Positions 1 to 64,000 of a stretch of DNA of 64,000 bases are shown here, one piece after another. The notes beneath the pieces were generated by a model. That model ran no database searches. It saw only the letters and a list, made by a program, of their open reading frames with translations, and had not been told where the DNA came from. Within the stretch, counting starts at the first letter, position 1; the number at the start of each line of letters is the position of its first letter. A program made the position numbers and the translations under genes. The DNA is from Streptomyces resistomycificus (GTDB lineage: Bacteria > Actinomycetota > Actinomycetes > Streptomycetales > Streptomycetaceae). The stretch covers positions 434,001 to 498,000 of the forward strand of contig NZ_KQ948989.1 of assembly GCF_001514265.1 (NCBI RefSeq), written 5' to 3'.

Positions 1-1
1 G

Positions 2-1411
2 CAGTCCCGCATCGCCAACGACATCGGCGGCATGCAGGCCACCGTCACCTCGACCGCCACCTCCCTGGTCTCCAACCTGACCAGCGTCGTCGCCACGATC
101 GTCGCCATGCTCGCCCTCGACTGGCGCCTGACCGTCGTCTCCCTGCTCCTGCTGCCGGCCTTCGTGTGGATCAGTCGCAGGGTGGGCAACGAGCGCAAGA
201 AGATCACCACTCAGCGTCAGAAGCAGATGGCCGCGATGGCCGCGACCGTCACCGAGTCGCTGTCGGTCAGCGGCATCCTGCTCGGCCGCACCATGGGCCG
301 CTCCGACTCGCTCACCCGGTCCTTCTCCGACGAGTCCGAGCAGTTGGTCGACCTTGAGGTCCGGTCGAACATGGCGGGGCGCTGGCGGATGGCCGTCATC
401 TCGATCGTCATGGCCGCCATGCCCGCCGTCATCTACTGGACGGCCGGCCTCGCGCTCCAGACCGGCGGCCCCGAGATCTCGATCGGCACCATCGTGGCCT
501 TCGTCTCGCTCCAGCAGGGCCTGTTCCGCCCGGCCGTCAGCCTGCTGTCGACCGGCGTCCAGATCCAGACCTCGCTCGCGCTCTTCCAGCGCATCTTCGA
601 GTACCTCGACCTGCCGATCGACATCACCGAGCGGGAGGAGCCGGTCCATCTCGACCACGTCAAGGGCGAGGTCCGCTTCGAGAACGTCGAGTTCCGCTAC
701 GACGGTGACGACAAGGGTCACCCCGTGCTCGACGGCATCGACGTCATCGTCCCGGCCGGCGGCAGTCTCGCGGTCGTCGGACCGACCGGCGCGGGCAAGT
801 CGACGCTCGGCTATCTGGTGCCGCGGCTGTACGACGTCACGGGCGGCCGCCTCACCCTCGACGGGGTCGACGTCCGCGACCTCGACTTCGACACCCTCGC
901 TCGGTCGGTCGGCGTCGTCTCCCAGGAGACGTACCTCTTCCACGCCTCGGTCGCGGACAACCTGCGCTTCGCCAAGCCGGACGCCACCGACGAGGAGCTG
1001 CGGGAGGCGGCGAAGGCGGCCCAGATCCACGACCACATCGCCTCCCTGCCCGACGGCTACGACACGGTCGTCGGCGAGCGCGGCCACCGGTTCTCCGGCG
1101 GGGAGAAGCAGCGGCTTGCCATCGCCCGCACGATTCTGCGCGACCCCCCGGTCCTGATCCTCGACGAGGCGACCAGTGCCCTGGACACCCGCACCGAACA
1201 CGCCGTCCAGCAGGCCATCGACGCGCTCTCCGCCAATCGCACCACGATCACCATCGCGCACCGGCTGTCCACCATTCGGGGTGCCGACCGGATCGTGGTC
1301 CTGGACGGCGGACGGGTCGCCGAACAGGGCACCCACGAGGAGCTGTTGGGGCTCGACGGGCGGTATGCGGCGCTGGTCCGCCGGGACGCCCGACTGGAGC
1401 CGACAAGATGA
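2..1411 (+). CDS. ABC exporter, fused permease/ATPase (5' end outside window)
   Basis: C-terminal part of a half-size ABC exporter; the frame is open to the left edge, so the true start lies outside. About 469 residues are visible. The first ~190 contain the last hydrophobic segments and cytoplasmic loops of an MsbA/MDR-type membrane domain. The rest is a complete ATPase: Walker A GPTGAGKST (about nt 780-805), Q-loop VVSQETYLF, signature FSGGEKQR (about nt 1091-1114), Walker B VLILDEATSALD and H-loop TIAHRLSTI. All catalytic motifs are intact, so it should hydrolyse ATP at the inner face of the membrane. Such proteins export drugs, lipids or peptides, often as heterodimers; the substrate cannot be read here and any partner would lie to the left. 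Confidence 0.93.
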   Translation, partial: QSRIANDIGGMQATVTSTATSLVSNLTSVVATIVAMLALDWRLTVVSLLLLPAFVWISRRVGNERKKITTQRQKQMAAMAATVTESLSVSGILLGRTMGRSDSLTRSFSDESEQLVDLEVRSNMAGRWRMAVISIVMAAMPAVIYWTAGLALQTGGPEISIGTIVAFVSLQQGLFRPAVSLLSTGVQIQTSLALFQRIFEYLDLPIDITEREEPVHLDHVKGEVRFENVEFRYDGDDKGHPVLDGIDVIVPAGGSLAVVGPTGAGKSTLGYLVPRLYDVTGGRLTLDGVDVRDLDFDTLARSVGVVSQETYLFHASVADNLRFAKPDATDEELREAAKAAQIHDHIASLPDGYDTVVGERGHRFSGGEKQRLAIARTILRDPPVLILDEATSALDTRTEHAVQQAIDALSANRTTITIAHRLSTIRGADRIVVLDGGRVAEQGTHEELLGLDGRYAALVRRDARLEPTR

Positions 1412-1454
1412 AGATATGCCGGGTTTGTGTGCATTTGCGGGTTACCGTGCCCGC

Positions 1455-2294
1455 ATGCACACGAAGACTCCGCCACGGAGCGAGATTCGACTGACGCGCA
1501 GAGGCCGTATCGCCCTCGTCGCGACCGGGGCCGTCGTGGCCGGTACCGCCGTGGCGGTGCCGCTGCTGAGCCTGGACAGCGACGGGGAGCCGAAGCCCAG
1601 GACGCTGGTGATCCCGGAGGGATGGCGGGCGACTCAGATCTACGCCGCCGTCGACAAGGCCCTCGCCCTGCCTACCGGAACGGCCAAGAAGTCCCTGGGC
1701 AAGGCCCGCCTGAAGCTCCCGAACGACGCGGAGGGCAATCCGGAGGGCTACCTGTTCCCCGCGACCTATCCGCTCCGGGAGAAGGCGACGCCCGAGTCGT
1801 TGCTGACGTTCATGGTCGACACCGCGAACAGGAAGTTCAACCGAGCCCCTATCGCCGCCGGCGCGCAGCGCAACGCGATGAACGTCTACCAGGCGGTGAC
1901 CATCGCCAGCATCGTCCAGGCTGAGGCGGCCACCAAGGCCGACATGGGCAAGGTCGCCCGGGTCGTCTTCAACCGTCTGGAGCGCGGCATGCCGCTGCAG
2001 ATGGACTCCACCCTCAACTACGCGCTGAACCGCTTCACGCTGCGGACGACCGAGGCCGACACACGCATCGAGAGCCCGTACAACTCGTACCAGCGCATGG
2101 GGCTGCCGCCGACCCCCGTCGCCAACCCCGGTGAGGACGCGATGCGCGCAGCGATCACCCCGACGCCGGGAGACTGGCTGTACTTCGTCACGGTCAAGCC
2201 CGGCGACACCCGCTTCACGGCCGACTACGCCGAGCACCAGCGCAACGTGGCCGAGTTCAACCGCGGCCAGAGCGGCTCGCCGAAAACGGGATGA
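1455..2294 (+). CDS. MltG/YceG-like endolytic transglycosylase
   Basis: 279-residue membrane-anchored protein of the YceG (MltG) family, whose members cleave nascent glycan strands and set peptidoglycan strand length. A short basic N-terminus is followed by one membrane segment (about residues 17-36), then the extracellular YceG domain. It keeps the family blocks: PEGYLFPATYPL, the SIVQAEA block that carries the family's catalytic Glu region, VFNRLERGMPLQMDST and SPYNSYQRMGLPPTPVANPG. It is shorter than typical MltG (about 340 residues) and lacks much of the N-terminal LysM-like part. I chose the ATG at 1455; the frame is open further upstream but only as a shadow of the ABC gene. It ends 12 bp before the convergent monooxygenase gene. 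Confidence 0.85.
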   Translation: MHTKTPPRSEIRLTRRGRIALVATGAVVAGTAVAVPLLSLDSDGEPKPRTLVIPEGWRATQIYAAVDKALALPTGTAKKSLGKARLKLPNDAEGNPEGYLFPATYPLREKATPESLLTFMVDTANRKFNRAPIAAGAQRNAMNVYQAVTIASIVQAEAATKADMGKVARVVFNRLERGMPLQMDSTLNYALNRFTLRTTEADTRIESPYNSYQRMGLPPTPVANPGEDAMRAAITPTPGDWLYFVTVKPGDTRFTADYAEHQRNVAEFNRGQSGSPKTG

Positions 2295-2306
2295 CCCGCC
2301 GGGGCG

Positions 2307-3389
2307 TCAGACGGAGACCGGCTCCGGCTCCCCGGCCAGCAGCCGCCTGATGTCCCGTACGGCCGCGCGGCCCGCCCGGTTGGCGCCGATGGTGCTCGCC
2401 GACGGGCCGTAGCCCACGAGATGGATCCGCGGATCGGCGAGGGCACGCGTGCCCTCGACCCGGATACCGCCGCCGGGCTCGCGAAGCCGCAGCGGCGCCA
2501 GATGGTCGATGGCGGCACGGAAGCCGGTCGCCCACAGAATCACGTCGGCGTCCACCCGCCGCCCGTCGTCCCACTCCACGCCCTCGGGCGTGATGCGGTC
2601 GAACATCGGCAGCCGGTCCAGGACCCCGTCCGCGATGCCCTGCCGGATCGCGTCGTTGAGCGGCAGCCCGGTCACCGAGACGACACTCTTCGGTGCCAGC
2701 CCCTGCCGTACCCGTTCCTCGACCAGCGCGACCGCAGCCCGGCCGGCCCCCTCGTCGAAGGGGCCCTCGCGGAAGACGGGCGGGCGCCGGGTGACCCAGG
2801 TGGTGGCGGTCGCGTACGGGGCGATCTCCAGCAGCTGCTGGGTGCCGGACGCGCCCCCGCCGACCACCACGACCCGCTGCCCGGCGAACTCCTCGGGTCC
2901 CGGGTACTGCGCGGTGTGCAACTGCCGTCCGCGGAAGGTCTCCTGGCCGGGATAGCGCGGCCAGAACGGCCGGTCCCAGGTCCCGGTGGCGTTGATCAGG
3001 GCCCGGGTCGCCCACGTCCCGGCCGAGGTCTCGACGAGCAGCCGCCCGTCGGCACCTTCGCGCACCGCACGGACGTCGACGGGCCGCCGTACGCGCAGGT
3101 CGAAGGTCCGCTCGTAGGTGTCGAAGTACTCGGCGATCACCTCGGACGACGGTCGGTCGGGGTCGGCGTCGGTCAGTTCCATGCCGGGCAGCGCGTGCAT
3201 CCCGTGCACCCTGCCGTACGTCAGCGACGGCCAGCGGAACTGCCAGGCGCCGCCGGGGGCGGGGGAGTGGTCGAGCACCACGAAGTCGCGGTCCGGCTCG
3301 AAACCGGTGCGCCGCAGGTGAAAGGCGCCGGCCAGTCCGGCCTGACCGGCGCCTATGACGACCACATCGACCTCGCGCATGTTGTTCAC
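2307..3389 (-). CDS. Flavin-containing monooxygenase-type oxidoreductase
   Basis: 360-residue two-dinucleotide-binding flavoprotein. The FAD-binding GAGQAG (residues 13-18) and NADPH-binding GGGASG (177-182) glycine motifs flank FRGRQLHTAQY (152-162), which fits the FMO signature FxGxxxHxxxY/F; LWATGF follows later. These indicate an NADPH-dependent monooxygenase acting on a soft nucleophile such as S or N. It is the last gene of the sulfonate operon, 42 nt after the SsuD-like gene, which suggests a sulfur substrate (inference). The start is uncertain: GTG at 3389 or ATG at 3380 three codons later, neither with a clear ribosome binding site. It is not an SsuE-type FMN reductase. Alternative: a BVMO-like or amine-oxidising enzyme carried along in the operon. 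Confidence 0.82.
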   Translation of the reverse strand: MNNMREVDVVVIGAGQAGLAGAFHLRRTGFEPDRDFVVLDHSPAPGGAWQFRWPSLTYGRVHGMHALPGMELTDADPDRPSSEVIAEYFDTYERTFDLRVRRPVDVRAVREGADGRLLVETSAGTWATRALINATGTWDRPFWPRYPGQETFRGRQLHTAQYPGPEEFAGQRVVVVGGGASGTQQLLEIAPYATATTWVTRRPPVFREGPFDEGAGRAAVALVEERVRQGLAPKSVVSVTGLPLNDAIRQGIADGVLDRLPMFDRITPEGVEWDDGRRVDADVILWATGFRAAIDHLAPLRLREPGGGIRVEGTRALADPRIHLVGYGPSASTIGANRAGRAAVRDIRRLLAGEPEPVSV

Positions 3390-3431
3390 GTTTCTACCAA
3401 CAGCGCGGAAGTCGTGGATCTTCCCGAGCGG

Positions 3432-4583
3432 TCAGCGCCCGCTCCCCACCAGGATGGGAGCACCGGCCGCCGTCCTGTCGCCCGTCCTGTCGACCAGACC
3501 ACGAGCTGCCAGTTCGGGGATCACCCCCTCCCCGAACCAGTACGCCTCCTCCAGATGCGGATAGCCGGAGAGCACGAAGTGCTCGACACCGAGCGCGTGG
3601 TACTCCTCGATCAGGTCGGCGACCTCGGCATGGCTGCCGACCAGAGCGGTGCCCGCGCCACCTCGCACCAGACCGACCCCGGCCCACAGGTTGGGGTGGA
3701 TCTCCAGCGCGTCGCGTGAGCCGCCGTGCAGGGCCAGCATGCGCCGCTGCCCCACCGACTCACTGCGCCCGAGGGCGTCCTGCGCCGCCGCGACGGTGTC
3801 CGGAGTGAGGTCGTCCAGCAGCCGGTTAGCGGTCGCCCAGGCCTCGGCGGAGGAGTCCCGGGAGATCGTGTGCAGCCGGACCCCGAAGCGGACCGTGCGG
3901 CCCTCCCGCTCGGCCAGCGACCGGATCCAGTCGATCTTCCCCTTCACCTGGGCGGGCGGCTCCCCCCAGGTCAGATACACGTCCGCGTGCCGCGCCGCGA
4001 CCGGGCCGGCCGCCGGCGACGACCCGCCGAAGAAGAGCTGCGGCACCGGATCGGGCGGCAGCGCGGTCAGGCCGCCCTCGACCTGGTAATGGGCCCCGTC
4101 GAAGTCGTACGGCTGTCCGCGCCACACCCCTCGTACGACGGACAGGAACTCGTCCGTACGGGCATACCGTCGGTCGTGGTCGAGACGGTCGCCGAAGCGC
4201 CGCTGCTCGGCCGAGTCGCCGCCGGTGACCACGTTCAGCAGCAGCCGTCCCCGGGTGAGGCGCTGATAGGTCGCCGCCATCTGCGCCGCGAGCGTGGGCG
4301 AGATCAGACCCGGCCGGAACGCCACCAGGAACTTCAGCCGTTGGGTGTGCTGGGCCAGGGCCACGGTCGTCAGCCAGGCGTCCTCGCACCACGTGCCGGT
4401 GGGGGTGAGGACCGCTTCGAAGCCCAACTGCTCGGTGGCCTTGGCGATCTGGGTGAGGTAGTCGATGTCGGGCGCGCGGACCCCGCGAACCGGCCCGGCG
4501 TCGCGGGAGCCGTACGCGTGGCGGTCCACCAGGGTGCGGCCGTCGCCGCTCGTCGGCAGGAACCAGTGAAGTCGGACGGTCAT
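3432..4583 (-). CDS. ssuD: FMNH2-dependent alkanesulfonate monooxygenase (SsuD-like)
   Basis: 383-residue luciferase-like monooxygenase that releases sulfite from alkanesulfonates using FMNH2 and O2. Length matches E. coli SsuD (about 381). Residues equivalent to the SsuD active site are present: Cys66 (WCEDAW), Arg236 and His238 (GVRLHTI), and Arg307 in VRGGAG of the mobile loop. Neighbours are ssuA, ssuB and ssuC homologues, and the ATG is separated from the ssuA stop by one base, so the two are translationally coupled. No FMN reductase (SsuE) gene is nearby, so reduced flavin must come from elsewhere. Family assignment is firm; the exact sulfonate range is inference. Confidence 0.95.
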   Translation of the reverse strand: MTVRLHWFLPTSGDGRTLVDRHAYGSRDAGPVRGVRAPDIDYLTQIAKATEQLGFEAVLTPTGTWCEDAWLTTVALAQHTQRLKFLVAFRPGLISPTLAAQMAATYQRLTRGRLLLNVVTGGDSAEQRRFGDRLDHDRRYARTDEFLSVVRGVWRGQPYDFDGAHYQVEGGLTALPPDPVPQLFFGGSSPAAGPVAARHADVYLTWGEPPAQVKGKIDWIRSLAEREGRTVRFGVRLHTISRDSSAEAWATANRLLDDLTPDTVAAAQDALGRSESVGQRRMLALHGGSRDALEIHPNLWAGVGLVRGGAGTALVGSHAEVADLIEEYHALGVEHFVLSGYPHLEEAYWFGEGVIPELAARGLVDRTGDRTAAGAPILVGSGR

Positions 4584-4584
4584 G

Positions 4585-5610
4585 TCAGGACCCTTCCGAG
4601 GGGCGGGGCGCGGTGGTCGAGGCCGGGAGGTCGCCGTTGAACCGCGGGTCGGTGAAGTCGGCGAAGTCGACCTTGCGGGGAATGAGCCTCAGCCGGGTGA
4701 AGGTGTCGGCGATCTCCTGCTCGGAGGCGATCAGCGGCTTGTCGACGGCGACCGCCACCCGGGTGGCGTAGGTGCGCTTCACCGCGGCCAGCGCCACGTC
4801 CTCGGGCAGGCCGGTCTCCTTCGCCCAGACCTTCGCCCACTCCTCTTCGTGGTCGTACACCCACGTGTAGGCACGCTGGAGCCGCTGCAGGTAGTCCTTT
4901 ATGGCGGCCGTCTTCTTCTTGTCCCTCAGCGCGTCGGGCGCCGCCACCTGGAAGGTGAGGCCATTGGTGATGCCGTCGCCGGTCGTCAGGACCCGGCCCT
5001 GCTTCCCCTTGAGCACCTGCGAGGTGTACGGGTCCCACACTGCCCACGCGTCGACCTTGCCGGAGGTGAACGCGGCCAGCGCGTCGGCCGGCTGGAGGTA
5101 CTTGACCTTGACGTCGCCCAGGCCCAGCCCGACCTTCCGCAGCGACGCGACCAGTTGGTAGTGCGCGGAGGAACCCTGCGCCACGGCGACCGACCTGCCC
5201 TTGAGCTGCGCGGTCCCGGTCAGCTTGGAGTCGTTCGGGACGAGGATGGTGTCACCCTTGGACGTGCCGTGCCAGGCGGACACCACCGTGATCTTCGAGT
5301 CGGCGCCCGCCGCGAACACCGGCGGGGTGTTGCCGACGCCTCCGATGTCGACGGCCTTGGCGTTGACGGCCTCCAACAGTGGCGGGCCGGAGGTGAACGT
5401 GGACCACCTGATCCTGTAGTCGAGGTTCTTCAGCTCTCCGGCGGCCCGCAGGATGGCTTCCGAACCCCCCTTCTGGTCACCGACGTTGAGCGTGAGAGAG
5501 CCCGAGCCGTCGGTGTCGCCGCCCGTCGAGGCCGCCGAGTTCCCGCCGCAGGCGGACAGGAGCAGGGCCAGGGGGAGGAGCAGTGCGGCGGGGACGAGGC
5601 GTCGTCGCAT
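4585..5610 (-). CDS. ssuA: Aliphatic sulfonate ABC transporter, substrate-binding lipoprotein
   Basis: 341-residue SsuA/NrtA-type binding protein. It starts with a lipoprotein signal: basic MRRR, a hydrophobic run, and lipobox LLSAC with Cys21 as the lipidation site, so it is anchored on the outer face of the membrane. The body is an NMT1/SsuA-like type II binding fold. It delivers sulfonates to the SsuC/SsuB transporter encoded just upstream on the same strand (63-nt gap to ssuB). The stop is one base from the ssuD ATG. Expression should rise under sulfate or cysteine limitation through the leader peptide at the head of the operon. Whether it prefers alkanesulfonates, taurine or sulfate esters cannot be told. 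Confidence 0.93.
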   Translation of the reverse strand: MRRRLVPAALLLPLALLLSACGGNSAASTGGDTDGSGSLTLNVGDQKGGSEAILRAAGELKNLDYRIRWSTFTSGPPLLEAVNAKAVDIGGVGNTPPVFAAGADSKITVVSAWHGTSKGDTILVPNDSKLTGTAQLKGRSVAVAQGSSAHYQLVASLRKVGLGLGDVKVKYLQPADALAAFTSGKVDAWAVWDPYTSQVLKGKQGRVLTTGDGITNGLTFQVAAPDALRDKKKTAAIKDYLQRLQRAYTWVYDHEEEWAKVWAKETGLPEDVALAAVKRTYATRVAVAVDKPLIASEQEIADTFTRLRLIPRKVDFADFTDPRFNGDLPASTTAPRPSEGS

Positions 5611-5673
5611 GACGGATCCGTTCTGTACGACTTGACGTGCGGAAAGGTGGGTTGTGCGTTGCCGGTCGGGGGT

Positions 5674-6414
5674 TCAGGCGGCGTCGGCGGTGGTGTCGAC
5701 GCCGAGCCGTTCCAGCAGTCCGGCGCGTAGTTCGGCGAACCGGGGGTCGGTGATGTCGCGCGGGCGGTCGAGGTCGATCTCCTGCTCGTGCGCGATCACA
5801 CCGTCGTCCATCACCAGGACACGGTCGGCGAGCAGGACGGCCTCCTCGACGTCGTGGGTGACCAGGAGCACGGCGCAGCCGCGGCGCTGCCACAACTCAC
5901 CCACCAGGCGCTGGGCCTTGATGCGGGTGAGCGCGTCGAGTGCGCCGAACGGCTCGTCGAGCAGCAACAGGTCGGGCTCGCGCACCAACGCCCGGGCCAG
6001 CGAGGCGCGTTGGGCCTCGCCACCGGAGAGAGTCTTCGGCCAGGCATCTGAGCGGTGGCTCAGACCGACCTCCTCCAGAGCCCGGTCGGCGACCGCGCGC
6101 TCGGGCTTGCCCGGCAGGCCGAGCAGCACGTTGCGCCACACCTTCTTCCACGGCATCAGGCGCGGAGCCTGGAAGGCCACGGCCTTGCGGCGCGGCACGA
6201 GGACGGTGCCCTCGATGTCGCGGTCGAGGCCGGCGAGGATGCGCAGCAAGGTCGACTTGCCGCAGCCGCTGCGACCGAGCAGGGCGACGAACTCGCCCGG
6301 ACGGACGTCGAGTCGAAGGTCGTCGATGACGGCACGGCCGTCGAAGGAGCGGGTCAGCCCCTCGACGCGGACAGCCGAGACAGGGGTCACCGGCCGGTGA
6401 ACGTCGGTCGCCAT
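5674..6414 (-). CDS. ssuB: Aliphatic sulfonate ABC transporter ATP-binding protein
   Basis: 246-residue ABC ATPase that powers sulfonate import. It has Walker A GRSGCGKST (residues 47-55), Q-loop FQAPRLMPW, signature LSGGEAQRA (from 129), Walker B LLLLDEPFGALD (from 149) and H-loop VTHDVEEA, all as in SsuB/TauB/NrtD importers. The frame is open well upstream, but that part reads as a shadow of ssuC; the ATG at 6414 lies inside the last codons of ssuC, giving a 28-nt overlap and likely translational coupling. Order on the minus strand is ssuC, ssuB, ssuA, ssuD. Confidence 0.95.
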   Translation of the reverse strand: MATDVHRPVTPVSAVRVEGLTRSFDGRAVIDDLRLDVRPGEFVALLGRSGCGKSTLLRILAGLDRDIEGTVLVPRRKAVAFQAPRLMPWKKVWRNVLLGLPGKPERAVADRALEEVGLSHRSDAWPKTLSGGEAQRASLARALVREPDLLLLDEPFGALDALTRIKAQRLVGELWQRRGCAVLLVTHDVEEAVLLADRVLVMDDGVIAHEQEIDLDRPRDITDPRFAELRAGLLERLGVDTTADAA

Positions 6415-7337
6415 TGCAGCAGCAGCCTTTCGAGGGAACGGACGACGAAGTCGGCCAGCAGGCCGAGGAAGGCGTAGACGATCAGGCAGACCACGATCAC
6501 GTCGGTCCGCAGGAAGTCCCGTGCCTGGACCATCAGGAAGCCGATGCCGGAGTCCGCGTTGACCTGCTCGGCGAAGACGAGCGCCAGCCAGGCGATGCCG
6601 AGGGAGTACCGCAGGCCCGTCATCGCGCCGGGCAGCGCGCCCGGCAGGACGACGTGCCGTACCAACCCCCACCGCGACAGGCCGAGCGACTCACCGGCCT
6701 CGATCAGCTGCGCGTCCACGCCGCGGATACCGGCGTACACGTTGAGGTAGAGCGGGAAGGTCACGCCGAGCGTGATGATGGCGACCTTCGGAGCCTCGCC
6801 GATGCCGAACCAGATGATGAACAGGGGGATCAGGCCGACGAACGGCACCGTCCGCAGCATCTGGACGGGAGCGTCCACGAGGTCCTCGCCGACGCGGAAC
6901 AGCCCCGAGACCAGGGCCAGTCCGGTGCCGGTGAGGGTGCCCAGCAGCAGTCCTGCGGCGACACGCCGGAGCGAGGTGCCCATGGCGTCGGTCAGCGATC
7001 CGTCGGCCACGAGATCGCGGGCGACCTCGGCGATGCGTCCCGGCGACGCGAGCACGTCGGGTGTCAACAGGCCCGTACTGCTGAGGAGTTGCCACAGTGC
7101 CAGCAGGACGAGGGGGCCTGTGGCGCGACGCAGCCAGCGGGGGACGCGGGTTCGGCGGGAGGAGGCGGGGACGATGGGGGCGAGGTCGAGCGGGGCCCGT
7201 TGGCCGAAGTCCGCGTCTGCGTCGGCGGGGACGCCGGTGGCGGCCTCGGTGTCTCCCTCGGCCCTTCTGTGGTCTTGGGGCGACATATCTGAAATATCGG
7301 GTTCGGGCGAGCCGGGCGGGGCATGGCTGATGCTCAT
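6387..7337 (-). CDS. ssuC: Aliphatic sulfonate ABC transporter permease
   Basis: 316-residue inner-membrane permease of the SsuC/TauC type. An unusually long, acidic and proline-rich cytoplasmic tail of about 75 residues precedes the first membrane helix (LVLLALWQLL). The rest is a six-helix BPD_transp_1 domain with the EAA-like loop AGESLGLSRWGLVRHVVLPGA reduced to its usual spacing before the C-terminal helices. The ATG at 7337 is preceded by GTGGAG at a good distance; an upstream in-frame start at 7382 has no comparable site. It is the first structural gene of the operon, 133 nt after the cysteine leader peptide, and overlaps ssuB by 28 nt. Confidence 0.94.
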   Translation of the reverse strand: MSISHAPPGSPEPDISDMSPQDHRRAEGDTEAATGVPADADADFGQRAPLDLAPIVPASSRRTRVPRWLRRATGPLVLLALWQLLSSTGLLTPDVLASPGRIAEVARDLVADGSLTDAMGTSLRRVAAGLLLGTLTGTGLALVSGLFRVGEDLVDAPVQMLRTVPFVGLIPLFIIWFGIGEAPKVAIITLGVTFPLYLNVYAGIRGVDAQLIEAGESLGLSRWGLVRHVVLPGALPGAMTGLRYSLGIAWLALVFAEQVNADSGIGFLMVQARDFLRTDVIVVCLIVYAFLGLLADFVVRSLERLLLQWRPTFTGR

Positions 7338-7387
7338 GGTTGCTCCACGGGGAGAGCGGCCGTCAGGGACGCACGCCGGCACCGCGA

Positions 7388-7405
7388 CGCCTCAGAGCCG
7401 AGGCG
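7388..7405 (-). promoter_or_regulatory. Hairpin between leader peptide and ssuC (possible attenuator arm)
   Basis: CGCCTC and GAGGCG form a perfect 6-bp stem with a 6-nt loop in the 133-nt stretch between the leader peptide stop and the ssuC start. There is no U-tract. Its position fits part of an attenuator or a structure sequestering translation of ssuC, but that is inference; the full fold was not computed. Confidence 0.35.
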
Positions 7406-7470
7406 GACGTACGGGTGCGAGGGCGCGGATCAGGCGCGAGAAAGATCAGGCGAGAGAAGGGGAGAGGGCG

Positions 7471-7554
7471 TCAGCAGCCGCGGCGACACGCGGCGGAGGC
7501 CACCCGCAGCAGGTCGATGTGACCGCGCGTGGTGAGCAGGGCTGAACGCAACAT
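7471..7554 (-). CDS. Cysteine-responsive leader peptide of the sulfonate operon
   Basis: 27-codon open frame, ATG at 7552-7554 and TGA at 7471-7473. The peptide contains RGHIDLLRVASAACRRGC, which matches the actinobacterial sulfur-metabolism leader peptides (a HIDL-RV-A core followed by cysteines near the C-terminus). The two Cys codons sit at positions 23 and 27, the last being the final sense codon. When Cys-tRNA is scarce, ribosomes should stall there and alter folding of the following RNA, raising expression of ssuC and the genes behind it. A -10 box (TAGTTT) ends 7 nt before the ATG, so the transcript is probably leaderless. Recognition rests on the peptide pattern, the position and the operon function; stalling has not been shown here. 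Confidence 0.85.
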   Translation of the reverse strand: MLRSALLTTRGHIDLLRVASAACRRGC

Positions 7555-7561
7555 GCGGCCG

Positions 7562-7591
7562 AAACTAGCCAGATGGCGTGGCCATGGTCAA
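7562..7591 (-). promoter_or_regulatory. Promoter of the sulfonate operon (leaderless)
   Basis: On the minus strand a -35 element TTGACC (7586-7591) and a -10 element TAGTTT (7562-7567) are separated by 18 nt. Only 7 nt separate the -10 from the leader peptide ATG, which places the transcription start at or next to that ATG. Confidence 0.65.
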
Positions 7592-7678
7592 TGGTGTCTC
7601 GCGTACTGGACCGCTCGTATCGGTGGGCGGGCGAACGAGTCGCGTGTGAAGCGGAGGACGTGGGTGAGGATGGGAGGT

Positions 7679-8101
7679 ATGTCAGACGCCTTCACCACCC
7701 GAGTCCTGAACGTGGCCACCGGCTCCACGGAGCGGATCGCCGACCTCACAGGCGAGTGCGAAGCCTTCCTCCGGGAGGTGGCCGCAGGCCGCGACGGCCT
7801 GCTGAACCTCTTCGTGCCGCATGCCACGGCCGGCATCGCGATCATCGAGACGGGCGCGGGCAGCGACGACGACCTCCTCGCCGCCCTGCACACGCTCCTC
7901 CCCGCCGACGACCGCTGGCAGCACCGCCACGGCAGCCCCGGACACGGCCGCGACCACGTCCTGCCCGCCTTCGTCCCGCCCCACGCGACGCTCCCCGTGG
8001 TGGGCGGCCGACTGGAGCTCGGGACATGGCAGTCGGTGTGTCTGGTGGACACCAACAAGGACAATCCCGACCGGCGGGTTCGGCTGAGCTTCCTCGCTTA
8101 G
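7679..8101 (+). CDS. YjbQ family protein (UPF0047)
   Basis: 140-residue single-domain protein of the YjbQ/UPF0047 family, length typical. Recognisable blocks are FVPHATAGIAIIE, a His-rich DDRWQHRHGSPGHGRDH segment that binds metal in family structures, and GTWQSVCLVD near the end. Some members show thiamine-phosphate synthase side activity, but the physiological role is unresolved. The ATG at 7679 has GGTGAGG about 9 nt upstream; an in-frame ATG three codons earlier (7670) is possible. It diverges from the sulfonate operon and converges on the SMI1 gene, with 132 bp between the stops and no evident gene there. Confidence 0.88.
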   Translation: MSDAFTTRVLNVATGSTERIADLTGECEAFLREVAAGRDGLLNLFVPHATAGIAIIETGAGSDDDLLAALHTLLPADDRWQHRHGSPGHGRDHVLPAFVPPHATLPVVGGRLELGTWQSVCLVDTNKDNPDRRVRLSFLA

Positions 8102-8233
8102 GTCGCTCGAAGGGCGGCGGAGCTGTTCGGAACTGCTCGCCTTGGGCTCCTGGTTGGCCGCCGCCCCGGCCGGTCTCCATCCGTTTCCCCGCCCGTCGTC
8201 TCCGGTCCGCTCGCCCTCCGCCGGACGCGCGGC

Positions 8234-10141
8234 TTACCCGTGCACGCGGATCACCGTGTACGTCTCGCCGTCCCTCGGCGGCCGTGTCCAGGAACGAGTG
8301 GTAAACGTGTGCAGCCGCCCGTTCACGATCGCGTGACGGGGCAGAAAGACACCGAACTCCCCGGTCACCGCTTGCAGCAACGTCTGTTCCACCTCGGTGC
8401 CGTCCTCCAGGTCACCGAAGAACCGGCTCGGGTCCAGCGCCCCTGGTATCTCCCCGCTTGACCGGACCTCTCCGTCCGCGTAGGTGAACGCGTACTCCTC
8501 GGCGCCGTCTCGCGCGACCGAGAGATGGAAGAACGGCTCACCGCGCGATGTCCGCAGGCCGCTCCACACCACCACCGCGCGGGTGCCCCCGCTGGCCGCC
8601 GCGGCCGGTGAGACGAACCGCCGCTGGTCGAGCGGGGCAGGATCGCCGTCGAAGGCGAAGCTCCAACCGTCGCCGGCCCGGCCGACCGCCATGAGAGCCC
8701 TGTCCTCGAAGGGCGAGAACTCCCTTCGGCTCTCCAGCGACCTGCGGCGCGCCTCCCAGAGGGTCACGGGTTCGTTCAGCACAGTGCCGTCCCCGTCCCC
8801 GTCCCCGTCCGCGAGCCGTTGGGGCAACTCCTCCGGCGCCACACCTTCCACCAGGACGAACCGGTAGGACGTGCGGTTGTTGCCCGGGTCCGGCTCCGCG
8901 AGCCAGGCCAGGTCCCCCGGGTCGAGCCCGGCCGTCGGCCTCGGCGCCTCAGCCGCCTGTCCGCCCCTCGGAGTGGACAGCAGTTCGCGGCCCCGCTCCG
9001 GGGTCAGCATCGGCCCGAGCACGGGGTCGGCCACCCATCCCAGCGGCGCCAGGTGGTCCGGTCCCAGCGGTTCCCACAGGGGCACAGCGTCTCTCAGCGT
9101 CGCCCATGCCCCGTCGGTGTCCCCCCACCGCGCGAGCTCCCGCGCCCGCTCGACCGCTTCCCCGAACGGCCCGGCCGCCGTGTACCGGTACGTGCCGCTC
9201 CGCATCTGGTCCAGCGTCGCGTAGGCCAGAGCCACCAGGTCGTCGTCGGCGCCCCGCAGGTGGAACCGCAGCGTGGAGTCGTCCCGGTACGAGTGCGCCG
9301 CGTGCTCGGCGACCAGCGGTGGCAGCAGCTCGGGAGCGTACCGCGGGTTTGTCACCAGGCCGTCGAAGCGCACCATGTAGGTCTGTCCGAGCAGGCGGCG
9401 TATCTGGTCGCCCAGCCCGGCGGCCCGCGGTCTGCCGTACTCCTTGGCCTCGTCCAGTGACCTCACGGCCAGTTCCCAGTCTCCGCTCAGCGCGGCCAGC
9501 CGGGCTTCCTCCACCAGCGCGTCCAGCCTGAGCGTCGTGTCGTTGGCGAACACCGGCTCCCCGTCGCTCCGGCGCGACCGCAGGCTGTGGAACTCCCGGT
9601 ACATGTCCCGCATGAACTCGAGGAAGTTCGCGTGCCGCTCGGGTGGCGCGGCCCGCCAGCTCGCCCATGTGTACACGGCCCACTCGCCGTCCTCGTCCAC
9701 GTCCTCGGGATCCAGGAGGACGTGGGTGATGTCGGACTCCACGTCGAGCTGTAACGCGCGCCGCCAGAGGTCCGCCTCCCGCCACTCCTCGGGCCCGGAG
9801 TCCTCGTCCAGGTACTCCTCGAAGGTGTCCGCGAGTCCCGACTCGTTGTCGTGCCAGCGCGCTTCCTCGGTCCCCGCCAGCAGCCACACGAACCCGCCCG
9901 CGTGCCGCCAGCCGTCGCTGACCTCGAGGAACTCCCGGTACGACGGGGGCATCCGTCGGCCCAGGCGCTCCTCCATGGCGGCGATCCGCTCCTCCGACGC
10001 GGGTGGGAACCCCAGCCACCGCGCCCGGCGCGCGGCCTCGTCGTCCTCGCCCCGCGTCTCGTCGTCCGTCAGGGAGTCGGCCCACTCCCCGCTCCACCTG
10101 CGCAGGAAAGACCGCCAGTCGAAAGTCGTGGTGTCCGTCAT
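8234..10141 (-). CDS. Large SMI1/KNR4 family protein with a TTA codon
   Basis: 635-residue acidic cytoplasmic protein. An SMI1/KNR4-type domain lies near the N-terminus (about residues 45-190), with the typical PPSYREFLEVSDGW and GGFVWLLAG patterns. The remaining ~440 residues are not a family I recognise; they include an ATLRDAVPLWEPLG helical segment, an Asp-Gly run (DGDGDGDG) and a beta-rich C-terminus. SMI1/KNR4 domains often serve as immunity proteins against toxins, but no toxin gene is adjacent. Leu130 is encoded by TTA (plus-strand 9752-9754), so translation should need the bldA tRNA. The ATG at 10141 gives MTDTTTFDW; a longer in-frame start at 10216 runs into the divergent promoter region. 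Confidence 0.75.
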   Translation of the reverse strand: MTDTTTFDWRSFLRRWSGEWADSLTDDETRGEDDEAARRARWLGFPPASEERIAAMEERLGRRMPPSYREFLEVSDGWRHAGGFVWLLAGTEEARWHDNESGLADTFEEYLDEDSGPEEWREADLWRRALQLDVESDITHVLLDPEDVDEDGEWAVYTWASWRAAPPERHANFLEFMRDMYREFHSLRSRRSDGEPVFANDTTLRLDALVEEARLAALSGDWELAVRSLDEAKEYGRPRAAGLGDQIRRLLGQTYMVRFDGLVTNPRYAPELLPPLVAEHAAHSYRDDSTLRFHLRGADDDLVALAYATLDQMRSGTYRYTAAGPFGEAVERARELARWGDTDGAWATLRDAVPLWEPLGPDHLAPLGWVADPVLGPMLTPERGRELLSTPRGGQAAEAPRPTAGLDPGDLAWLAEPDPGNNRTSYRFVLVEGVAPEELPQRLADGDGDGDGTVLNEPVTLWEARRRSLESRREFSPFEDRALMAVGRAGDGWSFAFDGDPAPLDQRRFVSPAAAASGGTRAVVVWSGLRTSRGEPFFHLSVARDGAEEYAFTYADGEVRSSGEIPGALDPSRFFGDLEDGTEVEQTLLQAVTGEFGVFLPRHAIVNGRLHTFTTRSWTRPPRDGETYTVIRVHG

Positions 10142-10291
10142 GTGCCCGATGCTGCCACCCACCACTGACAGCGCTCCGCCGCGGCGACTGTGATGGATTC
10201 GGCGAGCCGCCGTCACAGGACTGTGAAGCTGCTGTGCGATCTTGTGCCTGGTCAGCGCATCCAGCGCTTCTCAATCGGGGGGAACATCACC

Positions 10292-10942
10292 ATGAGCACC
10301 GTTCGCAGAGCTGTTGTGGTTCTCGCCCTCGTGTCCGGTCTGGCCCTGACTGCCTGTGGCCCGGCCGAGGACGACGCGTCGGGCGGGGTCGAGGGACCGA
10401 CCGCGAGCACGCCGGAGTCTGTGACGCCGTCGAAGCCGTCGAAGCCGTCGAAGCCGACGACACCGTCGGCGTCCGCAGACGAGGGCTCGCCCAGCGGCGG
10501 GGACGGCTCGTCGCCCGACCCCGAGTACGCCCTCTTTCCCTGCAGCACCTACGACGTGAAGTTCACCGCGACCCTGGCGGAGTCCACGACCGGCAGTTAC
10601 CTGCTGAAGATCACCAACAAGGGAACCAAGGCGTGCAAGGTGCTGGGCCATCCGGTCGTGACCTTCGGCGATCTGGATGGGCAGGCCACGGAGCGAGGCG
10701 AGGCCCCCGGCATCGAGGACGCTCTCAGGCTGGAGGCGGGCGAGTCGGCGTACGCCGGACTCATGGGCGGCGTCGACGACGGCACAGGGAAGACCGTCGA
10801 CTCGATCGCGATGACCATGAACACCGAGTCCGACCTGGAGCAGACGCCACTCAAGGCGTCGACTCCCGGCCTGTACGTCTCGCCCGACAAGAACTCCGTG
10901 ACGGCGTGGGTGGACAACGCGGAGGACGCGCTCGGTTCCTAG
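10292..10942 (+). CDS. DUF4232-like secreted lipoprotein
   Basis: 216-residue exported lipoprotein. The signal ends in lipobox LALTAC with Cys22, followed by a Ser/Pro/Lys/Thr-rich linker with three SKP repeats, then a ~140-residue beta domain resembling DUF4232 (CSTYDVKFTA, LKITNKGTKACKVLGHPVVTF). Such domains occur on actinobacterial surface lipoproteins of unknown function. The ATG at 10292 is preceded by GGGGGGAA at a good distance; the frame opens earlier (10190), but that part is not signal-like. It diverges from the SMI1 gene (150 bp between starts) and converges on the decarboxylase gene. Confidence 0.82.
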   Translation: MSTVRRAVVVLALVSGLALTACGPAEDDASGGVEGPTASTPESVTPSKPSKPSKPTTPSASADEGSPSGGDGSSPDPEYALFPCSTYDVKFTATLAESTTGSYLLKITNKGTKACKVLGHPVVTFGDLDGQATERGEAPGIEDALRLEAGESAYAGLMGGVDDGTGKTVDSIAMTMNTESDLEQTPLKASTPGLYVSPDKNSVTAWVDNAEDALGS

Positions 10943-10984
10943 AGGCGGCGAAGTCGCCCGGGCCGGGCCGGACAACGGTTTCGC

Positions 10985-12349
10985 TCAGCGTGACCGGGCG
11001 AGCTGTTCGACCTGTTCGTGGATTCGCTCGATGTGCTGCTCGGACTCCGGCTTCATCAGGACGCTGCGGAGGATGCGCGCGCCGTCGGCGTCGGCGGTGA
11101 TCCCGGGGTGGCGGGCCGTGAAAGCGTCCCGACCGGCCCTGAGGGTGCTCAGGAACACCGGATCGGGATGGTTCATGCCGGCCGCCAGGACGCGTGCGGA
11201 CGCGGCGTCGACGGCGGTCAGCGTGGTGGTGTCCACGGCAGGGAAGTAGCCGACGATGTCCAACTCCGGCCGCTGGTACAGCTCGAGGACGTCGGACGCG
11301 TCGATCAGGTCGGCCCACCGCAGCGCGGCGCGCCGGCCGGCCGCCAGCGCACGGCCCAGACCGGCAGGCGTGGGCGGGATGAGCTGGAAGGTGAGCCACA
11401 GGGCGGCAGCCGAGGCGCCCGCCCGCGAGCACTCCAGGCTGATCTCGCCGAGATGGAGTTCGGTGGAGGTGAAGTAGGTGTAGGGCGAGTCATGCAGGTA
11501 GAACCGCCCCACCTCCGGGTCGCGGAAGATGACGGCGCCGCACCCGTAGGGCTGGAGCCCGTGCTTGTGCGGGTCGACGACGACAGAGTCGCACCGGGCG
11601 ATCGCCCGCCAGGGCTCGGACGGGAGTCCTTCGATGCCGTCGGCGCCCGCCAGCAGGGTGAAGAAACCGCCGTAGGCGGCGTCGACATGGAGACGGACGC
11701 CGTACCGGTCCCGCAGGGCGAGCGCGGTGTGTATCGGATCGACAGCTCCCAGGCCGGTGGTTCCGGCGGTGAGGACGACGGTGCCCACGTCCCCGGTGCG
11801 CAGCACCTCCTCCAGCGCGTCGATGTCGATACGGCCCCCCTCGTCGGTGGGGATCGGGTACCCCTTCATGCCGAGGACGTGACACATACGGCCGTGCGTG
11901 TAGTGGGCCTCGGCGCTGTAGGCGACGCCCCGGCCGGGGTGGAGTTCCCGGGCGACGAACAGGGCCTCGAGGTTGGCGATCGTGCCGCTGGTGGTGAGGT
12001 GGCCGAGGTGCGTGTCGTAGCCGAACATCGCGGCGAGCTGCGCGACGGTCTCCCGCTCCATCGCCGCGGTGGCGGGGCCGCCGTCCAGCGCGTGGTTGTT
12101 CGGGTTGATCAGCATGGCGGTGAGGTAGCCGACCACGGCGGCGGGGTGCGGGGGCTTGAGCATCTGGCCCGCGTAGCGCGGGTGGAAGAAGGGGTAGTTG
12201 TCCTTCAGTCGCCCGGTGAACTCCTCGAAGACGGCGGCGAAACCGTCGTCGTCGACGTGCAGGGACGGATGGGGCTGGTAGGGGCCGAAGGTGTCGCCCC
12301 ACTTCTGAATCGCGTCGTCGGCTCGGCCGAGCCAGTGCTGCAGGTCCAC
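10985..12349 (-). CDS. Group II PLP-dependent decarboxylase
   Basis: 454-residue fold-type I decarboxylase related to aspartate/diaminobutyrate/aromatic amino acid decarboxylases. PLP features: TTSGTIANLEAL, HVDAAYGGFF with the Asp contacting the pyridine N, and the Schiff-base lysine in VDPHKHGLQPYG (residue 262 with this start). Substrate cannot be deduced. I prefer GTG at 12349, preceded by AAAGGGA five bases upstream; an ATG at 12388 would add 13 residues but lies against the operator repeats. It is divergent from the marR gene (about 160 bp), whose product probably controls it. Converges on the DUF4232 gene with 42 bp between. Confidence 0.88.
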   Translation of the reverse strand: MDLQHWLGRADDAIQKWGDTFGPYQPHPSLHVDDDGFAAVFEEFTGRLKDNYPFFHPRYAGQMLKPPHPAAVVGYLTAMLINPNNHALDGGPATAAMERETVAQLAAMFGYDTHLGHLTTSGTIANLEALFVARELHPGRGVAYSAEAHYTHGRMCHVLGMKGYPIPTDEGGRIDIDALEEVLRTGDVGTVVLTAGTTGLGAVDPIHTALALRDRYGVRLHVDAAYGGFFTLLAGADGIEGLPSEPWRAIARCDSVVVDPHKHGLQPYGCGAVIFRDPEVGRFYLHDSPYTYFTSTELHLGEISLECSRAGASAAALWLTFQLIPPTPAGLGRALAAGRRAALRWADLIDASDVLELYQRPELDIVGYFPAVDTTTLTAVDAASARVLAAGMNHPDPVFLSTLRAGRDAFTARHPGITADADGARILRSVLMKPESEQHIERIHEQVEQLARSR

Positions 12350-12399
12350 AGGTGTCCCTTTCTCGGATTCCCCCGGCGGCACGCCCATCCTAGGATTTC

Positions 12400-12435
12400 A
12401 TTGACTGCTCAGCAATTGACTGCTCAGTAGTTGAG
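12400..12435. promoter_or_regulatory. Tandem imperfect palindromes, probable MarR operator
   Basis: ATTGACTGCTCAG occurs twice in direct repeat at 12400-12412 and 12415-12427 (period 15). Each copy is the core of an imperfect palindrome (ACTGCTcAGCAAT and ACTGCTcAGtAGT), and CTCAgtagtTGAG lies at 12423-12435. The cluster sits in the divergent region between the decarboxylase and marR genes, where autoregulating MarR proteins usually bind. Confidence 0.6.
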
Positions 12436-12509
12436 ACGTCGGTAGATGACCGGGCAGTAAAGTCGGGGGAGACCCGGGCAGGGTCTTCGCTACGAGAGGA
12501 CTCGGACAG

Positions 12510-12992
12510 ATGGATGCCGCGACCCGGCGGGACGACGAGACCGCCCGCGCCGCCAACAGCCGGATCGTTCAGGACTTCGGGCTGCTGATCAAAGCCGCCA
12601 CCCGCCTGGAACAGCGGATCGACGTCGCCCTGCGACGGGAGTGCGGGATCAGCCACACGATGTTCGAGGTCCTCATCAGGCTCTGCCGGCAACCGGACGA
12701 GGAGGTCTCGCAGCGTGCGCTCGCCGACGATCTCACGCTCACCAGCAGCGGCATCACCCGCCTGATCGACCGCATGGAAGAGGCCCCTCTGGTCCGGCGC
12801 GTGCCGTCACCCGAGGACCGCCGAAGCGTCCTGGTGGAGGTGACCGATCACGGCCGTGCGGTGTTTCTCCGCGCGGCGGAGGTTCACGGGCAGGTCGTCG
12901 AACGGTACTTCGTCACGCCGCTGGCCCCGGCCGACTACGGACGGCTGACCACCTCGCTGGGTGAGATCCACCGGGCGCTGCGCGACGACTGA
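12510..12992 (+). CDS. MarR family transcriptional regulator
   Basis: 160-residue winged-helix regulator of normal MarR length. The DNA-binding region includes SQRALADDLTLTSSGITRLIDRMEEAPLV as recognition helix and lead-in, followed by the wing SPEDRRSVLVEVTDHG with the conserved DxR. Dimerising helices flank it. ATG at 12510. Repeat operators lie 75-110 bp upstream, in the region shared with the divergent PLP decarboxylase gene, so it probably represses itself and that gene and is relieved by a small ligand. The ligand is unknown. Confidence 0.92.
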   Translation: MDAATRRDDETARAANSRIVQDFGLLIKAATRLEQRIDVALRRECGISHTMFEVLIRLCRQPDEEVSQRALADDLTLTSSGITRLIDRMEEAPLVRRVPSPEDRRSVLVEVTDHGRAVFLRAAEVHGQVVERYFVTPLAPADYGRLTTSLGEIHRALRDD

Positions 12993-13034
12993 CCTCGGGA
13001 ACTCCGCTCGGCGGTGGTGTGCTCCTCCGTCGCG

Positions 13035-13424
13035 TCAGCGTTCGAACTTCCAGAAGACGCGCGGCTTCGCGGGGTCTCCCTCGACCTTGATCACGCGGAC
13101 GGGAATCGAGACCCGCTCGCCGTCGGAGCGCGCTGTACACGTCCCGGTGGCTCCGACCACCGCCTTCAGATGCGCCGGGCAGGACACGTCGTGGATGTCC
13201 CTTCCGACCCAGGGAAGTGGGTGGTACCAGCCCTGGATGCGGGCCTCCAGGATGGTCCTGGCGACCGCCAGGTGACCGTCCACCCTCACGTAGAGGCCCT
13301 GGGCGACGGGATCGACCGTGGTGTGCTGCACGTCCTTGGCGGCGAGCAGCCAGGTGACGAGACCACCCGCGGCGGCCATGGTGGCCACGCCGCCGACGGC
13401 GCCGAGGAGGAAACCGCGCTGCAT
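13035..13424 (-). CDS. DUF4333-like membrane-anchored protein
   Basis: 129-residue protein with one N-terminal membrane segment (FLLGAVGGVATMAAAGGLVTWLL) and an extracellular domain ending in DVSCPAHLKAVVGATGTCTA and a KPRVFWKFER tail. The VxCP...G-x-C pattern resembles DUF4333 domains of actinobacterial surface proteins. I chose ATG 13424 because AGGAG lies 6 nt upstream; a start at 13505 would add 27 residues but has no good site. It diverges from the histidine kinase gene at 13594 and converges on marR. Function unknown. Confidence 0.75.
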   Translation of the reverse strand: MQRGFLLGAVGGVATMAAAGGLVTWLLAAKDVQHTTVDPVAQGLYVRVDGHLAVARTILEARIQGWYHPLPWVGRDIHDVSCPAHLKAVVGATGTCTARSDGERVSIPVRVIKVEGDPAKPRVFWKFER

Positions 13425-13593
13425 CTCGTACTCCTGGGTGAGGGGGATCGAGCGGAGGAAGTGGCCCCACTCTCGCGCACGCGCCGGGGCGCGTGCCTCG
13501 GCCATATGGCCGGAGTCCGTGGCCGGCCGTGCGGTGGTCTCTCGACCGATCGGCCGATCCGGCCGACGTTCGGCCGGACATACGGTGACCATC

Positions 13594-14754
13594 ATGAGAT
13601 CCGCTTCCCCCCAGGGCTGCATCCGGGGCTTCGGCTCCGGTGTCCTGCTCGCGGCGTCCACCGTCGACCTGGCCTACGCGGAGAGCTCGGGCTCCGGCAT
13701 GGCGCCGGCCGCCGTCGTTCTCGTCGCCGGGCTCGCCGCCGTCCTCTGGCCGGCCCGACGGCGACCGCGGTGGCTCTCGGTGCCGCTGCGTACCGCCGTG
13801 CCCGCCGTCCTGTCCCTCCTGTACGGCTTCGGCGCCGCGCTGGCCCACCGGAGGGAACCGTTCGGCCCGGGTGAGGCCGTCGTCCTGCTGTGCCTGCTGT
13901 TCGTCGCCGTACGGCACGCCCGGCCGCGCTGGGCCCTGGTGTGCGGGGCCCTCGACACCGTGGCACTCCTCGCCCTTCCGATGCGCCTCTACGGACCCCG
14001 AGCGGAAGAGAGCCTGGCGCTGCTGGTGATCGGTCTCGTCCTGATCGGTCTCGTCGCCGGGCTCGCCGCGTACCTGCGCTCCATGGACTACCGCCGTACG
14101 GTCGCGGTCGGCGAGACACGCCGCGCCGAACGGCTGGCCATCGCCGCCGATCTCCACGACTTCGTCGCCCACCACGTCACGGGGATCCTCGTGCAGACCC
14201 AGATGGCCCGGATGATGGCGGCTTCACGCCAGGGTGAGCTGGACCCGGTCCTCGCGGGGATCGAAGGCGCGGCGACCCAGGCACTGGCGTCGATGCGGCG
14301 CACGGTAGGCGTACTGCGGGAGACGGGCGATGCGGAGGCCGAGCGTCGCCCGGTGGGCGATCTGGTGGGCATCGTGGACCTGGTGGACGGCTTCGCGAGC
14401 CCGACGCAGAAGGTCACCCTGCGCCGCGACCCGGCCGTCCGTGACGACCTGCCGCACGAGGTGCAGGCGGCGGCGTTCCGGGTGGTGCAGGAGGCGTTGA
14501 CCAACGTACGGCGGCACGCGTCCGACGCCGCGGAGATCACCGTCGGTCTGCGGCACCAGGGCGGCCGGCTGGAGGTGTCGGTCACGGACGACGGCCACGG
14601 CGGTACCCAGCTCCCGGAGGCCGCGCGCGGTGGAGGCTTCGGCCTGGTCGGGCTGAAGGAGCGGGTGACCGCGCTGGGCGGTAACCTGTACGCGGGGCCG
14701 TGCGTCGGCCACGGCTGGGAGGTTCGGGCGCTTCTGCCGGTGCGCAAGCCCTGA
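13594..14754 (+). CDS. Orphan sensor histidine kinase (HisKA_3 type)
   Basis: 386-residue membrane histidine kinase of the NarL-associated class. The N-terminal ~150 residues form about four to five membrane helices without a clear extracellular sensor domain. The dimerisation/phosphoacceptor helix reads ERLAIAADLHDFVAHHVTG, with the His of DLHD phosphorylated, followed by a HATPase_c domain with EALTNVRRHA (N box) and VTDDGHGG/GFGLVGLKERV (G boxes). No response regulator gene is on its strand; the nearest one (14845-15522) converges on it and sits with its own kinase, so this kinase is either an orphan or cross-talks to that regulator. The 90-bp gap to the regulator holds only a weak hairpin. 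Confidence 0.93.
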   Translation: MRSASPQGCIRGFGSGVLLAASTVDLAYAESSGSGMAPAAVVLVAGLAAVLWPARRRPRWLSVPLRTAVPAVLSLLYGFGAALAHRREPFGPGEAVVLLCLLFVAVRHARPRWALVCGALDTVALLALPMRLYGPRAEESLALLVIGLVLIGLVAGLAAYLRSMDYRRTVAVGETRRAERLAIAADLHDFVAHHVTGILVQTQMARMMAASRQGELDPVLAGIEGAATQALASMRRTVGVLRETGDAEAERRPVGDLVGIVDLVDGFASPTQKVTLRRDPAVRDDLPHEVQAAAFRVVQEALTNVRRHASDAAEITVGLRHQGGRLEVSVTDDGHGGTQLPEAARGGGFGLVGLKERVTALGGNLYAGPCVGHGWEVRALLPVRKP

Positions 14755-14844
14755 GGGCTCCGGGGCGAACGGACGTGAGCGGTGGTGCGGTGCTGTCGGC
14801 CTCCCGACGGCGTTCGACGTACGGCGTCGGCGGAGCCGTGACCC

Positions 14845-15522
14845 TCAGGACGATGTCTCCCCGGCGCGGACCAGGCCGGTCTCGTAGGCGATGACGACGA
14901 GTTGGGCGCGGTCGCGGGCACCGAGTTTGGCCATGGCCCGGTTGGCGTGTGTCTTGACGGTGACCGGCGTGACGAAGAGGCGTTCGGCGATGAGGTCGTT
15001 GGAAAGGCCGGTGGCCACGAGGGTCATCACCTCGCGCTCCCGAGGGGTCAGCGTCGCGAGCCGTTCCGGGTCGGACAGAGCGCCGGGAGAGGCCTGGGCG
15101 AGGAAGCGGGCGATCAGTCCCTTCGTCGCGGTGGGGGAGAGCAGCGCCTCGTCAGCCGCGACGAGGCGGATCGCGTCGAGGAGTTGGGCAGGTTCGACAC
15201 CTTTGCCGAGGAAGCCGCTCGCCCCGGCCCGCAGGGCCTGGACGACGAACTCGTCCACCTCGAACGTGGTGAGGACGAGGACCTTCACTCCGGCCAGGTC
15301 CTCGTCCTGACCGATGAGCCGGGTGGCCTCCAGACCGTCGACCTCCGGCATCCGGATGTCCATCACGACCACGTCGGCGCGCTCGGAGCGGGCCAGGCCC
15401 ACGGCCTCCCGTCCGTTGGAGGCCTCCGCCACGACCTCCATGTCCGGCTGGGCGTCGATGAGCAGCCGGAAGGTGCCGCGCAGCAGGGCCTGGTCGTCGG
15501 CGAGCAGGACACGAATGGTCAT
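14845..15522 (-). CDS. NarL/LuxR-type response regulator
   Basis: 225-residue two-domain response regulator. The receiver domain has the acidic pocket LADD and phosphoacceptor Asp55 (VVVMDIRMP) plus the conserved Lys in the FLGKG segment. The C-terminal GerE/LuxR helix-turn-helix reads LTPREREVMTLVATGLSNDLIAERLFV. ATG 15522 has AAAGG five bases upstream. The kinase gene precedes it on the same strand with a 77-nt gap filled by GGGCRR repeats; together they form a two-component system downstream of the MMPL transporter gene. Confidence 0.95.
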   Translation of the reverse strand: MTIRVLLADDQALLRGTFRLLIDAQPDMEVVAEASNGREAVGLARSERADVVVMDIRMPEVDGLEATRLIGQDEDLAGVKVLVLTTFEVDEFVVQALRAGASGFLGKGVEPAQLLDAIRLVAADEALLSPTATKGLIARFLAQASPGALSDPERLATLTPREREVMTLVATGLSNDLIAERLFVTPVTVKTHANRAMAKLGARDRAQLVVIAYETGLVRAGETSS

Positions 15523-15535
15523 GGGTGCCTTTCGA

Positions 15536-15598
15536 GGCAGGGGCGGGGGCGAGGGCAAGGGCGAGGGCGAGGGCAGGGGTAAGGGGCAGGGCAGGGGG
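15536..15598. repeat. GGGCRR hexamer repeat, G-quadruplex-prone
   Basis: Ten or so runs of three to five G at about 6-nt spacing on the plus strand (GGGCGA, GGGCAA, GGGCAG variants) fill the gap between the kinase stop and the regulator start. On the minus-strand mRNA this is a C-rich spacer; on DNA the opposite strand could fold into a G-quadruplex. Confidence 0.7.
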
Positions 15599-15599
15599 T

Positions 15600-16787
15600 T
15601 CAGGCGGTCTGCGGGGCCAGAGCGAGGGGGAGTTCGGCCCGCACCCGGAAACCGCCCTGCGGTCGGAGCCCGGCGGTGACCGTGCCTCCGATGGCGGCGG
15701 CACGTTCGCGCATGCCGATCAGACCGTGGCCGGTGCCCGGGCCCTTGACCGCGCCGGGACGCCCGTCGTCCGTGACGGTGACCCGCAGTGTCTCGGCGCC
15801 GTAGTCCAGGGTCACGTCGGCCCGGGTGGCGGACGCGTGTTTGTGGGTGTTGGTGAGTGCCTCCTGGATGATGCGGTAGGCCGTGAGGCCGGTCGTGGGT
15901 GCCACCGGCCGAGGGGTTCCCTGGCGCACGACCTGCACGGACAGTCCGCCGGCGCTCAGACCGTCGATCAGGGTGTCGAGGTCGGCCAGGCCGGGAACGG
16001 GCGCCCGGGAGTCGGGTCCGTCGTCGGGCTGGCGCAGCAGACCGACGGTGGCGCGCAGTTCGTCGAGCGCGGCACGGCTGTTGTCCTTGATGTGGGCGAG
16101 CGCCTGGTACGCCCGGTCGGGGTCGGTGCGCATCAGATGGTGGGCCACGCCGGCCTGGGCGTTCACCAGGGTGATGTGGTGGGCGACGACGTCGTGCAGC
16201 TCGCGGGCGATGCGGACCCGTTCCTCGGTGACCCGGCGGCGGGCCTCCTGCTCGCGGGTGCGCTCGGCGTGGTCCGCACGTGCCTCGACCTCGGCCAGGC
16301 GCACGCGGCGGCTGCGGATGGCGTCGCCCAGAGCGGTCGCCGCGATCGCGAGGTCGAACCGGAGCAGGCTCGTACCGGCGAGCGGCGGTTGCGACTGGCT
16401 GATCGCGTAGACCGTCGTGATCGCGAGGGAGGCGGTCATACCGGCGATCCACGCGGTGCGTCGGCTGCTGCGGGTGGCGAGGGTGTACAGGGCCACCAGA
16501 CTCGCGGCCGGCGCCAGCGCGGAATCCGGCACCCGGACCATGTGGGCCAGGTCGATCCCCAGTGTGGTGACGACGACGAGCAGGGGCCGGCGACTGCGGA
16601 CCACCAGGGGTACGCAGGCCAGCGCGGTCCAGGCCACCCCCGTCGCCCCGGGCAGGCGCCAGCCGGAATGTCCTTCTCCCACGGCGCTCGCCGCCGCGCC
16701 GACCAGGACCACCAGCAGCGCCGGAAGCGCGTCCCTGATCCGCTCATGGCGGGCCGACCACTTCCGAAACACGGCTGTCACCTGCAT
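15600..16787 (-). CDS. Sensor histidine kinase paired with the downstream regulator
   Basis: 395-residue kinase with an N-terminal membrane region of about four to six helices and no recognisable extracellular sensor. HisKA_3 helix RVRIARELHDVVAHHITLV holds the phosphoacceptor His near residue 213, followed by an ATPase with EALTNTHKHA and GTGHGLIGMRERA. It precedes the response regulator gene on the same strand, so phosphotransfer to that regulator is expected. The MMPL transporter gene lies upstream on the same strand, beyond a hairpin at 16804-16850, and may be a target (inference). ATG 16787. Confidence 0.94.
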   Translation of the reverse strand: MQVTAVFRKWSARHERIRDALPALLVVLVGAAASAVGEGHSGWRLPGATGVAWTALACVPLVVRSRRPLLVVVTTLGIDLAHMVRVPDSALAPAASLVALYTLATRSSRRTAWIAGMTASLAITTVYAISQSQPPLAGTSLLRFDLAIAATALGDAIRSRRVRLAEVEARADHAERTREQEARRRVTEERVRIARELHDVVAHHITLVNAQAGVAHHLMRTDPDRAYQALAHIKDNSRAALDELRATVGLLRQPDDGPDSRAPVPGLADLDTLIDGLSAGGLSVQVVRQGTPRPVAPTTGLTAYRIIQEALTNTHKHASATRADVTLDYGAETLRVTVTDDGRPGAVKGPGTGHGLIGMRERAAAIGGTVTAGLRPQGGFRVRAELPLALAPQTA

Positions 16788-16803
16788 TCCTTCACTTTAT
16801 GCA

Positions 16804-16850
16804 GCGCGGACCGGACGGTGGTGAGGGGCCTCCCGCCGGCCGGTCCGCGC
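16804..16850 (-). terminator. Hairpin after the MMPL gene
   Basis: GCGCGGACCGG (16804-16814) pairs perfectly over 11 bp with CCGGTCCGCGC (16840-16850) around a 25-nt loop, between the MMPL stop and the kinase start. No U-tract; it could be a terminator or a processing stem. Confidence 0.45.
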
Positions 16851-16866
16851 GCTGCGGCGCCGGGCT

Positions 16867-19059
16867 TCAGCCGGCGATTCCGGCCGTCTGCGGCTCACGG
16901 TCCCTGCCGGGCCGCTGCGCCGGCTCGTCCGACGGGCCTTCCACCGACACACGGGGAAGCGCCCGGTCCAGCCTGCGGGGCAGCCACCAGTTGCCCCGCC
17001 CGCACAGGTGCATGAGAGCGGGCACGACGACCATACGGATCAGCAGGGCGTCGACCGCGACGGCCACCGCCAGACTCACGCCGAACTCGGAGATCACGCG
17101 CATCCCGCCGAAGACGAACGAGCCGAAGACGCAGACCATGATGGCGGCGGCGACGGTGATCACCCGGCCGGTCTCGGCCTGGCCGACGCGGACCGCACGG
17201 TGGTTGTCCCCGGTGTGGGCCCATTCCTCGCGCATCCGGCTCACCAGGAAGACCTGGTAGTCCATGGAGAGGCCGAACATGATGCCGACGACCAGGATGG
17301 GCACGAACGACTCGATCGGTCCGGCGGCGCCGAGCCCGAGCAGCCCGGCACCGAACCCGTACTGGAAGACGACGACGATCGCCCCGAACGCCACCCCGAT
17401 GCTGAGGATGTTGAGCAGCGCGCCGACGGCCGGGACGAGCAGACTGCGGAAGGCGACGGTCAGCAGCAGGAAGCCGAGCGCGGCGATCACCAGCACGAAC
17501 ACCGGCAGCTTGCCCATCAGCACCGACGCGAAGTCGTCGTTGCTCGCGGTGGGACCGCCCACGTAGACCTTCATCGACGTGCCCTGGGCCGCCTGCGGGA
17601 TCACGTCGTCGCGCAGGTGGTGGATCAGGTCGGAGGTCTGCGCGGACTGCGGGGAGGTCTTCGGCACGACGGAGATCACACCGACGCTCTGATCGCCCCG
17701 CATGGGGGCGGCGCCGACACCCGCGACACCGTCGACCCGTTCGAGGGCGGTCGCCAGCCTCGCCGTGGCCGCCTTGTCGGCGGCGGTGGGGGCCTCGACG
17801 GCCAGGACCAGGGGGCCGTTGACGCCGGGCCCGAAGCCGTCGGCGATCATGTCGTACGCCTGACGGTTCGTCGAGGTCGTGGGCAGGTTGCCGTCGTCGG
17901 ACGCGCCCAGGCGGAGGGTGAGCGTCGGCAGGGCGAGCACCGCCAGGACGACGAGGGCGACCAGGCCCAGCACCTTGGGCCGGGCCTGCACCCGTTCGGC
18001 CCAGCGGCTCCACATCCCCGTCCTGGCGACGGTGACGCTCCCGTACGCGGCCAGGGTACGGCGCTGACCGCGGCTGAGGACCCTCGTCCCGATCAGTCCG
18101 AGCAGGGCCGGCAGCAGCGTGACGGCGGCCAGCACGGTCAGGACGACGGTGACGGCCGCGCCGATGGCCATGCCGTTGATGATGCCGACGTTCAGGGTGA
18201 GCATGCCGAGCAGCGCGACGACGACGGTCAGTCCGGCGAACACCACGGCACGACCGGAGGTGTTGAGGGACCGGGCGATCGACTCGGCGACGCTCATGCC
18301 CGCCATCAGGTGGGAGCGGTGCCGGTTGACGATGAACAACGCGTAGTCGATGCCCACGCCCAGGCCGACCAGCGAGCCGAGGGTCAGCGTGGTGTCGGAG
18401 AGCGTGATGACATGGCTGAGCAGCATCACCGCGATCGCGGAGGTGCCCACGCCGACGACGGCCGTGATGATGGGCAGCGCCGCCACCCATACCGCTCGGA
18501 AGGCGAACAGCAGCACGACGAAGGCGAGCACGATGCCCAGGGCGTCGGCCGCCGCGTTCGGCTCGGGGTTGACGGTGAAGGCCTGCCCGTTCAGCGCGAT
18601 GCGCAGTGACGCCGACTCCGGAGCGGTGGCGAGTTCCTTCACATGGTCGATCCGGGCGTCGTCGGCACCTTGGTCGAAGGACACCGTGGCGTAGGCGATC
18701 CTGCCGTCCTTGCTGATCTGCGCCCTGCCGCCGGGCGGGTAGGGGCTGGTCACGGAGGCCACGCCCGGAGCGTCGGCGATGCGCTTCAGCGCGTCGGTCA
18801 TCCGCTGCTCGGCCGGGGCGTCGGTGACCTTGCCGCCCTCGGCCTGCCAGACGACCCTGCCGCTCTTGCCCGCCGCACTGTTCGCGGCCTTCTGCAGCAG
18901 AGCCGTCGCCTTCGCCGAGTCGGTGTCCTGGGAGATCGGGCTGTTGCCGAAAGCGCTGCCGGCCGCGCCGACGCCGGCGCCGAGGGAGAGCAGCAGGCAC
19001 ACCCAGGCCACGACGACGGCCAGCCGGTGCCGTTGGCACCATCGGGCGAGAGGGGACAT
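16867..19059 (-). CDS. MMPL/RND family transporter
   Basis: 730-residue membrane protein of the MmpL/RND superfamily. It shows the duplicated layout: one N-terminal helix, a large extracytoplasmic domain (residues ~45-165), a block of membrane helices, a second extracytoplasmic domain, then a second helix block. The hallmark GxxxDY motif appears in GLGVGIDYALFIVNRHRSHLM reduced form and again as MFGLSMDYQVFLVSR; the Asp residues take part in proton relay. Such proteins export lipids or hydrophobic compounds, often antibiotics. I chose ATG 19059 because GGAAGG lies 7 nt upstream; a GTG at 19080 has none. The kinase-regulator pair follows on the same strand. Confidence 0.93.
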   Translation of the reverse strand: MSPLARWCQRHRLAVVVAWVCLLLSLGAGVGAAGSAFGNSPISQDTDSAKATALLQKAANSAAGKSGRVVWQAEGGKVTDAPAEQRMTDALKRIADAPGVASVTSPYPPGGRAQISKDGRIAYATVSFDQGADDARIDHVKELATAPESASLRIALNGQAFTVNPEPNAAADALGIVLAFVVLLFAFRAVWVAALPIITAVVGVGTSAIAVMLLSHVITLSDTTLTLGSLVGLGVGIDYALFIVNRHRSHLMAGMSVAESIARSLNTSGRAVVFAGLTVVVALLGMLTLNVGIINGMAIGAAVTVVLTVLAAVTLLPALLGLIGTRVLSRGQRRTLAAYGSVTVARTGMWSRWAERVQARPKVLGLVALVVLAVLALPTLTLRLGASDDGNLPTTSTNRQAYDMIADGFGPGVNGPLVLAVEAPTAADKAATARLATALERVDGVAGVGAAPMRGDQSVGVISVVPKTSPQSAQTSDLIHHLRDDVIPQAAQGTSMKVYVGGPTASNDDFASVLMGKLPVFVLVIAALGFLLLTVAFRSLLVPAVGALLNILSIGVAFGAIVVVFQYGFGAGLLGLGAAGPIESFVPILVVGIMFGLSMDYQVFLVSRMREEWAHTGDNHRAVRVGQAETGRVITVAAAIMVCVFGSFVFGGMRVISEFGVSLAVAVAVDALLIRMVVVPALMHLCGRGNWWLPRRLDRALPRVSVEGPSDEPAQRPGRDREPQTAGIAG

Positions 19060-19160
19060 CAACGAACCTTCCGACGACACATCACGAGTCGAGCCGTGAT
19101 CCCGGCTCGGTCATCAGCCTCGCGATCCCCGCGTCTCTCGTCGTCGGCCACCCGCAGACA

Positions 19161-19192
19161 CTCCCGTCTACTGCGAACGCAGCAGACGGGAG
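19161..19192. promoter_or_regulatory. Long inverted repeat in the MMPL/SpoIIE divergent region
   Basis: CTCCCGTCTACTGC (19161-19174) and GCAGCAGACGGGAG (19179-19192) pair over 13 of 14 bases around GAAC. It lies upstream of both divergent genes, 102 bp from the MMPL start and 163 bp from the SpoIIE start, so an operator is as likely as an RNA hairpin. No regulator gene is adjacent. Confidence 0.5.
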
Positions 19193-19354
19193 AAGAAGAA
19201 CCGGCCCGTGGGCGGTCACCGCGGGTGAGGGGCCGGGCCGACCATGACTAGCGCCCCGTATGCCCGTATCCTCGTCAATGTCAGATTATCTGCGAAGAGT
19301 GATGTATCGCGGGCGCAGGTGAGGCGAAGCGTGGTTCGGCCTGGCAGGGAGTCG

Positions 19355-22198
19355 ATGCAGGCGGGGCGTGCGACAGACGGCACGGGGCCCGCCCGTTTCC
19401 GTGAGCGGTTTCTGCAGGGTGAGCCGGTCGGGCAGGGCGTGCGGGCGTCGATTCTGGACTCGTGGCTGCGCTGCCGCTCCCTGGGCCTCTCGCCGGACCA
19501 GTCCGACCTGCCCTTTCGGGAAGACTTCGACCTGGACAGCCGGATCGTCCGCGCGGCCGTTCCGGTACTGGACCGACTGCAGTCCAGGTTCTCCGGCAGT
19601 CAGATCAACATCTCCCTCGCCGACGCCGAGGGGGTGGTCCTCCTGCGCCGCTTCGGCGACATGTCGCAGGTCACGAACCTTCCGGCGATCCAGAGAGTCC
19701 CGGGTTTCGTGTTCGCCGAGCAGTACGCCGGCACGAACGGCATCGGCCTCGCCCTGGCGGAACGGCAGCACATCCGGGTCTACGGCGCCGAGCACTTCGC
19801 GGAGCGCTCCCAGGGGAACGCCTGCGTCGCCCTGCCCGTGCGCGACCCGCTGAGCGGGCGCATCGAGGGTGTCCTGTGTTTCGGCTATCCGCGCAGCTTC
19901 GAGACCCCGGCGCTGAGTACCGTGATCGGCAAGGCAGCCCGGGCCATGGAACGGCGGCTGCTGGGGCAGAGTTCCGCGCGGGAACGCGCTCTGCTGCGGG
20001 CGTACCTGGCCACCGGAACCGAAGCGGTCGCCGGCCCCCACCGAGGCGTCGCGGTGGACGAACTGGCCCTCGAGCTGCACCCCCGTGACCAGGCGGTCCT
20101 CATGGAGAAGGCCGCCGAGCTGATCTCCCGTGCGCAGCGGGCCGCCGTCGAGGTGTCCCTGCCCGACGGCCGGCGGATCACCCTCCTCAGCCGTCCGATG
20201 GAGACTGCCGCCGGGGTAAACGGCTTCGCCGTCGAGGCCGTCTGGCCGTCGGCAGGACAACCCGCGGCCATCCCGCACCAGGCCGACAACCTGCCGGGCC
20301 TGGTCGCCGAGTCCGCCGCCGAGTCCGCCGTCGGCGTCGCCGTCTCGCGGCTCGCGCGCCTCTCCGTCGCCCCGCGGCCCGGGCCCGTACCCGCGGCCAC
20401 GCCCGGCCAGGCCGCCGTCGACGGCAGCGGTCCCGCCCTCGACGGCACCGGCGGTGCGACGGACGGGCCTGCCGGACCGTCCTCCTCGGGCAGAGGGCTC
20501 GTGCTGGTCGGGGAGCCGCAGGTCGGGGCGTACGCCCTGGCCGCGCGACGCCGCCTGGAGCTGCTGTCCGAGGCCAGCGCCCGCATAGGCACCACCCTTG
20601 AAGTGCGCCGCACCGCCGAGGAGCTCGCCGAGACCGCGGTCCCGCGACTGGCCGACTTCGTCACCGTCGATCTGCCCGAGGCCGTGCTGCGGGGCGAGGA
20701 GTCCGCCGACCCCCTGGGCGACCTGCGCCGCACGGTGGTCCACGGCATCCGCGACGACCTCCCCTTCACCCAGGTCGACAAACGGATCGAGTACGGTCCG
20801 ACCGCGCCCCAGCTGCGGTGTCTGACCAGCAGACAGGCGGTGCTGGACCCGGACCTGACGCGGTCCGCGGGCTGGCTCGCCCAGGATCCCGAGCACACCG
20901 AACAGCTGCTGGCCCACGTGCACTCCCTGATCGCGGTCCCCCTTCTCGCCCGCGGTGTCGTTCTGGGCATCGCGAGCTTCTACCGCGCCCAGGATCCCGC
21001 CCCCTTCGACGACGACGACCGTTCGCTCGCCCAGGAACTGGCCGCCCGCGCGGCCCTGTCCATCGACAACGCCCGGCGCTACACGCATGAGCGCACCATG
21101 GTCCTGGCCCTCCAGCGCAGACTGCTTCCGCACGGGCTGCCGGACCAGGAGGCCGTCGAGGTCGCCCATCGCTATCTGCCCGCCGAGTTCGACGTCGGCG
21201 GAGACTGGTACGACGTCATCCCGCTACCGGGCGCCCGCATCGGCCTGCTGGTCGGGGACGTCGTCGGCCACGGCATGCTCTCCGCCGCCACCATGGGACG
21301 GCTGCGCACCGTCGCACGCGGCTTCGCCGAACTCGACCTCCCCCCTGACGAGGTACTCGTCCACCTCGACAACCTGGTGGGACGCATGGACCGGGAGGAC
21401 TCCGAGGGCGAGGGCGCCGGCATCATCGGCGCGACCTGCCTGTACGTCATCTACGACCCGACCTCGCAGCGGTGCGTGATGGCCCGCGCCGGCCACCCGC
21501 CGCCCGCACTGGTCCTCCCCGACGGCAGCGTCTCCTATCCCGAGCTGCCCGCCGGGCCCCCTCTCGGCCTCGGAGGCCTGCCCTTCGACGCCGTCGAGTT
21601 CGACCTCCCCCAGGGCAGCCAGCTGGTCCTCTACACGGACGGGCTCATCGAGGACCGGCAGCGCGACGTCGACGTGGTCCTCGAGCAGCTGCGCGGGGCC
21701 CTGGCCCACCATCCGCAGCGCACGCCCGAGGAGACCTGCCAGGCGATCCTGGACACCGTGGCGCCGGCCCACCCGTGCGACGACATCGCCCTGCTGGTCG
21801 CCCGCACCCACGCCCTGGACCCCCGCCGGATCGCCTCCTGGGACCTGCGCTCCGACCCGGCCCTCGTCGGCGAGGTCCGTGCGTCCGCGCTCCGGCAACT
21901 GGCCGACTGGGGACTCGACGAGGCCGCGTTCGCCGCGGAACTGATCCTCAGTGAGCTGGTCACCAACGCCATCAGGCACGGATCCGGGCCCGTCCGGGTA
22001 CGGCTGCTGTACGACCGCACGCTGATCTTCGAGGTCTCCGACAGCAGCAACACCGCCCCGCACCTGCGCCGGGCGGCCAGTACCGACGAGGGCGGACGCG
22101 GGCTGTTCCTCGTCGCCCAGCTGTCGCGGACCTGGGGTACGCGCTACCTCCCCGAGGGCAAGGTCATCTGGGCCGAGTGCGGACTCGACGGCATGTGA
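19355..22198 (+). CDS. GAF-SpoIIE phosphatase-HATPase signalling protein
   Basis: 947-residue cytoplasmic multidomain protein. The first part (ILDSWLRCRSLGLSPD, then a GAF-like domain with GTNGIGLALAERQ, about residues 40-220) resembles the sensor half of DhaR-type activators. A Pro/Ala/Gly-rich linker (~325-410) leads to a second GAF domain (~430-590), then a SpoIIE-type PP2C phosphatase (FDVGGDWYDV, VGDVVGHGM, LYTDGLIEDR; ~600-800) and a C-terminal HATPase_c kinase-like domain (SELVTNAIRHG, GGRGLFLVAQLS). The family controls anti-sigma-factor antagonists by dephosphorylation, and the HATPase domain resembles RsbW-type anti-sigma kinases. ATG 19355 follows AGGGA. It immediately precedes a sugar ABC operon, suggesting linked sensing. 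Confidence 0.92.
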   Translation: MQAGRATDGTGPARFRERFLQGEPVGQGVRASILDSWLRCRSLGLSPDQSDLPFREDFDLDSRIVRAAVPVLDRLQSRFSGSQINISLADAEGVVLLRRFGDMSQVTNLPAIQRVPGFVFAEQYAGTNGIGLALAERQHIRVYGAEHFAERSQGNACVALPVRDPLSGRIEGVLCFGYPRSFETPALSTVIGKAARAMERRLLGQSSARERALLRAYLATGTEAVAGPHRGVAVDELALELHPRDQAVLMEKAAELISRAQRAAVEVSLPDGRRITLLSRPMETAAGVNGFAVEAVWPSAGQPAAIPHQADNLPGLVAESAAESAVGVAVSRLARLSVAPRPGPVPAATPGQAAVDGSGPALDGTGGATDGPAGPSSSGRGLVLVGEPQVGAYALAARRRLELLSEASARIGTTLEVRRTAEELAETAVPRLADFVTVDLPEAVLRGEESADPLGDLRRTVVHGIRDDLPFTQVDKRIEYGPTAPQLRCLTSRQAVLDPDLTRSAGWLAQDPEHTEQLLAHVHSLIAVPLLARGVVLGIASFYRAQDPAPFDDDDRSLAQELAARAALSIDNARRYTHERTMVLALQRRLLPHGLPDQEAVEVAHRYLPAEFDVGGDWYDVIPLPGARIGLLVGDVVGHGMLSAATMGRLRTVARGFAELDLPPDEVLVHLDNLVGRMDREDSEGEGAGIIGATCLYVIYDPTSQRCVMARAGHPPPALVLPDGSVSYPELPAGPPLGLGGLPFDAVEFDLPQGSQLVLYTDGLIEDRQRDVDVVLEQLRGALAHHPQRTPEETCQAILDTVAPAHPCDDIALLVARTHALDPRRIASWDLRSDPALVGEVRASALRQLADWGLDEAAFAAELILSELVTNAIRHGSGPVRVRLLYDRTLIFEVSDSSNTAPHLRRAASTDEGGRGLFLVAQLSRTWGTRYLPEGKVIWAECGLDGM

Positions 22199-22287
22199 GG
22201 AAATGTCTGAAATGGCATGATCTGACCCACTAGTATGTGGCCCTGAACGTCGGGAAGAACTCGCCAGGCCGACCCCCGGAGATGTCC

Positions 22288-23880
22288 GTGTACGACGCTC
22301 CCGACACGTCCGTGAAGGCGGGTCCCCCCTTCGGGACGGAACCCCTGGTCCGCGTCCGCGGGCTCAGCAAGCGGTTCGGTGGGACCCTCGCGCTGGACCG
22401 GGTCGACCTCGACGTCCACGCCGGCAGTGTCCTCGCCCTCCTCGGGCCCAACGGTGCCGGAAAGTCCACGCTCATCAAGGTGCTCGCCGGTGTCCACCAC
22501 GCCGACGCGGGACAGGTCACGGTCGACGGGCACCCGCTCGGCAGTCGTGCCGCCACCCTCGGCATGTCCTTCATCCACCAGGACCTCGGTCTCGTGGAGT
22601 GGATGACGGTCGCCGAGAACATCGCCCTGAGCGCCGGATATCCACGCCGCGCCGGACTGATCTCCTGGCGGCGGACCCGCGCGCGCTGCGTCGACGCCCT
22701 GCGGATCGTCGCCGGACATCTCGACCCCGACGCGCCGATCGCCTCACTCGTCCCGGCCGAGCGTTCGCTGGTCGCGATCGCCAGAGCGCTCGCGGAGCGC
22801 GCGAGGCTCATCGTTCTCGACGAGCCCACCGCCCGCCTCCCGGCCGCGGACTGCGCCCGGCTGTTCCGCGTCCTGCACACCCTGCGCGACCGGGGGCACG
22901 GCATCCTCTACGTCAGCCACCGCCTGGACGAGGTGTACGAGGTCGCCGACACGTTCGCCGTACTGCGCGACGGCCGCCTCGTCCGCCACGGCCCACTGGC
23001 GACCCACAGCCCCGCCCGGCTGGTGCGGGACATCGTCGGCGAGGAACCCACCCGCCACCGCCCCGCCACGGCCGCGGTCGGCGGGCCGGCCGTCCTGACC
23101 CTGGACGCGGTACGGACTCCCGGCTCCGGCCCGGTCAGCCTGGAGCTCGGAGCGGGGGAGGTCCTGGGGCTGGTCGGCCTCACCGGTGCCGGTCACACCG
23201 AGCTGGGCAGGGCCCTCGCCGGCTCCCGGCCCCTTCTCGAGGGGCGGGCCCTGCTCTGCGGCAGGCCGTACCGCCCCCGTACGGTCGCCGACGCCGTCCG
23301 GCTCGGTGTCGGCCTCGTGCCCGGCGACAGACTGGGCGAGGGCTGCCTCACCGACCTGACCGTACGGGAGAACCTCCTGGCCAACCCCCGCGCGGGAGAC
23401 CGTCCGACGCCGCGCTGGATCAGCCCGGGCCGGGAACGCGCCGAGACCACCGCCCTGATCGAGCGGTTCGCGGTCCGTCCCCGCGACAGCGAGGCCCCCC
23501 TCGCCACCCTGTCCGGCGGCAACCAGCAGAAGGTCTTGATCGGCCGATGGCTGCGGATGGGTCTGCGCCTGCTGATCCTCGAGGAGCCGACCGCGAGCGT
23601 GGACGTCGGGGCCAAGGCCGTGATCCACCGCCTGCTCGACCAGGCCCTGTCGGCAGGTCTCGCGGTCCTGCTCATCTCCACCGACTTCGAGGAGGTCGCG
23701 AGTGTGTGCCGGCGCGCCCTGGTCCTGGTCCGCGGGTCCGTGACGGCCGAGCTGAGCGGTGCGGACCTCACGGCGGCCGGGCTGACCCGGGCGGCTTCGG
23801 CCATGCCCCCTTCCGGCATGCCCCCTTCCGGCATGCCCCCGTCCGGCAGGCCTCCTTCCGGCACCGGGACGAACCCATGA
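22288..23880 (+). CDS. CUT2-family sugar ABC transporter ATPase, two domains
   Basis: 530-residue double ATPase like RbsA/XylG/MglA. Domain 1 has a good Walker A (GPNGAGKST) but its signature is eroded to LVPAERSLV; its Walker B is IVLDEPTA. Domain 2 has the degenerate Walker A usual for the family (GLTGAGHTE), a normal signature LSGGNQQKV, and a Walker B reading LLILEEPTASVD, with Glu where Asp is usual. The C-terminus ends in four PPSG repeats from 15-nt DNA repeats (23803-23862). I chose GTG 22288 because CCGGAG lies 6 nt before it; ATG 22282 abuts that site. A candidate -10 (TAGTAT, 22231-22236) lies upstream. The stop overlaps the permease start (ATGA). Confidence 0.88.
   Translation: MYDAPDTSVKAGPPFGTEPLVRVRGLSKRFGGTLALDRVDLDVHAGSVLALLGPNGAGKSTLIKVLAGVHHADAGQVTVDGHPLGSRAATLGMSFIHQDLGLVEWMTVAENIALSAGYPRRAGLISWRRTRARCVDALRIVAGHLDPDAPIASLVPAERSLVAIARALAERARLIVLDEPTARLPAADCARLFRVLHTLRDRGHGILYVSHRLDEVYEVADTFAVLRDGRLVRHGPLATHSPARLVRDIVGEEPTRHRPATAAVGGPAVLTLDAVRTPGSGPVSLELGAGEVLGLVGLTGAGHTELGRALAGSRPLLEGRALLCGRPYRPRTVADAVRLGVGLVPGDRLGEGCLTDLTVRENLLANPRAGDRPTPRWISPGRERAETTALIERFAVRPRDSEAPLATLSGGNQQKVLIGRWLRMGLRLLILEEPTASVDVGAKAVIHRLLDQALSAGLAVLLISTDFEEVASVCRRALVLVRGSVTAELSGADLTAAGLTRAASAMPPSGMPPSGMPPSGRPPSGTGTNP
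23803..23862 (+). repeat. Four 15-bp tandem repeats encoding a Pro-rich tail
   Basis: Units of ATGCCCCCTTCCGGC start at 23803, 23818, 23833 and 23848; the first two are identical, the third has one change and the fourth three. They encode MPPSG, MPPSG, MPPSG and RPPSG at the end of the sugar ATPase. Confidence 0.95.
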
Positions 23881-24977
23881 CCACCCCGCCCTCACCCTCC
23901 TCGTCCCGGAGGCCGGCGCGTCGACCGGACCGCCCGCGCCGACCGGGCGGACACCTCATCGGCGCCTACGGCCTGCTCGCCCTCACGGCCCTGCTCTTCC
24001 TGATCTTCTCCCTCGCCCTGCCCCGCACCTTCCCCACGCTGGACACCGTCGACTCCATCCTGTCCAACCAGTCGATCCCGGCCGTCCTCGCACTCGCCGC
24101 CATGGTCCCCATCGTGGCCGGCGCGTTCGACCTCTCCATCGGCTACGGCCTCGGCCTGGCGCACGTCACGGTGATGCAGCTCGTCGTGGGCGAGGGCTGG
24201 CCCTGGCCGCTGGCCTGCCTCACGGTGATCGCCGGAGGGGCGGTGGTGGGCGTCCTCAACGGTGTCATCGTCGTGTTCGGCCGGATCGACTCGTTCATCG
24301 CCACCCTCGGGACCGGCAGCATGATGTACGCCGTGACCGGCTGGATCACCGACGGCGGCCGGATCGTCCCCGGCCCGGGGGGACTTCCGGCGGCGTTCAC
24401 CGACCTCTACGACTCCACGTTCCTCGGCCTTCCGGTCCCCGCCTTCTACGTGCTCGTCCTCACGGTCGTTCTCTGGCTGGTGCTGGAGAGGCTGCCGCTC
24501 GGCCGGTGCCTCTACGTCGTCGGTTCCAACCCGCGTGCGGCCGACCTGGTCGGCATCCCGACCCGCACCTACACCGTGTACGCGTTCGCCGCCTCGGGGC
24601 TGATCGTCGGCTGCGCCGGGGTGCTGCTCGCGGCCCAGCAACAGATCGGCAATCCGAGCGTCGGCCTCGACTACCTGCTGCCCGCCTTCGTCGGCGCCCT
24701 CCTCGGCGCCACGGCGATCAAACCCGGCCGGCCCAACGCCATCGGCACCGTCGTGGCCGTCGCCGTCCTCGCCGTGGGCCTCACCGGCATCGGCCAGCTG
24801 GGCGCCGACTTCTGGACCGTCCCGCTGTTCCACGGCGGCACGCTGCTCATCGCCGTCGGCCTGGCCGGTTACGCCGCCCGCCGCCGGCTGCGCAGCGGCG
24901 TCGTCGCGGCCCGGGACGCGCCCGGCGCGCCGCCCGCCCAGATACCGGACGGTGGGTCAGGCGGCACCTTTCCCTGA
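23877..24977 (+). CDS. CUT2-family sugar ABC transporter permease
   Basis: 366-residue permease of the RbsC/XylH class with eight to ten membrane helices after a basic, proline-rich N-terminus. Family blocks include IVAGAFDLSIGYGLGL, GVLNGVIVVFGRIDSFIATLGT and GSNPRAADLVGI, as in ribose, xylose and inositol permeases. ATG 23877 overlaps the ATPase stop (ATGA), so the two are translationally coupled. The binding-protein gene follows after 68 bp. Substrate cannot be told from the permease; a pentose, inositol or similar sugar is likely by family. Confidence 0.93.
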   Translation: MTTPPSPSSSRRPARRPDRPRRPGGHLIGAYGLLALTALLFLIFSLALPRTFPTLDTVDSILSNQSIPAVLALAAMVPIVAGAFDLSIGYGLGLAHVTVMQLVVGEGWPWPLACLTVIAGGAVVGVLNGVIVVFGRIDSFIATLGTGSMMYAVTGWITDGGRIVPGPGGLPAAFTDLYDSTFLGLPVPAFYVLVLTVVLWLVLERLPLGRCLYVVGSNPRAADLVGIPTRTYTVYAFAASGLIVGCAGVLLAAQQQIGNPSVGLDYLLPAFVGALLGATAIKPGRPNAIGTVVAVAVLAVGLTGIGQLGADFWTVPLFHGGTLLIAVGLAGYAARRRLRSGVVAARDAPGAPPAQIPDGGSGGTFP

Positions 24978-25045
24978 CCCGTGCCGGGGCACGGCTCCCG
25001 TGCCCCGGCCGTGTCCTCCCGCTCGTTCCCCCGCGAGGAGTCCCT

Positions 25046-26209
25046 GTGCACGGCAACCGCAGAGCCACCCCCGGCGTCTTCACGGTTCGGTTCGCCTCCT
25101 GCGCCCTGCTGGCCACGGCAACCCTCCTGACCGGCTGCGAACGGGGCTCCTCGCGTGGCCCGCAGGAGTCCACCACGGGCCCGAGCGGCTGCCCGGCCGC
25201 CCACGCCAGGGCCGAGACCGCCGTCGCGAGGGCGGAGAAGACCGACGTCTCCTGGGACGGGCCCGCCAGCGGTCCCCCGGCGGCGTCGCGCAAGACCATC
25301 GTCTACGTCGCCCAGACCATGACCAACCCCGGTGTCGCCGGCGCGGCGAAAGGGGTGCGGGAGGCCGCACGGGTCATCGGATGGAACGTCCGGGTGATCG
25401 ACGGCGGGGGCAGCCCCGCCGGCATCCAGGCGGCGATGAGCGACGCGGTGGCCCTGAAGCCCTCGGGCATCGTCATCGGCGGGTTCGACCCCAACTCGAC
25501 GTCGCGGCAGGTCACTCGGGCCAACGAGGAGCGCATCCCGCTCGTCGGCTGGCACGCGGTCGCCGAGCCCGGCCCCAGCCGACGGCCCGAGCTCTTCACC
25601 AACGTCACCACCCGCGTCGAGGACGTGGCCGCGATCAGCGCGCAGTGGATCATCTCGCGCTCCAACGGCCGGGCGGGGGTCGTGCTCATCACCGACTCGT
25701 CGATCCCCTTCGCCAGGAACAAGTCCGAACTGATCAGGACGGCGCTCGCCACCTGCCGGGGCGTCAGACTGCTCGCGTACGAGAACATCCCGATCCCGGA
25801 CGCGAGCAGCCGCACGCCTCGGGAGATCTCCTCTCTCCTGGCACGCTTCGGGAACAGGTGGACCCACTCCGTAGCCATCAACGACCTGTACTTCGCCGAC
25901 GCGGCCCCCGCCTTCCGCGCGGCCGGGGAGAACGGCTCCGGCCCGCCCTTCAACATCGGAGCGGGCGACGGCGACCCCTCCGCCTTCCAGCGCATCAACA
26001 GCAGGCAGTACCAGGCCGCCACCGTGCCCGAGCCGCTGTCGCTGCAGGGCTGGCAGATCGTCGACGAGCTCAACCGGGCCTTCTCCGGCCGTCCCGCCAG
26101 CGGGTATGTGGCACCGGTCCACATCGCCACGGCCGACAACAGCGCCGGTGTCACGGCGTGGGACCCGTCGGGCTACCGGGAGGGGTACCGCGAGATCTGG
26201 GGCAAGTGA
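25046..26209 (+). CDS. Sugar-binding lipoprotein of the CUT2 transporter
   Basis: 387-residue RbsB-like binding protein. GTG 25046 follows GAGGAG by five bases. The signal ends with lipobox LLTGC, Cys31. A ~60-residue Ala/Glu-rich spacer precedes the type I periplasmic-binding fold, which starts at KTIVYVAQTMTNPG and includes IVIGGFDPNST and the hinge-region VAINDLYFADAAPAF. The mature protein should capture a sugar and deliver it to the preceding permease and ATPase. It is the last gene of the operon; a hairpin with six Ts follows 43 bp after the stop. Confidence 0.9.
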   Translation: MHGNRRATPGVFTVRFASCALLATATLLTGCERGSSRGPQESTTGPSGCPAAHARAETAVARAEKTDVSWDGPASGPPAASRKTIVYVAQTMTNPGVAGAAKGVREAARVIGWNVRVIDGGGSPAGIQAAMSDAVALKPSGIVIGGFDPNSTSRQVTRANEERIPLVGWHAVAEPGPSRRPELFTNVTTRVEDVAAISAQWIISRSNGRAGVVLITDSSIPFARNKSELIRTALATCRGVRLLAYENIPIPDASSRTPREISSLLARFGNRWTHSVAINDLYFADAAPAFRAAGENGSGPPFNIGAGDGDPSAFQRINSRQYQAATVPEPLSLQGWQIVDELNRAFSGRPASGYVAPVHIATADNSAGVTAWDPSGYREGYREIWGK

Positions 26210-26252
26210 CCGTAAAGGCGACCCGACCAGCCTCTATGGCCCACTCACAAGA

Positions 26253-26280
26253 ACGCGTCGGGACCTGCCGGGCGTTTTTT
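26253..26280 (+). terminator. Rho-independent terminator of the sugar ABC operon
   Basis: ACGCGTCGG (26253-26261) pairs with the segment ending GCGT at 26275, with one mismatch and one wobble, and is followed by T run 26275-26280. It is one of the few hairpins in the window with a true T-tract. The rest of the 250-bp gap up to 26460 shows no gene I can support. Confidence 0.8.
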
Positions 26281-26459
26281 GTCGGTGATCAGTCACGCTG
26301 TCCGGAGCTGCGGTTCACCACGATCCACGGTGATGTGGCGCTCCAGCTCCCGCTGGACGTGGGCAAGGACCCGGCGGGCGGCAACACCCGCGGCCCGCGT
26401 TGACGGACTGATCCCCTGAGCGGGGGTGCGGCCGACCCCGGCGGCGGCGCTGGTCGAGT

Positions 26460-27362
26460 TCACTCCTTCCCGGAGAGCAGGCGGCGCGGATTGGCGATGC
26501 GGAAGGCGTGTGCCGCGGCTCCGCCCAGACCGAAGCCGGGGTACTGCGGCGGCTCCGCGTAGGGGCGGTCCGAGCCCTGGACGACGGCGTCCACGCCGAG
26601 AGCGCGCACGACGGCGTCCACGGCGGTCGGACCGTACGAGGACGTCTCCACGAACACGTCGGGGTCCACTCCGAGGGCGCCCCCGTCGCCCCGGGCGGCG
26701 AAACGCTCGCCGTGCAGCGGGGCGAGCCCGCCCAGGAGGGCGAAGCACACCCGCAGACGGGGGTGGCGTGGCCGGCCGAAGGCCCGGAAGGCGAACCAGG
26801 CGGCGTGCATCTGCTGGACGTAGGGCACCATCGCGGGCCACCAGCCGGGCCCCTCGGAATCGCCGGCCGCGGGACCGGGATGCACGAACAGCGGGAGACC
26901 GCGCTCTTCGAGCAGATCGAGCAGCGGGGCGCATCGCGCGTAACCGGCCGCGTCGGCAAGGGCGTTCGCCGGGAGCTGGAGGCCGGCGAAGCCCTGGTCG
27001 AGCACGGCGGCCGTGGCCCCGGCGTCGACCTCGCCGACACTGGCGGCGGCCCAGGAACCGAACGGCTCGGGAAGCGCGGCCGCGCCTTCGTGGTAGGCGT
27101 CCAGCAGGGGGCGGCCCTCGGCTGCGGGCAGCCACTCGATGCCGAGCGGGGAGGACAGGGAGACGAGCACCCTGCCGAGACCGTCGGCGGCGGCGAGCTC
27201 GGCGCGCCGGGCGACGTCGTGGTCGGCGGGAGGGATCTGGTAAGGCGGCTCACCGTGCAGGAAGAGGGTCCAGTCGTCCAGGTACGGCGGTTCGCGGCGC
27301 GACCGCAGGGCCGCCACCAACGCGGGACTCCACAGATGCTGGTGTACGTCGACGTTCGTCAT
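26460..27362 (-). CDS. Amidohydrolase family 2 protein (ACMSD-like)
   Basis: 300-residue TIM-barrel metal hydrolase. Metal-ligand motifs are VDVHQH at the N-terminus (HxH), LFVHPGP mid-protein, and QGSDRPY near the end holding the conserved Asp. These fit amidohydrolase_2 enzymes, which include decarboxylases of aromatic acids and hydrolases of lactones. No substrate can be named. ATG 27362 is preceded by GGGAGGAG four bases away. It lies downstream of the trypsin-like protease gene on the same strand, but a strong hairpin (27496-27524) separates them, so it is probably expressed on its own. Confidence 0.85.
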   Translation of the reverse strand: MTNVDVHQHLWSPALVAALRSRREPPYLDDWTLFLHGEPPYQIPPADHDVARRAELAAADGLGRVLVSLSSPLGIEWLPAAEGRPLLDAYHEGAAALPEPFGSWAAASVGEVDAGATAAVLDQGFAGLQLPANALADAAGYARCAPLLDLLEERGLPLFVHPGPAAGDSEGPGWWPAMVPYVQQMHAAWFAFRAFGRPRHPRLRVCFALLGGLAPLHGERFAARGDGGALGVDPDVFVETSSYGPTAVDAVVRALGVDAVVQGSDRPYAEPPQYPGFGLGGAAAHAFRIANPRRLLSGKE

Positions 27363-27495
27363 GACGCTCCTCCCACGCAGGTGCGCAGTGCGCTCCGCAC
27401 GTCGCCGCCCCCAGCATGTCGTGACTCACCTCCTCCGCGCAGGCCAAGGCGCAGGAGGACGGGTCTGTGGGAGATCCTCACGGCGGACACCGACA

Positions 27496-27524
27496 GGCGC
27501 CTCAACCGCGTGGGGTGAGGCGCC
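27496..27524 (-). terminator. Terminator of the trypsin-like protease gene
   Basis: GGCGCCTCAACC (27496-27507) pairs with 27513-27524 over 11 of 12 bases around a 5-nt loop, starting 20 bp past the protease stop. No U-tract, as often in Streptomyces. Confidence 0.65.
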
Positions 27525-27543
27525 GTGGACGTGCCGGTGGGGA

Positions 27544-28548
27544 TCAGGACGACTGGGCCGCCTGGTACAGGTTCTGTGCGTCCGCGCCGAAGTACGGCCC
27601 GTACATGGCGTTCGGAAGGAAGTTGTACTTGAAGCTGTTCACCGAGGACTGCAGCCCGGCGCCGGTCGACTCGTCGAACTGTGTGAACCAGGGCCCGCCG
27701 CTGGAGCCGCCGGTCATGTTGCAGGTCAGACCGTGGTCGCCGGACAGCAGGAAGTCCCGGTAGGTCGTCCCGCTGCAGTAGATGAACTTCTCGCCGTCGT
27801 AGGGGGCTGCGGCGGGGAAGCCGAAGGCGTACATGGCCTTGTTGTAGCCGGTGTTGAAGGCCAGGCCCTGGCCGCCGACGACATCCGTCAGCCGTTTCCC
27901 GTCGAGCGGCGAGACCACGGCCGCGCCGATGTCGTAGTTGATGTCCTCGCTGGCCGTCCACTGCGGCGTGGACAGCGTCTTGGACGCGGTCCAGGTGCCG
28001 TACGGGGCCTGTCCGTCGTGGTATCCGGGCACGAACACCCAGTTGGTGTGCCAGGCCCCCTCCAGCTTGACGCAGTGCCCCGCGGTGATCACGGTGCTCT
28101 TGTTGGCGCTGGTGACGGCGTTGCCGGAGCAGGAGGCGGTACGGCCCTGGTACGTGAAGAACACCCGCCCCGCGGTCCGCGCCACGGCCCCGCCCGCGGT
28201 CCAGGGGCCGCCGCTGTGGGGAATCGCCCTGACTCCGGCGTCGGAGGCGGGCACGCTGGGCCGGATCACGGTCTTCTCGCCCTTACGGGGCTGCGACGCC
28301 GCCGTGGCCGAGCGGTCGACGGACAGGACGTCGAGCCCGGTGGCCTGGCGCATCCGTTCCGGCGTCCAGAAGTCACGGGCGCGCTCCTGCGCCGAGAGCG
28401 TCACCGCTCCCGGCTGCGGGGCGGCACCGGCGGGTGTGGCGACGACGCCGGTGGCCAGCATCGCGGCGACCCCGGCCAGGGCGCCGAGGAGGGTGCGGCG
28501 CACACGGGTGCCGTCGGAGGTACGCAGTCTGCTGAGGCTGCCGTTCAC
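27544..28548 (-). CDS. Secreted trypsin-like serine protease
   Basis: 334-residue exported protein. A basic N-terminus and hydrophobic stretch ending near TPAGAAP form a Sec signal; a ~90-residue pro-region with FWTPERMRQATGL follows. The catalytic triad is visible: His in STVITAGHC, Asp in INYDIGAAVV, Ser in NMTGGSSGGPW. Four Cys could form two disulfides (ASCSG with AGHC; IYCSG with LTCNM). GTG 28548 is preceded by AAGGAG five bases upstream; an earlier start at 28590 has none. Members degrade extracellular protein. The divergent aminotransferase gene starts 245 bp away; that gap holds GGGCGG/CCGCCC arms (28573-28598) and ACTGCGTGCAGT (28614-28625). Confidence 0.93.
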   Translation of the reverse strand: MNGSLSRLRTSDGTRVRRTLLGALAGVAAMLATGVVATPAGAAPQPGAVTLSAQERARDFWTPERMRQATGLDVLSVDRSATAASQPRKGEKTVIRPSVPASDAGVRAIPHSGGPWTAGGAVARTAGRVFFTYQGRTASCSGNAVTSANKSTVITAGHCVKLEGAWHTNWVFVPGYHDGQAPYGTWTASKTLSTPQWTASEDINYDIGAAVVSPLDGKRLTDVVGGQGLAFNTGYNKAMYAFGFPAAAPYDGEKFIYCSGTTYRDFLLSGDHGLTCNMTGGSSGGPWFTQFDESTGAGLQSSVNSFKYNFLPNAMYGPYFGADAQNLYQAAQSS

Positions 28549-28793
28549 GCGGTCTCCTTCTGCGGTGGGGGACCGGGCGGCAGGGGTCAACCGCCCGGGC
28601 AGACAGGGTTGTTACTGCGTGCAGTCAGGGGGCAGCGTGCCACCACCGACAGGAAATGGGCAGGTGCACGTCAGGATAATGACCGAAACCGCACACTCTC
28701 TCTTCGCCGACGGCACGAGGGGCGCCTCTCGCCACGGCCCGGAGGGTGCGTTTGACTCGTGCCCTGGCCCGGCACCACCCACAGGAGCTCCCC

Positions 28794-29999
28794 GTGACGT
28801 ACGACAGCACCGCCATCCGCTCCCTGATCCCCGCCCTCACGGGCGAGACGGCGCACTTCGACGGCCCCGGCGGCACGCAGACCCCCGAGCCCGTCATCCG
28901 GGCCATCGCCGACGCGCTGGCGCACCCCCTGTCGAACAGGGGCCACCTGGCGCCGGGAGAGCGCAACGCCGAGCGCATCGTCACCGGCGCCCGCCGGGCC
29001 ATGGCCGACCTGCTGGGGGCGCACCCCTCGGGGATCGTCTTCGGCCGCAGCGCCACCCAGCTCGCCTACGACTTCTCCCGCACCCTCGCCACGACGTGGT
29101 CGCGCGGGGACGAGGTGGTCGTCACCCGCCTCGACCACGACGCCAACATCCGCCCCTGGGTCCAGGCCGCCGCCCGGGCCGGCGCCACCGTCCGCTGGGC
29201 CGACTTCGACCCCGCCACCGGGGAGTTGACCACCGACCACATCCGCGCCGTGCTGTCCGACCGCACCCGGCTGGTCGCCGTCACCGCCGCCTCCAACCTG
29301 ATCGGAACCCGACCCGCGATCACCGAGATCGCACGGCTGGCGCACGACGCCGGAGCGCTCTGCTACGTCGACGGTGTCCACCACGCCGCCCACACCCTCG
29401 TCGACCTGGAACAGCTCGGCGCCGACTTCTTCGTCTGCTCCCCGTACAAGTTCCTCGGCCCTCACCACGGAGTCCTCGCCGCCCGGCCGGAACTGCTCGA
29501 GACCCTGCACCCCGACAAGCTCCTGCCCGCCACCGACGCGGTCCCGGAACGCTTCGAACTGGGCACCCTGCCCTACGAGTTCCTGGCCGGCACCCGTGCG
29601 GCCGTGGACTTCCTCGCCGGGCTCGACGCGGACGCCACGGGCACCAGGCGACAGCGCCTGACCGCCGCGTTCGCCGCACTCGAAACGCACGAACAGACCC
29701 TGCGCGCCCAGCTCGACAAGGGACTGTCGGCCCTCGAAGGCGTCACGGTCCACTCCCGGGCGGCCGACCGCACGCCCACCCTGCTGCTGACCTTCGAGGG
29801 CCGTGACACCACGGACGCCTACCGCTTCCTCGCCGAGCGCGGCGTACAGGCCCCGTCCGGCTCCTTCTACGCCGTCGAGGCCTCCCGCCGCCTCGGGCTG
29901 GGCGACTCCGGCGGCCTGCGCATCGGCCTCGCCCCCTACAACGACAGCGACGACGTGGACCGGTTCCTGACGGGGCTGGCCGGGTTCCTGGCGCTCTGA
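28794..29999 (+). CDS. Class V aminotransferase (cysteine desulfurase-like)
   Basis: 401-residue PLP enzyme resembling the VC1184/TIGR01976 branch of cysteine desulfurase-like proteins. It has HLAPGERNAERI, the cofactor Asp and His in YVDGVHHAAH, and the Schiff-base Lys in SPYKFLGPHHG. I see no Cys-bearing SufS/IscS loop near the C-terminus, so desulfurase activity is uncertain; lyase or aminotransferase chemistry is also possible. GTG 28794 has AGGAG six bases upstream. The DUF427 gene follows after 62 bp and may share a transcript. Confidence 0.88.
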   Translation: MTYDSTAIRSLIPALTGETAHFDGPGGTQTPEPVIRAIADALAHPLSNRGHLAPGERNAERIVTGARRAMADLLGAHPSGIVFGRSATQLAYDFSRTLATTWSRGDEVVVTRLDHDANIRPWVQAAARAGATVRWADFDPATGELTTDHIRAVLSDRTRLVAVTAASNLIGTRPAITEIARLAHDAGALCYVDGVHHAAHTLVDLEQLGADFFVCSPYKFLGPHHGVLAARPELLETLHPDKLLPATDAVPERFELGTLPYEFLAGTRAAVDFLAGLDADATGTRRQRLTAAFAALETHEQTLRAQLDKGLSALEGVTVHSRAADRTPTLLLTFEGRDTTDAYRFLAERGVQAPSGSFYAVEASRRLGLGDSGGLRIGLAPYNDSDDVDRFLTGLAGFLAL

Positions 30000-30061
30000 G
30001 CGGGCGCGGGGAGGAGACTGGGACGAGGACGCCAGCTCGGGCAACCGAAGGAGAGCCGGTC

Positions 30062-30874
30062 ATGACATTCCCCACCGAGCGAGCCGTCAGGACCACCCCG
30101 GAAGGTCTCCTGTGGGAGCCCAGCGAGCGCTGGGTGCGGGGCCGCAAGGGCGACGTCACGGTCGTCGACAGCCGGCACCCCGTCCTCGTCTGGGAGCCCG
30201 ACGTCCCGGTCCCGCTGTACGCCTTCCCCCGCGCGGAGGTCCGCGAGGACCTGCTCCGGCCCGCGAAGAACCCCCCGACCGGCGCGCACACCGGTTCACG
30301 GGTCTTCTACGACCTCGAAGCGGACGGCACCGTGGTGGAGAACGCGGCCTGGACCTTCCCCGCCGCGGACCTGGCCGGCCACATCGCCTTCGAGTGGTTC
30401 CGGCACTGGGACAGCGGTCTGGACCACTGGTACGAAGAGGAGGAAGAGATCTTCGTCCACCCCCGCGACCCGCACAAACGGGTGGACGCCATGCCCAGCG
30501 CCCGGCACGTCGTGGTCGAGATCGACGGCACGGTCGTCGCGGACACCCACCGCCCCGTACTGCTCTTCGAGACGAGCCTGCCGACCCGGTACTACGTGCC
30601 CCGCGAGGACGTCCGCCTCGACCTGTTCGCACCCACCGACCACAGCACCGGATGCCCGTACAAGGGCACCGCGCGGTACTGGTCCCGGCGGGGCGAGGCC
30701 CAGGTGCCGCCGAACATCGTCTGGAGCTACGCCGATCCGCTGCCCGCGGTCGGCGCCGTCAAGGGCCTGCTGGCCTTCTACAACGAGGCGGTCGACATCA
30801 CCGTCGACGGCGAGCGGCTGGAGCGCCCCGTCACGCCGTTCACCCCAGGGCTCTCGCCGCGGTCGTCGACGTGA
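30062..30874 (+). CDS. Tandem DUF427 protein
   Basis: 270-residue cytoplasmic protein with two DUF427 beta domains. The first (about 15-115) has VVDSRHPVLVWEPDVPVPLYAFP; the second (about 150-250) has ADTHRPVLLFETSLPTRYYVPREDV and TGCPYKGTARYWS. The domain is widespread in actinobacteria and fungi, with no settled function. ATG 30062 follows AAGGAGAG. The 207-bp gap after it, up to pyruvate carboxylase, holds no gene I can support. Confidence 0.9.
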   Translation: MTFPTERAVRTTPEGLLWEPSERWVRGRKGDVTVVDSRHPVLVWEPDVPVPLYAFPRAEVREDLLRPAKNPPTGAHTGSRVFYDLEADGTVVENAAWTFPAADLAGHIAFEWFRHWDSGLDHWYEEEEEIFVHPRDPHKRVDAMPSARHVVVEIDGTVVADTHRPVLLFETSLPTRYYVPREDVRLDLFAPTDHSTGCPYKGTARYWSRRGEAQVPPNIVWSYADPLPAVGAVKGLLAFYNEAVDITVDGERLERPVTPFTPGLSPRSST

Positions 30875-31081
30875 CGTGGCCGGTGACGAGGGGCGAGCGA
30901 ACCGACACCTGAATGGTCGTGTACGGACCGGACATCCCGGACGGCACCGGAACCTGCCCCCCGCCGACGCTTGCCTTCCGGCCCGCAGGCAGGTAGACCC
31001 CCACGTGACCCGGCTCTCATGGCACCCGGGCGGCATAGCCGCGACCATGGTGTTCCTCACCGCAGGCCGAAAGGATCGGGG

Positions 31082-34000
31082 ATGCTCAGCAAGGTACTGG
31101 TCGCCAACCGCGGCGAGATCGCGATTCGCGCCTTCCGCGCCGGCTACGAGCTGGGCGCGAGGACTGTCGCCGTCTTCCCGCACGAGGACCGCAACTCCCT
31201 GCACCGGATGAAAGCCGACGAGGCCTACGAGATCGGTGAGCAGGGGCACCCCGTACGGGCCTATCTCTCCGTCGAGGAGATCATCCGGGCGGCCCGGCTG
31301 GCCGGAGCCGACGCCGTCTACCCCGGCTACGGATTCCTGTCCGAGAACCCCGAGCTGGCGCGGGCCTGCGAGGAGGCGGGCATCACCTTCGTCGGGCCGA
31401 GCGCGCAGATCCTGGAGCTGACGGGCAACAAGGCGCGCGCGGTCGCCGCCGCCCGCGCGGCCGGCGTACCCGTGCTGGGCTCCTCGGCGCCCTCCACCGA
31501 CGTGGACGAGCTGGTGCGGGCCGCCGAGGACGTCGGCTTCCCCGTGTTCGTCAAGGCGGTCGCCGGCGGTGGCGGGCGGGGCATGCGCCGCGTCGAGGAC
31601 CCCGCCCAGCTGCGCGAGTCCATCGAGGCCGCGGCCCGCGAGGCGGCCTCCGCCTTCGGCGACGCCACGGTCTTCCTGGAGAAGGCGGTCGTCGAACCCC
31701 GCCACATCGAGGTGCAGATCCTCGCCGACGGGCAGGGCAACGTCATCCACCTCTTCGAGCGGGACTGTTCCGTGCAGCGCCGCCACCAGAAGGTCATCGA
31801 GCTGGCGCCCGCGCCCAACCTCGACCCCGCCCTGCGCGAGCGGATCTGCGCCGACGCCGTGAACTTCGCCCGCGAGATCGGCTACCGCAACGCCGGCACC
31901 GTCGAGTTCCTGCTCGACCGCGAGGGCAACCACGTCTTCATCGAGATGAACCCCCGCATCCAGGTCGAGCACACGGTGACCGAGGAGGTCACCGACGTCG
32001 ACCTGGTCCAGGCCCAGCTGCGCATCGCCGCCGGCGAGAGTCTCGCCGACCTCGGTCTCTCGCAGGAGACCGTAACCCTGCACGGCGCCGCGCTCCAGTG
32101 CCGGATCACCACCGAGGACCCGGCCAACGGCTTCCGCCCCGACACCGGCCGGATCAGCGCCTACCGCTCGCCCGGCGGCTCCGGCATCCGCCTCGACGGC
32201 GGTACGACCCACGCCGGCACCGAGATCAGCGCGCACTTCGACTCGATGCTGGTCAAACTCTCCTGCCGGGGCCGGGACTTCACCACCGCGGTCCGCCGCG
32301 CCCGGCGTGCCGTCGCCGAGTTCCGCATCCGCGGCGTGGCCACGAACATCCCGTTCCTGCAGGCGGTCCTCGACGACCCGGACTTCCAGGCCGGCAACGT
32401 CACCACGTCGTTCATCGAGCAGCGCCCGCACCTGCTCACAGCCCGCCACTCCGCCGACCGCGGCACCAAGCTGCTCACCTACCTCGCCGACGTGACCGTC
32501 AACAAGCCGCACGGCGAGCGTCCCGAGCTGATCGACCCCACCAGCAAACTGCCGTCGCCGACCGTGGCCGAACCCCCTGCGGGCTCGAAGCAGCAGCTCA
32601 CCGAACGCGGCCCGGAGGGCTTCGCCCGATGGCTGCGCGAGTCGCCGACCATCGGCGTCACCGACACCACGTTCCGCGACGCCCACCAGTCGCTGCTCGC
32701 CACCCGCGTCCGGACGAAGGACCTGCTCGCCGTCGCCCCGGTGGTGGCCCGCACCCTGCCCGAGCTGCTGTCCCTGGAGTGCTGGGGCGGCGCGACCTAC
32801 GACGTCGCCCTGCGCTTCCTCGCCGAGGACCCCTGGGAGCGGCTCGCCGCCCTGCGCGAGAGCGTCCCGAACATCTGTCTGCAGATGCTGCTGCGCGGCC
32901 GCAACACCGTGGGCTACACCCCCTACCCGACCGAGGTGACCGACCACTTCGTGCAGGAGGCCGCGGACACCGGCATCGACATCTTCCGCATCTTCGACGC
33001 GCTGAACGACGTGGACCAGATGCGGCCCGCCATCGACGCGGTACGGGCCACCGGGACGGCCGTCGCCGAGGTCGCCCTCTGCTACACCTCCGACCTGTCC
33101 GACCCGGCGGAGCGGCTCTACACCCTGGACTACTACCTCCGGCTGGCCGAGCAGATCGTGGACGCCGGCGCCCACGTCCTGGCCGTCAAGGACATGGCGG
33201 GCCTGCTGCGCGCCCCCGCCGCCGCCAAGCTGGTCTCCGCCCTGCGCCGCGAGTTCGACCTGCCGGTCCACCTGCACACCCACGACACCGCGGGCGGCCA
33301 GCTCGCCACCTACCTCGCCGCGATCCAGGCCGGCGCGGACGCGGTGGACGGCGCGGTCGCCTCGATGGCGGGCACCACCTCGCAGCCGTCCCTGTCGGCG
33401 ATCGTCGCGGCGACCGACTACTCCGAGCGGCCGACCGGCCTCGACCTCAGGGCCGTCGGTGACCTGGAGCCGTACTGGGAGAGCGTCCGCAAGATCTACG
33501 CGCCGTTCGAGGCGGGCCTGGCCTCGCCGACCGGCCGCGTGTACGACCACGAGATCCCCGGCGGGCAGCTGTCCAACCTGCGCACCCAGGCCGTCGCGCT
33601 GGGCCTCGGCGACCGCTTCGAGGACATCGAGGCGATGTACGCAGCCGCCGACCGTATCCTCGGCCACCTGGTGAAGGTCACCCCCTCGTCCAAGGTGGTC
33701 GGCGACCTCGCCCTGCACCTGGTCGGCGCCGGGGTGTCGCCCGAGGAGTTCGAGGAGACGCCGGACCGGTTCGACATCCCCGACTCCGTCATCGGCTTCC
33801 TGCGCGGCGAGCTGGGCACCCCGCCCGGCGGCTGGCCGGAACCGTTCCGCAGCCGGGCGCTGCAGGGCCGCGCCGACGCCAAGGCCGTGCAGGAGCTGAC
33901 GGCCGAGGACCGCACCGGACTGGAGAAGGACCGGCGTGCCACGCTCAACCGGCTGCTGTTCCCCGGGCCGACACGCGAGTTCGAGACCCACCGGCAGACC

Positions 34001-34456
34001 TTCGGCGACACCAGCGTGCTGGACAGCAAGGACTTCTTCTACGGGCTCAGGCCCGGCACGGAGTACGCCGTCGACCTCGAGCCCGGCGTGCGGCTCCTGA
34101 TCGAGCTGGAGGCGGTCGGCGAGGCCGACGAACGCGGCATGCGCACGGTGATGTCCGCGTTGAACGGCCAGCTGCGCCCGATCCAGGTCCGCGACACCGC
34201 CGCGTCCTCCGACGTACCGGTGACCGAGAAGGCCGACCGTTCCAAGCCCGGCCACGTTCCCGCGCCGTTCGCCGGAGTGGTGACACTCGCCGTCGCCGAG
34301 GGCGACGAGGTGGAGGCCGGGGCCACGGTCGCCACGATCGAGGCGATGAAGATGGAGGCCACGATCACCGCGCCGAAGGCCGGACAGGTCTCCCGGCTCG
34401 CCATCAACCGGATCCAGCAGGTGGAGGGCGGCGACCTGCTCGTGGAGATCGCCTGA
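31082..34456 (+). CDS. pyc: Pyruvate carboxylase
   Basis: 1124-residue single-chain enzyme that carboxylates pyruvate to oxaloacetate with biotin, ATP and bicarbonate, feeding the TCA cycle. Order: biotin carboxylase with the ATP-grasp fold (VANRGEIAIR; glycine loop KAVAGGGGRGM; EMNPRIQVEHTVTEE; residues 1-460), carboxyltransferase TIM barrel (TFRDAHQSLLATR; LHTHDTAGGQ; about 535-830), PYC linker domain, and a C-terminal biotinyl domain with EAMKMEA, the Lys being biotinylated. Full length for the family. ATG 31082 follows AAAGGA; the longer open frame upstream has no site. A perfect 14-bp hairpin follows the stop. Confidence 0.97.
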   Translation: MLSKVLVANRGEIAIRAFRAGYELGARTVAVFPHEDRNSLHRMKADEAYEIGEQGHPVRAYLSVEEIIRAARLAGADAVYPGYGFLSENPELARACEEAGITFVGPSAQILELTGNKARAVAAARAAGVPVLGSSAPSTDVDELVRAAEDVGFPVFVKAVAGGGGRGMRRVEDPAQLRESIEAAAREAASAFGDATVFLEKAVVEPRHIEVQILADGQGNVIHLFERDCSVQRRHQKVIELAPAPNLDPALRERICADAVNFAREIGYRNAGTVEFLLDREGNHVFIEMNPRIQVEHTVTEEVTDVDLVQAQLRIAAGESLADLGLSQETVTLHGAALQCRITTEDPANGFRPDTGRISAYRSPGGSGIRLDGGTTHAGTEISAHFDSMLVKLSCRGRDFTTAVRRARRAVAEFRIRGVATNIPFLQAVLDDPDFQAGNVTTSFIEQRPHLLTARHSADRGTKLLTYLADVTVNKPHGERPELIDPTSKLPSPTVAEPPAGSKQQLTERGPEGFARWLRESPTIGVTDTTFRDAHQSLLATRVRTKDLLAVAPVVARTLPELLSLECWGGATYDVALRFLAEDPWERLAALRESVPNICLQMLLRGRNTVGYTPYPTEVTDHFVQEAADTGIDIFRIFDALNDVDQMRPAIDAVRATGTAVAEVALCYTSDLSDPAERLYTLDYYLRLAEQIVDAGAHVLAVKDMAGLLRAPAAAKLVSALRREFDLPVHLHTHDTAGGQLATYLAAIQAGADAVDGAVASMAGTTSQPSLSAIVAATDYSERPTGLDLRAVGDLEPYWESVRKIYAPFEAGLASPTGRVYDHEIPGGQLSNLRTQAVALGLGDRFEDIEAMYAAADRILGHLVKVTPSSKVVGDLALHLVGAGVSPEEFEETPDRFDIPDSVIGFLRGELGTPPGGWPEPFRSRALQGRADAKAVQELTAEDRTGLEKDRRATLNRLLFPGPTREFETHRQTFGDTSVLDSKDFFYGLRPGTEYAVDLEPGVRLLIELEAVGEADERGMRTVMSALNGQLRPIQVRDTAASSDVPVTEKADRSKPGHVPAPFAGVVTLAVAEGDEVEAGATVATIEAMKMEATITAPKAGQVSRLAINRIQQVEGGDLLVEIA

Positions 34457-34494
34457 CCGCCTGAGCCCCGCTCCGTGCTGTCAGCGCGGCGAGT

Positions 34495-34525
34495 GGCCGT
34501 GGGGGCCGGGCCGGCCCCCACGGCC
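34495..34525 (+). terminator. Strong hairpin terminator of pyc
   Basis: A perfect 14-bp G/C stem (34495-34508 with 34512-34525, loop GGC) begins 38 bp past the pyc stop and ends 11 bp before the GH13 ribosome binding site. No T-tract, but its strength suggests it insulates the two genes. Confidence 0.7.
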
Positions 34526-34551
34526 CCGGGTGAGCGGGAGGAGGTCCGGTC

Positions 34552-36042
34552 GTGACGGTGATCTACGAGGTCAACACCGGTGTCTGGCTGGACGGGTTGA
34601 GCCGCCGACGCGGCCACCGCGTCACCCTGGGCGAGGTGCCGGGCGAGGCGTGGGACGAGATCGCCCGGCCGGGCCTGGACACCGTCTGGCTGATGGGGGT
34701 CTGGGAACGCAGCCCGGCCGGGCTGGCGATCGCCCTGCGTGATCCGGCCCTGTCGGCGTCGTTCCGCCAGGCCCTGCCCGACGTCACCGAGGGGGACGTC
34801 GCGGGATCCCCGTACTGCGTACGCGACCACGTCGTCGACGCCTCCCTCGGCGGACCGGAGGGGCTGGCCGCAGCCCGCGCCCAACTGGCCGCGCGCGGGC
34901 TGCGGTTGCTCCTGGACTTCGTCCCCAACCACGTCGCCCCCGACCATCCCTGGCTCACCGAGCACCCCGACCGCCTGATCCGGGGCACCGCGGACGACCT
35001 GGAGCGGGCGCCCGCCGACTTCGTCGAGGCCGGCGGGCGGATCTACGCCCGTGGCCGCGACCCGTACTTCCCGCCCTGGCCGGACGTGGTCCAGCTGAAC
35101 GCCTTCGCCGACGGGCTGCGGGCGGCGACGGTGGACACCCTGGTGGCCATCGGCGACCAGGCCGACGGCGTGCGCTGCGACATGGCGATGCTGATGATGA
35201 ACGACGTCTTCGCCAGGACCTGGGGCGAGCGGGCGGGCCCGGCTCCCGCCGAGGACTTCTGGCCGTACGTCATCCCGCGCGTCCGGACCCGCCACCCCGA
35301 CCTCCTCCTCGTCGCCGAGGCGTACTGGGACCTCGAACACGCCCTGCGGCAACAGGGCTTCGACCACTGCTACGACAAGCCGCTGTACGACCGTCTGTGC
35401 CAGGAGGACGCCGCGTCCGTCCGCAGCCACCTGCGGGCCGACCCCGCGCACCAGCGGGGCCTGGTCCGCTTTCTGGAGAACCACGACGAGCCGCGGGCCG
35501 CCGCCACCGTGCCGGGGCTGAGGGGGCGGGCGGCGGCGACGATCGTCGCGACCCTGCCCGGCGCGACGCTGTGGCACGAGGGCCAGTTCGAGGGCCGCCG
35601 GGTGCGCCCACCGGTGTTCCTGTCCCGCAGGCCGCGGGAGCCGGTCGACGAGCGGCTGCGGGACTTCTACGCCCGTCTGCTGCCCGCCGCCGCGACCGTG
35701 CGCCAGGGGGAGTGGCGGCCGTTGGCCCCGACCGGATGGCCGGACGACGACACCCACCGCCACCTGCTGGCATGGACCTGGACCCGCGACGAGGCCCGCC
35801 ACGTGGTCGTCGTCAACTACTCCGGCCACCCGGCCCGGGCCCGCCTCCCCCTGCCGTGGCACGACCTGCGCGGCACCACGCCCCACCTGACCGACCTCCT
35901 CACGGACCGGACGTACGACCGTGAGGGCGACGAACTCACCGACCCGGGCCTGTTCGTGGCCCTGGACGCCTGGCAGGGGCACGTCCTCTCGGTACGGCCC
36001 GGGACCGGTGCGCGCGCTCCGGATCCACGGTCAGGTCAGTGA
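34552..36042 (+). CDS. GH13 alpha-amylase family glycoside hydrolase, cytoplasmic
   Basis: 496-residue GH13 enzyme. The four family regions are present: DFVPNHVA (I), GVRCDMAML with nucleophile Asp210 (II), LVAEAYW with acid/base Glu256 (III), and ENHDEPR with Asp312 (IV). There is no signal peptide, so it works in the cytoplasm, perhaps on maltodextrin, glycogen or trehalose-related substrates. The C-terminal beta domain is short. GTG 34552 follows GGGAGGAGG. Its last 12 bp overlap the end of the convergent mannanase gene. Confidence 0.9.
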   Translation: MTVIYEVNTGVWLDGLSRRRGHRVTLGEVPGEAWDEIARPGLDTVWLMGVWERSPAGLAIALRDPALSASFRQALPDVTEGDVAGSPYCVRDHVVDASLGGPEGLAAARAQLAARGLRLLLDFVPNHVAPDHPWLTEHPDRLIRGTADDLERAPADFVEAGGRIYARGRDPYFPPWPDVVQLNAFADGLRAATVDTLVAIGDQADGVRCDMAMLMMNDVFARTWGERAGPAPAEDFWPYVIPRVRTRHPDLLLVAEAYWDLEHALRQQGFDHCYDKPLYDRLCQEDAASVRSHLRADPAHQRGLVRFLENHDEPRAAATVPGLRGRAAATIVATLPGATLWHEGQFEGRRVRPPVFLSRRPREPVDERLRDFYARLLPAAATVRQGEWRPLAPTGWPDDDTHRHLLAWTWTRDEARHVVVVNYSGHPARARLPLPWHDLRGTTPHLTDLLTDRTYDREGDELTDPGLFVALDAWQGHVLSVRPGTGARAPDPRSGQ

Positions 36043-37680
36043 GCAGGCGGCCCCGTTCAGGGTGAACGCCGAGGGGCCGGGATTCGCCGCGCCCCGTGTC
36101 GCCGTGAAGCCGAGGGTGACCGAGCCCGCCGCGGGGATCGCCGCCGTGTACGAGGCGGACGCCACGGCGACGTCGGAGCCGGTCTGTGTCGCGGTGCCGC
36201 CCCACAGACTGGTGACGCGCTGGCTGTCGGGGAAGGTCCACCGCAGGGTCCAGCCGTTGACCGCCGAGCTCGAGGTGTTGCGGACGACGATCTCGCCCTG
36301 GAACCCGCCGGACCACTGGCTCGTCACCCGGTAGCCGACACCGCATGAGGCCGCCGGACCGTCGGCAGCGGTGGTGACCGTCACCGCGCCGGAGCGCTGA
36401 GAGCGGTTGCCGGCGGCGTCGCGGGCGTACACCGCGTAGGTGTAGGAGGTGGCGGGGGAGAGGCCCGTGAGAGTGGCGGTGGCTCCGGTCGTCGTGGTGG
36501 TGGCGGTCTCGGTCGTGCCGTTGACCCGGACGACGTCGTACCCCGTGACTCCGGTCGCGTCGGTGGCCGCCCGCCAGGTGAGGGTGACCGACGAGGAGGT
36601 CACCGCCGAGGCGGTCGGTGTGCCGGGCGCGGTCGGGGGAGTGGTGTCGCCGCCGCCGGAGGAGTAGACGGCGGCCTCCTTGGCGGTGGCGGCGATGCCG
36701 TTCGCCCCGTTGAAGATCCGCTGCCCCCAGGTGGTGAGCTGGTCGGGGGCGAAGCCCGTGACCATGTCCAGGTATTCGACCCCGCCGCCGTTGCCGCTCC
36801 ACGACCAGCCCAGGTAGCCGAGGCCCAGCCGCTGCGCGGCGGCCAGGATGGCGTCCTCGTCCGGGTTGCCGTCCGAGTGGTTGTGGCCGAACTCGCCCAC
36901 CACGATGGGCAGTCTCGCGGCGACGAACCGGTTCAGGTAGTCGTTGACCTCCGCGGCGGTGTCGAACACGCCGTACATGTGGATGGAGAAGACGGTGTTG
37001 GCGTCGGGGTCGGCGGCGAAGACCGACGCCGCGTTGTCGCGCATGGTGAACGCCCAGTCCTGTCCCCAGTTGGGCCCGTCGACCATGAGGGTGTGGCCGA
37101 AGCCGGCCGTGCGCAGCCTCTGGATCGCCGCCTTGGTGTCGGCCGTCCAGCTCGCGTAGTCGTTGTTGCCGTACGGCTCGTTGCCGAGGTTGACGATGAC
37201 GTGGCTCTCCTGACCGGTCAGCGCGCTCTGCACGCTGATCCAGTAGTCGGCGGCCCGCGCCAGGGTGACGGCGCCGCTCTGTTCCCCGTATCCCGTGGTG
37301 TCGTGTACCTCCAGGACGCAGATGAGCCGGTTCCGCTTGCACTGGGCGACGACGTTCGCCACGTCCGCGGTGTCGTTGCGGGTCCAGCGGTCACCGCTGG
37401 AGAGGACCACCCGGACCGTGTTGGCGCCTTTGGCCTTGATGTGGGCCAGCGAACTGATCCGGTCGGGGTACCAGGTGTGCGCGTGGTTGACGCCCCGCAT
37501 CACGAAGTCGTTCCCCGACGCCTCCAGCAGACGGCCGCCCTGGACGCGGAAACCGGTCGGTGCGGCATGGGCGGACGGCGTGGTGAGGGCGAGGAGGGGG
37601 AGGAGCAGACCGAGGAGGGTGACGGCGATGGCGGTCAGCCGTGGGACGACGGGAGGACGGAAGGTCGTACGGGATCTCAT
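36031..37680 (-). CDS. Secreted GH5 beta-mannanase with FN3 and CBM2
   Basis: 549-residue exported enzyme. A Sec signal ends near SAHAAP (about residue 40). The GH5 catalytic domain (41-345) carries FVMRGVNHAHTWY, acid/base Glu168 (VNLGNEPYG) and nucleophile Glu263 (VVGEFGHN), as in subfamily 8 mannanases that cut beta-1,4-mannan. A fibronectin type III domain (~355-440) and a family 2 carbohydrate-binding module (~448-549, with a Cys at each end and conserved Trp) follow. ATG 37680 has GGAG six bases upstream. It lies 36 bp after the SGNH esterase gene on the same strand and probably shares its CebR-controlled promoter. An endoglucanase is the alternative. Confidence 0.9.
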   Translation of the reverse strand: MRSRTTFRPPVVPRLTAIAVTLLGLLLPLLALTTPSAHAAPTGFRVQGGRLLEASGNDFVMRGVNHAHTWYPDRISSLAHIKAKGANTVRVVLSSGDRWTRNDTADVANVVAQCKRNRLICVLEVHDTTGYGEQSGAVTLARAADYWISVQSALTGQESHVIVNLGNEPYGNNDYASWTADTKAAIQRLRTAGFGHTLMVDGPNWGQDWAFTMRDNAASVFAADPDANTVFSIHMYGVFDTAAEVNDYLNRFVAARLPIVVGEFGHNHSDGNPDEDAILAAAQRLGLGYLGWSWSGNGGGVEYLDMVTGFAPDQLTTWGQRIFNGANGIAATAKEAAVYSSGGGDTTPPTAPGTPTASAVTSSSVTLTWRAATDATGVTGYDVVRVNGTTETATTTTTGATATLTGLSPATSYTYAVYARDAAGNRSQRSGAVTVTTAADGPAASCGVGYRVTSQWSGGFQGEIVVRNTSSSAVNGWTLRWTFPDSQRVTSLWGGTATQTGSDVAVASASYTAAIPAAGSVTLGFTATRGAANPGPSAFTLNGAACSLT

Positions 37681-37716
37681 GGCGGCTCCAGGAGAGGGGT
37701 GGGGTCCGTGCCGGAG

Positions 37717-38832
37717 TCAGGAGGAGGCGGCGGCTGTCCGGACCGTGCAGGTGACGGTGGCCGACGGGGTGCCGCCGGCCGCGGGGGCGGTGGCGATGAA
37801 GCCGAAGGTGGCGCTCGCACCGGGGGCGAGGCCGCCGTTCCAGCCGGCGTCGGTGACGGTGGCCGTACCGTCGGAGGCGGTACTCGCGGTGCCGTTCCAG
37901 ACCTGGCCGACGCGTGCGCCCGCCGCCGGTACGACCGTCGCGGTCCAGCCCTTGACGGGGGCGGCGGAGGTGTTGGTCACCGTCACCTCGCCCTGATAGC
38001 CGCCCTGCCAGGTGCCGACGGCCCGGAAGGACGCGGTGCAGGACTTGTCACCGGGGTCACCGGGGTCACCGGGGTCATCCGGGTCCTCCGGCGGGACCGT
38101 GTCGAGGAGCGCGGCCAGCGCCGGGTACCAGCGGGCGGCGATCTTGTCGTCGCCGGAGGCGTTGGGGTGGACACCGTCGTAGGTGTCGGCGGCCGTGCTG
38201 AAGCCCGTCCACTGGTCGACCACGGTGACCGGGGAGCGGCTGGTGCCGGTGGCCCGGGCCCAGTCGGGAATCCGCGCGTTGAAGTCGACGACACGTTGCG
38301 CGCAGGCCGCGCAGCTGCCGGGGTTCATGGGGATGAGTTGGGCGACGAGGATCCTCATGTCCGGGTTGGACGCCCGCATCTGGGCCACGAGCTTGGTGTA
38401 GGCGCTCAGGATGCGGTCGGGGGCGATCGCGCTCCAGACGTCGTTGGTGCCGAAGTGCATGACAACGATGTCCGGATCCGTCGCCGCGAGCCGTCCCGGT
38501 AACAGGTTCTGGTCGGCGACGTTGGTCACCAGTTCGCCGCCGTGCCCCTCGTTGTCACCGTCGTGCGGTTGTCCGCATCCCTGTGGGCCGAGGGTGCCCA
38601 CGAAGTCGACGTCGGTGTGGCCGGCGTTCTGCAGGCGGTTCCACAGCACCGCCCGCCAGCAGCCCGGCGAACCGGTGATGGAGTCGCCCAGCGGCATGAC
38701 ACGCACGGGGTCCGCCGACGGTGCGGCGGCGGCGCCCGGTGCGAGGGTGATCCCGAGGGGCAGGAGGAGGGCGGTCAGCAGGCCGAGCAGCGAAACGATC
38801 CGTGACAAGGGTGTGTGGCGGGTGTCGCGCAT
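37717..38832 (-). CDS. Secreted SGNH (CE3-like) esterase with CBM2
   Basis: 371-residue exported protein. A Sec signal ends near GAAAAP. The SGNH hydrolase domain has block I PLGDSITG (Ser nucleophile), block III GTNDVW and block V DGVHPN (Asp and His), as in CE3 acetylxylan esterases that deacetylate hemicellulose. A DPDDPGDPGDPGD linker joins a C-terminal cellulose-binding CBM2 bounded by Cys. Leu111 is a TTA codon (plus-strand 38500-38502), so expression should depend on bldA. A CebR box lies 24 bp upstream of the ATG. The mannanase gene follows. Paired activities suit acetylated mannan or xylan on plant cell walls (inference). Confidence 0.88.
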   Translation of the reverse strand: MRDTRHTPLSRIVSLLGLLTALLLPLGITLAPGAAAAPSADPVRVMPLGDSITGSPGCWRAVLWNRLQNAGHTDVDFVGTLGPQGCGQPHDGDNEGHGGELVTNVADQNLLPGRLAATDPDIVVMHFGTNDVWSAIAPDRILSAYTKLVAQMRASNPDMRILVAQLIPMNPGSCAACAQRVVDFNARIPDWARATGTSRSPVTVVDQWTGFSTAADTYDGVHPNASGDDKIAARWYPALAALLDTVPPEDPDDPGDPGDPGDKSCTASFRAVGTWQGGYQGEVTVTNTSAAPVKGWTATVVPAAGARVGQVWNGTASTASDGTATVTDAGWNGGLAPGASATFGFIATAPAAGGTPSATVTCTVRTAAASS

Positions 38833-38855
38833 GGTGTTCCCTTCCCTGAGCGAGG

Positions 38856-38869
38856 TGGGAGCGCTCCCA
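38856..38869. promoter_or_regulatory. CebR operator
   Basis: TGGGAGCGCTCCCA is a perfect 14-bp palindrome identical to the operator known for CebR, the cellobiose-responsive LacI-family repressor of Streptomyces cellulolytic genes. It lies 24 bp upstream of the esterase start and should also govern the mannanase gene behind it. Confidence 0.9.
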
Positions 38870-38974
38870 TGAAGCCATCAAGCCACTCTTGTCAGTTACG
38901 CGTCAAGATGTCGGCGTGAGGCCGTGACCGAGGCCCAGGTGGGGGCGGGGGAGCCTTGCTCACCCGCCCCCACC

Positions 38975-41885
38975 TCACGCCAACGGGCGGGGGAACGTCC
39001 GCAACGCCGCCGCCAGGCCCGCCGCGTCGGTGCCGACCTTGCGGTAGGCGGCGGACAGCAGCTGCCGCACACCCTGCTCGGTGAGGCGCAGTTCCTTCGC
39101 GACCACCGCCACCGGATGCCCCTGGGCCGTCATCTCCGCCGCCCGGCGTTCGTGGGCGGTGAGGGTGTCCGTCTGGCCGTAGCGCAGGGGCAGCGGCCGC
39201 ATGCCGGCGGCGGAGAGTTCCTCCCTCGCCCGGGTGACCACCGACTCGGCGCCACAGTGCACGGCGGTCTCCAGGCCACGGTAGAGCCGGTCGGCGGCCT
39301 CCTGGAGCCGGTTGTGGCGGGACAGGGCGGCCCCGTGGCCGACCAGCGCCCGGGCCAGTTCGTAGGCGGCGGGCGACTGCTCCAGCTGTTCGACTGCCTG
39401 CGCGTGCAGGTCGAGCGCCGCCGGACCGCCGGTTACCTCGGCCTCGACGTGCAGTGCCTGGCCGATCACGGACGCCGCACCGAAGTCGCGGGCCCGCCTG
39501 ACGGCGTCCTGGGCCAGGCGGACCGCCCGGTCGGGGGCGGTGGGCGCGAGGGAGGAGGCGAGATCCAGCTGCCAGGAGCACCAGGAGGGATTGCGCCAGG
39601 CCCGGGTCTCCAGCTGGTCCCCGACCTCCAACAGGAGTACTTCCGCCTCGGCACGCCGGCCCTCCGCGAGGAGCAGTTCGGCGTACACCGTGCGCGGATC
39701 CGGGTAGATGACGGCGTTCGGGACGATCTCGCCGTAGTGGTACCGGTCGGCGAGCCGACGGGCGGCTGCGGCCCGCCCCCTGGCCAGCAGGATCTGGATG
39801 AGGATGCCGATGGCGAACCACTGGGCGGGTACCGCGCCCTCCACCCGGTCGGCGATGCGCAGACCCTCCCGCGCGAGTTCCTCCGCCTCGGCGAGGCAGC
39901 CGCGCCGGTAGCGGACGTAGCCCAGCAGGGCCTGGCCCAGGGCCAGATGGGAGCCGCGCCAGCCCTTGGTCTCGCACTCCGCCATGCCCTTGGTGAACAG
40001 TTCCTCGGCCCGTCGGGGCTGGTCGCAGTACATGAACACGAGAGCGACCGAGACCGGGATCTCGAAGCCCCGGTGCTCGTCGGTCCAGCTCATCCCCCCC
40101 GCGCAGGGCGTCGTCGGCACACGTGAGGACGGTCGGGCGGGGCTCGCCGCGCACCAGGGCGTCCCATGCGCGCAGGCCCAGGATGTAGCGCTCCTCCAAT
40201 CCGCGGCCGGTCAGCTTCGCGGCCAGCCGGGTGAGCTTGCGGGAGCGGGCGCAGGAGTCGGGTTCGTCGTTGCGGAACATGCTCCACACGAAGTGGTCGG
40301 CCTGCATGCGCAGTTTGATCCGGGGACTGCGGGCCTGCTGTGCCTCGTCGGCGGCCACCGAGGCGGCCTCGGCCATCCGGTCGGTGTGGGCCAGCGCCTG
40401 GGCGAGCCGATAGGCGATGGCGGCTCGCAGATCGGGGTCGACCCCGGGTTCGGCCAGCGCCTCACGGAGGTGGCTGACCGTGGCCGTGGGTTCGATCAGG
40501 AAGGTGGAGCAGGCGAGTTCGTGGAGGATGGCCGCGCGGTCCTCCGGAAGGGGCGGCTCCTGAAGCGCCCGGGTCAGCATGCGCCGGGCCGCCTCCGGTG
40601 CCCCGGCGCGCAGGTACTCACGGGCGGCGGCGCGCAGGCATTCGACCGCCTCGGGCCGCGAGTCGCAGGGGACTTCCAGGAGGTGCCGGGCGGCGGCCGT
40701 CGGGCCGAAGCCCGCGGCGCGGACGACCTCGGCGGCCGTGTTGTGCATGCCGACGCGCAGGTGCGTGGGCACGTCGTCGTAGATCGTCCTCCCGATCAGC
40801 GGGTGGGCGAACTCCAGGCCACAGCCCGGCCCTTGGCTTTCGGCCAGGATCCGCGCGGCGCGCAGCCGCTCGGTCGCCTGTACGGACTCCGCGGTGCCGA
40901 TGACCGCGATGTTCGCGGCGAGCTCCGGCGAGAAGGACCCGCCCAGTACGGCGGCGGCCCACGCGTAGCGGACGGTGGCCGGGCCGAGTCGGTGCAGACG
41001 CTCGATCAGCCCGGGGCCCTTGACGGCCGCCGCGAGGTCCCGCATGAGGGGCAACTCGTGCCGCATGCCCCGGACATGCCGTTCGGCGAGCCGGATGGCG
41101 AGTTCGACGGCCTCGAACGGACTCCCGCCGGTGGCGGTCCAGCACTCGTGACAGAACTCGTCCTCGGCCTCTTCCCCCACCTCGTTCCTGACGATCCGCG
41201 CGACACTGTCGGCGTTGAGCGGGGCCAGGGTGTGGGGGCGGTTGCCGTGGCGCTCGACGAGGGTGCGGAAGGCCTTCGCCTCCGGCGGCATGTCGTCGGG
41301 GCGGTAGGCGGCGACGATCAGCATCGGGAGGTCGGCGGCCCGTGGTGCGAAGGAGGCGAGCCAGCCCAGGGACTCGGCGTCGGCCCACTGCAGATCGTCC
41401 AGGAGCAGGACGAGCGGCGCCTTCTTCACCGCCAGGCGCGTCATCACCCAGTCGAGACCGTCGCGCACCCCGGTCGGGTCCGGCACATGGGAGGTGTCCT
41501 TGGCCTCCAGGCCGAGGGCGACCGCGACGATGTCGTACCAACTGCCCAGGAAGGTACGCAGTTCCGTCTCGTCCATCGCGGCCAGGGCGGGTTGCATCAG
41601 CTGGCGCACCACGCGGAACGCCAGCCCGTGCTCGTTCTCGGCACCCTTGCTCGACAGCACCGTGCAGCCCCGTGCGGCGGCGCGGGTCCGTGCCGCCGCG
41701 ACGAGGGTGGTCTTTCCCATGCCGGCCGGACCGGCGAAGGTGACGAGCTCACTGACCGGGGAGCGCGGTACCCCGCCGGCCGTCTCACAGAGCTCGGCCA
41801 GAGCCGAGTCGAGCGACTCGAGTTCCCGATGGCGTTCCAGCAACAGACGGTGTGGGGTGAAGGGTTCCCGCAGCCCAGGCGCCAT
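38975..41885 (-). pseudogene. Large ATPase-containing LuxR-family regulator, frameshifted
   Basis: A LAL-type regulator of about 970 residues split by a frameshift. The upstream part (41885 down to about 40100) begins MAPGLREPF and has an AAA/STAND domain with Walker A GPAGMGKTT and Walker B LVLLLDDLQWAD. The downstream part (about 40100 to 38975) gives TPR-like repeats and a C-terminal LuxR-type helix-turn-helix (LTAHERRAAEMTAQG...KELRLTEQGVRQLL). The frames join at seven Cs at 40094-40100 (seven Gs on the coding strand); removing one G restores ALRGGMSWTDEHRGF. It could be a recent inactivation, a phase-variable run, or a sequencing error. It lies between the CebR-controlled genes and the terpene cluster and might have regulated either. 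Confidence 0.85.
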
Positions 41886-42053
41886 ACGCGCTACCGCTTC
41901 CTGTGGTTGATCCTTGAAGGACGGCGCCGAGCGTACGCCTGGGCGAGCACTCGGCGGTCGAGTTCGGACAGGAGGACGGCAAGGAGGGTGAAATATTCAA
42001 GGCAACGGCCCGGATGAGCCTTTGTCAGGTAAAATACTTCGCTTGCTTTCACC

Positions 42054-43061
42054 TCACCGAGCGGCGGACGTCACCAAGGTGTCCGCGTAGCGCGGCACGG
42101 TGCGGGACCAGAAGTAGCACCCGCGGATCCAGCCGGCCATCCCCTCCACGTAGCCGGCGCCCGCAGGGCTCAACTGCGGCTTGATCTCGTCGTAGACCTC
42201 CTCGAACTCGCGGATCGTGCTGTTGATCAGACGGAGGGCGAGCATGACCCCGGCCGGCAGGGAACACCGCTCGGCGCGCTGGTAGGCGAGCGAGAGGTTG
42301 ATCAGCCCGCCCGCGCGTTGTTCCTTCACCGCGGAGAACAGGTCGGGGATCCACACCGCCGCGTCGGCGGACAGCCGTCCCAGACGCCGCATGAGCGGGT
42401 GATGCAGTTCGTCGGCGGTCAGCTCGCGGGGCTGGGCGGCCTCACACAGCGGATGGAAGGGCTCGACGCCGGCGATGAGCGACCGAATCGACTTGCACGT
42501 CCCGATCCGCAGGGGCACGGTGTCGGTCTGCGCCACCGCCTCGTACAGCAGCCCGTGCACGTACTCCCTGCTGTTGAACGCCCAACGCGCGGCCTGGGCG
42601 GGCGTGCAGCGTTCCCGGACCTGCCGGTGAAGGTCGTCGAGGGCGGCTCCCAGAAGGGTGCGCGGGGGCCGGCCGTCCCTGAGGATCTCGATGCTCTCGG
42701 TCAGCATGGGCAGCAGCCGGCCCGGCCAGTGGCGGCCGACCTCCTCCGCCCGGTCGTCGAAGACGAACTGGTAGGCGATCTGGTTGGCGACGATCTGGAG
42801 CAGCTCGGCATCCATGTCCGGGCTGTTGTAGGCCGCGAGTTCGGCGGGGCGGGTGGCGGTGATCATCGCCGACACGGTCGGGTCGTCGGTCAGCCGCCGG
42901 TCGCTCAGCCAGGTCACCATGCCCGCCGCCGCCTTGGCCGCGTGCTGGTTCTGCCGGAACGGGAAGGGCATGTAGAGGTGGGCGTCGATCAGATCCCTGA
43001 GGCTGCCGGGGCGGACCATGCCGCGCGGAACCGCGGTGATTTCCTCATGCGTCGTCGACAC
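42054..43061 (-). CDS. Class I terpene synthase with an altered NSE triad
   Basis: 335-residue bacterial terpene cyclase, expected to convert FPP or GPP to a cyclic hydrocarbon. The Asp-rich motif is FDDRAE (D102, D103, E106). Arg193 lies 46 residues before the second metal motif, the known place of the pyrophosphate sensor, and the C-terminal RY pair is Arg324-Tyr325. The NSE triad reads PDLFSAVKE (239-247): Ser243 and Glu247 are kept, but Pro239 replaces the Asn. That would remove one Mg2+ ligand, so activity may be altered or lost. GTG 43061 has AGGAG six bases upstream and overlaps the P450 gene by 17 nt, so the pair is coupled. Product not predictable. Confidence 0.88.
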   Translation of the reverse strand: MSTTHEEITAVPRGMVRPGSLRDLIDAHLYMPFPFRQNQHAAKAAAGMVTWLSDRRLTDDPTVSAMITATRPAELAAYNSPDMDAELLQIVANQIAYQFVFDDRAEEVGRHWPGRLLPMLTESIEILRDGRPPRTLLGAALDDLHRQVRERCTPAQAARWAFNSREYVHGLLYEAVAQTDTVPLRIGTCKSIRSLIAGVEPFHPLCEAAQPRELTADELHHPLMRRLGRLSADAAVWIPDLFSAVKEQRAGGLINLSLAYQRAERCSLPAGVMLALRLINSTIREFEEVYDEIKPQLSPAGAGYVEGMAGWIRGCYFWSRTVPRYADTLVTSAAR

Positions 43062-44523
43062 CGTTGTCTCCTGCCGTCCGGGAGTCCTGTGCGCGGGCTG
43101 CTGCGGTTGCTCGGGGAGTCAGGGATCGTGCACCTCGTGCGGCGTCGGCGGGCCGCTGCGCCCGGGGCTCGCATGTCATGACCAGCGACCGTGGCCCCAA
43201 GGTGGCGGCGGGGCGCGGTCGTTCCCTGTGTCCGGGCAGATGGCGCAGTCGCCAGCGACCGGCGATGGTGGCGAGGGCCAGCGTGGTCTCGGCCAGGGCG
43301 AAGGTGTCGCCGAGGCATTTGCGGCTGCCCGTGGCGAACGGGATCATCGCGCCCTGCCGCACGGCGCCGGCCTGTCCGGGCAGCCAGCGTTCGGGGAGGA
43401 AGCGCTCGGGTTCGGCGAACGAGGCGGGGTCGTGCTGCAGCAGATAGGGGCTGTAGAGGACAGTGGCGCCCTTGGGCAGCCGGTGTCCGGCGAGCGTGGT
43501 CTCCTCGGTGGTGACCCGGGTGAAGAGCCAGCCGGGCGGCCGGTGGCGCAGCGTCTCGTCGACGACGCACCGGGTGTAGGTGAGCCGCGCCAGCTCGTCC
43601 GGGCCGGGCGTGGGCCGGCCGGCGAGCACGGAATCGACCTCTGCGTGCAGCCGGCGCTCCGCCTCCGGGTGCCGGGCCAGCAGGTCGAGGGCGGAGGCGA
43701 GGCACAGGGCGGTGCTCTCGACGCCGGTGAGCAACAGGGTCACGAGCTGGTCGCGGACCTCCTGTCCGGTGACCGGCGAGGCCGCACCGCGCGCGGCCGA
43801 CAACAGGGTGTCGAGTACGTCCCGACGGCCGCCGCCCGGGCCGCCGAGGCGACGCTGAGCGACAACCTCGTCGACGATCGCGCGCACCCGCCCGACCGCG
43901 TCGCGATAGCGCCGGTTCGAGGGAGTCGGAACACGGAACAGGGCGTCGACCGGGACAGCCGTACGGACGAACAGGCCGCGCACGATGACGGCGAGGCATT
44001 CACGCACCTCAGCCGCCGCAGCGCTGCCGAGCGAGTCGGAGAAGAGGACACGGTTCATCGCCCGGGTCGTCACGGCCATCGTGGCGGCACTCACGTCGAC
44101 CCGGTCGCCCGCTCGCCACCGACGGCACACCGCCTCGGCCTCCCTGCCCATCATGTCGGTGTGGTCGGCTACCCGGGAGGCGCGGAAGTCGGGTTGCAGC
44201 AGCCTGCGTTGGCGCCGGTGCGCGTGGTGCGGGCAGGTCACGACGCCCTCGCCCATCAACTGCCGCAGCCGGTCGTACAGCGGCCCGCCCTTGTCGAAGG
44301 TGCGTGGGTCCATGAGGACCTGGTGGGCCAGTTCCGGATGGCACGCCATCCATGCGCGGTGCGGGCCCAGACGTATCTCGACGAGGTCGCCGCAGAGTGG
44401 AAGGGAATTGAGAAAACCCAGCGGCCGACGGAACAAGGCGATAGGGTGGCTGACGGAAGGGAATATGCCCGGCGCAGTACCCACGGTCCATACTCGCTCT
44501 GTTTCAGGTACGGCATTGCTCAT
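43045..44523 (-). CDS. Cytochrome P450, terpene-cluster type
   Basis: 492-residue P450 that probably oxidises the product of the overlapping terpene synthase. The heme loop is PFATGSRKCLGD with the Cys thiolate ligand, the K-helix ExxR is ETLR, and the I-helix reads LLTGVEST, with Thr-Gly where AG/GG is more usual. It resembles the CYP170/CYP183 type of P450s that partner sesquiterpene cyclases in Streptomyces (family level only). ATG 44523 has GGTGG six bases upstream. A 9/10-bp hairpin (44554-44578) lies in its mRNA leader. The C-terminus has a ~45-residue Ala/Arg-rich tail past the usual end. Redox partners are not encoded nearby. Confidence 0.93.
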   Translation of the reverse strand: MSNAVPETERVWTVGTAPGIFPSVSHPIALFRRPLGFLNSLPLCGDLVEIRLGPHRAWMACHPELAHQVLMDPRTFDKGGPLYDRLRQLMGEGVVTCPHHAHRRQRRLLQPDFRASRVADHTDMMGREAEAVCRRWRAGDRVDVSAATMAVTTRAMNRVLFSDSLGSAAAAEVRECLAVIVRGLFVRTAVPVDALFRVPTPSNRRYRDAVGRVRAIVDEVVAQRRLGGPGGGRRDVLDTLLSAARGAASPVTGQEVRDQLVTLLLTGVESTALCLASALDLLARHPEAERRLHAEVDSVLAGRPTPGPDELARLTYTRCVVDETLRHRPPGWLFTRVTTEETTLAGHRLPKGATVLYSPYLLQHDPASFAEPERFLPERWLPGQAGAVRQGAMIPFATGSRKCLGDTFALAETTLALATIAGRWRLRHLPGHRERPRPAATLGPRSLVMTCEPRAQRPADAARGARSLTPRATAAARAQDSRTAGDNGVDDA

Positions 44524-44667
44524 CGAATACCACCTGTCTCAGTCGACGCCCGAAAGTCGTTGGATGTTCCACCGACTTGGCGTTCGAGTCATGTCCTGCC
44601 CAGTCCAGGCAGCCGACGGCGCCCCGAATCGCCTGTGCGCGGGGGCGCACAGGAGCACGAAGACGCA

Positions 44668-44726
44668 TTGAGTGAGCGACCTTCGATGCGTTATACACCA
44701 AAGAATGGTCGCCTTCTGTCACTCAA
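44668..44726. promoter_or_regulatory. Inverted repeat flanking the P450/terpene synthase promoter
   Basis: TTGAGTGA (44668-44675) and TCACTCAA (44719-44726) are perfect inverted copies with centres 51 bp apart. On the minus strand a TATAAC box lies between them. The layout suggests two half-sites bound by a looping or dimeric regulator, about 145 bp upstream of the P450 start. Confidence 0.4.
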
Positions 44727-44798
44727 GCGCCTTTCGTGCTCCCATTTCGCACGGCCCGAATCACTATGGGGCAGGGCACTCGCAGGTGGTATTGCCGC

Positions 44799-47795
44799 TC
44801 ATCGGGACGGAGCGTCCAGCCCGGCAGTGGAATCGGGATTCGGGTTGAACACCGGGTGGTAGCTCTCCGGCGGCGCGAGATAGGTGGCGGGCAGGCCGCC
44901 GGTGTCGACGACGATCTGGTCCACGGCGATCGCGGGGTCGACCATGAAGAGCCTCAGGACGTGCTCGCCGGGTTCGTCGACGGTCACGGTGGTGGTGAGC
45001 TTCTCGATGCCCTCCTCCACGTTCCGGGCCCAGGCGTCACCGCGGTTGCCGGTCGCGACGGACTGCCCGCTCAGCACGGAGACCGGCTGGTCGTCGAGAC
45101 CGACAGCGATCCGCCGGTGACCGCGCTCGTCGAGGGAGGGCAGCCGGAACACGGTGACCGGGAAGACCCCGGCACTCGCGAAGCGAACCCGGTAGCGCAA
45201 CTCCGGTGCCCGCGCGGCGAAGTCGCCGGTGACCGGCGCGGCCGTGGACGGCACCGCCTCCACCGCGGCGCTACGACGGCCGAGCCCCCGCACGGTCCGC
45301 CAGCGGGATCCGCCCCGCGTCACCCGGCGTTCGAAGTGCACGGCGTCGATCGACACGTACCCGTTCGCCTCGACGAACCCGCGGGCCCGCCGACGTGCCC
45401 GATCCCCGTCGTTGACCACCTTGAGGGGCACCTCGACCCGCTGCCCGGCGCCGGTGACGACGACGGTGGACTCCTGGGCGCCCAGGGGAGCGCGCGACCA
45501 GTCGATCTCCACCCACACCCGGGTCTGTTCGCTGACCGAGCCGCCCGTCGCACTCAGCAGGACCCACGGGTGACCGGCCTCGGCCGCCCAGTCCACGCTC
45601 AGGAAACCGGTGTTGAAGACATCCAGGAAGCGGCGGTCGCGAGTGTAGGAGGAGAAGGACAGCGGCCGGCCCGCCCCCGTCTCGTTCCCTTCCGCCGCCA
45701 CCCCGAGTCCCGAGGTCTCCTGCCGGGGGACCCTGGTGACGGTCGGCCGGCCCGGCGCCTTCGGGATCTGGGAGGGGTACGGGTTGACGATCCCGTCCCA
45801 CTTCCCGCCCGCCACCTCGGTGTTGTACCGCTTGGTGATCGCCGCCTCCTCGGCGTGGGCGGCCTCGGCCAGGTCCGCGAAGCGGTTCGCGCCGGCCCCG
45901 CGCCCCTGCCGGACGGCGAGCGCGTTGCGGTCCGCCCAGTAGTACTTCACGTTCATCAGGTACGCGCCGTACACCGGATATTCGACGAGCTCGTAGAACG
46001 CGTCCCGGTAGGCCTCGGGCAGCTCGGCGCCCAGACCTCGGACCCGTTCCAGCAGCCGGCCGTAGGCGGCCATCCGGCGCCCGGCCTCGTCACCGTGGTG
46101 GACGACGGAGAACATCCCGCGGTCGATGAACTCCGGTCTGCGCTCGGCCGCGAGCCGGTAGTACTCCGTACGGATCGCCGCGATCTCCGGTCCGTGGCGC
46201 CGCCCGAACTGCCGCCCGGCCCACTCGGCGACGAAGTCCTCGACGTCGTCCTCGCCGTCGGCGTTCCAGCGGTCCACGTCCCAGGCCATGTCCAGGGAGA
46301 AGGACAGGCCGGTCTCGATCGACTTGACGTCACCGACGTTGAAGATCCACATCCGGTCGGCGCCGTGTTCGTACACCCGGCGCAGCTCCTGCCAGACCTT
46401 GGACAACTGGGTGGTGTCCAGCCACAGGTAGCTGCGCGGCCGGCCCCAGTAGGACAGGTGGTAGTAGATGCCGTTGCCGCCCGCCCGCACCCGCTCCGCG
46501 TCGTCCGGCAGCTGACGCATGTTGCCGTGGTTGTCGTCCGGCCAGATCAGCGTGACGTCGTCGGGGACCTGTACGCCCGCGTTGTACAGGTCCAGCACCT
46601 CCTTGTACGGGATGAAGATCTGCGGCTCGGCCCCCGCGGTGACCTCCTCGGCGAGGATCCTGCGCTGGTCCGCGATGATGTTGTTCATCACCACGACCTT
46701 CTCCGGAATGGTCGTGGCGTGCTTCGTCTCCAGCGCGCTGTCGTGCAGCCCGCGCATTCCCAGCGTCCAACTGCTCTCGTACGAGGCGTTCTGCCGCGCT
46801 CTGGCGCGCCAGTAGTCGGAGATGACGCCGGGGTTGACCGTGTAGTCGTACACCGGCAGGGCGCCGTCCGGTCCGGGGTGCTCCTTCGCCCACGGATCCC
46901 ACTCGTGGACGCCGTTGCGCAGCAGGGCCTCGGGATGGCTCGATCCGACGACTATGCCGTAGCGGTCGGCGAGTTCCGGGTTCTCGCGGTGCTTGTTGAA
47001 GAAGTCGGAGTAGGGATGCATGGCAGGCCAGAGGTAGTTGGCCCGCAGGCGCAACAGCAGTTCGAACACGCGCTTGTAGGTCTCCGGGCCGATGTTCTTG
47101 TCCGGCTCCTGCTTGCGGCGCGACCACGTGGTCAGGTTCTGCTCGTCGTTGATGAAGATGCCCCGGTAACGGACGGACGGTTCACGCCGCTTGACCGCTC
47201 CCGACGGCACCGACACCGTCTCCCGGCGCACGACGGGCACGTCGGCCCACCAGTACCAGGGCGAGACCCCGATACGCTCCGAGGTGTCGTACACGCCGTA
47301 GACCGTGCCGCGCCGGTCGCTGCCCGCGATCACCAGGGCGCGGTCCACGCCGGGTACGGGTCGCTCCACCACCTGGGTCACCGAGGCCTCCCAGCGGCCC
47401 TTTACTCCGGACACGTCCAGGCGCCGCTCCGCGACGAGCCGGTCGATGACCGGGCTGGCGCCGATCGTGCCCACCAGCACCAGGTGTGCCGCCCGTTCGG
47501 GGAGGGTGTGCAACAGTCGCGGCCGTACGCCGCCGACCCGTTCGACGTCCGCCGGCAGGTCCCCGGCGGCGCGGACCACGGCCGGGTCGTCCGACGGGTC
47601 CACGAACACGTCGACGGCGGAGCCGTCCCGGACGAGGGGGAACGCCGGCCGGTCGGAGGGGGCGGCCTCGGCGGCCGGGGCCGTCGCGGCAATCACCCCC
47701 GGGAGCAACGGGGCGGCCCCTACGGCCGCCATTCCGCGCAGGAACGACTTGCGGGTCCATGGCTGCGACGGGCCCTGCGGTTCGTTGTGGGGCAC
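44799..47795 (-). CDS. GH115 xylan alpha-1,2-glucuronidase
   Basis: 998-residue secreted glycoside hydrolase family 115 enzyme, which removes (methyl)glucuronic acid from polymeric xylan. The N-terminus has a Tat-like signal (TRKSFLRGMAAVGAA; Arg-Lys rather than Arg-Arg). GH115 blocks include GIFINDEQNLTTWS, NYLWPAMHPYSDFFN, NPGVISDYWRARA, IWPDDNHGN and RMWIFNVGDVKS, and the C-terminal beta domain closes the dimeric fold. Length is normal. GTG 47795 follows AAGGAA by seven bases; GTG 47822 lacks a site. A LacI-type operator lies about 97 bp upstream. It complements the mannanase and esterase in hemicellulose use, and released glucuronate could feed sugar-acid pathways. Confidence 0.92.
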   Translation of the reverse strand: MPHNEPQGPSQPWTRKSFLRGMAAVGAAPLLPGVIAATAPAAEAAPSDRPAFPLVRDGSAVDVFVDPSDDPAVVRAAGDLPADVERVGGVRPRLLHTLPERAAHLVLVGTIGASPVIDRLVAERRLDVSGVKGRWEASVTQVVERPVPGVDRALVIAGSDRRGTVYGVYDTSERIGVSPWYWWADVPVVRRETVSVPSGAVKRREPSVRYRGIFINDEQNLTTWSRRKQEPDKNIGPETYKRVFELLLRLRANYLWPAMHPYSDFFNKHRENPELADRYGIVVGSSHPEALLRNGVHEWDPWAKEHPGPDGALPVYDYTVNPGVISDYWRARARQNASYESSWTLGMRGLHDSALETKHATTIPEKVVVMNNIIADQRRILAEEVTAGAEPQIFIPYKEVLDLYNAGVQVPDDVTLIWPDDNHGNMRQLPDDAERVRAGGNGIYYHLSYWGRPRSYLWLDTTQLSKVWQELRRVYEHGADRMWIFNVGDVKSIETGLSFSLDMAWDVDRWNADGEDDVEDFVAEWAGRQFGRRHGPEIAAIRTEYYRLAAERRPEFIDRGMFSVVHHGDEAGRRMAAYGRLLERVRGLGAELPEAYRDAFYELVEYPVYGAYLMNVKYYWADRNALAVRQGRGAGANRFADLAEAAHAEEAAITKRYNTEVAGGKWDGIVNPYPSQIPKAPGRPTVTRVPRQETSGLGVAAEGNETGAGRPLSFSSYTRDRRFLDVFNTGFLSVDWAAEAGHPWVLLSATGGSVSEQTRVWVEIDWSRAPLGAQESTVVVTGAGQRVEVPLKVVNDGDRARRRARGFVEANGYVSIDAVHFERRVTRGGSRWRTVRGLGRRSAAVEAVPSTAAPVTGDFAARAPELRYRVRFASAGVFPVTVFRLPSLDERGHRRIAVGLDDQPVSVLSGQSVATGNRGDAWARNVEEGIEKLTTTVTVDEPGEHVLRLFMVDPAIAVDQIVVDTGGLPATYLAPPESYHPVFNPNPDSTAGLDAPSR

Positions 47796-47891
47796 GAGAC
47801 GCTTCCTTTCCGCGCCGGGCACCCGAGGCGGCCCCTCGTGCGGACCGTCCGGCGGGGCTGAGCGCGTGGGGCGGGTGGCGTGAGCAGGCTA

Positions 47892-47903
47892 GAAAGCGCT
47901 TGC
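47892..47903. promoter_or_regulatory. LacI-family operator upstream of GH115
   Basis: GAAAGCGCTTGC has a perfect AAGCGCTT core with the central CpG typical of LacI-family sites. On the minus strand it follows a possible -10 (TAGGCT) with TGGACG 18 nt before it, so binding would block transcription start of the GH115 gene. No LacI gene is adjacent. Confidence 0.6.
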
Positions 47904-47989
47904 TGTCGCAGCCTAGGGCAGGGCCCAACGGGGCGTCCAGAGCCTTGCGTTGGCGGAGTGCCGGCAGGGACCACAGGGGACCGTTGGTG

Positions 47990-48005
47990 TTGCCGGCACC
48001 GGCAA
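47990..48005 (-). terminator. Short hairpin after the NlpC/P60 gene
   Basis: TTGCCGG-CA-CCGGCAA, two perfect 7-bp arms, lies 14 bp past the stop of the NlpC/P60 gene. Possible terminator without T-tract. Confidence 0.4.
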
Positions 48006-48019
48006 GGGGCGTGAGGGGC

Positions 48020-49762
48020 TCAGGCGGGTCGTACCGCGCCGCGGATCGCCGACTCGCCCGCGTGGAAGACGGACTCCTCGCGGATGTACGCCCCCGGGCC
48101 CGGCGCGTGGATCATCGTGCCGTTGCCGACATAGAGCCCGACGTGGCTCAGGTCGTCGTAGAAGAAGATCAGGTCGCCGACGCGGGCGTCGGCGAGGGAC
48201 ACCACCGTGCCGGCGGCCGCCTGGGCGGGCGCGGTACGGGGCAGGGCGACGTCGGCGGCCTTCCAGGCGGCCTGGACGAGCCCGGCGGCGTCGTACGAGC
48301 CCGGACCGGCCGCACCCCAGACGCACGGCTTGCCGATCTGCGCGCGGGCGAAGGCACTGGCGCGATGGGCCTTGGTGTCGGCTGCCGAGGCCTCCGGTGC
48401 GGGCGCGATGCCGACGGGGGACGGTGCGGACGCGATGCCGGCGGGGGCCGGTGTCGCGAGCGGAAGCCCGGTGCCCGAGGTCGCGTCTGCCCGGAACTGC
48501 GCGTTCGGGGCGTAGGGCGGGGTCGCGGCGTAGGGCGCTTGCGCGGTGGCGAGGGCGTCCGTGGCGACGGGGGTGCTCATGGTGAACGACGCGTCCGCGA
48601 GGGGTGTGTTCGTCGTGAGGTAGGGGTCCGCGGTGAGGGGGGTGCCGTGGGCGGGTGTCGCGTCCATGGGGAGGGACGTGTAGGTGGGGAGGTACGGGTC
48701 CGTGGTGAGCGGTGTGTTCGTCGCGGGGGGCGTGGCCGCGGTGAGGGGGGTGCCGTGGGCGGGTGTCGCGTCCATGGGGAGGGACGTGTAGGTGGGGAGG
48801 TACGGGTCCGCCGTCAGGGGCGCGTTCGTCGCGAGGGACGAGTCCGCGGTGAGGGGGATGCCCGTGGCCGGCGTCGCGTCCATGGGGCGCGGCGTGCTCG
48901 TTGTGAACGGCGTGCCCGTGGCGGCGGTCGGCTGCTGCCAGAGCGGGTCGGCTGCGGGGAGGGTCTCCTGGACCGGAGGCGTCCAAGCGGCCTCCGCCGG
49001 GCGGGACTCGATCGCGGGGAGAGACGCGCTCGGCAGCGCGACCTGCGTGACCTGCCCCGTTCGGGCGGTCAACAAAGCGCGGGCGTCGGCCAGTTGGCGC
49101 TGGACGCGCCGCTTGGTCGCCTGCAGCGAGGACTGCGCCGTCTCAGGGGCGGCCGTCAGTGCCTTGGGGGCGGCGTCCGGCTGGGCGTCCGGCGCTGCGG
49201 GCAGGGCGGGGCGGGAGCCCGAGGTCAGCTCCGGGGTGGAACGGCCTGCCGTCGCCGCGTCACGGACGGCCGGGGCGGTCGCCGGGCGGGCGGGCCGGGC
49301 CTGAGGTGACGACGTCGGCGGCCGCTCGGTCGGCAGCGCCGCCGCGACGGTGGGACCGAGCTTGGCGCGGCCCACGTCGAACCACTGCCGGGCCACGTCG
49401 CCGACGGCCGGACCGGCCTGCCGACGCGGGGCGTCGTCGCCGCCCCGGTCGGCTCGTCGGCCCGCGTCGGCGGCCGAACCCGCACGCTCGCGGCCCCGGT
49501 CGGCCACCGAGCCGGCGCGCTTGCGAGGGCCGGCCGCGCGGGTCGCGTTGTAGGTGCCGCTGTCGTTCTCGGCCCGGTCGTAGAGGTTGTCGACGCGCTG
49601 CTTGACCTCTTCACGGCTCGGTCCGTCGTCCGCTGCCGCGGGAGTCGCGCTCGCCGTCTGGGAGAGGAGGGCCACGGAGGTCAGAGCCGCCGTGGCAAGT
49701 GCGGAGTTGCGTATGCCCGGGAGGTTGATCCCTCCGGGACGCGGGGTTCGCTCCGACGCCAT
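48020..49762 (-). CDS. Secreted NlpC/P60 protein lacking the catalytic Cys
   Basis: 580-residue exported protein: signal-like segment (residues ~15-42), charged Arg/Asp/Glu-rich region (~48-110), long Pro/Thr/Ala linker with three 36-residue repeats beginning MDATPA, and a C-terminal NlpC/P60 domain (~465-580). These domains normally cut peptidoglycan stem peptides through Cys in a DCSG motif. Here that motif is DAAG (Ala492, codon 48287-48289), while the His of LSHVGLYVGNG (540) remains, so the protein is probably non-catalytic and may bind or scaffold cell wall. ATG 49762 has AAGGAG 10 nt upstream. I checked the 246-bp leader for a c-di-AMP riboswitch and did not find its core. Confidence 0.88.
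   Translation of the reverse strand: MASERTPRPGGINLPGIRNSALATAALTSVALLSQTASATPAAADDGPSREEVKQRVDNLYDRAENDSGTYNATRAAGPRKRAGSVADRGRERAGSAADAGRRADRGGDDAPRRQAGPAVGDVARQWFDVGRAKLGPTVAAALPTERPPTSSPQARPARPATAPAVRDAATAGRSTPELTSGSRPALPAAPDAQPDAAPKALTAAPETAQSSLQATKRRVQRQLADARALLTARTGQVTQVALPSASLPAIESRPAEAAWTPPVQETLPAADPLWQQPTAATGTPFTTSTPRPMDATPATGIPLTADSSLATNAPLTADPYLPTYTSLPMDATPAHGTPLTAATPPATNTPLTTDPYLPTYTSLPMDATPAHGTPLTADPYLTTNTPLADASFTMSTPVATDALATAQAPYAATPPYAPNAQFRADATSGTGLPLATPAPAGIASAPSPVGIAPAPEASAADTKAHRASAFARAQIGKPCVWGAAGPGSYDAAGLVQAAWKAADVALPRTAPAQAAAGTVVSLADARVGDLIFFYDDLSHVGLYVGNGTMIHAPGPGAYIREESVFHAGESAIRGAVRPA
48628..48951 (-). repeat. 108-bp coding repeats, two with a 75-bp identical core
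   Basis: 48628-48702 and 48736-48810 are identical over 75 bp, offset by exactly 108 bp (36 codons). A third, diverged copy starts at 48844. They encode the MDATPA...LPTYTSLP repeats of the NlpC/P60 linker. Confidence 0.9.
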
Positions 49763-49920
49763 GGAAGACGTACTCCTTCCGTAACCGTCACCCAAGTGCT
49801 GTCACTGAGCCGGTTTCTGGCGGACAGACAGGGGTGATTCGACCGAGGAACGCGTGACGCGGCGGGGTTCGCCGGAGAAAGTCGTGCGGTCCGGCGGCCA
49901 ACTTAACCAACTTGTGTGGC

Positions 49921-49943
49921 TCACGTGAAGATTCACGGGTGAA
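49921..49943. promoter_or_regulatory. Cluster of TTCAC/GTGAA half-sites upstream of NlpC/P60
   Basis: TCACGTGA (49921-49928), GTGAAgaTTCAC (49925-49936) and TTCACggGTGAA (49932-49943) overlap to give four alternating half-sites in 23 bp, about 160 bp upstream of the NlpC/P60 start. Likely a binding site for a dimeric regulator; which one is unknown. Confidence 0.4.
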
Positions 49944-50008
49944 ATGCCCGATACGTAAGTGTGACCTTCGTCGTGTTCCTCCGGATGGCCTCCGGTGGGC
50001 GGCGACCG

Positions 50009-51067
50009 TCACCGCGGTGCGCGATGCTCCCGCCACGCCTCGTAGTGGTCGAGCACCGTCTCCTCGATCGGGCGGTAGGTGACCCCGAGTTCACGCACGC
50101 TGCGACTGTTGTCGACCTGGAAGCGGATGCCGAGGTGCTTGCGGATGTAGTCCTGCGTCAGGCCGAAAGCGGGGCCCAGGACCCTGACCGGCCAGTGCGG
50201 GAGTTCGGTGCGCGGGATCCGCAGGTCGCGCGGATGGTGCGCCCGGATGATGCGGGACATCTCGTGGAACGACGTCATCGTCTCCGCCGCGACGATGTAC
50301 CGCCCCCTCGCATCGGGGTTCTCGGCCGCCGCGATGTGGGCGTCGGCCACCTCCCGCACGTCCACCGTCGTGAAGGCGAAGTCCGGCGCGCCGTAGAAGA
50401 AGTAGCCCTTGAACAGCTCCTCCAGCAGGAAGAGGCTGCCGGACTCGGACGCGGGCGCGAGCGAGGGGCCCAGGATCAGACCGGGGTTGACGGAGACCAT
50501 GCGCCAGCGGTCCTGGGCTGCCTCCGCCTCCCACGCGGCCTGCTCCGCGACCGTCTTCGCGTAGTGATAGGGGTTGTTCTGCACCGTGCTGGTGGTGTTG
50601 AAGTACTTCTCCGAGAGCACCTGGTCGTCCATCTTCCGCACGTCGGCGTAGTCGCCGAAGATCGCGCCCACGGTGGAGGTGAAGACCAGTCTTCTGACGG
50701 TCGGCGTCCGTTCCAGGCTCGCCAGGACATTGCGGGTGCCGCGCAGGGCCGGGTCGAGCATGTCCCGTCGGCCGTCCTTGATCTTCTCCGGCATGAAGAA
50801 CGGCGACGCCACATGGAAGACCACCCGGCAGCCGCGGATCGCGTCGTCGAAGGAGCCCTCGCGCAGCAGGTCCGCCTCGAACAGGTCCAGCCGGCCGGGG
50901 AACTCCTCCTGCATCTCCCTGAGCGGGCGCACCTTCGCCGTGTGGGCGAGGCTGCGGACGGTGGTGCGCACCGCGTAGCCACGCTCCAGCAGCCGCCGCA
51001 CCAGGTGACTGCCGACAAAACCACTGCCGCCGGTCACCGCGACGACCGTCTGCCCGCCTGCGCCCAC
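50009..51067 (-). CDS. NAD-dependent epimerase/reductase (extended SDR, DFR-like)
   Basis: 352-residue extended short-chain dehydrogenase close to dihydroflavonol-4-reductase-like enzymes. The N-terminal Rossmann motif is VTGGSGFVGSHL; catalytic residues are Ser/Thr in FTSTVGAIFG and the Tyr-Lys pair in YHYAKTVAEQ. It probably reduces a carbonyl on a small molecule or epimerises a sugar or sterol-like substrate with NAD(P)H. GTG 51067 is the start used. The 246 bp between it and the NlpC/P60 gene hold that gene's promoter elements. Confidence 0.88.
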   Translation of the reverse strand: MGAGGQTVVAVTGGSGFVGSHLVRRLLERGYAVRTTVRSLAHTAKVRPLREMQEEFPGRLDLFEADLLREGSFDDAIRGCRVVFHVASPFFMPEKIKDGRRDMLDPALRGTRNVLASLERTPTVRRLVFTSTVGAIFGDYADVRKMDDQVLSEKYFNTTSTVQNNPYHYAKTVAEQAAWEAEAAQDRWRMVSVNPGLILGPSLAPASESGSLFLLEELFKGYFFYGAPDFAFTTVDVREVADAHIAAAENPDARGRYIVAAETMTSFHEMSRIIRAHHPRDLRIPRTELPHWPVRVLGPAFGLTQDYIRKHLGIRFQVDNSRSVRELGVTYRPIEETVLDHYEAWREHRAPR

Positions 51068-51213
51068 GCCCTACTCCTCGGTCCGGTCACTTGGACGTCC
51101 GTGAGCGCGGTGTTCCGCGCCCCCGGCCAGAGTCGGGCATGCCCCCACCGGAAGGGAATATCAATGGCCGAGTTGTGATCGTTCCCGGCACTACTCGGCA
51201 GTGCCGTCCGTAG

Positions 51214-51257
51214 CGAACGAGGGTCGAGCACCACCCGAACGAGGGCCGAGCACCACC
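51214..51257. repeat. 22-bp tandem duplication
   Basis: CGAACGAGGGTCGAGCACC plus ACC at 51214-51235 is repeated at 51236-51257 with a single T to C change. It lies in the 235-bp gap between the response regulator stop and the SDR start, where I see no gene. Confidence 0.9.
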
Positions 51258-51302
51258 GCACCGCGACCTTCATGGCTGTCGGTGAAGGCCCGGCTGCCGC
51301 TG

Positions 51303-51986
51303 TCAGCGATCCCGCAGCCCACTCGGCCGCACCAGCCCCGTCTCATACGCCAGCACCACGGCCTGGGCGCGGTCGCGGAGGGCCAGCTTGGCGAAGATGC
51401 GGGCCACGTGGGACTTCACCGTGGCCTCGCTCAGGGTCAGTTCGGCGGCGAGCTCGGTGTTGGACAGGCCACGGCCCAGCAGGGTCAGGACCTCCAGCTC
51501 GCGAGGTGTCAGGGCGGCGAGATCCGCGGGGACGGCTCTCGGACGGCCGGTGTCGGACGCGAAGCGTTCCACCAGCCGCCGGGTGATGGACGGGGCCAGC
51601 AGGGCGTCGCCCGTGTCGACCAGCCGTACGGCCGCCGCCAGGTGCTCCGGGGTGACGTCCTTGAGGAGGAAGCCGCTGGCTCCGACGGACAGGGCGGTGT
51701 ACACGTAGCGGTCCAGGTCGAAGGTGGTCAGCATCAGCACCCGGCAGCCCGGGGTGTGCTCCAGGATGCGGCGGGTGGCCTCCAGGCCGTCCATGTTCGG
51801 CATGCGGATGTCCATCAGCACGACGTCCGGTACGAGTTCACGCGCCATCACCACCGCTTCGGCACCGTCGGCCGCCTCGCCCACCACCTCGATGCCGCGC
51901 GCGGTGAGGATCAGCCGGAAACCGGTCCGGATGAGGGTCTGGTCGTCGGCGACCAGGACGCGGGGTGTCCGCTCGGCCGCCGTCAC
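51303..51986 (-). CDS. NarL/LuxR-type response regulator
   Basis: 227-residue response regulator. Receiver pocket VADDQ and phosphoacceptor Asp in VVLMDIRMP, conserved Lys in FLLKDV; C-terminal helix-turn-helix LTPRELEVLTLLGRGLSNTELAAEL. GTG 51986 overlaps the stop of the kinase gene by 4 nt (GTGA), so the two are co-translated. The pair is divergent from an ABC transporter operon that it probably controls, as in many actinobacterial kinase-regulator-MacB/FtsX modules. Confidence 0.95.
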   Translation of the reverse strand: MTAAERTPRVLVADDQTLIRTGFRLILTARGIEVVGEAADGAEAVVMARELVPDVVLMDIRMPNMDGLEATRRILEHTPGCRVLMLTTFDLDRYVYTALSVGASGFLLKDVTPEHLAAAVRLVDTGDALLAPSITRRLVERFASDTGRPRAVPADLAALTPRELEVLTLLGRGLSNTELAAELTLSEATVKSHVARIFAKLALRDRAQAVVLAYETGLVRPSGLRDR

Positions 51987-52843
51987 GGGCGGTCCAGGGG
52001 GATGCGCGCCCGGACCCGGTAGCCGCCGCCGAGCCGGCGCCGGGCGTCCAGGTCACCGCCGTACACCGCGACCCGCTCGCGCAGACCCAGCAGGCCGCGT
52101 CCCGTGCCGTCCCGGTGCCGGGGCGATGTCCGCGCGGGCGCGGCACCGGTCAGCACGCTCGATCCGGTGTTCAGCACCTCGACCCGCAGGGCGTGGTCCG
52201 CGTACCGCACGGTGACCTCGGCCTTGCCTCCGTCGCCGTGCCGCAGCGCGTTGGTCAGCGCCTCCTGGACTATCCGGTACGCGGTCACGTCGACGCCCTG
52301 CGGCAGCGGACGCGGCTCCCCGGAGATCCGCACCTCGACGGGCAGTCCCGCGAACGAGATCCGGTCGACGAGCGCGCCGAGCCGGTCCAGGCCGGGTTGC
52401 GGAACCAGTTCCACCGAATCGACGCCCCTGGCAGGGCCGTGCTCCACCTCTTCGTCCTCCCCGTCCGCCGACGGCGCCAACAGCCCCAGCAGATGCCGTA
52501 GATCGGTCATCGCCCCGCGCCCGGCGTCCTCCACGGCCCGCAGTGCCGCCGCGGCCTCGTCCGGCATGGTGCCCAGCACCTCCCGGGCGGCGCCGGCCTG
52601 CACCACCATCAGGCTGACGTTGTGACTGACGATGTCGTGCAACTCCCGTGCGATACGGTCGCGTTCGGCCTCGACCGCGGCCCGCGTGGCGCTCTCCCGC
52701 TCCCGCTCCAGCAGCCAGCCGCGTTCCCCGACGGCCGCCTGCCACCGGCGCCGCGTACGCCACAGCGCCACCGCCAGCCCGACAGCCGCCGCACAGGCCA
52801 CCCCCAACGCCGTCATCAGCGCGTTCGTCTCCCCGTCCCACAC
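51983..52843 (-). CDS. Sensor histidine kinase with a short membrane anchor
   Basis: About 286 residues: one N-terminal membrane helix (TALGVACAAAVGLAVAL), a coiled-coil-like stretch (ERGWLLERERESATRAAVEAE), the HisKA_3 helix RDRIARELHDIVSHNVSLM with the phosphoacceptor His, and a HATPase domain (EALTNALRHG; GTGRGLLGLRERV). With so little outside the membrane, it likely senses through the neighbouring ABC permease or within the membrane. I chose GTG 52843 because AAGGTGA lies five bases upstream; GTG 52852, ATG 52879 and ATG 52906 are alternatives. Co-translated with the regulator; divergent from the ABC genes. Confidence 0.88.
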   Translation of the reverse strand: MWDGETNALMTALGVACAAAVGLAVALWRTRRRWQAAVGERGWLLERERESATRAAVEAERDRIARELHDIVSHNVSLMVVQAGAAREVLGTMPDEAAAALRAVEDAGRGAMTDLRHLLGLLAPSADGEDEEVEHGPARGVDSVELVPQPGLDRLGALVDRISFAGLPVEVRISGEPRPLPQGVDVTAYRIVQEALTNALRHGDGGKAEVTVRYADHALRVEVLNTGSSVLTGAAPARTSPRHRDGTGRGLLGLRERVAVYGGDLDARRRLGGGYRVRARIPLDRP

Positions 52844-52969
52844 GACGTTCACCTTGGCAGACCGGCACAGGATCCGCATCAGCCTGTGGATCCAGCGTGA
52901 CTGCATCTCCGGGATGAGAGGGGCCAAGCTGCCATCCCTGGAGGGATGTTCAGGCCCTCGTCCCCTCCG

Positions 52970-52975
52970 TAGCGT
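52970..52975 (+). promoter_or_regulatory. Possible -10 box of a leaderless ABC transcript
   Basis: TAGCGT ends 7 nt before the ABC ATPase ATG (52983) and no ribosome binding site precedes that ATG. This fits a transcript starting at the ATG; the -35 region is weak. Confidence 0.4.
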
Positions 52976-52982
52976 TTCCCGC

Positions 52983-53690
52983 ATGATCACAGAGGAGAGC
53001 AGGGGAGAGGCCGTCGTACGGCTCGACGGTGTGCGCAAGGAGTACGGCGAGACGACCGCGCTGAACGGGGTGTCGCTGGAGATCCGGGCGGGGGAGGCGG
53101 TCGCGGTGATGGGGCCCTCGGGGTGCGGCAAGTCCACCTTCCTCAACATGATTGCGGGACTGGACCGGCCGACGGGCGGGACGGTCGTCGTACACGGCGA
53201 GAACGTGGGGGAGTTGAACGAGAAGGGCCTCGCCCTGTACCGGCGCCGGCGCATCGGCATGATCTTCCAGTTCTTCAACCTGGTCGACGACCTGTCGGCG
53301 CTCGACAACGTGGCCCTCGCCGCGCAGTTGACCGGCACCCCGGCGCGCCAGGCCCGCCGCCGCGCGCTCGAACTCTTCGACGAGCTCGGTGTCGCCGACC
53401 GCCGCAACGCCTACCCGGCGGCGCTCAGCGGCGGCGAGCGGCAACGCGTCGCCGTCGCCCGGGCGTTGATGAACCGCCCGGCCCTGCTGCTGGCGGACGA
53501 GCCGACCGGCGCCCTCGACAGCCGCTCCGGCGAGCAGGTGATGGACCTGCTGCTCGACCTCAACCAGATCGGCCAGACCCTGATCCTGGTGACCCACGAC
53601 GAGCGCCTCGCCAAACGCTGTGCCAGCCGGCTGGTCGAGTTCGCCGACGGCAGGGTGAAGGGCGAGCACACCCTGGAGCCGTCCGCATGA
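52983..53690 (+). CDS. ABC transporter ATPase (MacB/LolD-like)
   Basis: 235-residue ATPase partnering the FtsX-type permease. Walker A GPSGCGKST, Q-loop FQFFNLVDDL, signature LSGGERQRV, Walker B LLLADEPTGALD, H-loop VTHDERLAKR. This MacB/LolD class drives mechanotransmission rather than classical transport and often confers resistance to peptide antibiotics or releases lipoproteins. No ribosome binding site precedes ATG 52983, suggesting leaderless translation. The stop overlaps the permease ATG (ATGA). The divergent kinase-regulator pair probably adjusts expression. Confidence 0.95.
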   Translation: MITEESRGEAVVRLDGVRKEYGETTALNGVSLEIRAGEAVAVMGPSGCGKSTFLNMIAGLDRPTGGTVVVHGENVGELNEKGLALYRRRRIGMIFQFFNLVDDLSALDNVALAAQLTGTPARQARRRALELFDELGVADRRNAYPAALSGGERQRVAVARALMNRPALLLADEPTGALDSRSGEQVMDLLLDLNQIGQTLILVTHDERLAKRCASRLVEFADGRVKGEHTLEPSA

Positions 53691-55999
53691 GGGCGGTGTG
53701 GCGCACGGCCCGCGCGGCGGTTCGGCGGCGCAGACTCCAGACCCTCGTCATCGCGCTGGTCACGCTGACCTCGACGACGGCGATCGTGGTGGCGCTCGGC
53801 CTGCTCGACGCGGCCACCGCCCCCTTCGACAAGGCCTTCGAAAAGCAGCGCGGCCCGCATGTCGTCGCCGCCTTCGATCCCGCCGCGGTCTTAGACGCGG
53901 AGCTGGCGCGGGCGGCCCGGCAGCCCGGGGTGGAGGCGGCCGCGGGGCCCTTCGCCCAGGCCGTGATCGAACTCCCGCGCGGGACCATGGACTTCGGCCT
54001 CGGAAGCGACCTCACCATCGTCGGACGTGCCGACCCCGCCGCGCCGGTGGACCGGCTCGACGTGTGGGCGGGGCGCTGGGCGACCCGGCCCGGTGAGGTC
54101 GTCCTGAACCGGCAGCCGGACTGGACCGCCGACGACCTCGGCAAGAAACTCGAGGTGCCGTCGGGCCCGGACCTCACCGTCGTCGGATTCGCCTTCGACC
54201 TGAGCCGCAGCGCGCACGGCTGGGTGGCCCCCGAGCAGATGGACGCCCTGCACCCCACGGCCACGCAGATGCTCTTCCGCTTCACCGACGCGGCGTCGAA
54301 GGACGGGCTCCAGGCGAGCCTGGCCGACGTCACCGAGTCGCTGGCGCCCAACGCGCTGACGGCCTCGCAGTCGTACCTCACCCTCAAGGACCGGATCGGC
54401 AGCTCGGCCAAGGCGTACACGCCCTACCTGATGGCCTTCGGCGTCCTCGGCATCGTGGTCGCGGTGCTGATCGTCGCCAACGTGGTCAGCGGCGCGGTCA
54501 TCTCCGGTTTCCGGCACATCGGCATTCTGAAGGCCCTGGGCTTCACGCCGGGGCAGGTGGTCGCCGTGTACCTCACGATGATCTCCGTCCCCGCGGTCGC
54601 CGGGTGCGTCCTGGGTACCGTCACCGGCAACCTGCTGGCGCGCCCCTTCTTCGAGCTCGTCTTCACGGGGCCCGATGCCGGGGTGTTCCACGGCAACGTG
54701 GGCATCGCGGTGTGGGTGAACGTCCTCGCCCTGCTCGGCATGCCCGGCGTGTGTCTGCTCGCCGCCCTCGCCCCGGCGGCGCGTGCCCACCGGCTGTCCG
54801 CGGCCCGGGCGATCAGCGCGGGCAGCGCCCCGCGCGCCGGGCGCGCCCTGGGTGTCCAGCGGCGGCTGGCCGGCAGCCGGCTGCCGCGCTCGGTGAGCCT
54901 CGGAGTCGGTCTGCCGTTCGCCCGTCCCGGCCGCAGCGCCCTCACGCTCGCCGCCGTCATCCTCGGGGTGACCACGGTGACGTTCGCGACCGGTCTGGCC
55001 ACGACGATGACCCGGTTCGGTGAGGCGGGCCGGGACTCGTACCAAGTCACGGTGTACGTGGGCAAGTACAAGGACGGCAAGGAGATCAGGCCGACGCACG
55101 ACGACCTCGCGCTCCATTCGCTGCTGGGGGACCTGCCCGGAGCCGAGGAGGTCACGGCGAGGTCGGACGTCGAGGTGCGCATGGCCGGCTCCGCGCAGCC
55201 GGTGATGCTCGAAGGCCGTCGGGGCGACCGGCCGCGGTTGGACAGTGTGCTGACCGACGGGCGGTGGCTGCACCGGCCCGGCGAGGTCGTCGCGGGCTCC
55301 GCCTTCCTGCGGCAGAACGACCTGCGGGTCGGCGACCGCTTCCGCCTGGAGAAGGGCGACCGGCACGAGTCGCTGGTGATCGTCGGCGAGTTCATGCACA
55401 ACGACCGCCGTCTCGTGGTCACCCACCAGTCGACGCTGACCGCCCTGGTGCCCGGGGAGAAGCCCATCGCCTACCACGTCAAGCTGCGCGACGGAGCCGA
55501 TCCGACCGCCTATGCCCGCGCGGCGCGGGCCGCCGACCCCGGGGTCAGCCCGGACCCGGTCGGAGCCAACGCCACCACCCAGACCATCATCGGCTCGGCC
55601 GCGGTGCTCACCCTGATGCTCGCCGTGGTCGCCTCCCTCGGCGTCTTCAACACCGCCGTCCTCAACACCCGCGACCGCCGCCGCGACCTGGGCATGCTCA
55701 AGTCAATCGGCATGACGCCACGACAGGTCACGGCGATGACGGTGACCTCGATGGCGGTGCTCGGCGCCCTCGGCACCCTGGTCGGTGTCCCGCTCGGTAT
55801 CGCGGGTCACCACCTGGTGGTGCCGCGGATGGCGGATGCCGTGGACATCACGCTGCCCTCGTTCATGACGGACGTCTGGCACGCGGGCACGCTGCTGGCC
55901 CTGGCGCCGGCGGGTGTCGGGATCGCCGTCCTCGGTGCGTACGTCCCGGCGCGCAGGGCGGCGCGGCTGACGGTCGCGCAGGTACTCCACAGCGAGTGA
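53687..55999 (+). CDS. FtsX-like ABC permease, TTA-containing
   Basis: 770-residue membrane protein of the MacB/FtsX permease type. An N-terminal helix and a ~200-residue extracellular domain are followed by three helices (one FtsX unit, GILKALGFTPGQVVAVYL), a linker, a second extracellular domain and a second FtsX unit (DLGMLKSIGMTPRQVTAM). Leu69 is encoded by TTA at 53891-53893, so translation should need the bldA tRNA and thus fall in differentiation or stationary phase. It is co-translated with the ATPase. Exports or extracts a peptide, lipid or antibiotic; substrate unknown. Confidence 0.94.
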   Translation: MRAVWRTARAAVRRRRLQTLVIALVTLTSTTAIVVALGLLDAATAPFDKAFEKQRGPHVVAAFDPAAVLDAELARAARQPGVEAAAGPFAQAVIELPRGTMDFGLGSDLTIVGRADPAAPVDRLDVWAGRWATRPGEVVLNRQPDWTADDLGKKLEVPSGPDLTVVGFAFDLSRSAHGWVAPEQMDALHPTATQMLFRFTDAASKDGLQASLADVTESLAPNALTASQSYLTLKDRIGSSAKAYTPYLMAFGVLGIVVAVLIVANVVSGAVISGFRHIGILKALGFTPGQVVAVYLTMISVPAVAGCVLGTVTGNLLARPFFELVFTGPDAGVFHGNVGIAVWVNVLALLGMPGVCLLAALAPAARAHRLSAARAISAGSAPRAGRALGVQRRLAGSRLPRSVSLGVGLPFARPGRSALTLAAVILGVTTVTFATGLATTMTRFGEAGRDSYQVTVYVGKYKDGKEIRPTHDDLALHSLLGDLPGAEEVTARSDVEVRMAGSAQPVMLEGRRGDRPRLDSVLTDGRWLHRPGEVVAGSAFLRQNDLRVGDRFRLEKGDRHESLVIVGEFMHNDRRLVVTHQSTLTALVPGEKPIAYHVKLRDGADPTAYARAARAADPGVSPDPVGANATTQTIIGSAAVLTLMLAVVASLGVFNTAVLNTRDRRRDLGMLKSIGMTPRQVTAMTVTSMAVLGALGTLVGVPLGIAGHHLVVPRMADAVDITLPSFMTDVWHAGTLLALAPAGVGIAVLGAYVPARRAARLTVAQVLHSE

Positions 56000-56041
56000 C
56001 GTGCCGCGGCGACAGCGCTGCTGCCGGCGGGTGACCCCTGC

Positions 56042-56079
56042 GGGGTCGGTGGCACGCCCGCCGACGTGCCACCGACCCC
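56042..56079. terminator. Bidirectional hairpin terminator
   Basis: Perfect 15-bp stem, 56042-56056 with 56065-56079, 8-nt loop, in the 117-bp gap between the convergent FtsX permease and glucarate dehydratase genes. Suited to end transcripts from both sides. Confidence 0.85.
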
Positions 56080-56116
56080 TCCGCTCAGGAGAGCGGCAGC
56101 CGCTGCCCGAACCCGG

Positions 56117-57376
56117 TCACCAGCGCGGCAGCCTGAGTTCGTAGTCCGGCTGGATCCGCCGCATGTACCCCGTGTCGTCCCTCGTCCGCATCCCGGAGTC
56201 CACGTACAGCCGGTGCAGCCGGCCCAGGGCGTCGTGGTCGAGTTCCACCCCGAGGCCGGGACCGCTCGGCACCGCGACGGCACCGTCGCGCAGTTCCAAT
56301 ACACCCGGCACGATCACGTCGTCGGCCGAGTTCCACGGGTAGTGCGTGTCGCAGGAGTGGTCGAGATTCGGGATGGCGGCGGCCACGTGGGTCATCGCGG
56401 CGAGAGAGATGCCCAGGTGGGAGTTGGAGTGCATGGACAGGGCGAGCCCGAACGCCTCGCAGACGGCGGCCAGTTCGCGAGTCCGGCGCAGGCCGCCCCA
56501 GTAGTGGTGGTCGGTGAGCAGGACCTGGATCGCGTCCTGCTCGACCGCCGGCCTCAGGTGTTCCCAGGCGATCACGCACATGTTCGTCGCCAGTGGCAGG
56601 GGCGAGTTCTTCGCGACCTCGGCCATACCCGGAATGCCCTTGGTCGGGTCCTCCAGGTACTCCAGTACGCCGTCCAGTTCGCGGGCGACGTACCGCGAGG
56701 TCTCCACCGTCCAGGCGGTGTTCGGGTCCAGTCGCAACGGCTCCCCGGGGAACGCCTCCGCCAGCGCCCTGATCGCGGCGATCTCCTCGTCGGGTGGGAA
56801 GACCCCGCCCTTGAGCTTGAACGAGCGGAAGCCGTAGCGCTGCCGCATCAGCCGGGCCTGCTCGACGATCCCGGCGGGGTCCAGCGCCTCACCCCAGTCG
56901 TCGCCGACGGCCGCGCGGCCGTCGAGCGCCGGGTGCTCGCCCCACTTGTAGAAGAGGTACGCCGCGAAGGGCACGTGGTCGCGGACCGCACCGCCGAGCA
57001 GATCGACGACCGGGCGGCCGAGCAGCCTGCCCTGCGCGTCCAGGCAGGCCACCTCCACCGCCGAGGTCGTCCACCCGCGCTCGTGGGAGCTGGGCACGGT
57101 CGGCAGCAGGGCGGCGTCGATCGCGGCCGAGAGGGCGGTCGTGTCGAAGACGTCCATGCCGACGACGACCTTGGCCGCCGCCTTGAGCCGCTCCAGACGG
57201 GCCGTACCGCCCGGCGACTCGCCGAGGCCCACCGTGCCGTCCTCCAGGACGAGTTGGAGGATCACGCGCAGTGCCAGGGGTTCGTGGACCCCGTTGGAGT
57301 TGAGCAGCGGCGGGTCGCGGAACGCGATCGGAGTGACGACGAGTTCACGGATCCTGGTGTCGCCCGAGGTGCTCAC
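56117..57376 (-). CDS. gudD: Glucarate dehydratase
   Basis: 419-residue enolase-superfamily enzyme that dehydrates D-glucarate to 5-keto-4-deoxyglucarate. Key residues: KxK pair Lys187 and Lys189 (FKLKGG), metal ligands Asp217, Glu242 and a later Asp289-Asn265 region, and a catalytic His in SMHSNSHLG (His316/320). Specific blocks NSNGVHEPLA, PLATNMCV and DHHYWGGLRR are those of glucarate rather than mandelate enzymes. GTG 57376 overlaps the kdgD stop (GTGA), so translation is coupled. It is the last gene of the sugar-acid operon; a 15-bp hairpin follows. Confidence 0.95.
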   Translation of the reverse strand: MSTSGDTRIRELVVTPIAFRDPPLLNSNGVHEPLALRVILQLVLEDGTVGLGESPGGTARLERLKAAAKVVVGMDVFDTTALSAAIDAALLPTVPSSHERGWTTSAVEVACLDAQGRLLGRPVVDLLGGAVRDHVPFAAYLFYKWGEHPALDGRAAVGDDWGEALDPAGIVEQARLMRQRYGFRSFKLKGGVFPPDEEIAAIRALAEAFPGEPLRLDPNTAWTVETSRYVARELDGVLEYLEDPTKGIPGMAEVAKNSPLPLATNMCVIAWEHLRPAVEQDAIQVLLTDHHYWGGLRRTRELAAVCEAFGLALSMHSNSHLGISLAAMTHVAAAIPNLDHSCDTHYPWNSADDVIVPGVLELRDGAVAVPSGPGLGVELDHDALGRLHRLYVDSGMRTRDDTGYMRRIQPDYELRLPRW

Positions 57377-58281
57377 GCGCCGATCACCTCCAGGCCGTGG
57401 TCGATGAGTTTCGCGAGCCGCGCGACGTGCTCGGGCGTGGCGTCGAGCAGGGGCGCCCGGACGCCGCCGACGTCCAGACCGCGGATCGTCACCCCGGCCT
57501 TGACGAGCGCCACGGCGTAGCCGGGAACCTCGTCGCGCAGCTCCACGAGCGGGGCGTAGAACTCGTCGAGGAGCGTGTTGACCAGCGTCTCGTCGCCCTC
57601 GGTGAGGGCACGGTGGAAGGCCAGGGCGATCTCCGGGGCGAAGGCGAACACGGCGGAGGAGTACAGGTCGACGCCGATGCCCTGGTAGGCGGGGGCGGTC
57701 ATCTCGGCGGTGGGCAGGCCGTTGAAGAACTGGAAGTCCTCCCCGCCCGGCACCATCCGCACGGCACGCACGATGCGGTGCATCCGCTCGATGTCCCCGA
57801 GGCCGTCCTTGAGGCCGACCACCCCGGGCAGGGCGGCGATCTCGGCGGCCGTCGCCGCGGTGAGCCGGGCGGTGCCGCGCTGGTAGAAGACCACGGGCAG
57901 GGACGTCGAGGCGGTGACCTCGCGGACGTACCGCACCAGACCCCGCTGGGGCGCGGTCACCAGGTACGGCGGCAGCAGCAGGATGCCGTCGGCGCCCGCG
58001 CGTTCGACGCGGGCGGCCTGGTCCGCGGCGACCGGCGTCGGGCCGCCCGCGGCCGCCAGGACGGGCACCCGTCCCCCGGTCGTCGCGACCGCGACCCGGG
58101 TGGCCCGCTCGATCTCGTCGGGCGTCAGCGCGTGGAACTCACCGGTGCCGCAGGCGACGAACACGCCGCCCGCTCCGGCCGTGACTCCGGCCTCGATGTG
58201 CCGGGCGAGCCGTTCCTCGTCCAGCGAGCCGTCCGCGGCGAACGGCGTGACCGGGAAGAACAGCACTCCTTGGAACTTCAT
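57373..58281 (-). CDS. kdgD: 5-dehydro-4-deoxyglucarate dehydratase
   Basis: 302-residue enzyme of the DHDPS/NAL superfamily that dehydrates and decarboxylates 5-keto-4-deoxyglucarate to alpha-ketoglutarate semialdehyde, the step after GudD. Schiff-base Lys158 (VVGLKDG), Tyr133 (VVFYQRG) and the GTGEFHAL loop (about 45-52) are those of KDGDH enzymes. ATG 58281 follows GGGAG. Between the permease gene (47-nt gap) and gudD (4-nt overlap). The semialdehyde dehydrogenase that would complete the route to alpha-ketoglutarate is not in this window. Confidence 0.94.
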   Translation of the reverse strand: MKFQGVLFFPVTPFAADGSLDEERLARHIEAGVTAGAGGVFVACGTGEFHALTPDEIERATRVAVATTGGRVPVLAAAGGPTPVAADQAARVERAGADGILLLPPYLVTAPQRGLVRYVREVTASTSLPVVFYQRGTARLTAATAAEIAALPGVVGLKDGLGDIERMHRIVRAVRMVPGGEDFQFFNGLPTAEMTAPAYQGIGVDLYSSAVFAFAPEIALAFHRALTEGDETLVNTLLDEFYAPLVELRDEVPGYAVALVKAGVTIRGLDVGGVRAPLLDATPEHVARLAKLIDHGLEVIGA

Positions 58282-58328
58282 GTCTCCCTCGTAACTACGG
58301 GTGTGGGGGCAGCACTTGCGCGGGGGGA

Positions 58329-59273
58329 TCAGCCCTTCGTGGCACCGGCGGCGATGCCGGTGACCAGCGAGCGCTGGAGGAGCAGGTAGACGATCAGGCT
58401 GGGGACCAGGGCGATGAGCGCACCGGCGAGTACCACCCCGGAGCCGACCTCGGGGTCGGTGCGCAGGATGGACAGGGCGACGGTGACCGTGTAGTCGGTG
58501 GGGTCCTTGGCGGCGATCAGGGGCAGCAGGTACTGGTCCCAGATCATGACGAAGCCCAGCACGCCGGCCACGCCGAGGGCGGGCTTGCACAGGGGCAGCA
58601 CGATCTGCCACAGCATGCGGAACTCGCCGACGCCGTCGAGGCGGGCGGCCTCCTCGATCTCGGTGGGGATGTCCTTCATGAACTCGGTCAGGAGCATCAC
58701 GGAGAAGCCCCAGGCTCCGAGAGGCAGGATCACACCCCAGGCCGTGCCCTTCAGGTCCAGGCCGACCACCGGGACGTGGCCGAGGACCAGGGACAGCGGG
58801 ATCGCGATGACCTCCTCGGGGAGCATCATGGTGAGCATGAACAGGGTCAGGATCAGCGCCTGACCGCAGAACCTGTGCCGGGCCAGCGCGTACGCGGCGA
58901 GCACCGAGACCGCGAGCTGCAGCAGCAGCGCGCCGCCGGCGATGACCAGCGAGTTGGTGAAGTAGTCCCAGATGCCGCGCTCGCCCGCCACCCTGAAGTT
59001 CAGCATGGTGCTGTCGCGCGGCAGGAAGGACAGCGAGGAGCCGCTCGCGTGGGTGCTGAACGCGCCGGAGACGATCGTCAGGAACGGCGCCGCGAAGATC
59101 CCCAGCGCGATCGCGCAGAGCAGGATCCGCAGGGCCCAGGCGGCCGAGGGCCTGTCGCTCCAGCCGAGCGCGGTGTCGAAGCGGGCGGGAGTCGCGCGCC
59201 GGGGCTCGGCGGCCTTGCGCACGGCGGCGCTCGGTACCGGTGTGCGGACCGGGTCGATGGCGGGTGCGCTCAT
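58329..59273 (-). CDS. Sugar-acid ABC transporter permease (MalG-like)
   Basis: 314-residue inner-membrane permease of the CUT1 family. A basic tail of ~45 residues precedes six helices; the EAA loop reads EIEEAARLDGVGEFRMLWQIVLP without its longer flanks, and contacts the ATPase. ATG 59273 overlaps the stop of the preceding permease gene by 4 nt (ATGA). No ATPase gene is in the operon, so it probably uses a shared ATPase such as MsiK, as other Streptomyces CUT1 systems do (inference). Confidence 0.92.
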   Translation of the reverse strand: MSAPAIDPVRTPVPSAAVRKAAEPRRATPARFDTALGWSDRPSAAWALRILLCAIALGIFAAPFLTIVSGAFSTHASGSSLSFLPRDSTMLNFRVAGERGIWDYFTNSLVIAGGALLLQLAVSVLAAYALARHRFCGQALILTLFMLTMMLPEEVIAIPLSLVLGHVPVVGLDLKGTAWGVILPLGAWGFSVMLLTEFMKDIPTEIEEAARLDGVGEFRMLWQIVLPLCKPALGVAGVLGFVMIWDQYLLPLIAAKDPTDYTVTVALSILRTDPEVGSGVVLAGALIALVPSLIVYLLLQRSLVTGIAAGATKG

Positions 59274-60181
59274 CGCGCGTCTCCCCTCTTGCGGAAGTGG
59301 TTGACCGTGACGGTCAGCAGCAGGGTCACGCAGAGCAGCACCACGGAGGCCGCGGAGGCGCCGCCGATGTCGTTGCGGGTGAAGCCCAGGGTGTATGCGC
59401 GGGTCATCCAGACCTCGGTGGAGCCGGCCGGGCCGCCGCCGGTGAGGACGTACACCTCGGTGAACACGCGCAGTCCGCGGATCGCGGCGAGGGTGAGGAC
59501 GATGCCGAGCGCGGGACGGATCGCGGGCAGCGTCACGTGGCGCAGGCGCTGCCACAGGGAGACGCCGTCCATCGCGGCGGCCTCGTACAGGGTTCGGTCC
59601 ACGCCCGCCAGGCCGGCGAGGATGATCACCATGTTGTACGGGGCGAGCATCCAGACGCTCATCACCATCGTGGCCCACAGCGCGGTGTCCGGGTTGTCGA
59701 GGAAGGGCGTGGGCCCGAGGCCGAGGAAGCCGAGGCCCTGGTTGATCAGGCCGTCGGAGGTCGGGTAGTAGAGCAGCCGCCACATCTCGCCGACGACGGC
59801 GGTCGCCGTGACGACCGGCAGGAAGACCGCCGTGCGCACGATCTTCAGTGAGCGGGCCTGACCCTCGAGCAGCAGGGCAAGCGCGAAGCCGACGACGATG
59901 CCGCCCAGCGACATGCCGATGCCGAGGAGGAGGGTGTGGCCGATCGCGTCCTGGAAGCGGTGGTCGGTCAGGACGCGGGTGTAGTTGTCGAGGCCGACCC
60001 ACTTGTCGCCGAGGAAGGGCCGTACGTCGAAGAAGCTCAGCCAGATGCCCTTGGCCATCGGGACGAACTTGAAGACGAGGGCGAGCAGCAGGCCGGGGGC
60101 GAGGAACACCCACGGCAGGACGGCCTTCTTCCCGAAGACCCGAATTCTGCGCGCTCCGGGCGCGGTCACGGTAGCGGTCAT
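59270..60181 (-). CDS. Sugar-acid ABC transporter permease (MalF/UgpA-like)
   Basis: 303-residue CUT1 permease with six helices and EAA loop LYEAAAMDGVSLWQRLRHVTLP. It forms the membrane channel with the MalG-like partner. ATG 60181 overlaps the stop of the binding-protein gene (4 nt), and its own stop overlaps the next permease start, so the three are tightly coupled. Substrate inferred from the downstream gudD and kdgD genes: glucarate, galactarate or an oligomer releasing them. Confidence 0.92.
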   Translation of the reverse strand: MTATVTAPGARRIRVFGKKAVLPWVFLAPGLLLALVFKFVPMAKGIWLSFFDVRPFLGDKWVGLDNYTRVLTDHRFQDAIGHTLLLGIGMSLGGIVVGFALALLLEGQARSLKIVRTAVFLPVVTATAVVGEMWRLLYYPTSDGLINQGLGFLGLGPTPFLDNPDTALWATMVMSVWMLAPYNMVIILAGLAGVDRTLYEAAAMDGVSLWQRLRHVTLPAIRPALGIVLTLAAIRGLRVFTEVYVLTGGGPAGSTEVWMTRAYTLGFTRNDIGGASAASVVLLCVTLLLTVTVNHFRKRGDAR

Positions 60182-61509
60182 TTCAACAGGTCCTGGTCCT
60201 TGAGGTCACCGGCGAGGGTGTCGTTGAGTTCCTTCAGGCTGGAGCTGACGTCGCTGCCGCAGTACGTGAAGATCGCGTTGAGGCTGTCGGCGGTGTCCTG
60301 CTTGATCGGGGCGAAGTCCGGAGCGTTCGGGAACTGCCGGGAGGTGTCCTCGTACGCCTTCTGCACGACGCTCCAGCGGGCGTCGTCGCGCACCTTCGCC
60401 GCGTCCAGCGTGGCGTTGGTGGGAATGCGCACGACGGGCTGGTGGCCGTCGACGCTGGTCATGGCGATCTTCTGGCCCTCTGCGGAGACGAGGAACGCGG
60501 CCAGTGCCTGTTCCTGCTCCGTCTTGCCGGTCCTGGCGCCGAAGTAGACGTTCTCGCCGTCGGCCAGCACGTCGGAGCCGGCCGGGCCCGCGGGGGCGGG
60601 GACCACCTCGTACTTGTCCTTGCCGGGCGTCGCGTCGAAGGTGGTGATGTTGTACGGGCCGGTGAGGTACATACCGGCGTTGCCGTCCTGGAAGTTGGTG
60701 GCGGTCGAGGTGACGGCCGTGATCGCGCCGGGCTGGAGGACGTTCTTCCGGCCGCAGAAGAGGTTGTCCTTCATCCAGGTGACGGTGCGCAGGGCGGCCG
60801 CGGAGTCCATGGCGGGGCGGTAGCCGTCGCCGTCCTTCTCGATGATCTGCGCGCCGCCCTGCCACAGGAAGCTGGAGCCCCACCAGGCGACGTAGCCGTT
60901 CTGGGCGCTGCCGGGGGCGACCATGCCGTAGGTGTCGGCCTTGCCGTTGCCGTCGGGGTCCTCGGTGGCGAACGCGGTGGCGACCTTCAGCATGTCCGCC
61001 CAGGTCCTGGGGGCCGGCAGGCCGAGCTTGTGCAGCCAGTCCTTGCGGATCATCAAGGTCTGGGCCTGGCGGGAGTACGGGATGCCGTAGTGCCGGCCGT
61101 CGATGCCCACGGTGGAGGCCCAGCTCTTGGCGGTGATCTGGGCGTGGCCCGCGATCGAGTCGGGGTCGATCGGCTTGAGAAGCCCCTGGCTCTGGTAACT
61201 GCCCATCAGCGCCGTGTCGTTGATCATGACGTCCGGCAGGTCCTTGGTGGACGCCCGGCTCTGGAGCTGCTGGTCGAAGTTGATGACCGGCTGATAGTCG
61301 ATCTTGATGCCGGTCTTCTTGGTGAAGGCGGCGAAGACACGGTCGTAGGTGGCGGCGGAGTCCGGGTTGCTCCGGGTCCAGACCTCCAGAGTGTTCGGGT
61401 CGCCGGAACCTGCGCTGTCGGAGCCGGACCCACAGGCGGCCGTTCCGAACGTCAATCCCGCGGCAGTCAGCGCGGCAGCCAGGCGGCGACTTCGTCGGCG
61501 ATCGCCCAT
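60178..61509 (-). CDS. Sugar-acid ABC transporter binding lipoprotein
   Basis: 443-residue extracellular binding protein of the CUT1 type. Lipobox FGTAAC, Cys26; mature region LEVWTRSNPDSAATYDRVFAAF reduces to the usual SBP_bac_1 start, and GIPYSRQAQTLMIRKDW and MYLTGPYNI are typical of the family. First gene of the operon, preceded by a near-consensus promoter at 61563-61591 and a palindrome at 61529-61545 in its leader. Ligand probably a sugar acid by context. Confidence 0.92.
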   Translation of the reverse strand: MGDRRRSRRLAAALTAAGLTFGTAACGSGSDSAGSGDPNTLEVWTRSNPDSAATYDRVFAAFTKKTGIKIDYQPVINFDQQLQSRASTKDLPDVMINDTALMGSYQSQGLLKPIDPDSIAGHAQITAKSWASTVGIDGRHYGIPYSRQAQTLMIRKDWLHKLGLPAPRTWADMLKVATAFATEDPDGNGKADTYGMVAPGSAQNGYVAWWGSSFLWQGGAQIIEKDGDGYRPAMDSAAALRTVTWMKDNLFCGRKNVLQPGAITAVTSTATNFQDGNAGMYLTGPYNITTFDATPGKDKYEVVPAPAGPAGSDVLADGENVYFGARTGKTEQEQALAAFLVSAEGQKIAMTSVDGHQPVVRIPTNATLDAAKVRDDARWSVVQKAYEDTSRQFPNAPDFAPIKQDTADSLNAIFTYCGSDVSSSLKELNDTLAGDLKDQDLLK

Positions 61510-61528
61510 GGAGCTCTCCGTTCATATC

Positions 61529-61545
61529 CGTGAACTCGTTTCACG
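61529..61545. promoter_or_regulatory. Palindromic operator of the glucarate operon
   Basis: CGTGAA-CTCGT-TTCACG, perfect 6-bp arms, centred about 20 nt downstream of the predicted transcription start and 20 bp from the binding-protein ATG. Suits roadblock repression by a GntR-, IclR- or LacI-like regulator not encoded in the window. Confidence 0.6.
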
Positions 61546-61562
61546 AATCTAAATGATCGCCC

Positions 61563-61591
61563 AAGCTACGAATGGTTCATTCACATGTCAA
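61563..61591 (-). promoter_or_regulatory. Promoter of the glucarate operon
   Basis: On the minus strand a consensus -35 TTGACA (61586-61591) and a -10 TAGCTT (61563-61568) are separated by 17 nt. The surrounding sequence is markedly AT-rich for this genome. Confidence 0.75.
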
Positions 61592-61746
61592 TACATGGCT
61601 GAAATGTTTCACCAGCGTCACACGGTGTGGAGCGACGACCATGGGCGTCCGCCGACGCGACGAGCGGCACCTGACCGGTGCCGCTGGAGGGAGAGAAGGC
61701 GCTCAGGCCGCTGGGAGAAGGCGTTCAGGCCGCTGCGAGAGGGCGT

Positions 61747-62475
61747 TCAGGACGCTGAGCGGACCGCTGTCACGATGAGGTTGCTCTGATAGCCGCCTCG
61801 GCCGGGATCGTAGGGAGGCGCGCAGGTGATGAGGGTGAGAACGGGGTCACCCTCACGCCGGAAGACGTCGGCGGGCAGCCGGTCCTTCGTGACGGTGCGA
61901 CGGGCGACGACCTCGTAGGCGATGGTCGTGCCGTCTCCTCGCCGGACGCCGACGCGGTCGCCGGCGCGTACGTCGTAGAGCGCTGCGAGCTCGCCGAGTT
62001 CCCCCGTGCGTGAATCGACGTGTCCGACGAGGACGGCCGAGCCGGCGGCGTCGCCCGGCGCCGGCCCGAAGCGGTACCAGCCTGCCTGGGCGGGGTCGGC
62101 CGGTACGTCGGTCCGGCCGTCGTCCCGCACGCCGACGGGAACGACGCGGGCGGACAGGTCGGCTCTCGGGATGATGACGCGAACCGGTGGAGCACCGTGG
62201 GCCCTGGTGGTGCTGCTCTGGTGAGTGGCTTGTGGGGAGGGCGCGAGGTTCTGCCCGGGCGGCGTTGCCGTCCGGGCAGAAGGGCGCGCGGCTGTCCCCG
62301 TACCGCGGCCGGTGTCGGGCGCCGGCCCGAAACCGGCCGGCGGCCCCGGACCACCGGAGGGGAACAGGAGCAGGGCGGTGACGACGGCCGCGGCCGAGCC
62401 GGCGGCGACAGCGGACCAGAGAGAGCCTGCCGCTCCCGTCCACCACCGCGCACGCTGGTGTGGACGGTCAGGCAT
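61747..62475 (-). CDS. Class F-like sortase
   Basis: 242-residue membrane-bound transpeptidase. One N-terminal helix (about 20-38) and a Pro/Gly/Thr-rich linker lead to the sortase barrel with catalytic His152 (VLVGHVDS), Cys218 (LTLITCAPPYD) and Arg226. This layout fits the small actinobacterial class E/F sortases, which attach surface proteins to peptidoglycan or pili. ATG 62475 overlaps the stop of the DUF4397 gene by 8 nt, so the two are co-translated and the DUF4397 protein is a natural candidate partner. Confidence 0.9.
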   Translation of the reverse strand: MPDRPHQRARWWTGAAGSLWSAVAAGSAAAVVTALLLFPSGGPGPPAGFGPAPDTGRGTGTAARPSARTATPPGQNLAPSPQATHQSSTTRAHGAPPVRVIIPRADLSARVVPVGVRDDGRTDVPADPAQAGWYRFGPAPGDAAGSAVLVGHVDSRTGELGELAALYDVRAGDRVGVRRGDGTTIAYEVVARRTVTKDRLPADVFRREGDPVLTLITCAPPYDPGRGGYQSNLIVTAVRSAS

Positions 62476-63307
62476 CCCGCCGTGCCCGGGACCTGATGGC
62501 GAGTGCTCCGGCCAGGGCGAGCACCCCTGCGCCCGCTGCCCAGGCCATCCACGCGTCGGAGGAGTTCGCCGAGGCCATGGCACCGTCTCCGCCCGCGTCC
62601 ACTCCGCGGGGCGGCGAGTGCATGCCACTGATCGTCTGGACCTTCAGCGCCAGGTTCTTGTCGTCGGCGCTGCCCCAGGCATAGACGATGTTGTTCGTGC
62701 CCTCCTCGAGGTTCAGTTCAGCGGGGCCGATGGCGACGGTGTCGGTGCCGGCGAGGACCACGTCGGCGGAGACGGTGCCCGCCTCGACCTCGGTGGTGTC
62801 CTCCTTCGGGTTCACCAGTTCCTTGAACACCGCCGTGCCGTTGGCGCGGACGTCCACGGCCGGGGCGGCGGCGACGTGTCGCACCGTGAGGCGCGACTTG
62901 CCCGCTGCGACAGCGGAGGTGTCGTTGACGAAGGCGTCGAGCTGAGGCTTGCCGTCGGCCGAAAGGTGGGCCACGACCGTGGCGTTGGCCCCGGCGGGTA
63001 CCGCGACCGTCTTCTGGATCGCGGGGTCTGCCGTCCTGGGGTCGGCACCGGCCTTGAAGACCTTCAGGTCGTAGGAGCCGGCCGGCAGCTCCTGCGGGTC
63101 GGTGAGAGTGCCGGGCTCGAAGTCCGGCAGGAGCTCGTCGCCGTTCGCGTAGACGTCCACCGTCAGACCGGGAACCGCGTGGAAGACGGAGAGCATCACT
63201 GGGTCGTCGGCCTGTGCCGCGCCGGCCGGAACGGCAGAACCAAGGCTCAGAGCACCGACTCCGACACAGGCGGCGATCACGGCGGTCGTACGGGATTTCC
63301 TCATCAT
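62468..63307 (-). CDS. DUF4397 surface protein with membrane tail
   Basis: 279-residue exported protein. A Sec signal ends near AGAAQA; a DUF4397 beta domain of about 200 residues follows (HAVPGLTVDVYANG, repeated as VRHVAAAPAVDVRANG, so two related halves). The C-terminus is hydrophobic (WAAGAGVLALAGALAI) with a basic RSRARRDA end, the shape of a cell-wall sorting signal, but no LPxTG or LAxTG precedes it. ATG 63307 (an immediately following ATG is possible) has GGGAA upstream. It overlaps the sortase gene. Function unknown; wall-attached or membrane-held adhesin-like protein is plausible. Confidence 0.88.
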   Translation of the reverse strand: MMRKSRTTAVIAACVGVGALSLGSAVPAGAAQADDPVMLSVFHAVPGLTVDVYANGDELLPDFEPGTLTDPQELPAGSYDLKVFKAGADPRTADPAIQKTVAVPAGANATVVAHLSADGKPQLDAFVNDTSAVAAGKSRLTVRHVAAAPAVDVRANGTAVFKELVNPKEDTTEVEAGTVSADVVLAGTDTVAIGPAELNLEEGTNNIVYAWGSADDKNLALKVQTISGMHSPPRGVDAGGDGAMASANSSDAWMAWAAGAGVLALAGALAIRSRARRDA

Positions 63308-63400
63308 GCGTTCCCTTCACGCACAGGCCTGCTGGCTGCGGGCCCTACCTCCTCTACCGCTGAAACGAGACGGTCGGATGCAGGCGGCACCGAGAGGGAG

Positions 63401-63462
63401 CGGCAGCCGCGGACGGCACGCGCCGAGTGGCCGGCAGCCACGGACGGCACGCGCCGAGTGGC
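63401..63462. repeat. 31-bp tandem duplication
   Basis: 63401-63431 and 63432-63462 are direct copies differing only at 63409/63440 (G/A). They abut the fructosamine-kinase relic. The 396-bp stretch 63308-63703 holds only this repeat, the relic and a hairpin. Confidence 0.9.
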
Positions 63463-63570
63463 CGGCCCGGCTCCACGGCGACCTGTGGAGCGGCAACGTG
63501 CTGTGGGGTGCCGAAGACCGACGGGACCGCGGCGGAGTGCACCGGAGGCACGAACGGCCCGGCACGCTGA
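63463..63570 (+). pseudogene. Fructosamine kinase fragment
   Basis: In one plus-strand frame the sequence reads ARLHGDLWSGNVLWGAEDR, which matches the catalytic loop of fructosamine-3-kinase family enzymes (HGDLWxGN, with the catalytic Asp and metal-binding Asn). Nothing before or after matches the rest of that ~290-residue protein: upstream are 31-bp tandem repeats, downstream GGVHRRHE only faintly recalls the GGHRE segment. It is a relic of about 30 codons. The match rests on my recognition of the motif. Confidence 0.6.
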
Positions 63571-63586
63571 TCCGCGTGCCGGGCCG
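63555..63586. terminator. Strong hairpin between the relic and the partial right-end gene
   Basis: A perfect 13-bp stem (63555-63567 with 63574-63586) with a 6-nt loop. It could end transcripts of the minus-strand gene to the right and of the lost plus-strand gene. Confidence 0.6.
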
Positions 63587-63703
63587 CCGTACGAACAACG
63601 CCCTGCGGCGTGACGTCGAGGGCGAGGAAAGCGAAGGGACTAGATTCAAGGAGTGGGTGAGAAGGAAGCCCCTTCATGGCCTCGCCGTGATCAAAGGTAG
63701 CAG

Positions 63704-64000
63704 TCAGTCCGGGATCAGGTCGCACAGATTTTCGAGCGTGACGATCCGGGAGTCCGGATGCAGCCCCTCGGGGCGCTCCAGGCCGACGTAGGTCACGGGG
63801 TGGTCGGGCACGGACACCCCGTCCCACACCGTCGTGCCGCCGGCACCCTCGGCCATCAGCTCCGTCAGGTACCGCACCGTCAGCTGCTCACGCTCGACGA
63901 TCCCGCGCAGCAGGGTGGCGACCGAGACCCGGTTGCCCTCGACCTGGTTCGACGTCGGGGTGCCCTTCAGGTACAGGTGCAGCCACTTGGCACGCCACCG
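63704..64000 (-). CDS. Unknown protein, C-terminal part (5' end outside window)
   Basis: The last 98 residues of a minus-strand gene whose start lies beyond the right edge. It begins RWRAKWLHLYLKGTPTSNQVEG and ends TLENLCDLIPD; stop TGA at 63704-63706. Charged, mixed helical and strand character, no membrane segment or signal in the visible part. I do not recognise the family. Codon use is normal for the window, so it is likely a real gene. A hairpin at 63555-63586 lies downstream. Confidence 0.65.
   Translation of the reverse strand, partial: RWRAKWLHLYLKGTPTSNQVEGNRVSVATLLRGIVEREQLTVRYLTELMAEGAGGTTVWDGVSVPDHPVTYVGLERPEGLHPDSRIVTLENLCDLIPD

Follow-up and report, generated by a model that had tools for sequence, protein, structure and literature searches.

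A (-)-alpha-amorphene synthase homologue of Streptomyces resistomycificus with proline in place of the NSE asparagine, and its P450 neighbour

Introduction

According to the available text of Rabe, Schmitz and Dickschat (2016; PMC5082573), the recombinant (-)-alpha-amorphene synthase of Streptomyces viridochromogenes DSM 40736 (WP_039931950) converts FPP to (-)-alpha-amorphene as a single product, and yields no product from GPP or GGPP. Its NSE motif is given there as 242-PDLFSAVKE, and more than 40 homologues are described, all with Pro or Ala at the first position. The available portion of a review (PMC10301674) also names an alpha-amorphene-forming synthase from S. chartreusis NRRL 3882. 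In the accessible sections of PMC6604706, alpha-amorphene synthases count among ten major Streptomyces types and are one of the least abundant, with 6 species in the complete-genome set of that study.

The metal site to which the first NSE residue belongs is described for CotB2 in excerpts of PMC6808215. There, Mg2+B is bound by N220, S224 and E228, the Asn, Ser and Glu of the NSE motif; two waters on Mg2+B are swapped for diphosphate oxygens, and the tyrosine of the RY pair hydrogen-bonds the NSE Asn. For selinadiene synthase, excerpts of PMC8450962 describe an NSE Asp bonded by the sensor Arg. The same excerpts place an Asn eight or nine residues after the NSE Glu, which it supports in such enzymes. 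Here we analyze a homologue of the amorphene synthase in a window of 64,000 nucleotides from S. resistomycificus (contig NZ_KQ948989.1, positions 434,001 to 498,000). All coordinates below are those of the window.

Results

The synthase gene lies at 42054..43061 on the minus strand and encodes 335 aa from a GTG start, with AGGAG six bases 5' of this start at the junction with the P450 gene. Translation of the open reading frame reads codon CCC at 42345..42347 (minus) as Pro239, which replaces Asn, the first metal ligand of the NSE motif. The motif, PDLFSAVKE (residues 239-247; 42321..42347, minus), therefore departs from a complete NDxxSxxxE by Pro239 for Asn, with Ser243 and Glu247 present. 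The remaining class I features were all found: an aspartate-rich DDxx(D/E) motif, DDRAE (residues 102-106; 42744..42758, minus), the pyrophosphate-sensor Arg193, 46 residues before position 239 (42483..42485, minus), and the C-terminal RY pair (residues 324-325; 42087..42092, minus). The first-pass annotation had read proline at the NSE asparagine, the other landmarks as intact, and a P450 gene as linked to the synthase; all three readings were borne out.

Next, we assigned the synthase to a family. It scored 76 bits against the class I family Pfam PF19086 (Terpene_syn_C_2; cut-off 23.7), and 614.9 bits against the NCBIfam (-)-alpha-amorphene synthase equivalog NF041563 (amorph_syn), above the cut-off of 540. 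The runner-up NCBIfam model, isoafricanol synthase, reached 86.8 bits against a cut-off of 500. Assignment to another known synthase type was rejected, as the next-best NCBIfam models fell far under their own cut-offs. Pro239 also agrees with the Pro or Ala that opens the NSE motif in this family according to the consulted part of PMC5082573. The window synthase shares 75% identity with its S. viridochromogenes DSM 40736 homologue (L108). In L108 the motifs start at positions 102 and 239, each 3 lower than the 105 and 242 printed in the accessible text of PMC5082573, which is consistent with a different start codon. The window enzyme very probably makes the sesquiterpene alpha-amorphene, as judged from sequence, but at only 75% identity to the characterised enzyme it could yield a related yet different product.

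To follow residue 239, homologous loci were collected from three sources. The first gave 41 strong matches, for which 30 loci were obtained; the second gave 52 matches and 30 loci, 7 of them duplicates of loci already in the set; and in the third, 85 relatives were found, of which the best 80 (64-77% identity) led to 79 named loci, every one with a title from Streptomyces. Many loci of the first two sources share genomes with the third, so the 132 fetched loci represent 103 distinct proteins, with a mean pairwise identity of 73% (sample of 1000 pairs). Among 391 genomes drawn from the order, 52 matched at E <= 1e-40, all from a single genus of the ten sampled.

Across the 103 distinct homologues from the fetched loci, which are the matches that the counts cover, position 239 was Pro in 81 and Ala in 22, with Asn and any other residue in none. 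The codons were CCC (70), CCG (11), GCC (20), GCT (1) and GCG (1); Pro and Ala are therefore a single base apart, and the codon varies synonymously. The base-calling error that the first-pass annotation had allowed for at this codon is very unlikely, given Pro in 81 of the homologues. Its suggestion of a new active-site variant did not hold: the Pro239 variant and the activity of an enzyme that bears it were already published in 2016, as the available text of PMC5082573 states, and the trait is family-wide. Nor does the product have to be left blank, as it had been there, with the single FPP product of a homologue in the same text and the NF041563 cut-off passed. A variant peculiar to one strain or new to science was likewise rejected on that text, the 103 homologues and the tree described below.

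The other residues of the metal and diphosphate motifs were constant. Residues D102, D103, E106, R193, D240, L241, S243, K246, E247, R324 and Y325 were invariant in 103 of 103 proteins. At the anchor positions given in the consulted excerpts of PMC8450962, L88, R159, E207, N255 and W318 were also invariant, and position 81 was Pro in 100. Every partner of the site other than the lost Asn (D240, S243, E247, N255, R193 and Y325) was therefore retained throughout the family. Two glutamines in the helix before DDRAE, Gln94 and Gln98 (residues 94-98; 42768-42782, minus), were invariant as well, while none of 19 outgroup synthases had Gln at either position; as sequence conservation goes, they are candidates for a family-specific active-site role.

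Two loci stood out in copy number. In one genome with a full family member, a short match (G281:C60:2361-2555; 51% identity) covers residues 1-65 only and is perhaps the remnant of a second copy. On contig NZ_BBZJ01000015.1 of Streptomyces sp. TP-A0356, two family members (L051 and L078) lie about 208 kb apart, each with a P450 gene; this pair is either a duplication or a second acquisition.

To place the substitution among other synthases, we compared a hand-picked set of 148 synthase domains. Asn occupied the first NSE position in 144 of them; Pro occurred once (the window gene), Gln once, and two domains, both from L184, were unscored, in a set that is rich in geosmin-type synthases and biased, and so gives no frequency estimate. 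The set comprised 20 outgroups, loci from the genome of the window, and loci from a class-wide Pfam search together with 65 of its listed matches. A domain was obtained at 115 of the 118 loci, the exceptions being L247, L249 and L250; for proteins with two domains the second was mostly excluded, as were two known family members (G133:C21 and G067:C1:8913810). The Gln-bearing synthase (L216; G218:C1:8354180-8355964), from the same genus, has the motif QDAFSVAKE, a substitution distinct from that of the Pro/Ala family. Besides the window gene, the genome itself has three PF19086 matches in two open frames; one frame carries the motifs NDLFS and NDVFS, the second NDLCS. Profile placement found Asn in all 20 of the nearest non-family synthases fetched (L133-L152).

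In a tree with 19 outgroups, one branch with support 100 separated Asn from Pro/Ala, on a quick tree with long outgroup branches where supports are less reliable. The outgroup filter had demanded an ND motif, so Asn in all 19 is circular, and the 20 of 20 placed by profile is the unbiased count; the filter dropped L151, whose motif ends in Asp rather than Glu, and L155 from the tree, and both have Asn. On this tree Ala was gained or lost 6 times, each time forced by starred branches. A family-only tree, built without residues 237-241, required 8 changes between Pro and Ala and contained 5 independent pairs on its starred, well-supported branches. The Pro-bearing window protein is sister to a group of three Ala-bearing proteins. 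Asn was thus lost once, in the family ancestor, and Pro and Ala later replaced each other several times. This repeated interchange indicates that what is retained is a small non-coordinating residue, and not proline as such.

The P450 gene (43045..44523, minus; 492 aa; Pfam PF00067, 217.6 bits) lies upstream of the synthase on the same strand and overlaps it by 17 nt. A relative of this P450 was found upstream, on the same strand, in all 132 family loci. In 110 of the 132, the end of the P450 gene and the start of the synthase share exactly 17 nt, and the spacing is between -17 and +113 nt in 131 of them, distances that depend on start codons chosen by script; the value at L090 (-1017) is uninterpretable, as the P450 frame there continues past the synthase start. 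The window P450 scored 410.2 bits against the albaflavenone monooxygenase model NF051859 (cut-off 700) and 386.9 bits against the pentalenene oxygenase model NF045812 (cut-off 800). Being under both equivalog cut-offs, it probably acts on another substrate. Its best sequence match among solved structures was PDB 3dbg (E 6.7e-86), which we take to be the albaflavenone P450 CYP170A1.

Downstream of the synthase lies a regulator-like gene with an N-terminal AAA_16 ATPase domain (38892..41885, minus), whose C-terminal part is in the open reading frame 38975-40120. Its reading frame is broken around position 40100, and the two parts are in different frames. Among the 79 named relatives, the N-terminal part was found in 76 and the C-terminal part in 74, with the gene downstream on the same strand in 76. 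A single open frame runs through both parts in 70 of the 74 named relatives that have both. The broken frame in the window is either a pseudogene or an assembly error, with intact copies in other genomes. That P450, synthase and regulator are conserved together speaks for an oxidised amorphene as the end product, and the P450 probably acts by oxidising the amorphene that the synthase makes, a role that we infer. In the titles and abstract starts of the open-licence literature, no paper on an amorphene-linked P450 stood out. A gene for a GH115 glycosyl hydrolase (44799-47822, minus) lies immediately upstream of the P450. It had a match at 16 of the 79 named loci, a possible undercount with flanks of at most 6 kb, and is on this count probably outside the P450-synthase unit.

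An AlphaFold2 model of the synthase (56 rows; pLDDT 87.7) places residue 239 inside a predicted helix, 222-242. Its 50 best fold matches, with Z from 33 to 37, are terpene synthases by fold or title, and several of them are complexes with Mg2+ and diphosphate or analogues. No solved structure of the amorphene synthase family was found by sequence or among these 50 fold matches.

Discussion

We regard it as highly likely that the window gene is a working (-)-alpha-amorphene synthase like that of S. viridochromogenes, with Mg2+B most likely kept by Ser243, Glu247, diphosphate and water, and with a P450 that probably oxidises the product. FPP would be ionised by the ordinary class I apparatus: the aspartate-rich motif would serve Mg2+A and Mg2+C, Ser243 and Glu247 would hold Mg2+B, and Arg193 and the RY pair would bind the diphosphate. 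The Asn would have given way to Pro or Ala, a small residue unable to coordinate metal. Mg2+B would most likely stay in its usual place, where Ser243, Glu247 and oxygens of the diphosphate would bind it and a water would fill the vacant position; the residues expected to support the site, Asp240, Asn255, Arg193 and Tyr325, are all kept. The simplest reading may then be a normal three-metal enzyme, in which Mg2+B would rest on two protein ligands, the diphosphate and a water that would act as the replacement ligand.

Pentalenene synthase mutants at the NSE asparagine are inactive or poor. A search of the open-licence literature for mutants at this position turned up just mentions, of residue N219 of pentalenene synthase (in docking) and of trichodiene synthase N225D (in a list of activity-changing substitutions); PMC7383580 describes its motifs as conserved. 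An incomplete NSE motif is by itself no argument against class I function, since a Pro-bearing homologue is active in print.

The reading that survives best beside this one is that the metal site has been rebuilt. Were water simply to occupy the vacancy, one would not expect residue 239 to be confined so strictly to Pro and Ala among 103 proteins. In this proposal, which we think unlikely, another family-specific side chain replaces Asn at Mg2+B, or orders a water there; the invariance of Gln94 and Gln98, and the lack of Gln at these positions in the outgroups, speak in its favor. The site would have two interchangeable local solutions, namely Ile238-Pro239, mostly with Cys206, and Thr238-Ala239 with Tyr206. 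Residues 238-239 were Ile-Pro in 81 of the 103 proteins, Thr-Ala in 17 and Ile-Ala in 5. Tyr206 accompanied Thr238-Ala239 in 17 of 17 proteins but Ile238-Pro239 in only 2 of 81, and Cys206 accompanied the latter in 68 of 81. In the 5 independent pairs on well-supported branches that differ at 239, residue 238 changed in the same direction in 4; for residue 206 this held in 3 or 4, according to how the pairs were drawn. However, a sign test on these pairs gave a median p of 0.125, with significance out of reach at this number, and the five Ala-bearing proteins with Ile238 and Cys206 imply that the coupling is not obligatory. The covariation of 239 with 238 and 206 is a hint that the local structure was remodelled and that the site is more than simply vacant. 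Taken for the whole clade, the proposal would be that a ligand of Mg2+B was lost once and was not regained in the proteins read, and that the site was rebuilt, as Ile238-Pro239 or as Tyr206-Thr238-Ala239, in a holding mode unseen in solved synthases; we consider this doubtful.

A more distant alternative is that catalysis relies on two metals, or on another metal, e.g., Mn2+, and that Mg2+B is weak or absent. The loss of one of the three Mg2+B ligands, with Asn in 0 of 103 proteins, is compatible with weaker binding. However, Ser243 and Glu247, which have the Mg2+B role in the excerpts of PMC6808215, and Asn255, which corresponds to the support of the Glu in those of PMC8450962, are invariant, and this is unexpected for an unused site; we therefore deem the alternative very improbable. 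A decaying or inactive synthase, or a sequencing error at codon 239, can be dismissed almost entirely, in line with the first-pass annotation's view that decay was unlikely: nothing beyond the substitution itself speaks for it, whereas the frame is open, the remaining motifs are intact, Pro or Ala with synonymous codon variation occurs in 103 of 103 homologues, and a Pro-bearing homologue is active according to the available text of PMC5082573.

The family offers a natural setting in which to test how many ligands from the protein are required at the third magnesium of terpene synthases. This large family, linked to a P450 and with one member proven active, does without a textbook catalytic residue, and its Pro and Ala versions, which arose several times, are ready for comparison. 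The variant and its interpretation have been known since 2016 and are extended here to 103 distinct homologues (Pro 81, Ala 22, Asn 0). The remaining interest is structural, i.e., how the third magnesium is held. The conserved P450 partner also suggests undiscovered oxidised amorphenes in Streptomyces.

The (-)-alpha-amorphene synthase of S. viridochromogenes DSM 40736 belongs to the same family as the window synthase by both the equivalog model and the tree. As far as the available text on it goes, it shares PDLFSAVKE, DDRAE, the sensor Arg and the RY pair, and its locus likewise has a P450 gene directly upstream. At 75% identity, the two differ in that the product is known for the DSM 40736 enzyme and inferred for the window one. 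The window P450, in turn, resembles the albaflavenone P450 (CYP170A1) and pentalenene oxygenase, but matches both NCBIfam models below their cut-offs.

Among the 50 best fold matches, the closest to the predicted model were the 1-epi-cubenol synthase of Nonomuraea coxensis and the T-muurolol synthase of Roseiflexus castenholzii (PDB 9hqa, 9hqb, 9hqz, 9hqi), with Z of about 37, 23-28% identity and an rmsd of 1.8-2.7 Å over about 300 residues. These are class I bacterial sesquiterpene synthases too, but with other products. The R. castenholzii enzyme has the motif NDVLSYPKE in the accessible part of PMC5082573, with Asn, unlike Pro239 of the window enzyme. Natural active enzymes with a replaced motif residue, as here, are described in the available excerpts of PMC8450962: SmTS1 (sestermobaraene synthase) and spiroalbatene synthase. 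Their changes lie elsewhere. SmTS1 has the aspartate-rich motif NDLTV and the NSE motif NQRYSYFKE and lacks the sensor Arg, whereas in spiroalbatene synthase the NSE Ser is replaced by Gly.
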